Positions 1 to 54,187 of a stretch of DNA of 54,187 bases are shown one piece after another. The stretch covers positions 1 through 54,187 of the forward strand of contig JAHECZ010000017.1 of assembly GCA_024641475.1 (NCBI GenBank), read 5' to 3'. The stretch's first letter is position 1; every line of letters starts with the position of its first letter. The stretch comes from Gammaproteobacteria bacterium (GTDB taxonomy: Bacteria; Pseudomonadota; Gammaproteobacteria; UBA6429; Thiohalophilaceae). The notes under the pieces were generated by a model. The model was not told the DNA's origin. It saw nothing but the letters and a program-made list of their open reading frames with translations, and did not search any database. The translations under genes and the position numbers were made by a program.

Positions 1-1056
<1,056 letters not shown>

Positions 1057-1069
1057 GTGGAGAATTAGC

Positions 1070-1492
1070 TTAATTACTGGACCAGCACGTCGCTACTGTT
1101 GCTGCCGTACCGGTCATCCCTTTAACACCGGTATTTGTTAACGTCAACGTACCGCAGTCTGTGTCTTTGGTTTGTTCGCCCGCAGGCACAAGATTAATTG
1201 TGTAAGTGGTTCCGGGGTTGGGTATCACAACATTCGCGGTGTAATAGCGCAAGCCACCACTGATTCCGGCACTGATGGCATAGCCTGTATAAGTCATGTT
1301 GTCAGAAAACCACGTTGTCATTTCATGTTCGATGCGTGTAGCTGCGGAAACCGCTTCACCGCGGAATTGTCGTCTCACCTGCTCATTATATAGAGGCCAG
1401 GCAATCGCGGCGATGATACCGATGATAGCGGTGACAACCATGGCTTCGATTAATGTAAAACCAGCGGTTTTGTGCCTGTGTTGGTGTAACAT
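1070..1492 (-). CDS. pilE: Type IV pilin-like protein PilE (last gene of minor-pilin operon A)
   Basis: This 140-residue minor pilin has a class III prepilin signal. A short basic leader ends in HKTAG, and the mature part starts FTLIEAMVVTAIIG with F at +1 and E at +5. A roughly 20-residue hydrophobic helix follows. Two late cysteines (TDCGTLTL and ATCWSSN) form the C-terminal disulfide loop usual for pilins. PilE-type minor pilins are cut by PilD and join the PilV/W/X/Y1 priming complex at the pilus tip. The start is supported by AGGGAG about 8 bases upstream. A strong hairpin separates it from pilY1, so its expression may be partly uncoupled from the rest of the operon. Confidence 0.88.
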   Translation of the reverse strand: MLHQHRHKTAGFTLIEAMVVTAIIGIIAAIAWPLYNEQVRRQFRGEAVSAATRIEHEMTTWFSDNMTYTGYAISAGISGGLRYYTANVVIPNPGTTYTINLVPAGEQTKDTDCGTLTLTNTGVKGMTGTAATVATCWSSN

Positions 1493-1538
1493 CTGTCTTA
1501 CTCCCTTTTATATTTATCCACTTCAAACCTAAAATAAT

Positions 1539-1564
1539 GGATACGGGCAAGACTGCCCGTATCC
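1539..1564 (-). terminator. Intra-operon hairpin between pilY1 (A) and pilE (A)
   Basis: The 11-bp perfect stem GGATACGGGCA pairs with TGCCCGTATCC around a four-base AGAC loop. In the minus direction it is followed by ATTATTTT. It lies after the pilY1 stop and before the pilE ribosome site. This fits a leaky terminator or an mRNA-stabilising hairpin. Confidence 0.55.
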
Positions 1565-1578
1565 GCATGTCGTTATCT

Positions 1579-4500
1579 TTATTCGTCCTGACGCCAGTAG
1601 GTTTTTTCCATTTGTAAATTCAGATCAACCGTGGTGAGTTTTTCCGGGCCAACCAATACGATCGGCTTACTGCCATCGGACGGGAACAACACGGTCGGTT
1701 CGGGTGGAATACCGCCACGAGTCATGACTTGATAACGATCCGCCGTCGAACCATCAACCCCATCGGCTTGTAAATTGTATGCCGCGGTGGCGTTGCCCAG
1801 GTTCAGCGCATAGGTTTTCGCTGTGCCCTGACTTGGCGCGCACGCTGTAGCCTGACTGCTGGCAACCGGTGTAAATGTCGTGAACAGCACTTTATTTTCT
1901 GCTGTGACGGACGTGGCCAGAACCTTTTCACCTTCGTAGGTGCCGTCGGTTTTCACCAGACGGATGTACCAACCCTTGGCGGCATTTAGTGCGCTAGTTG
2001 CTGTTGCCAGCGCTGCGCCTGTTTGTGTACCAATATCATTAGCCGTGGCATCATACAGCTTGGCTTCGGTGTAAGCCGGATAGCTGGCCGGTACATTATA
2101 GACATCAGAGTCACGAATCATATAGAAACGGTCCTGTGTCGTCATGGTCAACGGGTGAGCACGATAACCTGAACCAATCGACACCGTGAGTTCATAACCG
2201 GTGGCGCCTTTGATTAAAGCCACGTCCGGTGCGTAGTAGAAGCGATGATTAAGCGCCTCGGTGGCGCCACTCAAGGAGGCAAACACGCCGCCGGTGGCCA
2301 GATTTCCTGCACCCGTATTCGTCATACTCAGATCAATACGCCAGATGCGTCCGCCCATATCACCAACATAAAGTCGATCCGCATAACCATCAACGTTGAT
2401 GTCGATCACTTTGATATCGGCGGGAATACTATTCGTCATGCTGGGTAATACCAGGTTAGCTGTTGCAACCGATGAGGCCCACCATAAACGTGCGCCAGTA
2501 GAAGCATCCACGATATAAATGGCACGACCAATCGAATCATCCGAGGGTGCGCCGACGGTGTCTTGATGCGTATCGTAGCCACCAGCAAAGATCAGTACAT
2601 TTTTATCGACACCATTAAGTTTGATTTTCGCAACGACTGGGCGAGACCAGGTTTGACCCAATTCAGCAAAATCACCAGCACCGCCATCGATTTGCCACAA
2701 TAATTTCGGCGCGCTGCGGTTGGTGACGTCGAAGGCATAGTAATGGTTACCGCCACGACGCATGCCAGTGTATAGATAGGCAAATTCACCGGTATCGAGG
2801 ACATTGGATGTGTTATATAGCAAACCATTATTGTTATCATCTTTATGCCAGATACTGATGGGTCCATCCATGCCATACGGATGCTTTGAGGTTTCTGAGT
2901 TTTCAAAGCGCGTATCCAGATTTGTTAGCAATTCCTTGGGGATGAACGCAAAGGTCTCTGTGCCGGTTTTTGCATTGAAGGCATGCAAAAAGCCGTCGTT
3001 GCTGCCGGTGAATAATGTGATATCCGGATTGGCATCCGTACCACCATAGGTCAATAACACCGGTTTACTGTGCAAGATATCACCGAAAGCGCGACGCGCA
3101 TCGGTCTTGGAACCATCGCCATTATCATCCAGTACATCGACGCCACGTGCCCATTGAATCAATTCGGTGCGATAGGAACTTGGCGTGACAGGCGAGACAT
3201 AGTTAACAGCTTGATCCGAAATGCCCAAAGCGACGTAGTCCAGTGCAGTATTATCTTCATGGAATTTATTCGCCGTATCGGCCAGATTGACGTTGTTGGG
3301 TGCGGCTGTATCAAGATACGTATATAGATTGCGTGTCGTGGTGATTAATCCCGCTGCGCCACCTTTGGCAACTTCATCGCCATCGGGTGCATCTGCATCC
3401 AGTGTCCAGAAACTGCGCGAAGTACCGGAGAAATAACCGGTATTCACATCTACCGCCGCAACCCCGTTGGCATCGACCACGATGTTATCCGGGCTGTTAA
3501 TTTTATAGTGCTTGATGTTACCGGGCCAGGTTGGACGACCTTGCGGTTTGAATACACCAAAATACAATTCATCACGGTGGGTCAAACGGTTAAAGTCATT
3601 TACCGTCACCGCAGGTGCGATAAAAGTCGTACTGGTTGCCAGAATATCTGTCACGATGGTCGTAAAGGCGGTTGCCAGTTCGGTTGCTTCAGTGGCTTCA
3701 TAGTAATGATCACTGCCACCACCATTTTTCGCCGCATTTTTTAATAAAGTAGGATCAGTGACACCACCACCAAAGTCGATGGCATAGAATTCCGCATTCT
3801 GCACATTATTCAATGTGCTGCTCATGTCGGACTTATACATCCACAGTGCCAGTTCATCCAGACAGTTGCCACTGCAAGTGCTGCTGCCGGTAATTGATTT
3901 GAAGCTCGGCAGTGCGGCAATTTTAGCATCCGCATCGGTATCACTGGTGGGCTCACCGTCTGTTAACAGCACCGTGAAATTCTTTTGGCACTGATATTCA
4001 ATCGGTGTTTTATATTTAGTGGTATCACTGCTCAGTAATACGGTAGAGACATTGTGTGCCGGGCTGGATTTATTGCCATAGTCGGTACTGAGGCCACGCC
4101 AGTATAACTGTGCTTCATACAAGGTTTCTGCCAGGGGCGTGCCACCATTGGCATTTAAGGAATTCACCGAAGTGATAAATGTTGGCCGGTTGGTGTCGTT
4201 CAGTTCCTGCATCGGTTCGAGGAAATAACCGCCCTGGGCATCATCACTGTATCGCATCAAGCCAGCATTAATACCAGACGTGCTATTTACTAAGGCAGTA
4301 AATGCATCTTTGACTGTTTGAATTCGAGATTTTGATGTGCCACCACTGGGGCTGTGATACCAATTCAGGTAATTGGCGGTATACAAAGTATAGGTGGCAC
4401 CGGTGGATTTCCAGCTAATCGCATTGGTACTGTTGGCGCGCCAAGGGCCACCATTCGTGGCATTGGCGGGATAGGGTTTGGTGGTGTCGTTACCATCGCC

Positions 4501-5028
4501 GTACTTGCTGTAATCGGCGCTACACTCAACGTTCGAGCTATGATCGCTATTCGACAAAGAAACCCAGGAACTGGTATCTGCACCGGTTTTTGAGTTCGTT
4601 GACGCTTTGTAATAGGCGAGTGTGCCGATATAGCTACCTGTGCCGGATGCAGATAAGGCATTTATAGAGTCATGGCATTTATTTGCCGCTGCATCAATAT
4701 AATCTGTCGATGTTGTACAGTCTGGCGGTGGTGTGCCCTTGCTCTTTTTCTTGCCAGAACTGCCGGTTTTCCAGAAGATTCTGCCACTGGCGCAATTCCC
4801 GATGACTGGGTAGGTGGTAGCAGGATCATAGGTGCTGTTGGTCGCAACGAGGGTACCCATACTGCCCGAGGTGTCGATGATAAATAATACGTTGGGGCGC
4901 ACGACACTCGACAAATTACCACCGACATACACTTCGGTATCATCGGCCAGTACTGGTGTAATAGGGAAGGCCACGTAGAGTGCTGTAACCAGCATCAGAG
5001 TCAATTTGTTGTTCAATGGCGTTTTCAT
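1579..5028 (-). CDS. pilY1: PilY1-type tip adhesin with intact VWA metal site (operon A)
   Basis: PilY1 is a large secreted protein at the type IV pilus tip that primes assembly and mediates adhesion and surface sensing. This 1149-residue copy has a Sec signal peptide ending near residue 28 (PVLA-DDTEVYV). A von Willebrand A domain follows with a full MIDAS: D52-T-S-G-S56, then TPLAETLYEA and T-D357-G-E-P. The C-terminal half is the PilY1 beta-propeller, with GMRRGGNHYYAFD and an EF-hand-like loop DINVDGYAD at residues 876-884, the site of the known calcium loop in Pseudomonas PilY1. A second acidic loop, DDNGDGSKTD, lies near residues 634-643. It follows a small secreted gene and precedes pilE. 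Family assignment is secure; the ligand is unknown. Confidence 0.93.
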   Translation of the reverse strand: MKTPLNNKLTLMLVTALYVAFPITPVLADDTEVYVGGNLSSVVRPNVLFIIDTSGSMGTLVATNSTYDPATTYPVIGNCASGRIFWKTGSSGKKKSKGTPPPDCTTSTDYIDAAANKCHDSINALSASGTGSYIGTLAYYKASTNSKTGADTSSWVSLSNSDHSSNVECSADYSKYGDGNDTTKPYPANATNGGPWRANSTNAISWKSTGATYTLYTANYLNWYHSPSGGTSKSRIQTVKDAFTALVNSTSGINAGLMRYSDDAQGGYFLEPMQELNDTNRPTFITSVNSLNANGGTPLAETLYEAQLYWRGLSTDYGNKSSPAHNVSTVLLSSDTTKYKTPIEYQCQKNFTVLLTDGEPTSDTDADAKIAALPSFKSITGSSTCSGNCLDELALWMYKSDMSSTLNNVQNAEFYAIDFGGGVTDPTLLKNAAKNGGGSDHYYEATEATELATAFTTIVTDILATSTTFIAPAVTVNDFNRLTHRDELYFGVFKPQGRPTWPGNIKHYKINSPDNIVVDANGVAAVDVNTGYFSGTSRSFWTLDADAPDGDEVAKGGAAGLITTTRNLYTYLDTAAPNNVNLADTANKFHEDNTALDYVALGISDQAVNYVSPVTPSSYRTELIQWARGVDVLDDNGDGSKTDARRAFGDILHSKPVLLTYGGTDANPDITLFTGSNDGFLHAFNAKTGTETFAFIPKELLTNLDTRFENSETSKHPYGMDGPISIWHKDDNNNGLLYNTSNVLDTGEFAYLYTGMRRGGNHYYAFDVTNRSAPKLLWQIDGGAGDFAELGQTWSRPVVAKIKLNGVDKNVLIFAGGYDTHQDTVGAPSDDSIGRAIYIVDASTGARLWWASSVATANLVLPSMTNSIPADIKVIDINVDGYADRLYVGDMGGRIWRIDLSMTNTGAGNLATGGVFASLSGATEALNHRFYYAPDVALIKGATGYELTVSIGSGYRAHPLTMTTQDRFYMIRDSDVYNVPASYPAYTEAKLYDATANDIGTQTGAALATATSALNAAKGWYIRLVKTDGTYEGEKVLATSVTAENKVLFTTFTPVASSQATACAPSQGTAKTYALNLGNATAAYNLQADGVDGSTADRYQVMTRGGIPPEPTVLFPSDGSKPIVLVGPEKLTTVDLNLQMEKTYWRQDE

Positions 5029-5097
5029 GTGTAACTCCCGTTGCGTACTACATTGAATTCAGTGTGTGTCATATTGGTTTTAATCTCGTTAATGCCT

Positions 5098-5418
5098 TTA
5101 CCAAATAATCCGGCTGGCATTTAACGTTTTTGGATCATAAATGACGGTAATCACCCCGGTGTGCATTGTCGGTACGCTAGTCACAGGGACCTGCACGTTG
5201 TTATGCAATGCCTGGGTGGTCGCGGTGATATTCAAGCGTACTTCCGGGCAGGATTTACACTCGCGCGCAACAATAATTCCGTTGCCGGTGGCGTTGAGTA
5301 TTTGTAATTTCTCAGCTTCGACCGCTTTCTCAAGCGCTTTATATTTGCCGTGACAGAGCCCGTTATTGCTGATGACCAGCAATCCCAGCAGAAGAGTTGT
5401 ATTCAGCATGGTTTTCAT
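5098..5418 (-). CDS. Small secreted protein with a CxxC pair, inside pilus operon A
   Basis: I do not recognise this 106-residue protein. It has a signal peptide of about 20-23 residues (MLNTTLLLGLLVISNNGLCHG), then a short charged helix (KALEKAVEAEKLQ). A beta-rich remainder carries a lone CKSC motif near residues 54-57. GGAG stands 8 bases before the ATG, so translation is likely. It lies between pilX and pilY1, whereas Pseudomonas has a small gene, pilY2, after pilY1. The second operon here has no counterpart. The CxxC pair could bind metal, form a disulfide or assist folding of the cysteine-rich PilY1; this is inference from position only. Confidence 0.7.
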   Translation of the reverse strand: MKTMLNTTLLLGLLVISNNGLCHGKYKALEKAVEAEKLQILNATGNGIIVARECKSCPEVRLNITATTQALHNNVQVPVTSVPTMHTGVITVIYDPKTLNASRIIW

Positions 5419-5490
5419 ATATTCGCTCCGTATCGGTCGTAGGTGACGTTAATCTGTTTAGTAAGTCAGACAAACATGTGTAATTTAATT

Positions 5491-5943
5491 TCAACCTGCA
5501 CCTGGTGCCAAACGTTTCACGCCTTGCGAGAGGCGCGAACGTGCACCGGTACCGGAACTGGTTGAGGTTGCTTCAATGGTGAAGGGAATAGCCTGGAAGG
5601 AACCCAGACTGTAACCTTCCATAATTTGATTGCTGCCACTTTCTACAATGGTTTTGGTTGTGGCCGTGTGAGTTCCCAAGGTGTAAGAGTTGTTTGTGCC
5701 AGCAGGAGCATTCACCGCGCTGGTAAATGTTGCCGTGTTCACTATAGTTTCCGCAATGGCCGATTCGGCGGTTTGGAAAGTCCCCATCTGACTTTGCGCA
5801 TTGGATGCCATGCGCTCCTCCAGACTGGAAGTAGTCATGCTGCTGACACCCAGTACAGTAAGTAGAAACATAAAGATCAATACAACGATTAAAGCCATGC
5901 CGGTTTGGCGTTGCGGCAGTTGTTGTGATGTTAAAATTAGCAT
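5491..5943 (-). CDS. pilX: Type IV pilus minor pilin PilX (operon A)
   Basis: This 150-residue protein has a PilX N-terminus: a polar leader ending RQTG, then MALIVVLIFMFLLTVLGVSSM. It lacks the Glu at +5, as PilX-type pilins typically do. The segment SLEERMASNAQSQMGTFQTAESA matches the conserved PilX helix after the membrane anchor. PilX is a core component of the minor-pilin tip complex with PilV, PilW, PilE and PilY1. It sits 29 bases after pilW. The C-terminal part is low-complexity, Ser/Thr-rich and not diagnostic. Confidence rests on the N-terminal signature and gene order. Confidence 0.85.
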   Translation of the reverse strand: MLILTSQQLPQRQTGMALIVVLIFMFLLTVLGVSSMTTSSLEERMASNAQSQMGTFQTAESAIAETIVNTATFTSAVNAPAGTNNSYTLGTHTATTKTIVESGSNQIMEGYSLGSFQAIPFTIEATSTSSGTGARSRLSQGVKRLAPGAG

Positions 5944-5972
5944 TGCAATCTCCAGTTGAATTCGGCGTCATT

Positions 5973-6704
5973 CTATAAACGGTTGCGCAACACCACGGTG
6001 TTGACGTAGACATTGTGAATACGGTTATCAGTTACCGCCACACCTTGATCAAGAACTTGATATCCTTTGGAAACAGTCGTGCTGGCAGCTTCGGTAGTGG
6101 TTTTGCTTAACAGGCCGATACGCACGCTGACAATTTTGTCGCGTTCGGTGGCGAGAATGCTGGACCACTTTACATATTTGTTTGCCAGGCCATCAGCAGG
6201 TGTGTCTGTATCGAGCCCATAAAGAATCTGCATATTGAGAATGCCTTCAGCAATAACATCAGGGGTTGCTCCACCATTACCTAGACAGACGAGATTGTTG
6301 CTGGCATCAACAGAATATTTATTTACCGCACAATTCTTGCTGCCGCAGGAATTGGCGGGCGTGGGTTGTCCAAGGCAATCGGTGGCAGATTCAAATTGCA
6401 ATGAAATGGCATCACTGGCATTGCCACCGCCGTCATAGGTGGAAGTGGCAGCAACAACGATTGGTTCTGACAGGTTGACATTATTTTTTGGATAACCAGC
6501 CATACGTAAATCGTGTAGTAATATATCCATGGAGAAGCGCACATTCTCCTGGGCGCGTGACACGCCATCTTGCAATGAATAACTGCGCTTGCTGGTAACA
6601 TAGATCGATACCACGCCGAGAATCAGGATGAGTGAGATGACCATCGAGACCATCAGTTCGATTAAAGAGACACCTGTCTGTCGTGTTAAAGTAAATTGTG
6701 TCAT
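5973..6704 (-). CDS. pilW: Type IV pilus minor pilin PilW (operon A)
   Basis: This 243-residue protein has the prepilin signal RQTG followed by VSLIELMVSMVISLILILGVVSIYV, with E at +5. The PilW-type region SYSLQDGVSRAQENVRFSMDILLHDLRMAGY follows it; ENxRFA/S...DLRxAGY is characteristic of PilW. The C-terminal segment, with GLDTDTPADG followed by SVRIGLLSK, is also shared with the second PilW in this window. PilW bridges PilV and PilX in the tip complex. It starts only two bases after the pilV stop, so translation is probably coupled. Confidence 0.88.
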   Translation of the reverse strand: MTQFTLTRQTGVSLIELMVSMVISLILILGVVSIYVTSKRSYSLQDGVSRAQENVRFSMDILLHDLRMAGYPKNNVNLSEPIVVAATSTYDGGGNASDAISLQFESATDCLGQPTPANSCGSKNCAVNKYSVDASNNLVCLGNGGATPDVIAEGILNMQILYGLDTDTPADGLANKYVKWSSILATERDKIVSVRIGLLSKTTTEAASTTVSKGYQVLDQGVAVTDNRIHNVYVNTVVLRNRL

Positions 6705-6706
6705 GG

Positions 6707-7255
6707 TTACGGCCTGAAGGTTAATGACATGGTTTTATTCGCATTGCCAAATTCTGTGTTATTGACCCAGGTGAGTGTTACCGTACGATAGGCACTTGTG
6801 CAGGCAGCAAGGACACCCGCCGCATCAGTACATGTTACACCTAGTGATCCTGTTGGCAGCCGATTCTTGGCCTGACAGTAGACCAGTGCCGCGTCAAAAG
6901 TGGCCATTTGAGTGGGCGTACAAGCGCTCGCACTAGTTAAACTGCTATCTTCGCAAAAAGGCGCTGGCGTTGCGTTGCAGTTTATCGTTCCGTAGTTGAC
7001 GGTAGCGTAGTCACCTGCGGTAGTGGCAGTAATATTGGAACGCATCCGTTCAATAATATCGTTGGCGATTAATGTTGCCTGGCTGCGCTTCTCGGCATTC
7101 CCAGTTTCACGCAGACCAGTGACCTGTAATGCTGCAAGCCCTAACATACCGATAGAAAACACCATCAACGCAATCATGACTTCTAATAATGTGGCGCCAT
7201 GACTGGCTCGTAATGATTGCAGCATACGGAACTCGCTTGTCAGGAAGGGGTGCAT
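6707..7255 (-). CDS. pilV: Type IV pilus minor pilin PilV (operon A)
   Basis: The prepilin signal SHG is followed by ATLLEVMIALMVFSIGMLGLA, with E at +5 and the PilV-typical FSIGMLGLAALQ. The residues after it (AEKRSQATLIANDIIERMRSN) match the family helix. I chose the ATG at 7255 because GGAG lies 7 bases upstream; this gives 182 residues, a 19-residue leader and a 16-base overlap with fimT. The ATG at 7225 would give a more usual 9-residue leader and cannot be excluded. The frame extends further to 7345, but that part reads as non-family sequence inside fimT. PilV belongs to the pilus-tip priming complex. Confidence 0.85.
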   Translation of the reverse strand: MHPFLTSEFRMLQSLRASHGATLLEVMIALMVFSIGMLGLAALQVTGLRETGNAEKRSQATLIANDIIERMRSNITATTAGDYATVNYGTINCNATPAPFCEDSSLTSASACTPTQMATFDAALVYCQAKNRLPTGSLGVTCTDAAGVLAACTSAYRTVTLTWVNNTEFGNANKTMSLTFRP

Positions 7256-7773
7256 GTGCCGACTCCGGTGGTGTCTAACTTGGGCCGACCAATGCGGCTG
7301 ATGGTGACTTTGCGTGCGGTGCCAGTTGTGCCATCGGTGTCGCACAATACAAATTCACCCTGTGCACTACCAAAACCATTGGAGGTATAAGTGATAAAAT
7401 TCGCGAGGCTGGCGGATGACTGTAATGGATCACTAAATGCACCGTATACACGTAGAATTTCTTCGCCACCATCCACTTGTGCAGGCGAATCATTGTCGGT
7501 ATTGATGAAGACGATCCAGCCAACACTCCATGTTCCTGCTGTTGCTGTACAGGAAGCGCCATTTTCGCTACGGCATACCGAGATAGTCGTGCGACGTTTT
7601 ATCGCTTCGCTGCGCGCAAGATTTATCGCGCCGACAAAGGAATTGGTTTCGCTGATCAACCGATTGCTTTTGACATAACTGTTAAAAGCAGGTACTGCGG
7701 CTACGGCCAGAATACCAAAAACGGCGAGTGTCACCATGAGTTCAACTAATGTAAAACCAGAATATGTTTTCAT
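7240..7773 (-). CDS. fimT: FimT/GspH-type minor pilin (first gene of operon A)
   Basis: This 177-residue pseudopilin has the leader MKTYSG and mature FTLVELMVTLAVFGILAVAAVPAF, with E at +5. The FimT/GspH signature NRLISETNSFVGAINLARSEAIKRR and ISVCRS follow, then GWIVFIN. FimT/FimU proteins prime pilus assembly, and in some competent species FimT binds DNA. The ATG at 7773 is preferred because it gives a normal short leader; the open frame reaches 7812. It is the first gene of operon A and lies downstream of two CRP-like palindromes. Whether it acts as FimT or FimU cannot be decided from sequence. Confidence 0.88.
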   Translation of the reverse strand: MKTYSGFTLVELMVTLAVFGILAVAAVPAFNSYVKSNRLISETNSFVGAINLARSEAIKRRTTISVCRSENGASCTATAGTWSVGWIVFINTDNDSPAQVDGGEEILRVYGAFSDPLQSSASLANFITYTSNGFGSAQGEFVLCDTDGTTGTARKVTISRIGRPKLDTTGVGTCTPS

Positions 7774-7886
7774 ATTGGTATTTTCGGCGTGATCGCGAAA
7801 TTTGTTAACCATTAAGCGACTGGTGGTTAGGTAATGCGGATGAGAGGAATATTATTGTGGTAGGGAAAATATGATGAAAGTCTAAT

Positions 7887-7902
7887 CGTGATCACGATCA
7901 CG
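7887..7902. promoter_or_regulatory. CRP/Vfr-like palindrome 1 upstream of operon A
   Basis: CGTGA-TCACGA-TCACG matches the GTGA-N6-TCAC core of CRP-family sites. It lies 114 bases upstream of the fimT (A) start, with its centre 38 bp from the second site. Regulation is inferred from sequence alone. Confidence 0.5.
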
Positions 7903-7914
7903 CTTAATCCTGAG

Positions 7915-7950
7915 CCGGAATAACCGTGATCATGATCACGGTTATGCCGG
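7915..7950. repeat. 36-bp near-perfect palindrome between the two pilus operons
   Basis: Arms of 18 bp beginning CCGG are complementary except for one mismatched pair (positions 7919 and 7946). The inner 26 bp, 7920-7945, is a perfect palindrome. It lies after pilE of operon B and before fimT of operon A. It could fold as an RNA hairpin ending the upstream operon, although no T-run follows. It also contains a CRP-like site, so it may serve both roles. Confidence 0.7.
7925..7940. promoter_or_regulatory. CRP/Vfr-like palindrome 2 upstream of operon A
   Basis: CGTGA-TCATGA-TCACG is a perfect palindrome with the CRP-family GTGA-N6-TCAC core. It is close to the ideal E. coli CRP site apart from the outermost base of each arm. 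It is nested in the larger palindrome at 7915-7950. Confidence 0.55.
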
Positions 7951-7979
7951 CACTTGGTGTCAGATACATGTTCTATTGG

Positions 7980-8435
7980 TTAATTCCAGCACGACACGCC
8001 TTTAGGTCCAGTCGCACTTTTTACACCAAGCATACTTAATGTGAGATTGATGCAGTCAGTGTCGTTTGTCGCCTGTGCGTTTACAGCAGTTGCGGTTAAT
8101 GTATAGCAGCTGGCCAGCGTGCAGCCACCTGGATTGCTAACGGATACGGTATACACCGCATCGCCTCCAGCGGTTTCTTCGCCGGCTTTGTTCAGTGATG
8201 GAGATGCAGCGCCATATCCCAGCTTGGATAAATCTGTTGTATACGATTTGTTGTTGATATAGAAGTTTTCCATTTTAGATCGCACGGTTTGCAAGGCGGT
8301 CTTGCCCGTGGTGCGTGATGCACTGGTCGTGTAGCGTGAATAGGAGGGGATTGCGATCGCAGATAATATCCCGACAATCGCCACCACGGTAATTAATTCG
8401 ATTAACGTTAATCCTGTTTGTTTTTTCATGTACAC
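7980..8435 (-). CDS. pilE: Type IV pilin-like protein PilE (last gene of operon B)
   Basis: This 151-residue minor pilin has leader MYMKKQTG, mature LTLIELITVVAIVGILSAIAIPSY (Leu rather than Phe at +1, Glu at +5) and a C-terminal cysteine pair (TDCINLTL, VSCWN). The C-terminal pattern DC-x-LTL...GVK..TG is shared with the PilE at 1070-1492, which supports paralogy. AGGAG lies 7 bases before a GTG at 8435 but 13 bases before the ATG at 8429, so the GTG start is favoured. It follows pilY1 (B) by 23 bases. Confidence 0.87.
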   Translation of the reverse strand: MYMKKQTGLTLIELITVVAIVGILSAIAIPSYSRYTTSASRTTGKTALQTVRSKMENFYINNKSYTTDLSKLGYGAASPSLNKAGEETAGGDAVYTVSVSNPGGCTLASCYTLTATAVNAQATNDTDCINLTLSMLGVKSATGPKGVSCWN

Positions 8436-8458
8436 GTAATGACTCCTGATTTTGATAA

Positions 8459-11400
8459 TTAATCCTTGCGCTGATACCAGAAAGTACGCCAGCGGGTTTT
8501 AACTTCCACAGGCATCAATCCACCGGGTGGCACGATGATATTCTTGCCGCCCTTGCTGATAACGATGACATCGGCGGGTATGCCTGTGCCGGTATAGCGG
8601 AAACGATCACTGGCCTGCATTTCGATTACATCACCGTTAGCATTGGTGACGGCATTGCTTAAATCAAAATTACACTTGGCAGAGGCGTCCTGTAAATTCA
8701 GACAATATAACAGACCAGAACCTTCACTCGGACCGCAGGTAACACTATTGGTTGTTTGCGGCGGTTCGTAGGAAGTAAAGTAGATTGCCCCCGCCAGGGT
8801 AACGGGAGCGGATAAGGCCTTTTCACCTGTTGCCTGATTGAGTAGAATTTTCCAACCTGCACTGCTGAGGTTGTTGATCTGCGTCGCTGTGCATGTGGCG
8901 CCAACCTGTTGGAAACAGTTATCACTCAAATCTGCCAAATTGTTAAAGACAATCAGGCCAGCGGGTGGTGTGCCAGAAGTGGTGTTGCGATCCTTAATCA
9001 TAAAGAACCAATTTTCCGGAATATTATTGCCGATGCTTTTGTCGAGTGGATTAGGGCGATCACCAGTACCGCCGATGATGGCATCGAACGAACCAACACT
9101 GTCACGACTTTGCACGACATCGACTGCGTGGAAAACGCGACGGTCGTTGGATTTGGAATTGTTGGCGTGATGGCCTACCGATGCAAATTTGGTCACTTTC
9201 CAGGTAGTGCGATTGGTGCCGGCCATGTCGATACGCCAGATACGTCCGCCGGTATCGCCGACATAGAGTCGATCCGTTACACCATCCGCATCGCTATCCA
9301 TCGGTGTGACTTCAGAGGCGATACTGTCGACCATTTCTGAATGATTGTATTCTGTTGCGCTGATGTTGGCAGAACTGGCACCATACACACCTTTCCAGAT
9401 CAGTGCGCCAGTGGCGGCGTTAACAATGAACACTCCACGGCCCATGCCGTCATCCGATCCGGGAGAGTTATTGCGCGTATCTTTGTTGGTGTCATAACCG
9501 CCGGCGAATACCAGTGCCGGTACTTTGACATTGCTGTCATAACTGACTTTGATCACTTTTGGCGTGGAGAAAGTCAATCCGATTTCTGAAAAACCTGCTG
9601 TGCTATTGCTGATATGCCATAACATCTTGGGTGAATCAGGCGTGGTGACATCCAACGCATAATAATGTCGTCCACCGCGACGCAGGCCAAAGAATAAATA
9701 GGCTTTGTCACCATCAGCGGCTTTGATACTGCCATCTTTGTTTGCGTCATAGGTATATACGGTAGATTCACCGTCAACACCATAGGGATGCAGCGGTGAT
9801 CCGGGCGCATTATCCATCAGGCGTTTCTGAATATTCAATGTCCAGCGTGGCATAAAGCCCCACACCTCTGCGCCGCTTTGCGCACCACTGGTTGTGGTAT
9901 TGCGGAACATGTGTATGTAACCATCATTACCACCCATGATGATGCGAATATCCGGGTTAGTCGTACTATAACCGGTGGTGGCACCATAATTAATGGCCAG
10001 TGGCCGTGAGTGAATTGGATCACCGAGTAACCAGGGGCGGGTGTCCGTGGTGCTACCATTGCCATTTTGATCATTCACGTCGATACCACGCGAACACTTG
10101 AGTGTATTAATTGCGATGGTTTGTTCGGCAGCGGTGGCGGCTGCATAGGTCAATGCAGTTGACCATGCGACAGTATTAAACGTAGTGCCGCTAGAATAGA
10201 CGCCATTAGCATTGAGATCAGACCAGAAAGTGCCGGCGTTGGCAGCGGTGGCATCCAATGCAACCAGCGTAGTCGGTGTGCCATTCACATAGGTGCCAGG
10301 CTCGGTGAATAATTGGCGTGCACCGGCATCGGCATTGTTAATGCCGGGACTACCGGAGAGAAAACCATTGATGCGTTGTCCCGCCCCACCGCGCGCAACG
10401 CTTCGACCATCAAGGCCGGTGATCTCGCCGTCTGTTGTGTTGGCGGCTACCACATCCGCACCGGCAGGATTGGTCCAGAATGACAATGCGTTGTAGTTTA
10501 TGCGGCTATCGGATGCGAAGGCGGGTATACCATTGGCATCGCCGATAAAATAATTATTATTGGCATCCAGTTGGATCTTGAGCTTTTTCAAATTGCCGAC
10601 CCATTGTGGTTTGCCGTTTTTTTCCGCCTGGAATAAGGCAATATAAACGTCATCGAGGAATTCAGTACGGTTGAACACATTGACTGGAACCGAGGCTGCC
10701 ACGAAGGTGGTACTCACACTGAGAATCTGATTAAAGATACTCTTCAGATTGGCCACCATAGATGCCGGGTCGCTACCCAGCGTGATTGCCGTGCCGGTGC
10801 CGCCCGCGTTGGCATAACCGTTGGTGGTGTTGTTAGGTGAATCAACGACAAAATATGACGTGACGTTCTGTACGCCGTTAACATCGGGTGCGGTACCGTA
10901 AGTACCATTGGCAATGTCGTTGTTGTGCAACCAGGCGAGCACGGTATTCAGGTTGTTGGTGTTGCCCTGCAATAACAAACTATTCATGCCACCGTTGCTC
11001 TTGGTGGCGCTGATGGCACTGTTCGAGTCATCGTCCTGCTGCGATACTTGATCCATCAAGTTGATGGTGAAAACTTTTACGCAATCAGCCGTGGCTGCGA
11101 TGGGGGTGACATAATCAGTGCCGCTTTCAATAGAGGTATCCCAGGCAATGTTGCTGTGGGGAGGTGACTCGGCTGTTGGAGTACCGTTTAAATTGTTGGT
11201 GGCATTGGTATTGCCAAAATCTTTATAACCCAGATGGCCATTATAAATACCCTGGCCAGATAAATAACGGAATAACTCAAAATAAATTTCCTTACCCTGG
11301 TATTTGTGGCTTTCATTGCCACCAGGAATGGGAATATTGGATAAAATGGTATGGAAGGCGGCTTTGTTGCCGTTGGCGTCGGTAGCGTCGATGGATTTGA

Positions 11401-11878
11401 ACCCGGACAGGATATACGCGCCATTACTGCAACTATTTACCGTGGGGCCACAGGTATTGTTGCCGCTGCAGTTATTGTCATGGCTCATCATCAGGCCAAT
11501 TTTCACGCCGCTCAGTGGCTCCAGAACCTGCTTGAGCGCAGCGCGTAATAATTCAAAATAGACAACTTTGCCATCGCTTAAATCAGCCGCGGTAAAATAG
11601 GATACAAAATTAGGATCAGACCAGCCACATGCGGTAGCAACGGTTTGCCGATCTGTAGCGTTCGTCGGATCCAACGCAGGGACGGTTGGCAAACCATTAC
11701 ACTTAATGCTGCCCAAATTAGGCCGCCAATCCAATACAAACATCACCATCGGTTCACTGGTGGCACTTAGTGCGTTGGAAACATAGATATCCGTATCATC
11801 AGCTTGCACAAACACCGGCGAGAGCAATATTACCCCAAGCATGGTGTATTTGATGAATTGTATGAATGGATTTTTCAT
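8459..11878 (-). CDS. pilY1: PilY1-type tip protein with degenerate VWA metal site (operon B)
   Basis: This 1139-residue PilY1 paralogue has a signal peptide ending near residue 26 (PVFVQA-DDTDIYV). The N-terminal half aligns in position with a VWA fold (SEPMVMFVLD50, VKIGLMMSHD). The MIDAS is lost, however: D50 is followed by WRPN instead of TSGS, and TINLMDQVS stands where TDGEP is expected. The C-terminal propeller is well kept, with GLRRGGRHYYALD and a calcium-type loop DSDADGVTD at residues 861-869 followed by GDTGGRIWRID. A cysteine-rich segment near residues 135-155 (NNCSGNNTCG) is absent from the other copy. It probably supports pilus priming but binds a different ligand or none through the VWA part. 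Confidence 0.9.
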   Translation of the reverse strand: MKNPFIQFIKYTMLGVILLSPVFVQADDTDIYVSNALSATSEPMVMFVLDWRPNLGSIKCNGLPTVPALDPTNATDRQTVATACGWSDPNFVSYFTAADLSDGKVVYFELLRAALKQVLEPLSGVKIGLMMSHDNNCSGNNTCGPTVNSCSNGAYILSGFKSIDATDANGNKAAFHTILSNIPIPGGNESHKYQGKEIYFELFRYLSGQGIYNGHLGYKDFGNTNATNNLNGTPTAESPPHSNIAWDTSIESGTDYVTPIAATADCVKVFTINLMDQVSQQDDDSNSAISATKSNGGMNSLLLQGNTNNLNTVLAWLHNNDIANGTYGTAPDVNGVQNVTSYFVVDSPNNTTNGYANAGGTGTAITLGSDPASMVANLKSIFNQILSVSTTFVAASVPVNVFNRTEFLDDVYIALFQAEKNGKPQWVGNLKKLKIQLDANNNYFIGDANGIPAFASDSRINYNALSFWTNPAGADVVAANTTDGEITGLDGRSVARGGAGQRINGFLSGSPGINNADAGARQLFTEPGTYVNGTPTTLVALDATAANAGTFWSDLNANGVYSSGTTFNTVAWSTALTYAAATAAEQTIAINTLKCSRGIDVNDQNGNGSTTDTRPWLLGDPIHSRPLAINYGATTGYSTTNPDIRIIMGGNDGYIHMFRNTTTSGAQSGAEVWGFMPRWTLNIQKRLMDNAPGSPLHPYGVDGESTVYTYDANKDGSIKAADGDKAYLFFGLRRGGRHYYALDVTTPDSPKMLWHISNSTAGFSEIGLTFSTPKVIKVSYDSNVKVPALVFAGGYDTNKDTRNNSPGSDDGMGRGVFIVNAATGALIWKGVYGASSANISATEYNHSEMVDSIASEVTPMDSDADGVTDRLYVGDTGGRIWRIDMAGTNRTTWKVTKFASVGHHANNSKSNDRRVFHAVDVVQSRDSVGSFDAIIGGTGDRPNPLDKSIGNNIPENWFFMIKDRNTTSGTPPAGLIVFNNLADLSDNCFQQVGATCTATQINNLSSAGWKILLNQATGEKALSAPVTLAGAIYFTSYEPPQTTNSVTCGPSEGSGLLYCLNLQDASAKCNFDLSNAVTNANGDVIEMQASDRFRYTGTGIPADVIVISKGGKNIIVPPGGLMPVEVKTRWRTFWYQRKD

Positions 11879-11889
11879 ATGCGGACCTA

Positions 11890-12381
11890 CTAGTTGTCTT
11901 GACCGGATTTGGGTACTAATACGACATAACCTTGTACGATTTCAGCCTTACCCTGGTTGTTGCTGGTTTCATCGTAAGCACCAGATACTTCAAACAGAGT
12001 TGATTGGAAATATTTGCTACTGGATTCGGCAACGCGCGGCATGGTGTAGTTGGTATTGGCCAGCTCAACCTTGGCTTGTATGCTGGTGCTGCTGGTGAAT
12101 ATGGAGTCGGTGAGGGTAATGGTATTCAGGTTGCAGCCGGATACATTGGCATTGCAAACAGTGTAACCGGCGTTGCCCTGAATTACGAAAGGACCGTTTT
12201 GTTCCATGACCGCATCCACAACGGATTGGGCGCGCTCATGGGCGTCCATCATCGCTTCATCGTTACCGACCACCTGAAGTTGCGAGGTAGTGGAGCTCAT
12301 TGCGGCAATCGATACAATGGTGAGTGCGGCCAATAGTACCAGCGATGTAACCAGTGCGGCGCCTTTGTTGTTTGAGTGCAT
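11890..12381 (-). CDS. pilX: Type IV pilus minor pilin PilX (operon B)
   Basis: This 163-residue protein has the short leader MHSNNKG followed by AALVTSLVLLAALTIVSIAAMSS, again without Glu at +5. The next segment, TSQLQVVGNDEAMMDAHERAQSVVDAVMEQNG, matches the PilX helix (N-E-x-M...A-Q-x-A/V). It lies between pilW and pilY1, with gaps of 17 and 11 bases. In the tip complex PilX links pilins to PilY1. The C-terminal region differs from the operon A PilX, so the two complexes may not be interchangeable. Confidence 0.84.
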   Translation of the reverse strand: MHSNNKGAALVTSLVLLAALTIVSIAAMSSTTSQLQVVGNDEAMMDAHERAQSVVDAVMEQNGPFVIQGNAGYTVCNANVSGCNLNTITLTDSIFTSSTSIQAKVELANTNYTMPRVAESSSKYFQSTLFEVSGAYDETSNNQGKAEIVQGYVVLVPKSGQDN

Positions 12382-12398
12382 ATCGAAAACCTCTATGG

Positions 12399-13406
12399 TT
12401 ACATGCCAATCATGTTGGCACGGTTTTTAATCAAGACAGTGGTGCTGTACAGACGTCGGTAGTAATTGTCATTCATTGTGAAGGTGTCACTTCCCAAGGT
12501 GTACGTCTTGGCATTGGGGAAGGCTTTATCCTCACGGCGAGCACGTGTTAACACATGGATACGCGCTGACACAGCCTTGTCTAATTGTGCCTGGGTAGGA
12601 TTGTCGACGAACTGATTGGCAACGCCATCGGGCGTGGCGTCAGTGTCAATGCCGTATTCAACATGGAAACGCTCAATGCCTTCTGCCAAACACACAGTCG
12701 CCATGGTTGGCTGTGGTGTACCACCGCTGGTGACGGTTAAATATTTCTTGCATAAGGTTGGTATACCGTCGCCATTGGTTTGTGCATAAGGGCGTATGAA
12801 ATATATGTTGACCAGGTAACGCCAGTCATCATATCCACTGGTTGGACAATTGCTGCCAGTCGGCGTAGCACTGCTGCCGCTGTTATAAAACCAGAAACAC
12901 CCGGCGGCCAAATCGCTGCGCAAGTAAACTGTATTATCGGATAATGCACCGGTTTCCTTTTCGCCGAAGACGCGTTTGGTTACCAGCACATCCGTGCCTG
13001 CAACAAATTCACTGGATGCAACGCAGGTATGATCCGTCGTAATTGTGCTCGCCGTTGGTTGGTAATTGGATTGCATTACATTATACGTGGTGAGATTGTA
13101 AACCCAGTTGGTGTCCGAGGATTTGCCGCAATCCGTCGCCAGCGAAAGTGTTGCGTTCTGTACGATCTTGTCCAGTGAGATGACGCCACCAAAATATCCC
13201 AGGCTCTGCAGGTCAGTGGCAATTTGATGCATCGCGTAGCGGCCATTCTCCATTACTTCACCGATGCGTTCACTTTGTACATGGCTCTCACGTGTGCTGG
13301 AATAAATGTTGACGACCATCAGCAGTGAAACCAGCCCGATGACGAGTGATACCATCACTTCGACCAGACTGAAGCCGCGGGTTGTGTGATAGTTAAGTGT
13401 CATCAT
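12399..13406 (-). CDS. pilW: Type IV pilus minor pilin PilW (operon B)
   Basis: This 335-residue protein has the prepilin signal TTRG followed by FSLVEVMVSLVIGLVSLLMVVNIY, with E at +5. The PilW core GEVMENGRYAMHQIATDLQSLGYFGG follows. It is about 90 residues longer than the operon A PilW. Near the C-terminus, VEYGIDTDATPDGVANQFVD and SARIHVLTRARRED match the same block of the other copy. The start overlaps the pilV stop by four bases (ATGA), indicating translational coupling. Confidence 0.88.
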   Translation of the reverse strand: MMTLNYHTTRGFSLVEVMVSLVIGLVSLLMVVNIYSSTRESHVQSERIGEVMENGRYAMHQIATDLQSLGYFGGVISLDKIVQNATLSLATDCGKSSDTNWVYNLTTYNVMQSNYQPTASTITTDHTCVASSEFVAGTDVLVTKRVFGEKETGALSDNTVYLRSDLAAGCFWFYNSGSSATPTGSNCPTSGYDDWRYLVNIYFIRPYAQTNGDGIPTLCKKYLTVTSGGTPQPTMATVCLAEGIERFHVEYGIDTDATPDGVANQFVDNPTQAQLDKAVSARIHVLTRARREDKAFPNAKTYTLGSDTFTMNDNYYRRLYSTTVLIKNRANMIGM

Positions 13407-13987
13407 GTGAATGAGTCGTTTGAAATATAGAAGTTGATGATAATTACGCGCCGAAATTCGTTATTGGTACCATACAGACCGCTGCTCTGTCCGCAGGTTG
13501 ATATTGAAGGATTCCCCATCGCCGTATTGCCACGCCAGGCGATTGCCACGGTGTATACGCCGGCCGCACCTGCGGCAGGGCCGCTGATACAGGCCTGCGG
13601 TTGCACCAGACCACCGGTATTGGCAGCGCCGGATGTCTCAGTCGTACCATCGAGCAATTGCTCCCATGACCACAAATCATAACTGGCTAATGCGGCCGTA
13701 GTGCAGCTCGTGGTTTTACAATTGGTAGTGGGGGTGGCAACACTGGCGTTGCCAACCGTGTTGCCGATGTAGGCGGATAAGCCCATAGGGTTAGCGCGCA
13801 TCTTCCCCATCATTTCCTGGGCGAGTAATACTGCGGTGGAGCGTTGGATTGCTTCGTTGCCTGTTGATTTGGAAAATAATTCCATGCCGGCGATGCCTAG
13901 CATGCCGATGCTGATTACAAATAACGCAACCAACACTTCGATTAACGAAAAACCATTGCAGCGTGAATGATTGAATGAAATTGTCAT
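13403..13987 (-). CDS. pilV: Type IV pilus minor pilin PilV (operon B)
   Basis: This 194-residue protein has leader MTISFNHSRCNG, mature FSLIEVLVALFVISIGMLGIAGMELF (E at +5), then NEAIQRSTAVLLAQEMMGKMRANP. That pattern is the PilV signature. Several cysteines (NCKTTSC, QACISG, STCGQSS) suggest two disulfides in the globular domain. It overlaps fimT by ATGA upstream and pilW by ATGA downstream, so fimT, pilV and pilW form a tightly coupled trio. Its role is in the pilus-tip priming complex. Confidence 0.87.
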   Translation of the reverse strand: MTISFNHSRCNGFSLIEVLVALFVISIGMLGIAGMELFSKSTGNEAIQRSTAVLLAQEMMGKMRANPMGLSAYIGNTVGNASVATPTTNCKTTSCTTAALASYDLWSWEQLLDGTTETSGAANTGGLVQPQACISGPAAGAAGVYTVAIAWRGNTAMGNPSISTCGQSSGLYGTNNEFRRVIIINFYISNDSFT

Positions 13988-14577
13988 GACGGATTTGTGC
14001 AGCTTGTGATGTTGCCCACGCTGATTTGTGGTCGCCCGATCGCGATAATATTTATTTGTCGACCATACACGGTGTCATACGTGCCATTGCCATCGCGATC
14101 ATCACACATTGCCAGAATGCTCGGTACCGATGCGATGACCAGTGCGCCATCACTACCATATGTGATACGTGTACCGGCAGTACTGTTGCTGGTGATTTTG
14201 ACGGTATTCATACTGGGATTACTGATGCGTAATAACACATCGGTGCCATTGTCATATGATCCGGCGGTTCCGCCAACATCTGCAAACACGAACCAACCTG
14301 TGCTCCAGTTAGTGTTAGTACCACCACCACATACCGGAGGTGATGCAGTTGGATTGGCGCTGCGACAAACAACGACATTGATTTTGCGTTTCATGGCTTC
14401 AGAACGTGCATACATTAAATCTGAAAATAGTGTTGTACTGATGTTGCTTAACTGGCCATTGCGCACATATGAGATATATCCCGGTATCCCAACAGCAGTA
14501 AGGATGATAAAGATTGCTATAGCCGTGATGAGTTCGACCAATGTGAACCCGCGCGACTGTGTGGGTACTGTCTGCAT
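13984..14577 (-). CDS. fimT: FimT/GspH-type minor pilin (first gene of operon B)
   Basis: This 197-residue pseudopilin has leader MQTVPTQSRG and mature FTLVELITAIAIFIILTAVGIPGY, with E at +5. The FimT/GspH motif LSNISTTLFSDLMYARSEAMKRKINVVVCRS follows in order, then GWFVFADVGG. AAGGA lies 9 bases before the ATG. It heads operon B, and a consensus CRP-like site lies about 180 bases upstream. An open frame on the opposite strand (13997-14593) is a shadow. Assignment to FimT versus FimU is not resolved. Confidence 0.88.
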   Translation of the reverse strand: MQTVPTQSRGFTLVELITAIAIFIILTAVGIPGYISYVRNGQLSNISTTLFSDLMYARSEAMKRKINVVVCRSANPTASPPVCGGGTNTNWSTGWFVFADVGGTAGSYDNGTDVLLRISNPSMNTVKITSNSTAGTRITYGSDGALVIASVPSILAMCDDRDGNGTYDTVYGRQINIIAIGRPQISVGNITSCTNPS

Positions 14578-14758
14578 TCCTCAACATCCTTAGGCTATAA
14601 GCCATTCATTCTTCTAAATTGCTCATAGAGCATATTGCGCAACTCGTCACCCCAATGTTCAAGCGATGTCCGGGCTTCATTTAATAGCGACCCTAAAACG
14701 GGAAGATTTAGTATGGGAATGAGCTGACTGGTAGAGAATTACGGATAAGCGGGAGGCA

Positions 14759-14774
14759 TGTGACTATGATCACA
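14759..14774. promoter_or_regulatory. Consensus CRP/Vfr-like site upstream of operon B
   Basis: TGTGA-CTATGA-TCACA has both full half-sites of the CRP consensus. It lies between the terminator of the foldase gene and fimT (B), the expected place for an operon promoter. Vfr, the CRP homologue of Pseudomonas, is known to control type IV pilus genes. No convincing -35/-10 pair could be fixed downstream. Confidence 0.6.
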
Positions 14775-14789
14775 AGGATAAAAACGATT

Positions 14790-14828
14790 CAAAATAAAAA
14801 CCCCTCAGAAACAGTGGATTCTGAGGGG
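14790..14828 (-). terminator. Rho-independent terminator after the parvulin-type foldase gene
   Basis: CCCCTCAGAA pairs with TTCTGAGGGG around an eight-base loop (14801-14828). On the minus strand GGGG is followed by TTTTTATTTT. It ends the transcript of the gene at 14858-15733 and isolates it from the pilus operon. Confidence 0.85.
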
Positions 14829-14857
14829 CAAGAAATAAACGAGTAGGACCAGGAAAT

Positions 14858-15733
14858 TTATTCGGCTTTAGCTGGCTCAGATTTTTGGGTATCTGCTTTC
14901 TTGGCGGATTTTTTCGGAGCGGTCTTGGCTGCGCCGGTATTAACGTTATCACCTTTGATATCAATCTTGGCTTTTTTGCGCAGACCTTCAATGTATTCCA
15001 GCAAACGGGCATTCTGAATCGAGGCAATAATGCGTTTCTTGCTGTCTTCAAAGCTCGGTGGTGTGGCCGGGCGGCTGTCTTCGAGTTTAATGACATGATA
15101 GCCGTAATTGGTTTTTACCGGCGTCTTGGTGTAGCTGCCTTTTTGCAGCGCAGCGACGGCCTGGGTGAATTCAGGCACCATTTGTGGCGCCGCGAACCAG
15201 CCCAGATCACCACCATTGTCTTTGGTGCCGGCATCGGTGGATTTGCTCTTGGCTAATTCTTCGAACGAACCGCCTTTATCAAGATCCGCAATCACAGTTT
15301 TAGCTTCGTCTTCGCTCTTTACCAGGATGTGGCGTGCTTTATATTCTGTAATATTCTGGCTTTTAACCTTTTCATCATAGATCTTTTTCAGTTCTTCATC
15401 AGGGACTGGTGCGCCAATACCAGACTTTTGCAACAGGGCATTCGCCAGCATTTCCTTGCGTTGCATTTCAGCACGTACGGCGATTTCCGGATCCTTGTCG
15501 ACTTTTTGTTTGAGTGCTTCCTGATACAACAATTCCATTTTGATTATTTCGCTAAGCACCAGCCGTGAATCGATCTGCGCACCTTGATTGGCGGCCTGAA
15601 TAAATTTGGTGTAAGTATCAAGCGTTTGTTGCTTGATCTTCGTGCCATTCACGGTGGCAACGGTGGTATCCGCTGCGATGGCGGAGCTGGCGGCAAACAA
15701 GGCCAGGATAGAAACGAAAATAGTACTGCGCAT
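14858..15733 (-). CDS. Periplasmic parvulin-type peptidylprolyl isomerase (PpiC/SurA family)
   Basis: This 291-residue protein isomerises X-Pro bonds and assists folding of exported proteins. A signal peptide ends at AIAA (about residue 21). A SurA-like N-terminal helical region is followed by a parvulin domain at about residues 130-228, recognised from KARHILVKSEDEA, GGSFEELAKSKSTD, GGDLGWF and YGYHVIKLED. The C-terminus (about 255-291) is Lys/Ala/Pro-rich and probably unstructured. It is a single-parvulin chaperone, shorter than SurA or PpiD. It is transcribed alone and has its own terminator. Its place beside the pilus operons may be chance. Confidence 0.9.
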   Translation of the reverse strand: MRSTIFVSILALFAASSAIAADTTVATVNGTKIKQQTLDTYTKFIQAANQGAQIDSRLVLSEIIKMELLYQEALKQKVDKDPEIAVRAEMQRKEMLANALLQKSGIGAPVPDEELKKIYDEKVKSQNITEYKARHILVKSEDEAKTVIADLDKGGSFEELAKSKSTDAGTKDNGGDLGWFAAPQMVPEFTQAVAALQKGSYTKTPVKTNYGYHVIKLEDSRPATPPSFEDSKKRIIASIQNARLLEYIEGLRKKAKIDIKGDNVNTGAAKTAPKKSAKKADTQKSEPAKAE

Positions 15734-15793
15734 GAGTAAGTTCCTTTTGCAAAATAAATGAAATATAAAGGGTGTACGAAAACTATTGGCTGG

Positions 15794-16093
15794 CTACGGT
15801 AACACTTTTTTGAATGGTTTTACAGTGACCTTGGCATAGACTCCGGCAGTTTTATAGGGGTCAGCATGTGCCCAGGTCTCGGCATCGGCCAAGGAATCGA
15901 ACTGGGCAATAATTAACGAACCATTAAATCCGGCAGGGCCAGGTTCCGGGTTATCAATAGCCGGGAATGGACCGGCGACCAGCAAGCGACCCTCATTTTG
16001 CAGGGTTTCCAGGCGGGCCAGATGCGCCGGCCGATTCGCCTGGCGTTTGCTCAGCGACTGAGGGCTATCTTCACCAATGATGACGTACCACAT
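15794..16093 (-). CDS. yciI: YciI family protein
   Basis: This 99-residue protein matches the YciI fold in length and motifs. [17 protein letters not shown] and [24 protein letters not shown] contain the conserved His and Asp/Glu region. [23 protein letters not shown] follows, with the A-DPY motif. YciI proteins are small ferredoxin-like domains, and the function of the stand-alone form is not well defined. Its ATG overlaps the yciB stop by one base (TAATG), so the two are translationally coupled, a pairing also common in related genomes. Confidence 0.9.
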
Positions 16094-16668
16094 TATTGGG
16101 CGTTCTCCTTGTTGGGTTCTTCCTTTATATAACGTGCCAGATATAACCCCTGGCCAAGCGCGAATAACAGTGTCAGACCCATAAGTCCAAAGAGTTTGAA
16201 ATCAACCCAATGATCAAAACTGACACGGGCAGCAACAATCAGATTAAGCGTACCCAAACTGATGAAGAATATAATCCACATTATGCTGAGTCTGTTCCAC
16301 ACGGGTTCGGGTAAAGTAAGCGCATGATCCATCATATGGCGGATCAGAATTTTCTCGCCAATAAAATGGCTGACGATAAAGGCCAGTGCAAATAGCCAAT
16401 TCACCAGAGTCACCTTCCAGATCAAATACGCTGGATCTCGGAAGTAAATGGTGGCACCACCAAAAACAAGCGCAAGTACCAATACCAGCACATGCATCTT
16501 TTCAATTTTTTTATGTTTCAGCCAGGTGTAGGCCATTTGCATTGTTGTGGCCAACATCAGCACCGCTGTAGCGGCAATCATCGCGTTAACATCACCCAGT
16601 TTGGCCTTGCCGAGGTTATAGGTCAGGTAAAATGCCACGATCGGAAAAAAATCAAACAGTAACTTCAT
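16093..16668 (-). CDS. yciB: Inner-membrane septation-related protein YciB (IspZ family)
   Basis: This 191-residue protein has five or so membrane helices, starting [18 protein letters not shown], the signature start of Yci[13 protein letters not shown] and [20 protein letters not shown] are further family blocks. [12 protein letters not shown] and [16 protein letters not shown] also match. YciB is an inner-membrane protein linked to envelope maintenance and septation, also called intracellular septation protein A. It is upstream of, and coupled to, yciI. Confidence 0.94.
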
Positions 16669-16682
16669 GATAACGCTGCCTG

Positions 16683-17417
16683 TTAGTGCAAGGTGGGTCG
16701 ATGGGTTTTATCGTAATAACGTTGCATGATATTTCGCACATGTTGGGGGTAGCCAATTATATCCATTTGCTGCATGCCTTCGTCAAAAAATCCGGGGGCA
16801 TCCTCCGGCAAACGGTACATTAATTGTTCATAGACAGCTTCCATCCGTTGCGGGTCACCACCGCGCGTAACGACGATGCCGAGGTTGAGGTTGAGAACTC
16901 GCCAGGGCCGTCTGGGGTTGCTGCGATCCAGGTCGCGTTTAATTACAGGATTGATCGCTTCAATAATTTCACGCATGACGTCGGCCAATAACGCCAGTTT
17001 TTTGGATTCATGGGAACGATTGGCGTGAATGGATAGCGCATTGACGATAATTTCCAGTTCACTCAAATTTATCTGGTGTCGGGCTGCCCACACGGCCAGC
17101 GGGATAGAGAGCTGCTCAAAACTATTTTGTGCATTGGCGCAGTGTGCAGCAATGCTGCGCTGGCGTAATTCATCCAGTAATTGCAGCCCATGCTCTGCGA
17201 GCGCATCCAGATCGTGCGGCTCAATTGCGACTTCTGGTTGGGGATTTTCGATGCTGTCGAGGACTGCGTAGAATTGCATCAGGCTGGCAATGACGGTATC
17301 CGTGGTGATTTCCGCTGGTGTTGCGGCATGCTGTTTTTCCTGTGCGAGCAATTGTGTCGCGGCATTTTCTGCCAGCATACGCATAGTATCGACATCCGGG
17401 TTAAATTCAGGATCCAT
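16683..17417 (-). CDS. Conserved hypothetical protein, helical, function unknown
   Basis: I do not recognise this 244-residue protein. It has no signal peptide or membrane helix and looks mostly helical and acidic in the N-terminal two thirds (NPDVDTMRMLAENAATQLLAQ). The C-terminal third has the more conserved look: RPWRVLNLNLGIVVTRGGDPQRME, then EDAPGFFDEGMQQMDIIGYP and VRNIMQRYYDKTHR. It lies 14 bases upstream of yciB, so it may be first in a yciB-yciI operon. No good ribosome site supports the ATG at 17417; the ATG at 17384 is an alternative. Confidence 0.72.
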   Translation of the reverse strand: MDPEFNPDVDTMRMLAENAATQLLAQEKQHAATPAEITTDTVIASLMQFYAVLDSIENPQPEVAIEPHDLDALAEHGLQLLDELRQRSIAAHCANAQNSFEQLSIPLAVWAARHQINLSELEIIVNALSIHANRSHESKKLALLADVMREIIEAINPVIKRDLDRSNPRRPWRVLNLNLGIVVTRGGDPQRMEAVYEQLMYRLPEDAPGFFDEGMQQMDIIGYPQHVRNIMQRYYDKTHRPTLH

Positions 17418-17509
17418 GCGGAGTATTTATCGTTTTGCTCATGGTCGGCACTTTAGCATAGCACTGCATGCAAGGACATCCGGATGGCTTTGGAGTACAC
17501 TACCGCGCC

Positions 17510-18373
17510 ATGTCAGAGACCCTGTACGATTTACACGCGCATACCACAGCATCCGATGGCAGTTTGTCACCGGCAGAGCTGGTGCAGCATGCCAAACTTT
17601 GTGCAACCGATGTACTCGCGGTCACGGATCATGACATCACCGCAGGAATTCGTGAGGCGCAACAGGTCGGACGTGAAGTGGGCGTCTGCATCGTACCGGG
17701 GATTGAGATATCCGTAACCTGGTCAGCCCAAACGATACATATCGTAGGTCTGCATATCGATCCTGAGGACCCACAGTTACTCCACGGACTCGAAGAATTG
17801 CAGGCATTTCGCTGTTGGCGTGCCGAGGAAATTGGTCGGCGGCTGGAAAAAGCCGGGATCAGTGGCGCATACGAGGGCGCCTGCCGTTATGCCAATGGCA
17901 AGATTATTTCACGCACACATTTTGCGCGCTTTTTGGTTGAGCAGGGCCGCGCCCGTGATACACGTCAGGTGTTTACGCGCTATTTGGTCAACAACAAACC
18001 CGGTTATGTCCCTGGACGTTGGGCAACACTGGCGCAGGCATTGGCGTGGATACACGCTGCTGGTGGCATCGCGGTGCTGGCACATCCGGCGCGTTATCGC
18101 ATGACGGCAACAAAATTGCGGCAACTAATGGGTGAGTTTCGCGAGTTAGGCGGTATCGCACTGGAAGTAGTATCAGGTAGTCATAGCAGTGATGATATGC
18201 AGCATTTTGCCAAGGTATCACGGCAAATGAATTTATACGCCTCACGTGGATCAGATTATCATGGACCGGAACAATCCTATGCCGATCCGCGGCGGCTGCC
18301 GTTTTTACCGGCATCGTGTCATCCGCTTTGGGAATCCGATTTGTGGAAGGCCTGTGCTGAACATGCTGCCTGA
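17510..18373 (+). CDS. rnm: PHP-domain 5'-3' exoribonuclease, RNase AM (YciV/TrpH family)
   Basis: This 287-residue protein has the PHP phosphoesterase metal motifs in order. DLHAHTTASDGSLSP comes first, then AVTDHDITAG, PGIEISVTW, HIVGLHID, GGIAVLAHPARY, EVVSGSH and a final SRGSDYHGP. The E. coli homologue trims the 5' ends of rRNAs. It can also act on short oligonucleotides, and the family includes a nucleoside 3',5'-bisphosphate phosphatase. I chose the ATG at 17510 because the protein then begins MSETLYDLHAHT like the family; the frame extends to 17468 without a ribosome site. It is divergent from the unknown gene at 16683-17417 and precedes yciO, as is usual. Confidence 0.9.
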   Translation: MSETLYDLHAHTTASDGSLSPAELVQHAKLCATDVLAVTDHDITAGIREAQQVGREVGVCIVPGIEISVTWSAQTIHIVGLHIDPEDPQLLHGLEELQAFRCWRAEEIGRRLEKAGISGAYEGACRYANGKIISRTHFARFLVEQGRARDTRQVFTRYLVNNKPGYVPGRWATLAQALAWIHAAGGIAVLAHPARYRMTATKLRQLMGEFRELGGIALEVVSGSHSSDDMQHFAKVSRQMNLYASRGSDYHGPEQSYADPRRLPFLPASCHPLWESDLWKACAEHAA

Positions 18374-18425
18374 GCACAACAGGTTTATGTGGGAGTCGAT
18401 CAGGTAGCGTTTCGCTGTTGGTATT

Positions 18426-19046
18426 ATGAGTCAATTTTTTCAAATTCATCCCAGGAATCCACAGTTGCGTCTGATCCGCAAGGCAGTGGAAATGATCCGT
18501 GATGGCGCGGTCATCGTTTATCCAACCGATTCGGCTTATGCCTTGGCCTGTCATAGTGGTGACAAGAAAGCGTTGGATCGGATCATTCGTATCCGCGATT
18601 TGGATGAAAAACATAATTTCACGTTGATGTGCCGCGATCTGTCCGAAATTGCAATCTATGCCAAGGTCAATAATATTGCCTATCGACTGATGAATTCATG
18701 CACTCCCGGTGCCTATACATTTATTTTACCCGCAACCCGTGATGTGCCACGTCGGCTCATGCATCCCAAAAAGCGCACCATTGGCATTCGCGTCCCGGAT
18801 CACATCATTACCCGCGCATTGCTGGATGAACTCAATGAGCCGTTAATGAGTACCACGCTGATATTGCCGGGTGAAGAATTACCCCTCAATGATGCTGAAA
18901 TGATTCGTGAGCGATTGGAACATGATGTTGATCTGGTTATCGATGGCGGACAGTGCCACATCGAACCCACCACCGTGGTGGATATGACAGATGGTAATCC
19001 TATAATACAGCGTATTGGCCGTGGTGATCCCCTGCCATTTCAATGA
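18426..19046 (+). CDS. yciO: YciO, Sua5/YrdC-like dsRNA-binding-fold protein
   Basis: This 206-residue protein belongs to the Sua5/YciO/YrdC family. The YciO block reads VIVYPTDSAYALACHSGDKKALDRI, then RDLDEKHNFTLMCRDLSEI and PGAYTFILPATRDVPRRL. KKRTIGIRVPDH and DVDLVIDGGQC follow. YrdC/TsaC makes the threonylcarbamoyl-AMP precursor of tRNA t6A; YciO is the paralogue usually clustered with rnm and trpS, and its own substrate role is less settled. A TsaC is probably encoded elsewhere. Confidence 0.9.
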   Translation: MSQFFQIHPRNPQLRLIRKAVEMIRDGAVIVYPTDSAYALACHSGDKKALDRIIRIRDLDEKHNFTLMCRDLSEIAIYAKVNNIAYRLMNSCTPGAYTFILPATRDVPRRLMHPKKRTIGIRVPDHIITRALLDELNEPLMSTTLILPGEELPLNDAEMIRERLEHDVDLVIDGGQCHIEPTTVVDMTDGNPIIQRIGRGDPLPFQ

Positions 19047-19080
19047 GTTGTCAATCGGGACGCATGCAGGGAAACTGCGA

Positions 19081-19086
19081 TATAAT
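19081..19086 (+). promoter_or_regulatory. Possible -10 element upstream of trpS
   Basis: TATAAT matches the sigma-70 -10 consensus 40 bases before the trpS start, downstream of the yciO stop. No good -35 box is seen at 16-18 bp, so this is tentative. Confidence 0.35.
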
Positions 19087-19126
19087 GCCCGGCAAATAGT
19101 TATAAGCATTGCCAACAGGGAGCCTC

Positions 19127-20338
19127 TTGAATTTACCTAACCAACCGCAACGCGTACTGTCCGGTATGCGGCCTACGGGTGCTTTGCATCTGGGACATTA
19201 TCACGGTGTCCTGAAAAACTGGCTCAAGCTGCAACATGAATATGAATGCTATTTCTTTGTGGCTGACTGGCATGCCCTGACGACCCATTATGAAGATGTA
19301 TCGATCCTCGACAAAAGTGTCTGGGAAATGGTCATTGACTGGTTGGCGGTTGGCATTAATCCCGGCTCGGCGTGCTTGTTTATTCAATCGCGTGTCCCGG
19401 AACATGCTGAATTGCATTTGTTGTTGTCCATGATTACCCCCTTGGGTTGGCTCGAGCGTGTGCCGACTTATAAAGATCAGCAGGAAAAGCTCAAAGAGAA
19501 AGATCTGGCAACCTATGGTTTCCTCGGTTATCCACTGTTACAGAGTGCTGATATTCTTGTCTATAAAGCGGGAATGGTTCCGGTTGGCGAAGATCAAGTG
19601 GCCCATATTGAATTAACCCGTGAAGTGGCGCGACGCTTTAATCACATGTACGGACGTGAACCCGGATTTGAAGAAAAAGCGCTGGAAGCAATCAAAAAAT
19701 TGGGCAAGAAAAACGCCAAACTGTATCAGGATTTACGCAAGCGTTATCAAGAGCAAGGTGATGACGCGGCACTCGCGACGGCGCGTGCGCTATTGGATAC
19801 TCAACAAAATATTTCCCTGGGGGATAAAGAACGACTCTTCGGTTATTTGGAAGGCGGCGGGCGCATCATTCTGCCCGAGCCGAAGGAACTGCTGACTCAG
19901 GCGTCTAAAATGCCAGGGCTGGACGGTCAAAAGATGTCGAAATCCTATGGCAACACTATCGCCTTGCGTGAACCACCGGCGGAAGTGGAGAAAAAACTTC
20001 GTACCATGCCAACCGATCCGGCCCGGGTCCGCCGTACCGACAAGGGTGATCCGGATCGTTGTCCGGTCTGGCCATTCCATCAAGTGTATTCGGATGACAT
20101 CACCCGTGCCTGGGTACAGGAAGGTTGTCGCAGTGCGGACATCGGCTGTCTGGATTGTAAAAAGCCACTTATTGATGCAGTACTGGCGGAGCTGGCACCC
20201 ATCCAGGAACGGGCCGCCCAGTACACGGCCGATCGTGATTTGGTGCGGAATATCATCCATGAAGGCTGTGAGAAGGCGCGAAATGTGGCACGACAGACCC
20301 TGGTTGAGGTGCGCGCGGCGATGGGACTGGAATATTAA
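19127..20338 (+). CDS. trpS: Tryptophan--tRNA ligase TrpS
   Basis: TrpS charges tRNA-Trp with tryptophan. This class I synthetase has 403 residues with the HIGH-type motif HLGH at residues 21-24 and KMSKS in DGQKMSKSYGNT. It is longer than the 330-residue E. coli enzyme. An insertion lies before KMSKS (KKLGKKNAKLYQDLRKRY to GRIILPEP), as in the longer gammaproteobacterial TrpS group. A CRSADIGCLDCKK segment is near the C-terminus. The start is set at TTG 19127 because AGGGAG lies just upstream (spacing 4) and the protein then begins MNLPNQPQRVLSGMRPTG; another TTG at 19109 is possible. scpA follows. Confidence 0.95.
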   Translation: MNLPNQPQRVLSGMRPTGALHLGHYHGVLKNWLKLQHEYECYFFVADWHALTTHYEDVSILDKSVWEMVIDWLAVGINPGSACLFIQSRVPEHAELHLLLSMITPLGWLERVPTYKDQQEKLKEKDLATYGFLGYPLLQSADILVYKAGMVPVGEDQVAHIELTREVARRFNHMYGREPGFEEKALEAIKKLGKKNAKLYQDLRKRYQEQGDDAALATARALLDTQQNISLGDKERLFGYLEGGGRIILPEPKELLTQASKMPGLDGQKMSKSYGNTIALREPPAEVEKKLRTMPTDPARVRRTDKGDPDRCPVWPFHQVYSDDITRAWVQEGCRSADIGCLDCKKPLIDAVLAELAPIQERAAQYTADRDLVRNIIHEGCEKARNVARQTLVEVRAAMGLEY

Positions 20339-20382
20339 TGAGCAAAAGACAAACTTGGCCAACTACGGTAGCATAGCGGCGC

Positions 20383-21237
20383 ATGACAGAGCCGCAGTCC
20401 GTTAATACAGGTGCCGAACAGCAGGAGATGCCCTTTGCCGTTGTGCTAGGGGTGCCCTATACCCACCTCCCTAAAGACCTCTATATCCCGCCGGATGCGC
20501 TGGAAGTCTTTTTGGCTGAAGCATTTGAGGGTCCCTTGGACCTGCTGCTCTATCTGATCCGACGCCAAAATCTCGATATCCTGGATATCCCGATTGCCGA
20601 AATCACCCGGCAATATATGAGCTATGTCGAGATCATGAAGGATTTACGCCTGGAATTGGCCGCAGAATACCTGGTCATGGCAGCGATGCTGGCCGAGATT
20701 AAATCGCGGTTGTTGTTGCCTCGGCAGGAAGAAGCGCAGGATGAAGACGATCCTCGCGCGGAGCTGGTGCGTCGTCTGCAGGAATACGAACGCTATAAAC
20801 AGGTTGCTGAAGATATCGAGGCGATGCCACGGGCGGATCGCGATACTCCGCCTGTTGAGTTGGCCGTGCCGGATTTAAAGATTGTTAAACTGCCGCCACG
20901 TGTCGATATTCGTGATTTGGCTATGGCGCTCAAAGATGTTTTTGAGCGTGCTTCCAACTATGCGCACCACCATGTGCGCTTGGAGCCCTTGTCGGTACGT
21001 GAACGTATGACAAATGTACTTAAAGCCCTAGGTCCACAGACATTTACAGAATTCACCAGTTTGTTCAATCCTGGCGAAGGGCGCGCCGGAGTGGTGGTTA
21101 CGCTGCTGGCGGTATTGGAATTATTGAAACAATCCATGATTGAACTGGTGCAAACCGAAGTGTTCGGCCCAATCCATGTCAAAGCGATGGGTAACAAGTC
21201 GAGTGATGCCGTACAATTTACTGACATTGATGAGTAA
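20383..21237 (+). CDS. scpA: Segregation and condensation protein ScpA
   Basis: ScpA is the kleisin of the SMC-ScpAB chromosome condensation complex. This 284-residue protein has the diagnostic start of the family core, FEGPLDLLLYLIRRQNLDILDIPIAEITRQY. AAEYLVMAAMLAEIKSRLLLP follows. Its C-terminal winged helix has EPLSVRERMTNVLKAL and VTLLAVLELLKQSMIELVQTE. An N-terminal extension of about 45 residues precedes the core. It lies 12 bases ahead of scpB, its direct partner. Confidence 0.96.
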   Translation: MTEPQSVNTGAEQQEMPFAVVLGVPYTHLPKDLYIPPDALEVFLAEAFEGPLDLLLYLIRRQNLDILDIPIAEITRQYMSYVEIMKDLRLELAAEYLVMAAMLAEIKSRLLLPRQEEAQDEDDPRAELVRRLQEYERYKQVAEDIEAMPRADRDTPPVELAVPDLKIVKLPPRVDIRDLAMALKDVFERASNYAHHHVRLEPLSVRERMTNVLKALGPQTFTEFTSLFNPGEGRAGVVVTLLAVLELLKQSMIELVQTEVFGPIHVKAMGNKSSDAVQFTDIDE

Positions 21238-21249
21238 CGTGAAGCTGCT

Positions 21250-21927
21250 ATGGAACCACAACAGTTAAAAGCCATTCTTGAATCCGTCATTATGTCCTCA
21301 AATACACCGTTATCGGTGGAGCGGCTATTAGCGATTTTTAATGAAGATGAACGACCGGAGAAAAGTGCGATTAGCGACGCTTTAACCGCTTTGCAGGCAG
21401 AATACGCCGACAAAAGTATTGAGTTGAAGGAAGTCGGCAGTGGTTTTCGTTTTCAGGTTCGCAAACACTATGCGGATTGGGTTTCGCGTTTATGGGAAGA
21501 GCGTCCGCAGCGTTATTCGCGTGCACTACTCGAAACCTTGGCGCTGATTGCCTATAAACAACCGATTACCCGCGGCGATATCGAACAAATCCGTGGTGTG
21601 GCAGTGAATACCCAGATTATCAAGACTTTGTTAGAGCGTGACTGGATTGAAATTCTGGGTGAACGTGATGTGCCAGGTCGGCCATCACTATATGGCACCA
21701 CTCCGCAATTTCTCGATTATTTTAATTTAACCTCACTTGAGGAATTACCCGCCTTGCCACCGGTGCGCGATCTGGAACAAATCAGTGCCGAACTGAATCT
21801 GAATCTGGAAACACCCACAGATAAACCAGAAGGTGCGGATAAAGTCATAGCATTGACCGTTGAAAATTCCACTGAGGCAAACAGCGATACGACGGATGAT
21901 GTCGCTGAATCGGCAACAGCCTCCTGA
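21250..21927 (+). CDS. scpB: Segregation and condensation protein ScpB
   Basis: ScpB dimers bind ScpA in the condensin complex. The 225 residues form two winged-helix domains. The family motif PQRYSRALLETLALIAYKQPITRGDIEQIRGV is exact, and LLERDWIEILGERDVPGRPSLYGTT follows. The C-terminal 45 residues are acidic, Thr/Asp-rich and probably disordered. It sits between scpA and rluB, the standard order in this group. Confidence 0.96.
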   Translation: MEPQQLKAILESVIMSSNTPLSVERLLAIFNEDERPEKSAISDALTALQAEYADKSIELKEVGSGFRFQVRKHYADWVSRLWEERPQRYSRALLETLALIAYKQPITRGDIEQIRGVAVNTQIIKTLLERDWIEILGERDVPGRPSLYGTTPQFLDYFNLTSLEELPALPPVRDLEQISAELNLNLETPTDKPEGADKVIALTVENSTEANSDTTDDVAESATAS

Positions 21928-21958
21928 CTAAAGGGCGTATCCCGCCCGGCTTAAATTT

Positions 21959-22759
21959 ATGTCTGAACGTATTCAAAAAGTACTGGCCCAAATGGGCCTG
22001 GGTTCGCGGCGCCAGATCGAAAACTGGATTCGCGAAGGCCGGGTCAGAATCAATGGTTCCATTGTGACGCTGGGTACCTGTCTTAATCCGGACGATCGTC
22101 TGACAGTGGATAGCCGTCAAATTAAATTACCCGTGGCCGGTGAGGCGGTGGATACCCGGGTGTTGATCTACCACAAAAAGGTCGGCGTGATCTGTACCCG
22201 TCAGGATCCCGAGGGGCGTCCAACCGTATTTGCTGATTTACCACGATTGCGGCAAGGACGTTGGATTGCGGTTGGCCGACTGGATATCAATAGTAGCGGG
22301 TTGTTGTTATTTACCAACAATGGTGAGTTGGCGAATCGTTTAATGCATCCATCCTATGAAATTGAACGTGAATACGCCGTCCGTGTACTGGGTGAAGTCA
22401 GCGCCGAGACTCTAAAACGAGTAATAACCGGGGTAGAGCTTGACGACGGTGTAACAAAGTTCGATAGTATTGTCGACGCGGGGGGCAGTGGGGCTAATCA
22501 TTGGTACCATGTTGTCCTTAAGGAGGGGCGCAATCGGGAAGTGCGGCGTATCTGGGAAGCGGTTGGCCATAAGGTCAGTCGATTGCACCGGGTACGATAT
22601 AGCAATGTCGTACTTCCACGCAGTGTGCGCCCGGGCAAATTTGAACAGCTCCCGCCCGATGTTGTCGAAATACTAATGGCTGCGGTGGATATTCAAGGTC
22701 AGGCAAGACCCAAGCACACGCAGTCGAAACGCCAGGGGCGTAATAAAACCAGGGTATGA
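21959..22759 (+). CDS. rluB: 23S rRNA pseudouridine-2605 synthase RluB
   Basis: RluB converts U2605 of 23S rRNA to pseudouridine. This 266-residue protein has an N-terminal S4 RNA-binding domain (ERIQKVLAQMGLGSRRQIENWI). The RsuA/RluB catalytic motif follows: GRLDINSSGLLLFTNNGELANRLMHP, with catalytic Asp in GRLD. KEGRNREVRRIWEAVGHKVSRLHRVRY is diagnostic of the family. The short basic tail (KHTQSKRQGRNKTRV) is typical of RluB. Confidence 0.95.
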   Translation: MSERIQKVLAQMGLGSRRQIENWIREGRVRINGSIVTLGTCLNPDDRLTVDSRQIKLPVAGEAVDTRVLIYHKKVGVICTRQDPEGRPTVFADLPRLRQGRWIAVGRLDINSSGLLLFTNNGELANRLMHPSYEIEREYAVRVLGEVSAETLKRVITGVELDDGVTKFDSIVDAGGSGANHWYHVVLKEGRNREVRRIWEAVGHKVSRLHRVRYSNVVLPRSVRPGKFEQLPPDVVEILMAAVDIQGQARPKHTQSKRQGRNKTRV

Positions 22760-22804
22760 CGTTACGGTAACCCGCCCTAATAAAAAAAGATAAGTGAGGG
22801 TGTG

Positions 22805-22870
22805 ATGCGCATTACTACTTTAGCGCTGATAGCAGTGATCCTGCTCGTCGGCGTCCAGCTTTATGTCTAA
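22805..22870 (+). CDS. Candidate 21-residue single-pass membrane mini-protein
   Basis: ATG-initiated ORF of 21 codons encoding a nearly pure membrane helix: MRITTLALIAVILLVGVQLY then V. GAGG lies about 6 bases upstream (gagggtgtg-ATG), a strong ribosome site for so short a frame. It follows rluB by 45 bases on the same strand. The sequence resembles the N-terminal membrane helix of FtsB-type proteins, but no coiled-coil follows. It could be a real small membrane protein or a remnant; expression evidence is needed. Confidence 0.45.
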   Translation: MRITTLALIAVILLVGVQLYV

Positions 22871-22906
22871 GTAACTTACGTTTTTTTCAGACAAACCAGG
22901 CAAGTC

Positions 22907-22928
22907 TTCGCGTATTAAACTACGCGAA
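22907..22928. other. 8-bp hairpin in the rluB downstream region
   Basis: TTCGCGTA and TACGCGAA flank a six-base loop. There is no T-run on the plus side. It may be a weak terminator or RNA-processing hairpin downstream of rluB and the mini-ORF. Confidence 0.35.
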
Positions 22929-22988
22929 AGGGTTGGATTGCGCGTAAAAAATATATCTGGTTTCAGAGTGGTTTGGGAGAGGTTTTTC

Positions 22989-23075
22989 GTGAAAAGAAAA
23001 GGTGACTACGAATCAGCTTTATTCGAAAAATTATTTACCCGGTTTGGCGCATCTGATGTTTCGAGCGCAAGGTAA
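22989..23075 (+). CDS. Weak candidate 28-residue ORF with strong ribosome site
   Basis: A GTG-initiated frame of 28 codons (MKRKGDYESALFEKLFTRFG...) has GGGAGAGG six bases upstream. Its 3' half overlaps the end of the convergent gene at 23035. The strong Shine-Dalgarno is the main argument; the sequence resembles nothing I know. It may be a chance ORF. Confidence 0.2.
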   Translation: MKRKGDYESALFEKLFTRFGASDVSSAR

Positions 23076-23463
23076 ATGGTGCCAGTGGCGTAGGCAGGTC
23101 AATATAATCGCTCAATAGGACCACGACTTTATTGATATCACCTGAGGCAATGCGCATCAAGCTCTGAATGATCTTTTCATCGCCGAGCGCTTTATTAAAA
23201 TCGCGCAGGATAAATACGCCAAAATGCTTACAGCCATCAATATGGTCAAGTAACTCTTTAGGAATAACGGTACGCGGAATCTTGATGTGCGAGGCCCCCA
23301 TGCGGTGTAGGCCAGTATTATTTTCCCAGACATAAAATGCTTTATTACTGAAGCGGCTTAGTTGCGTAAATAATTCAACGACGCGTTCTGCCTCATAAGT
23401 CTCAATGCTAACCAGGCGAAAATTGGCATCGAGCATCTGGTCGAGTTGATCAAGATAGTTCAT
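23035..23463 (-). CDS. Stand-alone domain resembling the N-terminus of Ycf46-type AAA+ ATPases
   Basis: This 142-residue protein has no signal peptide. Its pattern matches the N-terminal domain that precedes the AAA+ module in Ycf46-like ATPases. LDQLDQMLDANFRLVSIETY and RVVELFTQL come first, then AFYVWENNTGLHR. GVFILRDFNKAL, the DEKIIQSLMRIA helix, VVVLLSDYIDLP and a final basic stretch, APFTLRSKHQ, complete it. No Walker A or B motif is present, and no AAA+ remnant lies downstream, where rluB ends on the other strand. It may regulate or sequester a related ATPase; that is inference. It is read in the same direction as the diguanylate cyclase upstream. Confidence 0.6.
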   Translation of the reverse strand: MNYLDQLDQMLDANFRLVSIETYEAERVVELFTQLSRFSNKAFYVWENNTGLHRMGASHIKIPRTVIPKELLDHIDGCKHFGVFILRDFNKALGDEKIIQSLMRIASGDINKVVVLLSDYIDLPTPLAPFTLRSKHQMRQTG

Positions 23464-23546
23464 TGCGGCATTTACCCTTAAAAATACTGTGACTACATGA
23501 AGGTATTCTAGCCTAAAATCGAGGCCTTAGAAGTAAAAAACGCGAG

Positions 23547-23581
23547 CCAATTCAAAAATTTACAAATTTGTAACAAATTGG
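23547..23581 (-). terminator. Imperfect AT-rich hairpin downstream of the diguanylate cyclase gene
   Basis: A 14-bp perfect palindrome TTACAAATTTGTAA (23560-23573) is nested within CCAATT/AATTGG arms. In the minus direction a T-run follows seven bases later. It could end the GGDEF gene transcript or serve as an operator for the 142-residue protein gene. Confidence 0.4.
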
Positions 23582-23587
23582 CCATGG

Positions 23588-24508
23588 CTAGCGCTTTGCC
23601 TGGGCAAAGGTATGGACACAATTGCGACCATTGGATTTCGCCTGGTATAAGGCTGCATCCGCTTTATTAAACAAACGGGTAACCGTATCGCGTGAACCTA
23701 ATACGGCAATACCGATACTGGCAGTCACACTGATATTTTTTCCATTAAATTCAAAAGCATGCTGCTCGATTGTGGTACGAACACGTTCGGCAACCAAATG
23801 GGCACCTTCAATGTCGGTGCCAGACAGAATCATCGCAAATTCTTCGCCACCATAACGGAAAAGCATATCGCAGGAACGCAGGGTTTCCTTGACGCAAGTC
23901 GCCAAGTTTCGCAATACATAATCGCCAGTGCTATGGCCATAGGTGTCATTGATGGATTTAAAATGATCGACATCCAGAATCAGCAGACTCAGCGGATTAT
24001 GTTGCCGGCGTGCCAACTCGACTTCACGCTGGATAGCCAAATCCAGTGCGGCACGGTTATTAATACCTGTTAATCCGTCAATATGTGCCGATTTAAGCGC
24101 GGCCTGGTACAACAAGGCATTGCGTAACGGGTAAACCAGGTGATAAATCTGATTTTCCAATAACTCCATTTCATCGTTGCTAAAGCGTTTATTCCGGGTA
24201 AAGCGCATTTCACCCAGTGCTTCACCCGCAATTCGTAAACGATAAATCGCGGTGTGGCGTTCTTCCTTGCCAACATCCAGCTTGAACTGGTGACTTTCAT
24301 TGACATAATGCGCGCTGTTAAATGTGACAGCTTCACGCGTACTATCAAGGAAGAAGTTCAGAATGCTTTCAACTTCCAGTGAAGTTTGTAACAGCCCGGC
24401 AAGTTTGAGGGTGCGCTGTAGTTCCTGAATATTCAGATCCAGCAGGCTAACGACTTGCGCTGAATTATTCTGCGCCTCAGTGTTATCTGAAATTGTGTGA
24501 ATCGCCAT
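23588..24508 (-). CDS. Diguanylate cyclase (GGDEF domain with N-terminal sensor region)
   Basis: This enzyme makes cyclic di-GMP from two GTP, a signal controlling pili, motility and exopolysaccharide. The 306 residues contain a GAF-like N-terminal region (about 25-135) and a GGDEF domain. The domain starts at DGLTGINNRAAL and has LLILDVDHFKSINDTYGHSTGD; the active-site motif GGEEF is at 220-224. The product-inhibition site RSCD (211-214) lies exactly five residues before GGEEF, so the enzyme should be feedback-inhibited. I set the start at ATG 24508, with AAGG about 11 bases upstream; ATGs at 24526 and 24562 are possible. No membrane helix is seen, so it should be cytosolic. Confidence 0.93.
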   Translation of the reverse strand: MAIHTISDNTEAQNNSAQVVSLLDLNIQELQRTLKLAGLLQTSLEVESILNFFLDSTREAVTFNSAHYVNESHQFKLDVGKEERHTAIYRLRIAGEALGEMRFTRNKRFSNDEMELLENQIYHLVYPLRNALLYQAALKSAHIDGLTGINNRAALDLAIQREVELARRQHNPLSLLILDVDHFKSINDTYGHSTGDYVLRNLATCVKETLRSCDMLFRYGGEEFAMILSGTDIEGAHLVAERVRTTIEQHAFEFNGKNISVTASIGIAVLGSRDTVTRLFNKADAALYQAKSNGRNCVHTFAQAKR

Positions 24509-24731
24509 ACCAAGTTTAACCTTCATTGGAAGTATTGATGGCTTAGCAGTAGCGAAAATCATGCCAGAAAAAAACAGACTTACTAAACAATAAAATATCT
24601 ATAAAAAACAATAAGATAAAAATGCTGTTGAATCAATTGATATGAATATGTCAAGTTCCTGTCGCTGTTTTAGCCGGGCTTGACCGGAAATATAACGTGG
24701 TTGAAGCGGCCAGGAATTGCCGGAGAGGGTA

Positions 24732-25490
24732 TCAAGTTTGCCAGATAAAACGTTGCCCGCTTATGCCGTGACTTTGCGGCCCCAGTAAGTACAAATACTT
24801 GTCCATACGGCTTTGTGGCAAGGGCAGTTGTCGGGCATCTTCGCCAGGAAATGCCTGACGACGCAGATTGCTTTGCACGATACCTGGGTCAATGCTGTTC
24901 ACCCGTATTGGCGTGTTTTCCCATTCCTGCGCGAGCAAGCGCATAAGTGTATCGCCACCGGCTTTGCTAATTGCATAGGCACCATAGTACGGGGAGGCAT
25001 CAATTGCAGCAGCATCTGAGGTGAACAGAACACTGGCATCGGTTGATTTCTTTAATACCGAATAACACTCACGGGTCAGCAGAAAATTCGCATTGAGATT
25101 TACCTGCATGACGCGTGACCAGACGCTGAGATCATAATGCACGATAGGGGTGATTGTGCCTAACCATGCAGCGTTAAGCAGCAGACCGTCAAGCCGACCA
25201 AATTCTTCTTGAATGATTTGTGCGAGTTTCAGGTAGTCATCATGCTGCGCGGTTTCCAGATTCAATGGATAAATCGCCGGTTGTGGTGAACCTGTTGCGA
25301 CAATTTCATCATATACCTGTTCGAGTTTGCGTACGGTTTTGCCTAACAAAATCACCGTGGCCTGGTGTTGCGCACAGGCTAGTGCGGCCGCTTTGCCGAG
25401 GCCATCAGTCGCACCGGTGATAAGGATGACACGCTCCTTGAGCAGGTTGGCAGGAGGCTGATAATTTGCGGGAAATTCAGGCGTTGGCAT
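24732..25490 (-). CDS. yciK: Short-chain dehydrogenase/reductase, YciK family
   Basis: This 252-residue NAD(P)-binding protein has the nucleotide motif TGATDGLG and the NAA motif (LLLNAAWLG). A Ser (LFTSDAA) and YxxxK in YGAYAISKAG form the catalytic group. The N-terminal PANYQPPANLLKERVILITGA is typical of YciK-like reductases. In Pseudomonas the homologue lies directly beside mupP; here rmuC, two small genes and hpnCDE separate them. The substrate is unknown. Confidence 0.87.
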   Translation of the reverse strand: MPTPEFPANYQPPANLLKERVILITGATDGLGKAAALACAQHQATVILLGKTVRKLEQVYDEIVATGSPQPAIYPLNLETAQHDDYLKLAQIIQEEFGRLDGLLLNAAWLGTITPIVHYDLSVWSRVMQVNLNANFLLTRECYSVLKKSTDASVLFTSDAAAIDASPYYGAYAISKAGGDTLMRLLAQEWENTPIRVNSIDPGIVQSNLRRQAFPGEDARQLPLPQSRMDKYLYLLGPQSHGISGQRFIWQT

Positions 25491-25504
25491 AATGTTGGTT
25501 TTAT

Positions 25505-26824
25505 TTAGAGTGAATCCGCCACGATTTGGCGGGCACAGCGTAAACCACTTTGTACCGCACCTTCAATTGTTGCAGGATAACCCGTATTCGTGTAGTCACC
25601 CGCCAGCCATAACCCCTTTACCAGCGTTCGATTATCCGGTCGGATGGCGTTTATATTGCTGCGGCAACTGAATGTCGCCCGTTTTTCGCAAATGACAAAC
25701 ACGTCGTCAGGTGCAGGCCAATGCGGAAAGGCGAGCGTCAGTTCAGCGCATATCTGCCTGGCTAATTCTGTGTGGGATAAATTCATATGTGGACCCGGGC
25801 CGCTAATCACGACAGCCATCAAGCCGGGAAGTCCGCTGACACGGCGATCGATAAGCCATTGCGACAGTCCACCGATGAAACCCTGAACAGGAAAATCGGC
25901 ACTGACGTCATCTGGGTACTTCACATAGATGGTGCAAATGGGTTCGTAGGTAAAATTAGCCAGATTGTATGTGGTATCTTGTAATGCAGGGATTGGCTTG
26001 AGCAGAGGCAGCACCGCATACGGCGGTATGGTCAGTACGACCTGTGATGCCGGACGCGGCGAATCGGCGCAGCGTACACCATGAATCTGGCGTTGATGTA
26101 TGAGTAGTTCCTCGACACGTTGTCCCAGTTCAACGCGGCCACCACGTTGTTCAATATATTCACAGGCATGATCGGGTAACAGGGCGCTCAAGTCTGTTTT
26201 TGGTAAAAGCAAATCTGAATCATGCCGGTTCCTGCAAAAAGTGTCACGTAAGACCTGCAGAAAGACTTCCGCTGATGCCACATCTATTGATGTGTTCAAC
26301 GCCGCCAAACACAATGGCTCCCAAAGAAGCTGCACCAGGCGTGAATCTTGTTTCTCATGTTGTAATAATTCGAGTGCAGTCAGATCTTTTTCCAGGATGA
26401 TATTATTACGGCAAAAACGCTGACCAAAACGTATGGCCGTCCAGCGTTGGCTGAGTGTTAACCCTGGCGCACGCAGCAGCGCGGCGAGCAGATGTAACGG
26501 CGCGGGTAATTTCGGTGCGGTTAACACAAAAGCGGGACGTTGCTGTTCGTGAAGGTGTAATTGCAATGGCATACGCATAATATGTGTTGCCAGGTTCACG
26601 CCAACGGTTTGCAGTAATTGCAGTGTATGTGTATACGCGCCCAATAAAATATGCTGGCCGTTATCGACCGGGTACTCACCAAATGCAACTCGCCGCGCAC
26701 GGCCGCCCAACTGGCGAGCAGATTCCAACAGGGTGACGTGGCGTCCGTGACGGGTGAGTTCGGCGGCACAGCTTAGACCCGCCCAGCCGCCACCAACGAT
26801 TATGACTGTGTCATTACTTGCCAT
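25505..26824 (-). CDS. hpnE: Hydroxysqualene dehydroxylase HpnE (FAD-dependent)
   Basis: HpnE reductively removes the hydroxyl from hydroxysqualene to give squalene, the last step of the HpnCDE route. The 439-residue protein starts MASNDTVIIVGGGWAGLSCA with a Rossmann FAD motif and LGGRARRVAFG. VDNGQHILLGAYTHTLQLL follows, and the C-terminal FAD-binding GLWLAGDYTNTGYPATIEGAVQSG closes the fold. The frame is open back to 27157, but that extension lies in hpnD and is not family-like. ATG 26824 overlaps the hpnD stop by 11 bases. Confidence 0.92.
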   Translation of the reverse strand: MASNDTVIIVGGGWAGLSCAAELTRHGRHVTLLESARQLGGRARRVAFGEYPVDNGQHILLGAYTHTLQLLQTVGVNLATHIMRMPLQLHLHEQQRPAFVLTAPKLPAPLHLLAALLRAPGLTLSQRWTAIRFGQRFCRNNIILEKDLTALELLQHEKQDSRLVQLLWEPLCLAALNTSIDVASAEVFLQVLRDTFCRNRHDSDLLLPKTDLSALLPDHACEYIEQRGGRVELGQRVEELLIHQRQIHGVRCADSPRPASQVVLTIPPYAVLPLLKPIPALQDTTYNLANFTYEPICTIYVKYPDDVSADFPVQGFIGGLSQWLIDRRVSGLPGLMAVVISGPGPHMNLSHTELARQICAELTLAFPHWPAPDDVFVICEKRATFSCRSNINAIRPDNRTLVKGLWLAGDYTNTGYPATIEGAVQSGLRCARQIVADSL

Positions 26825-27692
26825 GCTGGACTGTTCGATGTAAAAAATAATGGCGCCACCATTCGCGCCAGCGTGTCCGCCAGGCAATCCAAAGTTTGCG
26901 CAATGGTGGCAGACTGATACGGTGCTGCATGACACGATACTCATCTTTGCGGATTTCATGCAGTAAAGTTTGATACACCTCGGCCATGATGATACCGGCG
27001 CGTTGCAAATAGCGATCTGCTTCGGGTAGTAAACGGAAGGCGTTGTCATAATGCGACAGGGCTTGTGCAGCCATGGCGGCGAGAACATTCCGTAACGTCG
27101 GTGACGTCTTCTGCATAAGGATGTCGGCAGCATTGATGCCGTGTTGTGCCAGCTCATTCAAGGGCAGATAAATCCGGCCATTGAGCGCATCTTCTTGTAC
27201 ATCGCGGATAATATTGGTTAGTTGGAATGCCATTCCCAGTTCATGTGCATATTTGAGTGTGGCACGATCACGATAGCCAAAAATTTCGGCGGACATCAGT
27301 CCGACTACGCCTGCGACACGATGACAATATAAATACAATTCCTTGTAGCTGGCATAACTACTGTTATCCAGATCCATTTCCATGCCGTCGATAATTTCCA
27401 GGAAATGTTCTTCAGGTAGATTGAATTGTTTAATAACGGGTGAAAGCGCTTGAGTCACCGGGTGAGTTTCTGCTTGTGTAAATAAGCGCTGAATTTCGTC
27501 ACGCCACCATTGCAGCTTGGCGCGACGCACATCGCGATCGCCTTTGCCATCGGCAATGTCATCCACTTCGCGACAGAAGGCATATAACGCAATTATTGCC
27601 CGGCGTTTTTCCGCAGGTAACGCCAGGAATCCGTAATAAAAGCTGGAGCCGCTACCGGCAGCTTTTTGCTCACAATATTGTTGCGGTGTCAT
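26814..27692 (-). CDS. hpnD: Presqualene diphosphate synthase HpnD
   Basis: HpnD joins two farnesyl diphosphates to presqualene diphosphate. The 292-residue protein belongs to the squalene/phytoene synthase family. The first Asp-rich motif is FCREVDDIADG and the second is LTNIIRDVQEDALNGRIYLP. YCHRVAGVVGLM is also conserved. The beginning, YCEQKAAGSGSSFYYGFLALP, is typical of HpnD. Its ATG overlaps the hpnC stop by four bases. A C-terminal basic/Trp-rich tail (WRTRWREWWRHYF) may touch the membrane. Confidence 0.93.
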   Translation of the reverse strand: MTPQQYCEQKAAGSGSSFYYGFLALPAEKRRAIIALYAFCREVDDIADGKGDRDVRRAKLQWWRDEIQRLFTQAETHPVTQALSPVIKQFNLPEEHFLEIIDGMEMDLDNSSYASYKELYLYCHRVAGVVGLMSAEIFGYRDRATLKYAHELGMAFQLTNIIRDVQEDALNGRIYLPLNELAQHGINAADILMQKTSPTLRNVLAAMAAQALSHYDNAFRLLPEADRYLQRAGIIMAEVYQTLLHEIRKDEYRVMQHRISLPPLRKLWIAWRTRWREWWRHYFLHRTVQHGK

Positions 27693-28585
27693 ACCAGTGA
27701 TTTTATCAGGGTAGGGTCACAAATACGTTTAGTATAAAACAGCATAAGCAAAAAAACCGATCCGGCATCGCTCCAGCGCAGGGTTGGCCGTACATAAATA
27801 TTGCTGCGTTGAGTGAGTTTGTCGGTGACGCGCCAGGCAGAGGCAACAATAGCACGTATTTCCCAGGCCAGACGACCATGCAGGTGGTGTGCAAGTGGGG
27901 CGCCGTTAATTAGCAATTGCCTGGCACGGTTAAGTTGCTGTTGAATAAATTTGTGCATAGCGGGGTCATTACGGTGTAACGTTAAATCATCAAGAGTGAT
28001 TCCGTGTGCCTGCAGTTCATCCAAAGGTAAATAACACCGATGTCGTTGTTGCCAGTCACTGTCGACATCCTGAATAAAATTGATGAGTTGTAAGGCGGTG
28101 CATATCTGGTCGGATAGCAGCAGGTTTTCCGGTGTGGCCTGGTTGTGAATATGTAACACAATCCGGCCCACGGGATCCGCAGAGTGTCGGCAGTAATGTT
28201 TTACCTCGTCATAGCTGGCGTACCGACGTGTGTCGATGTCAGAACGAAATGCCGTAAGTAAGTCGTAACAATATTGTAATGGAATTTGAAAGGTGCGGAT
28301 GACATCCGCCAACGCAATAAACAGCGGGTCGATGGAAGATCGTTGTGCGCCGATGTCATCCAGTGCATCCCACATGATTTGCAGTTCGGCATGGCGTGCT
28401 GTGACATTGATATTGCCCTCGTCGGCGATATCATCGCCACGGCGTGCGAAGCTATAAATTACGGCGGTGGCACGACGAAGCCTGCTGGGTAACAGCCGGG
28501 ATGCGACGGGAAAATTTTCATAATGTGAACGGGCTATCTGTAAGCAATGCTGATAGGCCGACTCCAACGTATCGTTTTGCATCAT
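27689..28585 (-). CDS. hpnC: Hydroxysqualene synthase HpnC
   Basis: HpnC converts presqualene diphosphate to hydroxysqualene. This 298-residue squalene/phytoene synthase-like protein has SHYENFPVASRLLP near the start. The Asp-rich motif is FARRGDDIADEG. YCRHSADPVGRIVLHI and CTALQLINFIQDVDSDWQQRHRCYLP match HpnC rather than HpnD. It heads the hpnC-D-E operon, coupled to hpnD by ATGA. It is divergent from the small membrane gene at 28645. Squalene-hopene cyclase is not in the window. Confidence 0.92.
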   Translation of the reverse strand: MMQNDTLESAYQHCLQIARSHYENFPVASRLLPSRLRRATAVIYSFARRGDDIADEGNINVTARHAELQIMWDALDDIGAQRSSIDPLFIALADVIRTFQIPLQYCYDLLTAFRSDIDTRRYASYDEVKHYCRHSADPVGRIVLHIHNQATPENLLLSDQICTALQLINFIQDVDSDWQQRHRCYLPLDELQAHGITLDDLTLHRNDPAMHKFIQQQLNRARQLLINGAPLAHHLHGRLAWEIRAIVASAWRVTDKLTQRSNIYVRPTLRWSDAGSVFLLMLFYTKRICDPTLIKSLV

Positions 28586-28644
28586 GGTTGTGTTATCGTA
28601 TTGGGCATTGAATTTGAGTCAGTAAAACATTTGAGGGAGTAGAA

Positions 28645-28866
28645 ATGAAAACACTAAAACCGCTATTCATCGGCGTGCTAATTGGTTTGGGATTGGGTCT
28701 GTGGTTTGGTGTCAACATTGGCAAGCATCAACCATTTTATAGTAATCCTTTTGCCGAACATAAAGTGGGAGAAAAATTCAAAACCACGCTAGGCGAAGGT
28801 GTCGATAAGGCAGGCCAAAAACTCGAAAAACTGGGGCAGGAATTGAAGGGCACTGGTAAGCCATAA
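28645..28866 (+). CDS. Small predicted membrane protein (73 residues)
   Basis: I do not recognise a family. An N-terminal membrane helix (LFIGVLIGLGLGLWFGVNIG) is followed by a polar, Lys/Gly-rich tail with an amphipathic helix (KTTLGEGVDKAGQKLEKLGQ). GAGGGAG lies 5-6 bases before the ATG, so it is very likely translated. It sits alone on the plus strand between two minus-strand operons, with its own promoter region of about 60 bases shared with hpnC. It ends four bases before the convergent rmuC stop. Confidence 0.72.
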   Translation: MKTLKPLFIGVLIGLGLGLWFGVNIGKHQPFYSNPFAEHKVGEKFKTTLGEGVDKAGQKLEKLGQELKGTGKP

Positions 28867-28870
28867 TCCT

Positions 28871-30127
28871 TCACGGATTCTCCGTTTGCTTTACCGCCGA
28901 TTCGATTTGTTGTGGTTCTTCCAATGCTTTACCCGTGGTAACACCCAGCTCGCCAAATTTGCGCGCGCTGGGTAGTACCCGACTGTCAAATGACGCCACT
29001 GCGCTGTTGTAGGATTTCACGCTCGTTTCCAGACTGCTGCCTATCTTTTGCAAATGGGTGGCAAAGGTGATCAAGCGTTCATAGAGACCGACACCCAGCG
29101 TACGGATCTCTTCGGCATTTTGCGACAGTTGTTCCTGTCGCCAGCCGTAACCAATCGCGCGTAACAAGGCGACAAAACTGGTGGGTGTGGCGAGAATGAT
29201 TTGTTTACGCAAGGCATCTTCAATCAAGTTACGATCATGATCCAGTGCGGCCGTTAAGAAATGTTCGCCAGGAATAAACAGCACGACAAAATCCGGGCTG
29301 TTTTCAAATTGCGCCCAATAGGATTTATTGCTGAGTTCCACCACACGTTGCCGGACATTTTTGGCATGGCGTAGCATATGTGTTTCACGCGATGCTTCAT
29401 CGGGTGCTTCTATCGCACTCAGGTAGGCATCTAATGGTGTTTTTACGTCGACAACGATGTCGCGCCGATCTGGCATACGTACAATCATATCCGGACGTTG
29501 TCGACCGGATTCAGTCTCGGTATTTTCCTGCTCATAAAAATCGCAGTGCTGCACCATGCCGGAGAGTTCTGCCAAACGCTTCAGGGTCATTTCACCCCAT
29601 TGACCGCGCACTTCGGGGCGGCGTAGTGCATTGACCAGATTGCGCGTCTGATCGTGCAGCGCGGCTTGTGCTTGTGCCATATGTTGCAAATGCTGATTCA
29701 AGGCGCCGTATGCTTCCTTGCGATCTTTCTCGATAGTCTGGATTTGTTTTTCAGTTTTATCCAGCGCCTCGCGAATCGGTTTAATCATGTGTTCGATGGC
29801 TTTTTCTTTCTGCTCCAGATCACCCTGCGCCCTGGTTTGAAACTGTTTGAGATTTTCCTGGGCGAGGCGCAGAAATTCTTCACTATTATGTTTGAGCGCC
29901 GCCGTGGAGAGATTGCTAAACGTTGCGGCGAGTTGATCGCGAGCCTGATTGACGGCAGCGAGTTTGTCTTCCTGAATTTTACGTTCACTTTCCAGCAAGG
30001 TTTGCGCCTGCATGAGCTGTTCGCGAAGTTTGCCGCTATGACGCAAATTATTCACATAGACCAGCAACGCGCCGAGCAGTGTGCCCAGCAAGAAAATACC
30101 CGGCATGACGAGGATAGACTCAGCCAT
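28871..30127 (-). CDS. rmuC: RmuC family protein, predicted recombination-limiting nuclease
   Basis: RmuC was identified by its effect on recombination at inverted repeats and has a PD-(D/E)XK-like fold. This 418-residue copy has an N-terminal membrane helix (VMPGIFLLGTLLGALLVYV). A long coiled coil at about residues 30-160 follows. The conserved core reads RPEVRGQWGEMTLKRLAELSGM, then RPDMIVRMPDRRDIVVDVKTPLDAYL and FVVLFIPGEHFL, then ILATPTSFVALLRAIGYGWRQE. ATG 30127 is preferred, as it gives MAESILVMPG and overlaps the phosphatase gene by 8 bases; the frame is open to 30184. Confidence 0.93.
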   Translation of the reverse strand: MAESILVMPGIFLLGTLLGALLVYVNNLRHSGKLREQLMQAQTLLESERKIQEDKLAAVNQARDQLAATFSNLSTAALKHNSEEFLRLAQENLKQFQTRAQGDLEQKEKAIEHMIKPIREALDKTEKQIQTIEKDRKEAYGALNQHLQHMAQAQAALHDQTRNLVNALRRPEVRGQWGEMTLKRLAELSGMVQHCDFYEQENTETESGRQRPDMIVRMPDRRDIVVDVKTPLDAYLSAIEAPDEASRETHMLRHAKNVRQRVVELSNKSYWAQFENSPDFVVLFIPGEHFLTAALDHDRNLIEDALRKQIILATPTSFVALLRAIGYGWRQEQLSQNAEEIRTLGVGLYERLITFATHLQKIGSSLETSVKSYNSAVASFDSRVLPSARKFGELGVTTGKALEEPQQIESAVKQTENP

Positions 30128-30800
30128 GGCCCGCCTGCCTTTCATTGTGCGTATCAATCCAGTCAAGAATATCGAGCGGCGCATTAACCATCGCGTCCGC
30201 GCCCCAATTTTCAGGTTGATCTGTAATATTTAGATAACCAAACAAGGCGACCAGCGTGTGCATGCCGGCACGTGCACCTGCAATAATGTCGCGTTCGGCA
30301 TCACCAATATATACGCAATTGCTGGCATGACTGCCTGACAGCGTACAGGCATGGAGTAGCGGCGCAGGATCAGGTTTGCGTTGTGGCAGGGTATCGCCGC
30401 TCACAATACAACTGGCCTGGCGATATAGTCCTAATGCCTGCATTAATGGGTTGGTGAGATTGGCCGGCTTATTGGTCACGATGCCCCAGTTAATGCGACG
30501 CTGCGCTAATGCTTGCAGCAAAATATCCATACCATCAAATAAACGCGTGTGGCGCGCAATGTTTTCCGCGTAGACATCGAGCAATTCTTGTCGTATCGCA
30601 GCGTATGTCGGATCAGTTTCGTTGAGTTGAAATCCGAGTTCGACTAAAGCGCGTGCGCCGTGGGATACAACAGGTCGGATGGTGTCATAGTGCAACGCTG
30701 CTTTGCCATGCTTCTGTAACGTGGTATTCAGCGCATAGGCAAGATCCGGCGCGGTATCAGCGAAGGTGCCATCAAGATCAAACAGGACGGTGTGAATCAA
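30120..30800 (-). CDS. mupP: HAD phosphatase, MupP/Gph type (MurNAc-6-phosphate or phosphoglycolate phosphatase)
   Basis: This 226-residue HAD hydrolase has the four motifs: FDLDGTFADT (nucleophile Asp8), IVTNKP, the Lys of RKPDPAPLL, and IGDAERDI. Pseudomonas MupP, which dephosphorylates N-acetylmuramate-6-phosphate during cell-wall recycling, lies in the same place next to ubiG and mtaD. It shares blocks such as SHGARALVELGF, HTRLFDGMDILL and ENWGADAMVNAPLDIL. Annotation pipelines often label it phosphoglycolate phosphatase (gph). Sequence alone cannot exclude that activity, but context favours MupP. The start is a TTG (30798-30800); no ATG is available in a suitable place. Confidence 0.85.
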   Translation of the reverse strand: MIHTVLFDLDGTFADTAPDLAYALNTTLQKHGKAALHYDTIRPVVSHGARALVELGFQLNETDPTYAAIRQELLDVYAENIARHTRLFDGMDILLQALAQRRINWGIVTNKPANLTNPLMQALGLYRQASCIVSGDTLPQRKPDPAPLLHACTLSGSHASNCVYIGDAERDIIAGARAGMHTLVALFGYLNITDQPENWGADAMVNAPLDILDWIDTHNERQAGHG

Positions 30801-30830
30801 GGTGGTGGCCTGCGGTTGTGAAATGATTTG

Positions 30831-31073
30831 TCAATGTGCCAGTGAGTAAATAATGATACCAACGATCACGACAAATGCGCTGATAATGGCGATACGTTGG
30901 GTTTCGATATTGCGCTTTTGTAGTAGATAGGTCTGGTTGCTCAATTCATCCGAACGCGCGATTTGTTGCGCGTACAATTCCAAATGTTTTTTGGCGATCG
31001 TCATCAGTGCTTGCTGATTCGCTTTGATTTCATCCATGATCTGTTTGATTTCCTGATTTGTCGGTGTGTTCAT
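30831..31073 (-). CDS. Small tail-anchored membrane protein (80 residues)
   Basis: I do not recognise a family. The N-terminal 55 residues are polar and helical (TNQEIKQIMDEIKANQQALM then LELYAQQIARSDELSN), suggesting a short coiled coil. The C-terminus is one membrane helix (IAIISAFVVIVGIIIYSLAH) with almost no tail. This is a tail-anchored layout facing the cytoplasm. It lies between ubiG and mupP with gaps of about 30 bases, so it is probably in the same operon. Confidence 0.72.
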   Translation of the reverse strand: MNTPTNQEIKQIMDEIKANQQALMTIAKKHLELYAQQIARSDELSNQTYLLQKRNIETQRIAIISAFVVIVGIIIYSLAH

Positions 31074-31100
31074 GCAGTTTCTCGTGGTGGCAATAAAGGA

Positions 31101-31811
31101 TTAGGTTGGTTTCTGACAATGAACCAGATAGTTGACGGCTACGTCATAGCCCAGGCTATAACGTCGGGTCAGCGGGTTGTATGTCATTCCGGTGAGTTCG
31201 CGCGTATGTAATTTGGCTGCGCGTGACCAAGTATCGAGTTCAGAGGGTTTGATGAATTTATTGTACTCATGCGTACCTTTGGGGAGCATATTCAAAATAT
31301 ATTCAGCGCCGATAATCGCAAATAAGAATGCCCTGGGATTGCGATTAATGGTGGAGAAGAATACATGACCACCGGGTTTGACCAGGGCAGCGCAAGCGGC
31401 GATCACCGATGCCGGATCGGGGACATGTTCGAGCATTTCCATACAAGTTACCACATCAAATGTGGCAGGTTGTTCGATCGCTAATTGTTCTGCCGTCATA
31501 TGGCGGTAATCGACGTTCACACCGGATTCGTGGCGATGCAACCGGGCCACGGCCAGTGGCGCTTCACCCATATCAATCCCGACGACGGTGGCACCGCGCT
31601 GCGCCATCGCTTCACTCAATATGCCTCCGCCACAGCCGATATCGACAACCTGTTTGCCGGCCAGACTGGCACGCCGATCGATATAATTCAGTCGCAGTGG
31701 ATTGATTTCGTGGAGCGGTTTGAATTCACTGTGCGGATCCCACCAACGTGCCGCCAGCGCGGCAAATTTTTTAATCTCGTTTTGATCGACATTGGAATGG
31801 ATCGTAGTCAT
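31101..31811 (-). CDS. ubiG: Ubiquinone biosynthesis O-methyltransferase UbiG
   Basis: UbiG carries out both O-methylations of ubiquinone synthesis using S-adenosylmethionine. The 236 residues start with [20 protein letters not shown], a clear UbiG signature. [14 protein letters not shown] follows, and the SAM-binding motif is [27 protein letters not shown] and [21 protein letters not shown] also match. Its start overlaps the mtaD stop by four bases. MtaD handles S-adenosylhomocysteine-type by-products of such methyltransferases, which may explain the pairing. Confidence 0.96.
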
Positions 31812-33118
31812 GCGTTCACCAGTTTGGTTTGCCAGTCACGGACTTTGGTCAGAATCTCATTCGTATCCAGTGTTGTCAGGGTTCGCTCTTTCATAATATG
31901 GCGTCCGGCAACCCAGACGTCAGTGACCTGATGGCGTCCTGCCGCATAGACTAACTGAGAAATCGGATTGAATACCGGTAAAGTTTCTATCGAATGCAGA
32001 TTGACCGCAATCATATCCGCAGCTTTGCCGGGTTTTAAACTGCCGATACGATCTTCCAGGCCCAGTGCACGGGCAGCATTGATCGTTGCCATGCGTAACA
32101 CGGATTCTGCATCCGCGGCGCGTGCATCTTGCGCAACGCCCTTGGCAAGCAGAGCGGCGGTTCGCATTTCGCCGAACATATCCAGATCATTGTTGCTGGC
32201 GGCGCCATCGGTGCCAAGACAAACATTGACGTTTGAATTGAGCAGCGTTTGTAGTGGACAAAAGCCACTGGCTAATTTGAGATTCGATTCCGGACAATGC
32301 ATCACATGTGCGCCGGCCTGAGCCAGTTGCGATATCTCTGACGAATCCAGTTGCGTCATGTGTACCGCCAACAAGCGTGGGCTAATCAAGCCCAGTTGTT
32401 GCAGGCGCGCCAACGGACGCATGCCATGCTGTTGCAGCGATTGTTGCACTTCATCGGCGGTTTCATGTACGTGCATATGAACCGGGATATCCAGTTCCTC
32501 AGCCAGTGTGACAATTTCTCGCAGCGGTGCATCACTGACGGTGTAGGGCGCATGCGGTGCGAAGGCCGTGGTGATCAGGTGATTGCTGCGTAATTGATCG
32601 TGAAGTTGCAAGCCCTTGTGTAAATATTCTTTGGCGTTTTGCGCGTAGGCAGAAGGAAAGTCGATGACAATCAGGCCAATCACGGCACGCATGCCTGCCT
32701 GTTCAGCCGCACGCGCAGTTTGTTCGGCGAAAAAATACATATCGTTAAAACAGGTAATACCGCCACGAATCATTTCGGCACAGGCGTGCAGACTGCCATC
32801 ATAGACATAATTGGCACTTACCAATTTTTGTTCGGCTGGCCAGATGTGTTCCTGCAACCAGGTCATTAGCGGCAGATCGTCGGCCGAGCCACGTAACGGA
32901 TTCATTGCCGCATGCGTATGGGCGTTGATTAATCCCGGCAGGACAACGTGCTGCGGCAGATCGATCTGTGATTGTGGCTGATATTTGTTGATCTGATTTT
33001 GTGGCAAGACTTCAAGAATACGGCCATCGTGAATCGCGACGGCATAATTGTCATGGATGGTATGCGCCGGTTCGATGGGGATTACCCAGCGTGCGGTAAT
33101 TAAGGTATCGATTTTCAT
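31808..33118 (-). CDS. mtaD: 5-Methylthioadenosine/S-adenosylhomocysteine deaminase MtaD (amidohydrolase)
   Basis: This 436-residue TRZ/ATZ-type amidohydrolase deaminates 5'-methylthioadenosine and often S-adenosylhomocysteine. Metal and substrate motifs are in order: [44 protein letters not shown] and [13 protein letters not shown]. The ATG at 33118 gives [17 protein letters not shown], the normal family start; the frame extends to 33154. It is divergent from mtnA, the next enzyme type in methylthioadenosine salvage, across 54 bases, as in Pseudomonas. Confidence 0.92.
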
Positions 33119-33172
33119 GAGCGCAAGTTTCCAGTATCCTTGTCGTCCTTTCAAGCATTCAATGAGTGGGCC

Positions 33173-34225
33173 ATGTCATTTGATTCGATTCGTGCAATTC
33201 GCTGGGAAAATAACCGCTTGCTGTTACTGGATCAGCGCTTGCTACCACAACAACAGATCGATGTGGTCTGCACCGATGTGGCTGGGGTGGCCGATGCCAT
33301 TCGCAATATGGTGGTGCGCGGCGCGCCCGCCATTGGCATCACGGCGGCTTATGGTCTGGTCATTGCGGGTCAATTGCGTTTTGCACAAGACAAAGCACGC
33401 TGGCAAACCACGATTGCCGCCGATTTGGAATTGTTGGCAAAATCACGCCCGACCGCAGTGAATTTGTTCTGGGCGATCGAGCGGATGCGTGGGCTGATCG
33501 CCGGTTTGCCGGCCCAGCAAGATCCTGCCGCAGCATTACTGGCTGAAGCACAGCTGATTCATCGCGATGATATTGCTGCCAATCAGCGCATGGGGCAGTT
33601 GGGTGCCGCATTAATCCAGCCAGATTCGGCAATACTGACGCACTGTAATACCGGTTCGCTGGCAACGGGGGGCTTTGGTACCGCACTGGGTGTGATACGT
33701 CAGGCCTATGCGGATAAAAAAGTAACGAAGGTATTTGCGGATGAAACCCGACCCTGGATGCAAGGCGCGAGATTAACGGCGTGGGAGTTAGTGCAGGATA
33801 AAATCCCGGTGACCTTGATCGTCGAAGGGGCCGCGGCATTTTTGATGAAACAGCAGCGGGTACAGTGGGTGATTCTCGGTGCGGATCGCATTACCGCCAA
33901 TGGCGATGTGGCCAATAAAATCGGTACCTACAGTCTGGCTGTGCTGGCGCGACACCATGGGGTGAAATTCATGGTTGTGGCACCGACCTCAACCATCGAC
34001 ATGCAATTGGCAAGTGGGGCGGACATTCCAATTGAGATGCGTGGTGAGGAAGAGCTCCTGCAATTGGGTGGTCAACGCCTTGCACCTCAAGGGGTGCAAG
34101 CCTGGAATCCGGTCTTCGATGTCACGCCTGCCACATTGATTGATGCAATAGTGACCGAGCGTGGTGTAGTGACTGAACCTGACCGGCAAAAAATGCTGGC
34201 TATGATGCAAAAATCCGATTCCTGA
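33173..34225 (+). CDS. mtnA: Methylthioribose-1-phosphate isomerase MtnA
   Basis: MtnA isomerises 5-methylthioribose-1-phosphate to the ribulose form in methionine salvage. The 350-residue protein has [19 protein letters not shown], then [20 protein letters not shown]. The catalytic Cys is in that segment. [20 protein letters not shown] and [18 protein letters not shown] (catalytic Asp) follow. ATG 33173 gives [14 protein letters not shown], the usual start; the frame opens at 33140. Later salvage genes (mtnB, mtnC, mtnD) are not in the window. Confidence 0.95.
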
Positions 34226-34302
34226 TTCCTGTGTATTTGGTCAGCCTTCATTATCTCCCGTATGAGAAAGGATCGGACGGATGTCGTCTCAGGGACAGGC
34301 TA

Positions 34303-34311
34303 TGATATACT
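34303..34311 (+). promoter_or_regulatory. Extended -10 promoter element upstream of gyrA
   Basis: TGATATACT is an extended -10 (TGn plus TATACT, five of six consensus). It lies about 100 bases before the gyrA start in a 187-base gap. No good -35 is present, as is common for extended -10 promoters. Confidence 0.5.
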
Positions 34312-34412
34312 CCGGCTCAATTCTGGTCAGATTGCGTAGCCACTCAATTCGTCAGTGGTAGAACCAGTAACACAATATATATAAGTAACAAAAAAACCAG
34401 CACGGACCCAGC

Positions 34413-36959
34413 ATGGTAGATTTTGCCAAAGAAATTCTAACCATCAACATCGAAGAGGAGATGCGCCAGTCCTACCTCGACTACGCGATGAGCGTAATCG
34501 TTGGACGAGCGCTCCCTGACGTACGCGACGGCTTGAAACCGGTGCATCGGCGTGTGTTGTTTGCGATGCGTGAGCTCAGCAACGACTGGAATCGTCCCTA
34601 TAAAAAATCTGCCCGTGTCGTCGGTGATGTCATCGGTAAATATCACCCGCATGGTGACGTTGCCGTGTATGACACGATTGTGCGCATGGCCCAACCGTTC
34701 TCACTCCGATATATGCTGGTCGATGGCCAGGGTAACTTCGGTTCGGTGGATGGTGATGCGCCCGCCGCAATGCGTTATACCGAAGTGCGTATGTCGCGCA
34801 TTGCGCATGAATTGCTCGCCGATATCGATCGTGAGACCGTTAACTTCGCGCCGAACTACGACGAAAACGAAACTGAACCGGTGGTTCTGCCCTCGCGGTT
34901 ACCGAATTTATTGATCAATGGTTCATCCGGTATCGCGGTGGGTATGGCCACCAATATCCCGCCGCATAATCTGACTGAAATTGTCGATGCTTGTTTGGCG
35001 CTGATCGATAAACCGGCCACCACGATCATGGAACTCATGCAGATCGTGCCGGGCCCGGATTTTCCCACGGCCGGCATCATCAATGGCGCACGGGGTATTG
35101 CCGAAGCCTATGCCACCGGGCGTGGTCGCATTCTGGTGCGGGCACGCACCGAAGTCGAAACCGATCCCAAGAATGGCAAACACACCATCATCGTCACGGA
35201 ACTACCCTATCAGGTAAACAAAGCACGGTTACTTGAGCGAATTGCCGAACTGGTGAAGGAAAAGAAACTCGAAGGTATTACCGAACTGCGCGATGAATCC
35301 GACAAGGATGGCATGCGCATGGTGATCGAATTGCGTCGTGGCGAAGTCACTGAAGTGATTTTGAATAATCTGTACCAACAGACGCAAATGCAAACCGTCT
35401 TTGGTATCAACATGGTGGCACTGGTCGATGGCCAGCCGCAGTTACTGAATATCAAACAAATTCTCGAAGCGTTTATCCGTCATCGCCGCGAAGTGGTGAC
35501 ACGCCGCACCATTTTTGATTTACGCAAGGCGCGCGAACGCGCGCATATTCTCGAAGGGTTAGCGGTCGCGCTGACCAATATCGATCCGATCATTGCGATG
35601 ATCAAAGCCGCAGATAACCCTGCTGCGGCGAAAGACAAGTTAATGGCCACCGCCTGGGCGCCGGGTATCGTGGTCAATATGTTAGAGCGCGCCGGTGCGG
35701 AAGCCTCGCGTCCAGAAGGCCTGGCTGCCGATTTTGGTTTGGTGTCAGGTAAATACAAGCTCTCTGAAGCTCAAGCCCAGGCGATTCTGGATATGCGTCT
35801 GCATCGCCTCACCGGGTTGGAACAAGACAAGATTTACAAGGAATACGAAGAATTCCTGGTCAAGATTCAAGCCTTGCTGGAAATTTTAAGTTCTGCCGAT
35901 CGCCTAATGGAAGTGATTCGCGAAGAACTCGTGGAGATTCGCACTCAGTATGGCGACAAGCGGCGTACCGAAATCATTGCCAGCCAGGAAGATCTGACCA
36001 TTGAAGATCTGATCACCGAAGAAGATGTGGTGGTCACGCTGTCGCATGAAGGTTACGCCAAGGCGCAACCGGTCTCGGCGTATTCTGCGCAACGTCGCGG
36101 CGGTAAGGGCAAGGCAGCAACCGCCGTGAAAGAAGAAGATTTCATCGACAAGATGTTTGTGGTGAATACCCACGACACGATCTTGTGCTTCTCCAATATC
36201 GGCAAAGTGTATTGGCTCAAGGTATATGAGTTGCCACAAGCCAGCCGTGCCGCGCGGGGTAAACCGATTGTGAATCTGTTGCCTTTGGGCGAAGGTGAGC
36301 GAATTAATGCGCTGCTGCCGATTCGTGAATACTCCGAAGATAAGTTTGTGTTCTTCGCGACTTCCGATGGCACGGTAAAGAAAACACCGTTAACGGATTT
36401 CTCGCGGCCACGCTCGTCCGGCATCATTGCCGTGGAAATGCGTGAAAGCGATGCACTGGTTGGTGTGGAACTGACCAGCGGCAATCAGGACGTATTGCTG
36501 TTCAGCAGCGGCGGCAAGGCCGTGCGCTTCAACGAACAGGATGTGCGCCCGATGGGTCGCAACGCAGTAGGTGTGCGTGGTATCAAACTCAATGAAGGTC
36601 AGCGGGTGATCTCACTGTTATTGGCAGGCGAGGGCGATGTATTAACGGTGACCGAAAACGGTTACGGCAAGCGCACGCCGATGGCCGAATATCCGGTGCA
36701 TGGTCGTGGTGGTGTGGGTGTGATCTCAATTCAAACCAGTGCGCGCAATGGCGATGTCACGGCGGCTGAATTGGTCAAGGGTGATGATGAGATCATGTTG
36801 ATTACCAATGGCGGCACACTGGTACGGACTCGTGTTGAAGAAATCTCGTCGATGGGACGTAATACGCAGGGTGTGCGACTGATTACCTTGTCCGAAAATG
36901 AAAAGCTGACAGGTGTGGAACGGATTGAAGCGGAAGCAGACGCTGGTGAAGAGGCATAA
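34413..36959 (+). CDS. gyrA: DNA gyrase subunit A
   Basis: GyrA is the DNA-cutting subunit of gyrase. This 848-residue protein has the winged-helix/tower region with the catalytic Tyr in [18 protein letters not shown]. The C-terminal DNA-wrapping beta-pinwheel contains the GyrA box QRRGGKG. The quinolone-resistance region reads [19 protein letters not shown]: the residue at position 83, Ser in E. coli, is Val here (codon GTT at 34659-34661), and Asp87 is kept. Length is close to the E. coli enzyme (875). It lies downstream of mtnA and upstream of serC. Confidence 0.98.
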
Positions 36960-37056
36960 TACTGGCAGCCAGCCTGGATGCACTGCAACGCAATTATCCG
37001 TCAATGTCATTACAAACAGATTTTTCCAAATAAATTTAACTGAGGAGTCGTACTCG

Positions 37057-38142
37057 ATGGCGCGCGTTTTTAATTTCAGTGCGGGACCGGCCGTGTTGCC
37101 GGAAGACGTTCTTCAACAGGCCCGCGACGAGATGCTCGATTGGCATGGCAGCGGTACTTCGGTGATGGAAATGAGTCATCGTGGCAAGGAATTTATTTCT
37201 ATCGCAGAGCAGGCCGAAGCTGACTTACGTGAGCTGATGGGGATTCCAGCGAATTATAAAGTATTGTTCCTGCAAGGCGGTGCCTCTGCGCAATTTGCAA
37301 TGGTGCCAATGAATCTGCTGCGCGGTAAAACCTCGGCTGACTATATCAATACCGGTGAATGGTCGAAAAAAGCGATTGGCGAAGCCAAGAAATTCGGCAA
37401 GGTGAATCTGGCCGGTAGTTCTGAATCCAGCAAGTTCACCAGTGTGCCAATGCAAAACGAACTCAAGCTTGATCCAAATGCTGCCTATGTACATTACACA
37501 CCGAATGAAACCATTGGTGGTGTCGAATTTCCATATTTGCCAGCAACCGGTAATGTGCCATTGATAGCGGATATGTCGTCTTCGATTTTGTCGCGTCCCA
37601 TCGATGTCAGCAAGTTTGGGATGATCTATGCGGGTGCGCAGAAAAATATCGGTCCATCCGGATTAACGGTCGTAATTGTACGTGATGATCTGCTTGGCCA
37701 AACAGTGGCCGGTACGCCGTCGATGTTTGATTACAAAATTCACGCCGACAATGGTTCGATGTACAACACACCACCGACGTATGGTTGGTACATCGCCGGC
37801 CTGGTATTTGCTGCGCTCAAACGCAAGGGCGGACTCAAGGCGATGGCTGAAGTAAATGATCGCAAGGCAAAGAAACTTTATAACTATATCGATGCCAGTG
37901 GCGGTTTTTACAAAAATCCGGTTGCCGTCAATTGTCGTTCCTGCATGAATGTACCGTTTACGCTGAAGAGTGATGCACTGGATGAACCTTTCCTGAAAGG
38001 TGCCAAAGCGGCCAATCTGGTGCAATTGAAAGGACACCGTTCCGTCGGTGGTATGCGTGCGTCAATCTATAACGCGATGCCCGAGGCCGGGATCGATGCG
38101 TTGATTACGTATATGCAGGATTTCGCCAAACGCAACGGTTAA
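37057..38142 (+). CDS. serC: Phosphoserine aminotransferase SerC
   Basis: SerC transaminates 3-phosphohydroxypyruvate to phosphoserine; it also acts in pyridoxal-phosphate synthesis. The 361-residue protein starts MARVFNFSAGPAVLPEDVLQ. VLFLQGGASAQFAMVPMNLL and HYTPNETIGGVEF follow, and the PLP lysine is in YAGAQKNIGPSGLTVVIV. TGAGGAG lies 9 bases before ATG 37057, which fixes the start; the open frame reaches back to 36913. serA follows directly, so two steps of serine synthesis are adjacent. Confidence 0.97.
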   Translation: MARVFNFSAGPAVLPEDVLQQARDEMLDWHGSGTSVMEMSHRGKEFISIAEQAEADLRELMGIPANYKVLFLQGGASAQFAMVPMNLLRGKTSADYINTGEWSKKAIGEAKKFGKVNLAGSSESSKFTSVPMQNELKLDPNAAYVHYTPNETIGGVEFPYLPATGNVPLIADMSSSILSRPIDVSKFGMIYAGAQKNIGPSGLTVVIVRDDLLGQTVAGTPSMFDYKIHADNGSMYNTPPTYGWYIAGLVFAALKRKGGLKAMAEVNDRKAKKLYNYIDASGGFYKNPVAVNCRSCMNVPFTLKSDALDEPFLKGAKAANLVQLKGHRSVGGMRASIYNAMPEAGIDALITYMQDFAKRNG

Positions 38143-38160
38143 AGTATTACGAGGAATATC

Positions 38161-39324
38161 ATGCACAAAATTCTGACGTTAAATAATATTTCGGTTGCCG
38201 GTCTGGAACGGTTGCCGCGTGACACGTATGAAGTCGCATCTGAAATCACCAATCCGGATGCCGTATTGCTGCGATCGTTCGACATGCATTCAATGGATAT
38301 TCCCAAAACATTGAAAGCGGTTGGCCGTGCGGGAGCGGGTACCAATAATATTCCTGTCGCAAAACTCACCAAGCAAGGTATTGCGGTGTTTAATACACCG
38401 GGTGCGAATGCGAATGCGGTTAAAGAATTAGTGCTGGCCGGGATGTTGATTGGCTGTCGCAATATCTGTGCGGCCTGGGATTTTTCCCGCAATTTATCGG
38501 GCGATGATGAATCAATCCATAAACAAGTCGAAGCCGGCAAAAAACAATTCGCCGGTTTTGAATTGCCGGGACGGACACTCGGCGTGATCGGCCTGGGTGC
38601 GATCGGCCGGAATGTTGCGAACATGGCGATTCAATTGGGTATGCGTGTGATCGGATTTGATCCGGGTATTACCGTCGAAGGCGCCTGGCAGTTGTCTGCG
38701 AGTGTCGAAAAAGCCAACAGCGTGGATGCCGTATTTGCGAAAGCGGATTTCATCACCTTCCATGTACCGTTAATCGATGCGACGCGCAAAATGGTTAATG
38801 CCGAACGCGTCAAGATCATGAAGAAGGGCGTGGTGTTACTCAATTTTGCCCGTGAAGGGATCGTTGACGAACAAGCCGTCAGCGATGGTATCAATGCTGG
38901 CAAGATTTATGGCTATGTCTGCGACTTCCCGAGCAATCGTATGAAGAATCATCCCAAAGTGATCACCTTGCCGCACCTGGGCGCGTCAACCAAAGAAGCC
39001 GAAGATAATTGTGCGAGCATGGTGGCGGATCAGGTGAAGGATTTTCTGGAAAACGGCAACATTAAAAATTCCGTGAATTTCCCGGAAGTGTTTATGGATC
39101 GCACCGAAGGGTTCCGTTTGAGTGTGGTCAATGACAATGTGCCGAATATGGTTGGGCAGATTTCAACGGCATTGGCGCAAGCGAATTTGAATATCGTGGA
39201 TATGTTGAACAAATCACGCGGTGATATGGCCTATACCGTCATCGATGTCAACAAAGCGCCGGATGCGACGTTGATACAAAATATTCAGAAGATTAGCGGC
39301 GTACTGGCGGTTCGCGCTATTTAA
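38161..39324 (+). CDS. serA: D-3-phosphoglycerate dehydrogenase SerA (ACT-domain form)
   Basis: This enzyme oxidises 3-phosphoglycerate to 3-phosphohydroxypyruvate, supplying SerC. The 387 residues contain a substrate domain with GRAGAGTNNIPV and an NAD-binding motif GRTLGVIGLGAIGRNVAN. Catalytic residues are in NFAREGIVDE and LPHLGASTKEAEDN, and a C-terminal ACT domain (NVPNMVGQISTALAQANLNI) probably senses serine. It lacks the extra intervening domain of long SerA forms. It sits between serC and pheA. Confidence 0.95.
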   Translation: MHKILTLNNISVAGLERLPRDTYEVASEITNPDAVLLRSFDMHSMDIPKTLKAVGRAGAGTNNIPVAKLTKQGIAVFNTPGANANAVKELVLAGMLIGCRNICAAWDFSRNLSGDDESIHKQVEAGKKQFAGFELPGRTLGVIGLGAIGRNVANMAIQLGMRVIGFDPGITVEGAWQLSASVEKANSVDAVFAKADFITFHVPLIDATRKMVNAERVKIMKKGVVLLNFAREGIVDEQAVSDGINAGKIYGYVCDFPSNRMKNHPKVITLPHLGASTKEAEDNCASMVADQVKDFLENGNIKNSVNFPEVFMDRTEGFRLSVVNDNVPNMVGQISTALAQANLNIVDMLNKSRGDMAYTVIDVNKAPDATLIQNIQKISGVLAVRAI

Positions 39325-39333
39325 TGACCAAAT

Positions 39334-40410
39334 ATGAGCGATGATCTCAAAGCCATGCGAGTGCGTATCGATGCCCTGGATGAGCAAATTCAGGCATTGA
39401 TAACCGAGCGTGCGCGCATCGCGCAGCAGGTAGCCCAGGCTAAACAACAGTCCGGTGATGGCACGTTCTATCGTGCTGAACGTGAAGCCGAAGTGCTACG
39501 TAATGTGAAGGCGCGCAACCAGGGTCCCTTAAGCGACGAAGAAATTACCCGCTTGTTTCGTGAAATCATGTCGGCCTGCCTGGCGCTCGAGCAAGTGATG
39601 ACGATTGCCTATCTTGGCCCGGAAGGCACCTTCACCCAGGCGGCCGCCTTAAAACATTTTGGCCACTCGGTCGAAACAGTGTCCCTGGCAACAATTAAAG
39701 ATGTCTTTCGTGAAGTCGAATCCGGTAACGCGTCGTATGGTGTGGTGCCTGTCGAGAATTCTACCGAAGGCGTGATAAATCATACGCTGGATCAATTCAT
39801 GAACTCGCCATTACAAATTTGTGGTGAAGTGGAATTGCGTATTCATCATCATTTACTCAGTAAAGCCCCTGCGCTGAAAGATATCCGGCGTATTTATTCA
39901 CATCGCCAGTCGCTGGCGCAATGTCGCGAATGGCTGGACACGCATCTGAATGAAATTGAACAACAGGAAGTCAGCAGTAATGCGGAGGCCGCTAAAATGG
40001 CGGCCAAAGAATTACATGCCGCTGCCATTGCCGGTGAAGCCGCTGCCGACTTGTATGGCCTGAATATTCTTGAAAGCAATATCGAAGACGAGCCGGACAA
40101 TACCACACGTTTTTTAATTATCGGCAAACGGGCCACGCCGCGCAGCGGCGGGGATAAAACTTCCTTGCTGGTATCAACGCACAACAAACCCGGCGCGTTG
40201 CATGCGATGCTCGAACCGATGTCACGTAATGGCATTTCCATGACGCGCATTGAGTCGCGCCCGTCACGCCGCGCCATGTGGGACTATGTTTTTTTTATTG
40301 ATATCGACGGACATGTTGACGACGCTAAAGTAGCGAAGGCATTAGGCGAACTGCAACAAGCCGCCAGCCTGGTGAAAGTGCTGGGTTCCTACCCCAAAGC
40401 GGTACTGTAA
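39334..40410 (+). CDS. pheA: Bifunctional chorismate mutase/prephenate dehydratase (P-protein)
   Basis: PheA converts chorismate to prephenate and then phenylpyruvate. The 358 residues have an AroQ-type mutase domain (about 1-90: RIDALDEQIQALITERARIA). The dehydratase domain runs from IAYLGPEGTFTQAA through VPVENSTEGVINHTLD to the catalytic DNTTRFLII. A C-terminal ACT domain carries the phenylalanine-binding GALH and ESRPSRR motifs, so feedback inhibition is expected. Its stop overlaps the hisC start by one base. Confidence 0.97.
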   Translation: MSDDLKAMRVRIDALDEQIQALITERARIAQQVAQAKQQSGDGTFYRAEREAEVLRNVKARNQGPLSDEEITRLFREIMSACLALEQVMTIAYLGPEGTFTQAAALKHFGHSVETVSLATIKDVFREVESGNASYGVVPVENSTEGVINHTLDQFMNSPLQICGEVELRIHHHLLSKAPALKDIRRIYSHRQSLAQCREWLDTHLNEIEQQEVSSNAEAAKMAAKELHAAAIAGEAAADLYGLNILESNIEDEPDNTTRFLIIGKRATPRSGGDKTSLLVSTHNKPGALHAMLEPMSRNGISMTRIESRPSRRAMWDYVFFIDIDGHVDDAKVAKALGELQQAASLVKVLGSYPKAVL

Positions 40411-41546
40411 TGTCGGGCGCACCAATACCCAGCATTGATTTTTGCGATCTTGCCGTACCGGGTGTGCAACGGCTGCAAGCCTATCAACCCGGCAAACCCA
40501 TCGATGAATTACAACGCGAATTGGGTATTCGTGAAGTCATCAAACTGGCGTCGAATGAAAATCCGTTTGGTCCGAGCCCAAAAGCGATCGCGGCTTTACA
40601 AACACAATTGCATGATCTGGCGCGTTATCCCGACGGCAATGGGTTTATATTAAAAAAGGCACTCAGTGATCGTTATTCAGTGGCATTGAATCAGATCACG
40701 CTCGGAAATGGCTCAAATGATATTTTAGAATTCGTTGCGCGAGCATTTGTGCAACCGGGTGATGAAGTGATTTTTTCACAACATGCCTTCGCGGTGTACC
40801 CGATCGTGACGCAAGCTGTTGGCGGCAAGGCCATCATTGTGCCAACCATAAACTATGCACACGATTTGGCAGCGATGGCGAAGGCCGTGACGGCGCGCAC
40901 GCGCGTCATCTTTGTTGCGAATCCAAATAATCCTACTGGTACCTGGTTTGACGAAACGGCCTTGCAGGCTTTTTTAACTGCGATACCGGGTAATGTTATA
41001 GTGGTGCTCGATGAAGCCTATTTTGAATATGCCCGTCATTCCGAAATGCAGGCGCAGGGCTATCCGGATGGCATGCAATTTCTGGCGCGCTTCCCCAATT
41101 TGATAGTGAGTCGTACTTTTTCGAAGGCGTATGGTCTGGCGGGCTTGCGCGTTGGTTACGCTGTCTCGCAGCCAGGCATTGCGGATATTTTAAATCGGGT
41201 CCGTCAACCTTTTAATGTGAATACCTTGGCGTTGTTTGCGGCAACGGCTGCATTGGATGATCAAGAACACATAGAAAAGGGCGTCACGCATAACGCCAGG
41301 GCGATGCGTTTGTACGAACGAACTCTGCAGTCAATGAAATTAAATTATATTCCTTCGGCAGGTAATTTTATCTCTATCGATATGGGCCGAACCGCCGCGC
41401 CATTATATGATGCTTTGTTGCGGCAAGGGGTGATCGTTCGTCCTGTGGCGAATTACGCGATGCCGAATCATTTGCGTATCACGCTGGGCACCGAACAAGA
41501 GAATACTCGATTCTTTACCGCACTGACGACGGTATTAAACGCGTGA
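40410..41546 (+). CDS. hisC: Histidinol-phosphate/aromatic aminotransferase HisC
   Basis: This PLP-dependent aminotransferase has 378 residues. IKLASNENPFGPSPKAIAAL and LGNGSNDILEFVARAF lead to FVANPNNPTGTWF. VVLDEAYFEYA and SRTFSKAYGLAGLRVGYA contain the PLP lysine. In this neighbourhood (pheA-hisC-tyrA-aroA) the enzyme probably also transaminates aromatic keto acids, as HisC2 of Pseudomonas is thought to do. Its stop overlaps the tyrA start by four bases. Confidence 0.95.
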   Translation: MSGAPIPSIDFCDLAVPGVQRLQAYQPGKPIDELQRELGIREVIKLASNENPFGPSPKAIAALQTQLHDLARYPDGNGFILKKALSDRYSVALNQITLGNGSNDILEFVARAFVQPGDEVIFSQHAFAVYPIVTQAVGGKAIIVPTINYAHDLAAMAKAVTARTRVIFVANPNNPTGTWFDETALQAFLTAIPGNVIVVLDEAYFEYARHSEMQAQGYPDGMQFLARFPNLIVSRTFSKAYGLAGLRVGYAVSQPGIADILNRVRQPFNVNTLALFAATAALDDQEHIEKGVTHNARAMRLYERTLQSMKLNYIPSAGNFISIDMGRTAAPLYDALLRQGVIVRPVANYAMPNHLRITLGTEQENTRFFTALTTVLNA

Positions 41547-42421
41547 GTTCGCGTTTCCACATCAAACGCTTGTGTATTATCGGTGTCGGTTTGATCGGTG
41601 GTTCACTGGCACGTGCGTTACGTGAAACCGGTTGCGTAGAAACCATTATCGGTAGCGGCCGCAATCGTGCGCATTTGCAGCGAGCTCAGGTACTGGGTGT
41701 CATCGATGAATATGAACTTGATATGGCAAAAGCGGTGCGCAATGCCGATCTTGTTGTTGTTGCTGTTCCATTGGGCGCAATGCCGGCCTGTTTTGCTGTA
41801 TTGAAAAACAGCATCGGTGATAATACCGTCATCACGGACGTTGGCAGCGCCAAACAAAGTGTCATCGATGCCATGCAGACTGCGTTCGGCGAGTTACCCA
41901 AAAACTTTGTGCCGGGGCACCCGATTGCCGGGACGGAAAAATCCGGTGTGGATGCGGCATTTGCCGAATTGTTTTCACAACGTCGCGTCATCTTGACGCC
42001 TCATGCGGCCAGCGATTCACGCGCCGTGAAATTGGTAAGACAAATGTGGGAGCACTGCGGTGCACAAGTGCTGGAGATGGAAGCCAAACATCACGATGAA
42101 GTACTGGCTGCCACGAGTCACTTGCCGCATATGCTGGCCTACGCGCTGGTTGATACTCTGGCACGTTTGCAGGATCGACGTGAAATATTTGCTTATGCCG
42201 CCGGCGGATTTCGCGACTTCACACGAATCGCCTCCAGCGATCCGCAAATGTGGCATGACATCTGTCTGGCGAATCGCGAATCACTGGCGCAAATGTTAGG
42301 TGTATATATTACCGATTTACAACGTCTGCAACAGGCGATCGAAACCAATGATAGTGAATATTTAAAAACAACCTTTACACGTGCCAAAACCGCGCGCGAT
42401 CAATTCAGTGAGTCATCATGA
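41543..42421 (+). CDS. tyrA: Prephenate dehydrogenase TyrA
   Basis: TyrA oxidatively decarboxylates prephenate (or arogenate) towards tyrosine. This 292-residue protein has the NAD-binding motif IIGVGLIGGSLARALRETG. Family blocks VPGHPIAGTEKSGVDAAF and SHLPHMLAYALVDTL follow, with YAAGGFRDFTRIASSDPQMW. It starts with GTG in the four-base overlap GTGA with hisC and overlaps aroA by ATGA. In Pseudomonas tyrA and aroA are fused; here they remain separate but coupled. Confidence 0.95.
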   Translation: MSSRFHIKRLCIIGVGLIGGSLARALRETGCVETIIGSGRNRAHLQRAQVLGVIDEYELDMAKAVRNADLVVVAVPLGAMPACFAVLKNSIGDNTVITDVGSAKQSVIDAMQTAFGELPKNFVPGHPIAGTEKSGVDAAFAELFSQRRVILTPHAASDSRAVKLVRQMWEHCGAQVLEMEAKHHDEVLAATSHLPHMLAYALVDTLARLQDRREIFAYAAGGFRDFTRIASSDPQMWHDICLANRESLAQMLGVYITDLQRLQQAIETNDSEYLKTTFTRAKTARDQFSESS

Positions 42422-43737
42422 GTTCGTCAACTAATTTACAATATATAGTTCAGGCCGGTGGCCAGTTACGCGGTTCAGTACGCGTGCCGGGGGATAAGTC
42501 GATTTCACATCGCAGTATCATGCTGGGCGCGCTGGCCGAAGGTGTAACCGAAGTCAGCGGTTTTCTGCAAGGCGAAGATAATCTTGCCACGTTAAATGCA
42601 TTTCGTGCCATGGGTGTGCGTATCGAAGGTCCGACAAATGGGCAGGTCACAATCCATGGTGTGGGTATGCATGGGTTGCATGCGCCCGCTGCGCCGTTGA
42701 ATCTGGGTAACTCTGGTACGTCGATGCGCTTGATGACTGGTTTATTGGCTGCGCAACCCTTTGATTCGGTATTGATCGGTGATGAATCGTTAAGCAAGCG
42801 CCCGATGAAACGCGTAACTGCACCATTAATCAGTATGGGTGCGAATATACAAACCACTAATACGGGCACGCCACCGGTGAAAATCCAGGGTGGGCATCCA
42901 TTGCAAGGAATTAACTACACGCTGCCCGTTGCCAGCGCGCAGATTAAATCGTGTTTATTGTTGGCTGGGTTGTATGCGAATGGTCGGACCTGTGTGACTG
43001 AACCGGCGCCGACACGTGATCATACCGAACGCATGTTGCGTGGATTTGGCTATGCCGTCGAGGTCAATGGCAATCAAATATGTCTTCACGGTGGTGGAAA
43101 ACTCCAGGCCTGTCCTATCGATGTGCCAGCGGATATTTCTTCTGCGACATTTTTTATGGTTGGTGCCACCATTGCGCCGGGATCCGATATTACCTTACGG
43201 CATGTCGGTATCAATCCAACTCGCATTGGTGTCATCAATATTCTGCGTTTAATGGGTGCAGATTTAACCCTGGAAAACGCACATGAAGTAGGGGGTGAAC
43301 CGGTTGCCGATATTCGCGTGCGCCATGCCAAGCTCAAAGGGATTCGTATTCCTGAAGATCAGGTGCCGTTGGCAATCGATGAATTCCCGGCGATCTTCAT
43401 CGCCGCCGCCTGTGCCGAAGGTGAAACGGTTTTAACCGGCGCACATGAGTTGCGCGTAAAAGAAAGCGATCGGATCCAGGTCATGGCCGATGGCTTACAG
43501 GTGCTGGGTGTCGATGCGACGCCAACGGAAGATGGCATGATCATCCGCGGTGGCACATTGGGAAGTGGTACCGTCCACAGTCGTGGCGATCACCGCATCG
43601 CGATGAGTTTCACCATGGCAGCATTACGCGCTAAAGGTGTCATCCGGATCGAAGATTGCGCTAACGTAAATACCTCATTCCCGGACTTTGTAGAGTTGGC
43701 TCGGAAGTCAGGAATTAATCTGGTAACGGCTGAATAA
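42418..43737 (+). CDS. aroA: 3-Phosphoshikimate 1-carboxyvinyltransferase (EPSP synthase), class II-type motifs
   Basis: AroA joins shikimate-3-phosphate and phosphoenolpyruvate, the glyphosate target step. The 439 residues form the two-domain fold with VPGDKSISHRSIMLGAL and NSGTSMRLMTGLL. All four motifs used to define glyphosate-tolerant class II enzymes can be read: GDKS, SAQIK (in PVASAQIKSCLL), RDHTE (in PTRDHTERMLRGFG) and NPTR. The glycine in NSGT replaces the alanine of the CP4 enzyme, so tolerance is not assured. It starts in an ATGA overlap with tyrA. manC rather than cmk follows. Confidence 0.96.
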   Translation: MSSSTNLQYIVQAGGQLRGSVRVPGDKSISHRSIMLGALAEGVTEVSGFLQGEDNLATLNAFRAMGVRIEGPTNGQVTIHGVGMHGLHAPAAPLNLGNSGTSMRLMTGLLAAQPFDSVLIGDESLSKRPMKRVTAPLISMGANIQTTNTGTPPVKIQGGHPLQGINYTLPVASAQIKSCLLLAGLYANGRTCVTEPAPTRDHTERMLRGFGYAVEVNGNQICLHGGGKLQACPIDVPADISSATFFMVGATIAPGSDITLRHVGINPTRIGVINILRLMGADLTLENAHEVGGEPVADIRVRHAKLKGIRIPEDQVPLAIDEFPAIFIAAACAEGETVLTGAHELRVKESDRIQVMADGLQVLGVDATPTEDGMIIRGGTLGSGTVHSRGDHRIAMSFTMAALRAKGVIRIEDCANVNTSFPDFVELARKSGINLVTAE

Positions 43738-43739
43738 TT

Positions 43740-45194
43740 TTGTCTACACCGATCACAAACATAAAGCCTGTGATTCTTTCCGGTGGATCCGGCACACGTC
43801 TTTGGCCTTTGTCACGGCAATTGTATCCAAAACAATTATTGCCCCTGGTTGGTGATAATACGCTATTGCAAGATACTGTTCTGCGCGTTAAATCGATTCC
43901 ACAAATGAGCGATTCAGTACTCGTGGTTTGCAATGAAGAACACCGGTTTCTGATAGCCGAACAACTGCGCGCCATCAAGGCAAAGGCGGATGCATTAATT
44001 CTGGAACCGGAAGGACGCAATACGGCACCGGCATTAACTTTGGCAGCATTAGCACTCGCCGCCAGTAATCCGCAACAAATTATGTTGGTCATGCCGGCCG
44101 ACCACGTTATTCAAAATCAGGCGGCGTTTGCCGCAGCTATTCAACAGGCTGCACCGCTTGCAGCGCAGGGCTACATCGTTACATTTGGAATAGTCCCCGA
44201 TTGTCCGGAAACCGGCTACGGTTACATCGAACAAGGCGATAGCATAGCAAATCATGCCATGGCACATCAGTTGCGCCGATTTGTGGAAAAGCCTGATCTG
44301 GCAACGGCTCAGCAGTATCTGGATTCGGGTAAGTATTTCTGGAACAGTGGTATGTTTATGTTACAAGCAGGTATGTGGTTGCAGCATATGGAAACATTCC
44401 AACCAGACATGCTTGCCTGTTGTCGTGGTGCCTATCATTCAGGAAAACATGATCAGGATTTTTATCGTGTCGATAAAAATCAATTCACGGCATGTCCGTC
44501 GGATTCCATTGATTACGCTATCATGGAAAAACTCGCCTCTACGCCTGCGAATAAAACGGCGTTAGTCTCACTTGATGCGGGTTGGTCAGATATCGGCGCC
44601 TGGGCTGCGCTATGGGATATTAGTGCGAAGGACGCATCTGGGAATGTGGTCAAAGGCGATGTGCTGCAAATCGATAGTCATAATTCTTTGTTATTGAGCC
44701 AGCATCGTTTGATCGCAAGCGTAGGAATAGACGATTTGGTCGTTATCGAAACCACTGATGCGGTATTGGTCGCACACCGTGATCGCGTTCAGGATGTCAA
44801 AGCCATCGTGGCGCAACTCAAGCAACTCAAGCGTGAAGAACATCTGGTGCATCGTCGGGTATATCGCCCTTGGGGCAGTTATGAAGGTATCGACCACGGC
44901 GAGCGGTATCAAGTGAAACGCATCAGCGTAAATCCGGGGGCAGCATTGTCTCTGCAAATGCATCATCATCGTGCTGAACACTGGGTGGTCGTTAAAGGTA
45001 CCGCCAAGGTGACCTGTGGGGATAGCACGTTTTTGGTTACGGAAAATCAGTCGACCTATATTCCAATTGGCAGCAAGCACCGGCTCGAAAATCCGGGTTC
45101 CCTGCCGCTGGAAATGATCGAGGTACAGTCCGGCGGATATTTGGGTGAAGATGACATTGTTCGTTTCGACGATAAATACGGCCGCAGTCCGTAA
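43740..45194 (+). CDS. manC: Mannose-1-phosphate guanylyltransferase/mannose-6-phosphate isomerase
   Basis: This 484-residue bifunctional enzyme (ManC/AlgA/XanB type) makes GDP-mannose. The nucleotidyltransferase domain has PVILSGGSGTRLWPLSRQLYPKQ and VMPADHVIQ. FVEKPDLATAQQYL and YFWNSGMFM follow. The C-terminal cupin isomerase domain has RPWGSYEGIDHGERYQVKRI, SLQMHHHRAEHWVVVKGTA and YIPIGSKHRLENPG. The start is TTG at 43740, three bases after aroA; no ATG precedes the conserved start. Its place between aroA and cmk is unusual. Its product feeds Gmd and Fcl encoded at the end of the window. Confidence 0.93.
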   Translation: MSTPITNIKPVILSGGSGTRLWPLSRQLYPKQLLPLVGDNTLLQDTVLRVKSIPQMSDSVLVVCNEEHRFLIAEQLRAIKAKADALILEPEGRNTAPALTLAALALAASNPQQIMLVMPADHVIQNQAAFAAAIQQAAPLAAQGYIVTFGIVPDCPETGYGYIEQGDSIANHAMAHQLRRFVEKPDLATAQQYLDSGKYFWNSGMFMLQAGMWLQHMETFQPDMLACCRGAYHSGKHDQDFYRVDKNQFTACPSDSIDYAIMEKLASTPANKTALVSLDAGWSDIGAWAALWDISAKDASGNVVKGDVLQIDSHNSLLLSQHRLIASVGIDDLVVIETTDAVLVAHRDRVQDVKAIVAQLKQLKREEHLVHRRVYRPWGSYEGIDHGERYQVKRISVNPGAALSLQMHHHRAEHWVVVKGTAKVTCGDSTFLVTENQSTYIPIGSKHRLENPGSLPLEMIEVQSGGYLGEDDIVRFDDKYGRSP

Positions 45195-45199
45195 ACGCT

Positions 45200-45895
45200 A
45201 TGAATTCAGTTGCAGTGATAACCATCGATGGTCCCAGCGGCTCAGGCAAGGGGACTATCAGTCGGATGTTGGCACAAGACTTGGGCTGGCATTTTCTCGA
45301 CAGTGGTGCTTTATACCGCCTGGTTGCCCTGGGCGCAGATAAGCATCAGATCCCATTGGATGACCAGGCTGGGCTGGCGCGCTTTGCACGTGATTTAGAT
45401 GTGGTATTTACCCATTCCCAATCCGGCGAGGAACCTGATGTTTTACTGGAAAATCAGGTCGTAACTTCTGAATTACGAACGGAAACTTGTGGTAACCGTG
45501 CCTCGCAAGTCGCGGCTATTCCCGCCGTTCGCCAGGCCTTATTGGACCGCCAACGGGCCTTTGCCCAACCACCCGGACTCGTTGCTGATGGCCGTGATAT
45601 GGGCACAGCCATATTCCCTGATGCCAGCATCAAAATCTTCCTGACCGCCAGCGCAGCAGAACGTGCCCAAAGACGCTATAAGCAGTTGAAACAAAAAGGG
45701 TTTGATGTTAGCCTAGCCGCCCTTGTTGGGGAGATAACGGAACGTGATGCGCGCGATAGTCAGCGCCAGGCGTCTCCGCTGAAGCCGGCAACTGATGCAA
45801 TCGTAATTGATACCTCCGCGATGAATATCACCGAGGTTCTGGCAAAGATTAAACACATTTGCCAGCAACGGTTAGCTGACGTTTCCCAACAGTAA
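45200..45895 (+). CDS. cmk: Cytidylate kinase
   Basis: Cmk phosphorylates CMP and dCMP. The 231-residue protein has the P-loop TIDGPSGSGKGTISRMLA. DSGALYRLVALGA follows, and ASQVAAIPAVRQALLDRQR, then VADGRDMGTAIFPDA. The lid region reads RAQRRYKQLKQKGFDVSLAALVGEITERDARDSQR. Cmk directly before rpsA is a very conserved gene pair in Gammaproteobacteria. It starts five bases after the manC stop. Confidence 0.97.
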   Translation: MNSVAVITIDGPSGSGKGTISRMLAQDLGWHFLDSGALYRLVALGADKHQIPLDDQAGLARFARDLDVVFTHSQSGEEPDVLLENQVVTSELRTETCGNRASQVAAIPAVRQALLDRQRAFAQPPGLVADGRDMGTAIFPDASIKIFLTASAAERAQRRYKQLKQKGFDVSLAALVGEITERDARDSQRQASPLKPATDAIVIDTSAMNITEVLAKIKHICQQRLADVSQQ

Positions 45896-45987
45896 ACGGT
45901 GGTTCATACAATTGAACCGTAACTTTAACCATCCGTGGTCTGCGGGCCACAACATCACTATCGGCATTCGCTGATAAGGTAACTTAA
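45896..45987 (+). promoter_or_regulatory. rpsA leader with hairpins
   Basis: The 92-base gap before rpsA holds a hairpin GGTTCA/TGAACC (45901-45918) and a GTGG/CCAC stem further on. In E. coli the rpsA leader folds into hairpins that allow S1 to repress its own translation. A similar role is possible here but not shown. Confidence 0.4.
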
Positions 45988-47661
45988 ATGACTGAGAGTT
46001 TTGCTGAATTATTCGAACAGAGCCTGATTAAAACCAAAATGGTTCCCGGTGCCATCATTACCGGTACGATTGTCGCAGTAAATGACGACGTCGTTGTAGT
46101 CAACGCCGGACTCAAGTCCGAAGGCGTTATCCCCATTGAACAATTCCAGGATGAAGAAGGTAACATCAGCATTGCTGTCGGTGATGTGATCGATGTTGCG
46201 TTGGATACGGTTGAAGACGGCCACGGCGAAACGCGCTTATCGCGTGAAAAAGCCAAACGTGCTGAAGCGTGGAAGCGTTTGGAAGCGGCCCATGCGGCAA
46301 CCGAAACGGTTATTGGTGTTATCACTGATAAAGTTAAAGGTGGCTTTACCGTTGATCTGGGTGATATCCGTGCCTTCTTACCGGGCTCACTCGTCGATGT
46401 CCGTCCGATTCGTGATACCAGCTATCTCGAAGGCAAGGCACTCGAATTTAAAGTGATTAAACTTGATCGTCGCCGTAACAACGTGGTTGTGTCACGTCGT
46501 GCCGTCGTTGAACAGGAAAGCAGTGAAGAACGTCAAGCGCTGATGCAGAACATGCAAGAAGGCGCGATGGTCAAGGGCGTGGTCAAGAACCTCACCGATT
46601 ACGGTGCATTCATTGACCTGGGCGGCATTGATGGTCTGTTACACATCACCGATATGTCCTGGAAGCGCGTCAAGCATCCAAGTGAAATCGTCAAAGTCGG
46701 CGATGAAATTCAGGTGAAGGTACTGAAATTCGATAAGGAACGTATGCGCGTCTCCTTGGGTCTGAAGCAGACCGGTGATGATCCGTGGGTTGATATCGCC
46801 CGCCGTTATCCCGAAGGCAAACGTCTGTTTGGTAAGGTCACCAACATTGCCGATTACGGTTGTTTCGTGGAAATCGAACCAGGGGTTGAAGGTCTGGTAC
46901 ACGTTTCTGAAATGGATTGGACCAATAAAAATATTCACCCCAGCAAGGTTGTGCAGTTAGGTGATGAAGTCGAAGTGATCGTACTGGACATCGACGAAGA
47001 ACGCCGCCGTATCTCGTTGGGCATCAAGCAATGTCAGGCTAATCCATGGGAAGCCTTTGCAACGACACACAATAAGGGTGACCGCGTCAGTGGCCAGATA
47101 AAATCGATTACCGATTTCGGCATCTTCATTGGTCTGGATGGCGGTATCGACGGTTTGGTCCATTTGTCCGACATTTCCTGGAACATGCCCGGTGAAGAAG
47201 CCGTGCGCAATTACAAGAAAGGTCAGGATGTAGAAGCTGTTGTATTGGCAGTTGATCCGGAACGTGAGCGTATCTCGCTGGGCGTTAAACAGATGGAACA
47301 GGATCCGTTTAACAACTTTGTGGCCATGAATCCCAAAGGCAGTATTGTGAAAGGTAAAGTGGCGACGATTGATGCCAAAGGCGCTGTCATTGATTTAGGC
47401 GAAGGTGTTGAAGGCTATCTGCGTTCATCCGAACTTTCCCGCGATCGCGTGGAAGATGCCCGCAGCTTGCTCAAAGAAGGTGATGAAGTCGAAGCCAAGT
47501 TCATGGGCGTCGATAAAAAGAACCGTAATATCACCTTATCGATCAAAGCCAAGGACAATGAAGCTGAAAAAGCGGCAATTGACGACTACAATCGTAGTTC
47601 GGGTTCAGCAACAACGACTTTGGGTGATTTGCTGAAAGGTAAGATAGAAAGCGGTGAATAA
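45988..47661 (+). CDS. rpsA: 30S ribosomal protein S1
   Basis: S1 binds mRNA and brings it to the 30S subunit. The 557 residues, the same length as E. coli S1, form six S1-type OB-fold repeats. Readable repeat starts include [42 protein letters not shown] and [41 protein letters not shown] and [20 protein letters not shown] follow. It lies between cmk and ihfB, as in most Gammaproteobacteria. Confidence 0.98.
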
Positions 47662-47670
47662 AACCAGCTC

Positions 47671-47698
47671 TCCGGGATGAGTTAAACCTCATCCCGGA
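47671..47698 (+). terminator. Strong hairpin between rpsA and ihfB
   Basis: An 11-bp perfect stem TCCGGGATGAG/CTCATCCCGGA surrounds a TTAAAC loop. Only AATTT follows, so termination is likely partial. It may set the ratio of rpsA to ihfB transcript. Confidence 0.6.
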
Positions 47699-47718
47699 AT
47701 TTGGATGGAGCGGCGATA

Positions 47719-48024
47719 ATGACAAAATCAGAATTGATCGAAATCCTCTCCCAAAAGCAAAAGCAGCTTGCGTATAAGGATGTGGAACTGGCGATCAAGA
47801 CCATGCTGGAACACATGGCGCAAAGCCTGTCCAGTGGTGAGCGAATTGAGATACGTGGATTTGGCAGTTTTTCATTACACTTCCGGCCGCCACGTGTAGG
47901 TCGTAATCCTAAAACTGGCGATTCGGTGGATCTGACTTCGAAATACGTGCCTCATTTCAAGCCAGGCAAAGAATTGCGTGAGCGGGTCAATGAAAGCATG
48001 GGTAAACACGAAATTACCGGGTAA
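47719..48024 (+). CDS. ihfB: Integration host factor subunit beta
   Basis: IhfB pairs with IhfA to bend DNA at specific sites. The 101-residue HU/IHF protein has [14 protein letters not shown] and [25 protein letters not shown], containing the minor-groove-binding arm. [17 protein letters not shown] ends the fold. ATG 47719 gives the family start, with GGAG about 9 bases upstream. The upstream frame from TTG 47701 is not used. IHF is a common co-activator of sigma-54 promoters. Confidence 0.97.
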
Positions 48025-48043
48025 TCTCACTTACGTGCTATAT

Positions 48044-48083
48044 CAACACCGGCAACAGAGTCAGCTCCGTGCCGGTGTTTTTA
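48044..48083 (+). terminator. Rho-independent terminator after ihfB
   Basis: ACACCGGC pairs with GCCGGTGT across a 17-base loop and is followed by TTTTATTTAT. It ends the cmk-rpsA-ihfB transcript before lapA. Confidence 0.78.
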
Positions 48084-48110
48084 TTTATAGAGGTTCTTTA
48101 TACTATATCC

Positions 48111-48401
48111 ATGCGTAAGATTTTATACCTCAGTGTTTTTCTCATCGTGTTCCTGGTCGGACTGGCTTTTGCCGTACTCAATTCACAAGCGGTCGCGGTT
48201 AACTATTATTTTGACAAGATAGATGTGCAGTTGTCGCTGGCATTGATTTTGGCCATGTTATTGGGCGCGATTATCGGTATTATCGCCAGTTTGTTAATGA
48301 TGTTACAGCTGCGGCGTGAAGTTGCGCGACTGCGACGCGGCTTACAGCTTGCCCAAAAACAAGCGGCACTTTCACGATCATTACACGACAAAACCGATTA
48401 G
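48111..48401 (+). CDS. lapA: Lipopolysaccharide assembly protein LapA (YciS)
   Basis: This 96-residue inner-membrane protein has two membrane helices: ILYLSVFLIVFLVGLAFAVL and SLALILAMLLGAIIGIIASL. A cytoplasmic coiled coil (RREVARLRRGLQLAQKQ) follows. NSQAVAVNYYF between the helices is the LapA signature. LapA works with LapB and FtsH to control LpxC and so lipopolysaccharide synthesis. ATG 48111 is preferred to the frame start at 48069, which lies in the terminator. Confidence 0.92.
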   Translation: MRKILYLSVFLIVFLVGLAFAVLNSQAVAVNYYFDKIDVQLSLALILAMLLGAIIGIIASLLMMLQLRREVARLRRGLQLAQKQAALSRSLHDKTD

Positions 48402-48403
48402 TA

Positions 48404-49588
48404 ATGTGGTTCTTCGACCCAACGCTGTTATTGTTTCTACTCCTACCCGTTGCGGCATTTTCCGGCTGGGTCATCGGCCGACGTCATGATGCCAATCTCG
48501 AGAAATCTCAGCGTACCAACTTGCCTGTCGAATATTTACAGGGTTTAAACTTTTTTTTGAATGAGCAGCCGGATAAGGCAATCGATTTACTTATTCAGAC
48601 ACTCGAAGTTAATAAAGAGACAGTCGAAACTCATTTGGCATTGGGGAGCCTGTTTCGACGTCGCGGCGAAGTAGATCGGGCGATTCGTATACACCAAAAC
48701 CTCATCGCCAGACCCATGTTGCCGCCCGATTTGCGCGCGCAAGCGATGTATGAATTAGGTCAGGACTATATGCGTGCGGGTTTGTTGGATAGGGCGGAAG
48801 ATATATTTAAGGAACTGCTGAAAGCGTTTCCGAAGAAGAAATTAGGTGTGAATGAATTGTTGGACGTATACCAACAAGAACGTGAATGGCAAAAAGCCAT
48901 CAATATTGCACAGACATATTTATCGCATAGCGATAAGCAACAGCAGAAAATGGTTGCACATTATTGTTGTGAATTAGCCGAAGCCGCCATGAAAGATAAT
49001 CTGACTGAAGAAGCGGCGAAATATGTCAAGCAGGCGTTGGCGCATGATGCCAGCAGTGTGCGCGCCAGCATGTTGCGAGGCGATATCGCTCGACAAGCAA
49101 AAAAATACACCGATGCGCTACAAAGCTATCAAAACATCGAAAATCAGAATCCTGAATATGTCAGTGAAGTTATAGAACCGATTATCCAGTGTTATCAGGC
49201 ACTACAACAGCCGACAGAAATGTTGGAGTATTTGCGAGGATTGTTACACCGCCATGGTGGTGTAACGTTATTATTGAACCTTGCCGAACAACTTCAGAAA
49301 ATCGAAGGAGATGCCTCTGCAGCCGCTTTAATCGAAATGGAATTGCAACAGCACCCTTCATTGCGTGGACTGAATAAATTGATTGACTTGCATTTGGGAC
49401 ACGTCAAAGAAGAAGTACGCAAACAGTTGTCAGTACTTAAGGCGGTTATTACACAAATTATTGAGAAACGTCCCACCTATCAATGTCAAAATTGCGGCTT
49501 TGGGAGTCGTGTTTTATATTGGCATTGTCCGGGATGCCATAACTGGAATACGCTTAAACCGGCGCAAGGTATCGAGGGTGGTCGATGA
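48404..49588 (+). CDS. lapB: Lipopolysaccharide assembly protein LapB (YciM)
   Basis: LapB is the adaptor that presents LpxC to FtsH. The 394-residue protein has an N-terminal membrane helix ([20 protein letters not shown]). [20 protein letters not shown] begins a run of TPR repeats. The C-terminal rubredoxin-type metal domain has [20 protein letters not shown], with two CxxC pairs. It starts two bases after lapA and overlaps pyrF by four bases. Confidence 0.96.
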
Positions 49589-50286
49589 AACCAGACTCAC
49601 GCATTATCGTGGCATTGGACTATGCAACGGCAAAAGAGGCATTGGCATTTGCGGCCCGTATCACGCCTGCACAATGTAAGCTCAAAATTGGCAAAGAATT
49701 ATTTACCCAGGCTGGTCCGGATATTGTCCGAAAACTGGTTGATCGTGGATTTGATATTTTCCTGGATCTGAAATTTCATGATATTCCGAATACGGTTGCT
49801 AAAGCCTGTCGTGCAGCGGCAAGTCTGGGTGTCTGGATGCTCAATGTTCATACGCTGGGTGGCCGTGCGATGCTGCAAGCCGCTCGTGAAGCTATCGATA
49901 ACACACCACAACAACCATTGCTAATTGGCGTGACAATACTTACCAGTATGACAGATGCTGATTTGGCCGAGGTCGGGATTGCATCCAGTGTAGAGCAGAG
50001 TGTTCAACGCTTGGCAAAACTCGCGCATGAAACCAATCTCAATGGCGTCGTGTGTTCAGCTTTAGAAGCAAAAAATATCCGAACTGCCACATCGCCATCG
50101 TTCAAACTGGTTACGCCAGGCATTCGTTTAGCCGATTCCAATGTGAATGATCAGAAACGTATTGCCACTCCGGCTTCAGCGCTGGCAGATGGTGCGGATT
50201 ACCTGGTCATTGGTCGCCCCATTACACAAGCTGTCGACCCAATTGCAGTGATAGATCGAATCAAGCAGGAGATCGCTCACCTTTAA
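49585..50286 (+). CDS. pyrF: Orotidine 5'-phosphate decarboxylase
   Basis: PyrF makes UMP from orotidine monophosphate. The 233-residue TIM barrel has [14 protein letters not shown], the Lys of KLKIGKELF and the catalytic [23 protein letters not shown] and [10 protein letters not shown] follow, then [11 protein letters not shown]. It overlaps lapB by ATGA, and the lapA-lapB-pyrF order is widely conserved. Confidence 0.97.
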
Positions 50287-50334
50287 CAATGTAGGAATGG
50301 TCTTACAGCCTAATCAGCGTAATCTGATAGTTCT

Positions 50335-50351
50335 CTGGCAATGAAATTGCC
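50335..50351 (+). promoter_or_regulatory. Sigma-54-like or palindromic element upstream of comEA
   Basis: CTGGCAATGAAATTGCC has GG and GC separated by exactly 10 bases, the essential -24/-12 spacing of sigma-54 promoters. It is also an inverted repeat GGCAAT-GAA-ATTGCC, so an operator is an equal possibility. It ends 45 bases before the comEA start. Confidence 0.3.
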
Positions 50352-50395
50352 ATACTCGCTTCATGTAATTCATCTGGAAAGTGGAGGGACCACCA

Positions 50396-50713
50396 ATGAT
50401 TCGGCCAATTAGGAAGGTCATTTTTACGCTGTTACTGTCTTTTATTGCGGCCAGTGCATTTGCAGCGACGGTGAACATCAATACCGCCGATGCGACCGCC
50501 TTAGCTAAAAACATCACTGGGGTAGGACCACGCCGCGCAGATGCCATTATTAACTATCGGAAAACACATGGGCCGTTTAAAGATGTACAGGAATTAACCA
50601 AAGTGAAGGGAATTGGTCAAAAATTGGTTAATTTAAACCTTAATCGCCTTGTTGTTTCCGATTCGTATAGTCATCTCACTGATGAAGCCAGCAAGCCGCA
50701 TAAACTTCGATAA
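50396..50713 (+). CDS. comEA: ComEA-like helix-hairpin-helix DNA-binding protein
   Basis: This 105-residue protein has a signal peptide ending ASAFAA and a ComEA-type double HhH domain. The domain reads VNINTADATALAKNITGVGPRRADAIINYR, then GPFKDVQELTKVKGIGQKLV. Periplasmic ComEA binds incoming DNA and pulls it through the outer membrane during natural transformation. GGAGGG lies 8 bases before ATG 50396. Together with type IV pilus genes in the same window it suggests competence, but comEC and others are not visible. A terminator follows. Confidence 0.9.
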   Translation: MIRPIRKVIFTLLLSFIAASAFAATVNINTADATALAKNITGVGPRRADAIINYRKTHGPFKDVQELTKVKGIGQKLVNLNLNRLVVSDSYSHLTDEASKPHKLR

Positions 50714-50737
50714 TTAGCCACTTATTCTGTCAAAAAG

Positions 50738-50763
50738 AAAGGCGCTCTTTGAGCGCTTTTTTT
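50738..50763 (+). terminator. Rho-independent terminator after comEA
   Basis: GCGCTC-TTT-GAGCGC hairpin followed by seven Ts. It separates comEA from the exopolysaccharide locus. Confidence 0.85.
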
Positions 50764-50799
50764 ATTGGAATTCAGCAAGATACATTGATAAACTCAGTC

Positions 50800-50818
50800 G
50801 TGTTCACACACTGAACAC
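50800..50818. promoter_or_regulatory. Inverted repeat, candidate operator of the MarR-type EPS regulator
   Basis: GTGTTCA-CACAC-TGAACAC is a perfect 7-bp inverted repeat with a 5-bp spacer. It lies just before the regulator's start codon and downstream of a weak promoter-like pair (TTGGAA at 50765, GATAAA at 50787). Autoregulation is a plausible inference. Confidence 0.45.
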
Positions 50819-50826
50819 ATGGCCTC

Positions 50827-51198
50827 ATGATAAATGATGAAATAAAATATCATTTGCTTAGCTTGCTGGAGAAAGATCCACATATGACGCAGCGGGCGCT
50901 CGCAAAAGAGACGGGTATGAGCCTGGGTAAAGTCAATTACTGTCTGCGAGCATTAGTGGAAAAGGGCATTATCAAAGCGCGGAATTTTTACAACAATAAG
51001 CAAAAGTCGGCTTATGCGTACTATCTGACACCCAATGGATTTCAGGAAAAAGCGCAAGTGACTTACCGATTCTTGCAGCAAAAAATTCGAGAATATGAAT
51101 CGATAAAAGAACAGATCGCGGATCTACGCGCGGAATTCGCCAAAGGACAGCACATCACAACGAATCCAACTGATGGACGCCGTCACGATGTTGAATGA
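50827..51198 (+). CDS. MarR-family EPS-associated transcriptional regulator
   Basis: This 123-residue winged-helix protein matches the EPS-associated MarR-type family. YHLLSLLEKDPHMTQRALAKETGMSLGKVNYCLRALVEKGII is the helix-turn-helix region. KARNFYNNKQKSAYAYYLTPNGFQEKA forms the wing and the family-specific part. A C-terminal coiled coil ends it (KIREYESIKEQIADLRAEF). The family usually sits at the head of exopolysaccharide clusters, as here. An inverted repeat lies just upstream. It overlaps the RfaH-like gene. Confidence 0.88.
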   Translation: MINDEIKYHLLSLLEKDPHMTQRALAKETGMSLGKVNYCLRALVEKGIIKARNFYNNKQKSAYAYYLTPNGFQEKAQVTYRFLQQKIREYESIKEQIADLRAEFAKGQHITTNPTDGRRHDVE

Positions 51199-51709
51199 GA
51201 ATAGCTTGAATAAAGCCTGGTATCTCATCTTTACCAAACCGCGGATGGAACACGTTGCCCAGGACAATCTGGAACGTCAGCAGTATCAAATCTTCTTACC
51301 GCGTATTCAAACCAGTAAGCGCCTGCGTGGCCGTTATGCCCGCCGCATCGAAGCAATGTTTCCGCGCTATCTGTTTATTCATCTGGATACCGTACAGGAC
51401 AACTGGATGCCGATTCGCTCAACGTTAGGTGTCTCACAGGTAATCCGTTTTGGTGGACTGCCAGCGCAAGTACCAGATGCACTAATTGCTGAATTAATGT
51501 CACATCAGGATGAATATGGGTTGAATATCGCGCCGATGCGTGAAATTCTCCGCGGTGATCGTATAGAGATTCTCGATGGCCCCATGGCGGGCTATATCGG
51601 TTTGTTCGAGCAGTACTGTAGCGCCGAGCGCGTGCAGATTTTATTAAAGATAGTAGGCAATGAAACTCGCGTAAATATCGACCGGCATCAGATACAACTC
51701 GCCGTTTAG
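51188..51709 (+). CDS. rfaH: RfaH-type transcription antiterminator (NusG paralogue)
   Basis: RfaH loads on RNA polymerase paused at ops sites and suppresses termination in long operons. The 173-residue protein has the NusG N-terminal domain: AWYLIFTKPRMEHVAQDNLE, FLPRIQTSKRLRGRY and MFPRYLFIHLDT. A C-terminal KOW domain reads GDRIEILDGPMAGYIGLFEQY and VQILLKIVG. I chose ATG 51188 because GGA lies 10 bases upstream; ATG 51173 is possible. It overlaps the regulator gene and is followed within 50 bases by a perfect ops sequence, so it most likely acts on the polysaccharide genes downstream. Confidence 0.9.
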   Translation: MLNENSLNKAWYLIFTKPRMEHVAQDNLERQQYQIFLPRIQTSKRLRGRYARRIEAMFPRYLFIHLDTVQDNWMPIRSTLGVSQVIRFGGLPAQVPDALIAELMSHQDEYGLNIAPMREILRGDRIEILDGPMAGYIGLFEQYCSAERVQILLKIVGNETRVNIDRHQIQLAV

Positions 51710-51757
51710 ATTTACGCACAAAATTGGGATATTTTTAATGCTGGCGTGACACGGTAG

Positions 51758-51769
51758 GGCGGTAGCGTG
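51758..51769 (+). promoter_or_regulatory. ops element (RfaH recruitment site)
   Basis: GGCGGTAGCGTG is an exact match to the E. coli ops sequence. It lies 48 bases after the rfaH-like stop and 31 bases before the first polysaccharide gene. CACG before it and CGTG within it can pair, consistent with a small non-template hairpin. No other copy was noticed in the window. Confidence 0.85.
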
Positions 51770-51800
51770 CCAAAATCTTTTTTACACAGGATGACATATT

Positions 51801-52781
51801 GTGACCAACGAAAACAAAACCCGATTTAATACCAAACGAATACTCGTGACCGGTGGCGCCGGCTTTTTGGGCTCGCATTTGTGCGAGCGACTGCTCAAGG
51901 ATGGCCACGATGTACTCTGCGTGGATAATTTTTTTACGGGCAGCAAAGACAATATTCTGCATTTAATTGGCAATGCGCACTTTGAGATTATGCGGCATGA
52001 TGTAACGTTTCCGCTGTATGTCGAAGTCGATGAAATTTACAACCTGGCCTGTCCCGCCTCGCCAATTCATTATCAACACGACCCGGTACAGACAACTAAA
52101 ACCAGTGTGCACGGTGCGATAAATATGTTGGGGCTGGCCAAACGTGTCAAAGCTAAAATCATGCAAGCCTCAACCAGTGAAGTCTATGGCGATCCCAGTA
52201 TGCATCCTCAACGCGAGGAATATTGGGGTAATGTTAATCCAATCGGGGTACGCAGTTGTTATGACGAAGGCAAGCGCTGTGCGGAAACCTTGTTCTTCGA
52301 TTATCACCGCCAACATAAATTACGCATCAAGGTGGCGCGCATTTTCAATACTTACGGTCCACGCATGCATCCCAATGACGGCCGCGTGGTCTCTAATTTT
52401 ATTGTGCAGGCGTTAAAAAATGAATCCATTACTGTCTATGGCGATGGCCAGCAGTCACGTTCATTTTGCTATGTCGATGACATGATCGAAGCCTTTGTGC
52501 GATTGATGGGGTCACCGGATGATTTCACCGGGCCGGCGAATGTCGGCAACCCGGTAGAATTCACCATTCGTGAACTGGCCGAGAAAGTGATCGCATTAAC
52601 CGGATCAAAATCAAAAATTATCAATAAACCACTGCCCAGCGATGATCCGCGACAACGCCAGCCGGATATTACTCTGGCAACCAGTAAGTTAGGTTGGAAA
52701 CCAGCAATTAAATTAGAACAAGGGTTACCAAAAACAATCGAATTTTTCGATGCGTTATTGAAAAGCGGCAATATTTCCTAA
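51801..52781 (+). CDS. UDP-glucuronate decarboxylase (UDP-xylose synthase)
   Basis: This 326-residue extended short-chain dehydrogenase converts UDP-glucuronate to UDP-xylose. It has the NAD motif [17 protein letters not shown], and [20 protein letters not shown], the clearest signature of this group. Catalytic Y-x3-K is in [11 protein letters not shown], with [20 protein letters not shown] and [16 protein letters not shown] following. The start is GTG at 51801 with AGGA about 9 bases upstream. It is the first gene after the ops site, so it should lie under RfaH control. Confidence 0.92.
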
Positions 52782-52799
52782 TTTCAGCAGAGATTACTA

Positions 52800-53888
52800 G
52801 TGACAATTAAAAAAGCAATTATTACGGGTGTGACGGGGCAGGATGGTGCCTACCTTGCAGAGTTCTTGTTGACCAAGGGCTATGAAGTCCATGGTATAAA
52901 ACGCCGTACTTCGCTATTTAATACCGATCGCATAGATCATCTGTATCAGGATCGGCATGAAAAAGATGTAAGATTATTTTTACATCATGGCGATATGACC
53001 GATTCCAGCAGTCTGATCCATATCATTCAAAAAGTTCGACCGGACGAAATCTATAACCTCGCTGCGCAAAGCCATGTCGCGGTATCTTTCGAAGAACCGG
53101 AGTATACAGCCAACTCCGATGCGTTGGGCGCGCTACGGATTCTGGAAGCCATTCGAATTCTTGGCCTGGAAAAGAAAACGCGGTTTTACCAGGCATCGAC
53201 GTCGGAATTGTATGGCTTGGTACAAGAAACGCCACAAAAAGAAACCACACCGTTCTATCCACGTTCACCGTATGCGGTTGCAAAACTCTATGCCTATTGG
53301 ATAACAGTAAATTATCGTGAAGCCTATGGTATGTATGCCTGTAACGGAATTTTATTTAACCACGAGTCACCGCTACGCGGTGAAACGTTTGTAACGCGCA
53401 AAATTACCCGTGCCCTGGCCAGAATCAAGCTGGGGCTGCAGGATTGCCTGTATCTGGGAAATCTCAATGCCAAGCGCGATTGGGGACATGCCAAGGATTA
53501 CGTCGAAATGCAATGGCTGATGCTACAGCAGGATAAACCCGAGGATTTTGTAATTGCCACTGGCGTGCAATATAGTGTGCGTGATTTCGTCAACGCGGCC
53601 GCGAGCGAACTGGGTATTGCCATCACCTGGAAAGGTGAGGGCGTCAACGAAAAAGGCTATGACGCCGCAAACAACAATATTGTAGCGGTAGACCCACGCT
53701 ACTTCCGGCCCACCGAAGTTGAGACCCTGTTAGGGGACCCGAGTAAAGCCAAGACAAAACTTGGCTGGAGCCCGAATACAAAATTCAGCGATCTTGTCGC
53801 AGAGATGGTGCAAGAAGATTTAAAGACAGCCGAGAAAGATGAATTAATCAAACGCCACGGGTACACCGCGTTCGATTATCACGAATAA
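52800..53888 (+). CDS. gmd: GDP-mannose 4,6-dehydratase
   Basis: Gmd converts GDP-mannose to GDP-4-keto-6-deoxymannose, the precursor of GDP-fucose and related sugars. The 362-residue protein has [16 protein letters not shown] (NADP binding). [18 protein letters not shown] and QASTSELYG follow, with catalytic [22 protein letters not shown] and [16 protein letters not shown] also match. It starts with GTG at 52800. ManC at 43740-45194 can supply its substrate; fcl follows five bases after its stop. Confidence 0.96.
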
Positions 53889-53893
53889 CAAAC

Positions 53894-54187
53894 ATGGAAA
53901 AGAACAGCAAAATTTATGTCGCAGGCCATCGCGGGCTGGTTGGCTCGGCACTGATGCGACGCTTACACGCTGGTGGCTATACCAATATTATTACCCGCAC
54001 CCATGCAGAGCTCGATCTTACCAATCAAACCGCCGTCGTTAAATTTTTTGCAGAAGTACAGCCAGAGTACGTATTCCTTGCCGCCGCCAAAGTCGGTGGT
54101 ATTCATGCAAATAATACCTATCCAGCGGAATTCATTTATCATAACCTGGCGATACAAACCAATATTATTAATCAATCTTATAAAACA
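53894..54187 (+). CDS. fcl: GDP-L-fucose synthase, N-terminal part (3' end outside window)
   Basis: The frame starts ATG at 53894 and runs open to the window edge, 98 codons. It begins [20 protein letters not shown], the NADP-binding start of GDP-4-keto-6-deoxymannose epimerase/reductase. [20 protein letters not shown] and [21 protein letters not shown] are diagnostic for this family. It would finish GDP-fucose synthesis begun by Gmd. The catalytic YxxxK lies beyond the window. Confidence 0.93.

Follow-up and report, generated by a model that had tools for sequence, protein, structure and literature searches.

A rare and conserved subfamily of predicted PilY1 pilus-tip proteins in which all three MIDAS loops are replaced

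We analysed a stretch of 54,187 nucleotides (hereafter the window) from a gammaproteobacterium of the Thiohalophilaceae (contig JAHECZ010000017.1, assembly GCA_024641475.1). On its minus strand lie two minor-pilin operons in tandem, and each of them includes a PilY1 gene. The resulting A and B cassettes lie in tandem between positions 1070 and 14577, flanked by a peptidyl-prolyl isomerase-like gene and ligA. We use the term B-type for PilY1 proteins with the same loop replacement as PilY1-B, and for the loci that encode them.

1070-7812, minus strand: operon A, encoding FimT, PilV, PilW, PilX, PilY1-A and a PilE-like protein
1579-5028, minus strand: PilY1-A, 1149 aa, with a full MIDAS (DTSGS, T297, TDG), used as the comparison protein
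7980-8435, minus strand: PilE-like minor pilin of operon B, best six matches all in B-type loci
8459-11878, minus strand: PilY1-B, predicted tip protein of 1139 aa without MIDAS, assigned to the DYRPN/DWRPN subfamily (nine members) from its open reading frame, the PF05567 match and the subfamily comparison
11890-12381, minus strand: PilX-like minor pilin of operon B, matches in B-type loci only
12399-13406, minus strand: PilW-like minor pilin of operon B, best six matches all in B-type loci
13403-13987, minus strand: PilV-like minor pilin of operon B, best six matches all in B-type loci
13984-14577, minus strand: FimT/GspH-like minor pilin of operon B, nearest to the G020 operon-B homologue (49%)

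The minor pilins of the two operons have different closest relatives. All five of operon A were nearest to those of G001, a genome of the same genus (50-63%), and each of those of operon B was nearest to its counterpart in the B operon of G020, a genome of the same family. The PilV, PilW, PilX and PilE of operon B matched the B-type loci of distant genomes better than the adjoining A copies, a preference that was less clear-cut for FimT. Hence, each tip type has co-diverged with its own minor pilins. Since G001 encodes only the A cassette and G020 only the B cassette, with the same neighbours and near ligA, the two cassettes are swapped, or accumulate, at a single locus. The genome from which the window was taken encodes a third PilY1 on contig C125 (L051:59-3895), near ileS, with the motif DNTGSM.

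The reading frame of PilY1-B is intact over its entire length. The beta-propeller profile of the family (PF05567, T4P_PilY1) matched residues 642-921 with 44.7 bits (Pfam cut-off 28.1), a calcium-binding loop is present and the gene lies in a minor-pilin operon, i.e., PilY1-B has the three features by which we recognise a PilY1. A search of the PDB with the full-length protein returned a single match, the C-terminal domain of PilY1 of Pseudomonas aeruginosa (3hx6), and the same search with a profile of the B-type proteins gave only a chance match. The first-pass annotation of this DNA had described C-terminal calcium loops in both PilY1 proteins, and we found them at residues 861-869 of PilY1-B (DSDADGVTD) and 876-884 of PilY1-A (DINVDGYAD).

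In P. aeruginosa, the metal-binding site of the PilY1 VWA domain, the MIDAS, has been connected with adherence and with the sensing of surfaces. We read the correspondence of the MIDAS loops between PilY1-A and PilY1-B from an alignment of 25 PilY1 proteins. PilY1-A carries a long insert behind the first loop; the two proteins were compared using a fragment of PilY1-A that starts at the first helix, together with a comparison of profiles. The features relevant to this comparison are the following.

4861-4875, minus strand: DTSGS, residues 52-56 of PilY1-A, MIDAS loop 1
9272-9298, minus strand: calcium loop of PilY1-B, of the DxDxDGxxD type, kept
11042-11068, minus strand: TINLMDQVS, residues 271-279 of PilY1-B, replacing the Asp loop of the MIDAS (PilY1-A: VLLTDGEPT)
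11288-11311, minus strand: SHKYQGKE, residues 190-197 of PilY1-B, replacing the Thr loop of the MIDAS (PilY1-A: GGTPLAET)
11420-11470, minus strand: cysteine-rich insert, residues 137-153 of PilY1-B (C137, C143, C150), a putative hairpin after the second strand
11480-11482, minus strand: His133 of PilY1-B, invariant, at the predicted end of the second VWA-like strand
11717-11731, minus strand: DWRPN, residues 50-54 of PilY1-B, aligned with the MIDAS DxSxS

The first loop reads LDWRPNL in PilY1-B and IDTSGSM in PilY1-A. The alignment thus bears out the earlier observation that PilY1-A has a full MIDAS (DTSGS and TDG) and PilY1-B has no canonical one (DWRPN and TINLMDQVS). The replacement is wider than first noted because the Thr loop differs as well, so that all three MIDAS motifs are replaced in PilY1-B. 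The protein also contains a chance DxSxS, DDSNS, at residues 283-287 (positions 11018-11032 of the window), and a simple text search for this motif would therefore score PilY1-B as MIDAS-positive. The cysteine-rich insert reported previously is real, and the cysteines extend beyond it: C60 and C84 lie behind the first loop, and C266 lies further downstream.

We compared the N-termini of nine B-type and nine A-type proteins with hhalign. The alignment spanned 240 columns, starting at the first helix and reaching the FNR motif, with a probability of 99.8% and an E-value of 4.6e-28, and we infer that the VWA scaffold of the B-type is homologous to that of the A-type. The Pfam models of VWA domains matched all nine A-type proteins and none of the nine B-type ones. 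AlphaFold models of the N-terminus of PilY1-B, built from shallow alignments containing only the sequences of the window and of fetched related loci, had pLDDT values of 40.7 (three-row alignment) and 42.5 (four-row alignment), too poor for a fold search.

Using the N-terminus of PilY1-B as a query against its relatives, class samples and phylum samples, we identified eight further PilY1 proteins, from different genera, with the same loop replacement. They are encoded in G020 (locus L013, on the Ectothiorhodospiraceae MAG contig CAMYOL010000029), L014 (JADFKA010000057), G219, G174, G205, G338, G424 and G529, and their N-termini are 43-62% identical to that of PilY1-B. The DxSxS, T and D motifs of the MIDAS are all replaced in the nine B-type proteins; the 16 other proteins of the 25-protein alignment retain D-x-[ST]-G-S and TDG. 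The earlier proposal to survey homologues for the degenerate motif thus had a clear outcome: the first loop of every member reads D-[YW]-[RQ]-x-[NS]-L, the second SHxxQGKE with small variations, and the third M-[FD]-[QG]-[VT]-[ST]. The replacement of the first loop is not due to chance, since D50 and L55 occur in all nine proteins, and R52 and N54 in eight of the nine each. The mean majority fraction in the replaced loops was 0.72-0.81, compared with 0.60 for the whole B-type N-terminus. The subfamily is rare: we found it in five of 369 sampled genomes of the class, the window's own included, and any PilY1 in 207 of them. No B-type PilY1 was found in viral contigs or in plasmids.

Other positions of the N-terminus are equally characteristic. 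Five cysteines are common to the nine B-type proteins (the one in the window has six): a pair after loop one, a pair ending in CS[NG]G, and a fifth before loop three. D50, H133, H191, H215 and D220 are invariant among them. In a tree of the N-termini, the B-type and A-type separated with a support of 100/100, which is partly circular because the groups were defined by N-terminal loops. In the tree of the C-terminal part, the B-type proteins formed one side of a branch with 72/100. Judging from these comparisons, the lack of a MIDAS has been inherited within a subfamily of predicted tip proteins that is rare and well conserved.

We counted PilY1 genes in eight B-type genomes, i.e., those of all members except L014. 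Six (the window's own, G020, G205, G338, G424 and G529) encode more than one, and the B-type may therefore often not act alone. A single PilY1, of the B-type, was detected in G219 and in G174, the latter a single contig rated 100% complete; PilT and PilQ were matched in both genomes, and the count of one depends on the sensitivity of PF05567. These two cases make it unlikely that the B-type is a mere helper.

We consider it probable, on the strength of these sequence data, that PilY1-B is a functional tip adhesin that works independently of a MIDAS and belongs to an alternative tip cassette; we would be less confident in any particular ligand. The second minor-pilin cassette is complete (FimT-PilV-PilW-PilX-PilY1-PilE), and PilY1-B would be its tip subunit. 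The N-terminal head of PilY1-B would retain the VWA scaffold, with the three MIDAS loops exchanged for other conserved loops. As in known PilY1 proteins, the C-terminal domain and the minor pilins may serve to prime a type IVa pilus and to cap it. The head may bind its target without the MIDAS metal, by means of the new loops and the disulfide-bearing hairpin. Under this model, the two cassettes, A and B, would offer a choice of tips, each suited to its own surfaces or ligands. That the two tips of this strain divide roles, as suggested earlier, is plausible given that each has a separate and full set of minor pilins. The MIDAS is reported to be essential for adhesion and twitching in PilC1 of Kingella (cited in PMC12607626), which speaks against a MIDAS-independent tip. 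A conserved subfamily that lacks the MIDAS, and that is at times the sole PilY1 detected, would make it possible to test directly which tip functions depend on the metal site, and the paired cassettes of this strain allow the comparison within a single background.

The replaced loops could also have rebuilt a metal site. D50, H133 and H191 may converge on the former MIDAS face and there bind another metal or ligand, which we regard as unlikely. These residues and H215 are invariant in the nine B-type proteins, there is no invariant histidine in the nine A-type N-termini, and D50 and H191 belong to the homologous counterparts of MIDAS loops 1 and 2. Against this, invariant histidines may be structural, and H133 is presumably on the same face, a placement that we take from the general topology of VWA domains. 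A related reading is that the face became a different conserved binding site, made up of Asp50, His133, His191 and the disulfide-bearing hairpin, on a type IVa pilus tip. Such a tip would adhere or sense independently of a MIDAS and, in some species, would have no other tip beside it; we regard this reading as unlikely as well.

The first-pass annotation had also proposed a structural role for PilY1-B. Its head would then have no ligand, the protein would only prime assembly, and adhesion would come from PilY1-A. The parts that the two proteins share are the C-terminal half and the calcium loop, and their genes adjoin, which favours this proposal. We find it improbable given the genomes in which the B-type is the sole PilY1 detected beside PilT and PilQ, and given that the replaced loops are better conserved than the N-terminus as a whole. 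PilY1-B as a functional MIDAS-independent tip adhesin remains our preferred reading.

Local degeneration, in which drift would have removed the MIDAS from PilY1-B as a paralogue in decay, is very hard to reconcile with the data. In its favour, the MIDAS-bearing PilY1-A lies next to PilY1-B and a third PilY1 lies elsewhere in the genome. Yet, the same motif occurs in eight other genomes, the 1139-aa frame is open and the operon is intact, and the replacement is common to a clade (in both trees) and clearly constrained. A pseudogene was likewise rejected. A frameshift or an assembly error at the motif, named at the outset as a result that would overturn the observation, has a negligible probability since the frame is intact and DWRPN or DYRPN is found in frame in independent genomes. 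Of the initial reading, we thus retain the absence of a canonical MIDAS in PilY1-B, its conservation in PilY1-A and the possibility of another ligand, and we abandon the terms “lost” and “structural”.

PilY1-B resembles PilY1 of P. aeruginosa and PilC1 of Kingella in its propeller with a calcium loop, its minor-pilin operon and its homologous N-terminal VWA-like domain; it differs from them in the replaced MIDAS motifs, the lack of a Pfam VWA match and a distinct cysteine pattern. Parallel tip cassettes in one genome, as in the window, are known in Xylella fastidiosa, where PilY1-1, -2 and -3 have paralogous minor-pilin sets and mutants with opposing phenotypes (PMC9956873). Insertions in the VWA domain change the function of ComC variants of Acinetobacter baumannii; these variants retain the MIDAS (PMC10374093), whereas PilY1-B has a replaced MIDAS and a cysteine-rich insert. 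A survey of myxobacteria describes PilY1 proteins without MIDAS scattered across lineages, very variable N-termini, and genomes that commonly encode several PilY1; in its accessible part there is no subfamily with the replacement loops of the B-type (PMC13190605). PilY1 proteins without MIDAS are thus already on record, and what is new here is one more variant rather than a new kind. In the literature that we searched, we found no description of a subfamily with a coordinated and conserved replacement of all three loops.

We also surveyed PilY1 in the class, using a non-random set of 80 loci (60 loci drawn from the best C-terminal relatives of PilY1-B and 20 from the best Pfam matches, B-type excluded). 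The DxSxS was kept in 72 of the 78 readable N-termini, four were of the GRDHKLYYEAYND type, and the two others read DNTAN and DNSAA. Hence, the absence of the MIDAS probably arose more than once. The four (L147, L150, L152 and L160) carry GRDHKLYYEAYNDASDLNGDG at the first loop, a stretch resembling a calcium loop that replaces DxSxS. L111 and L097, with DNTAN and DNSAA at MIDAS loop 1, have a VWA region without the TDG loop and seem to be further, separate losses. Finally, the PilY1-like protein encoded at L049:2955-7685 is 1577 aa long, and repeated inserts separate its MIDAS loop from the remaining domain.
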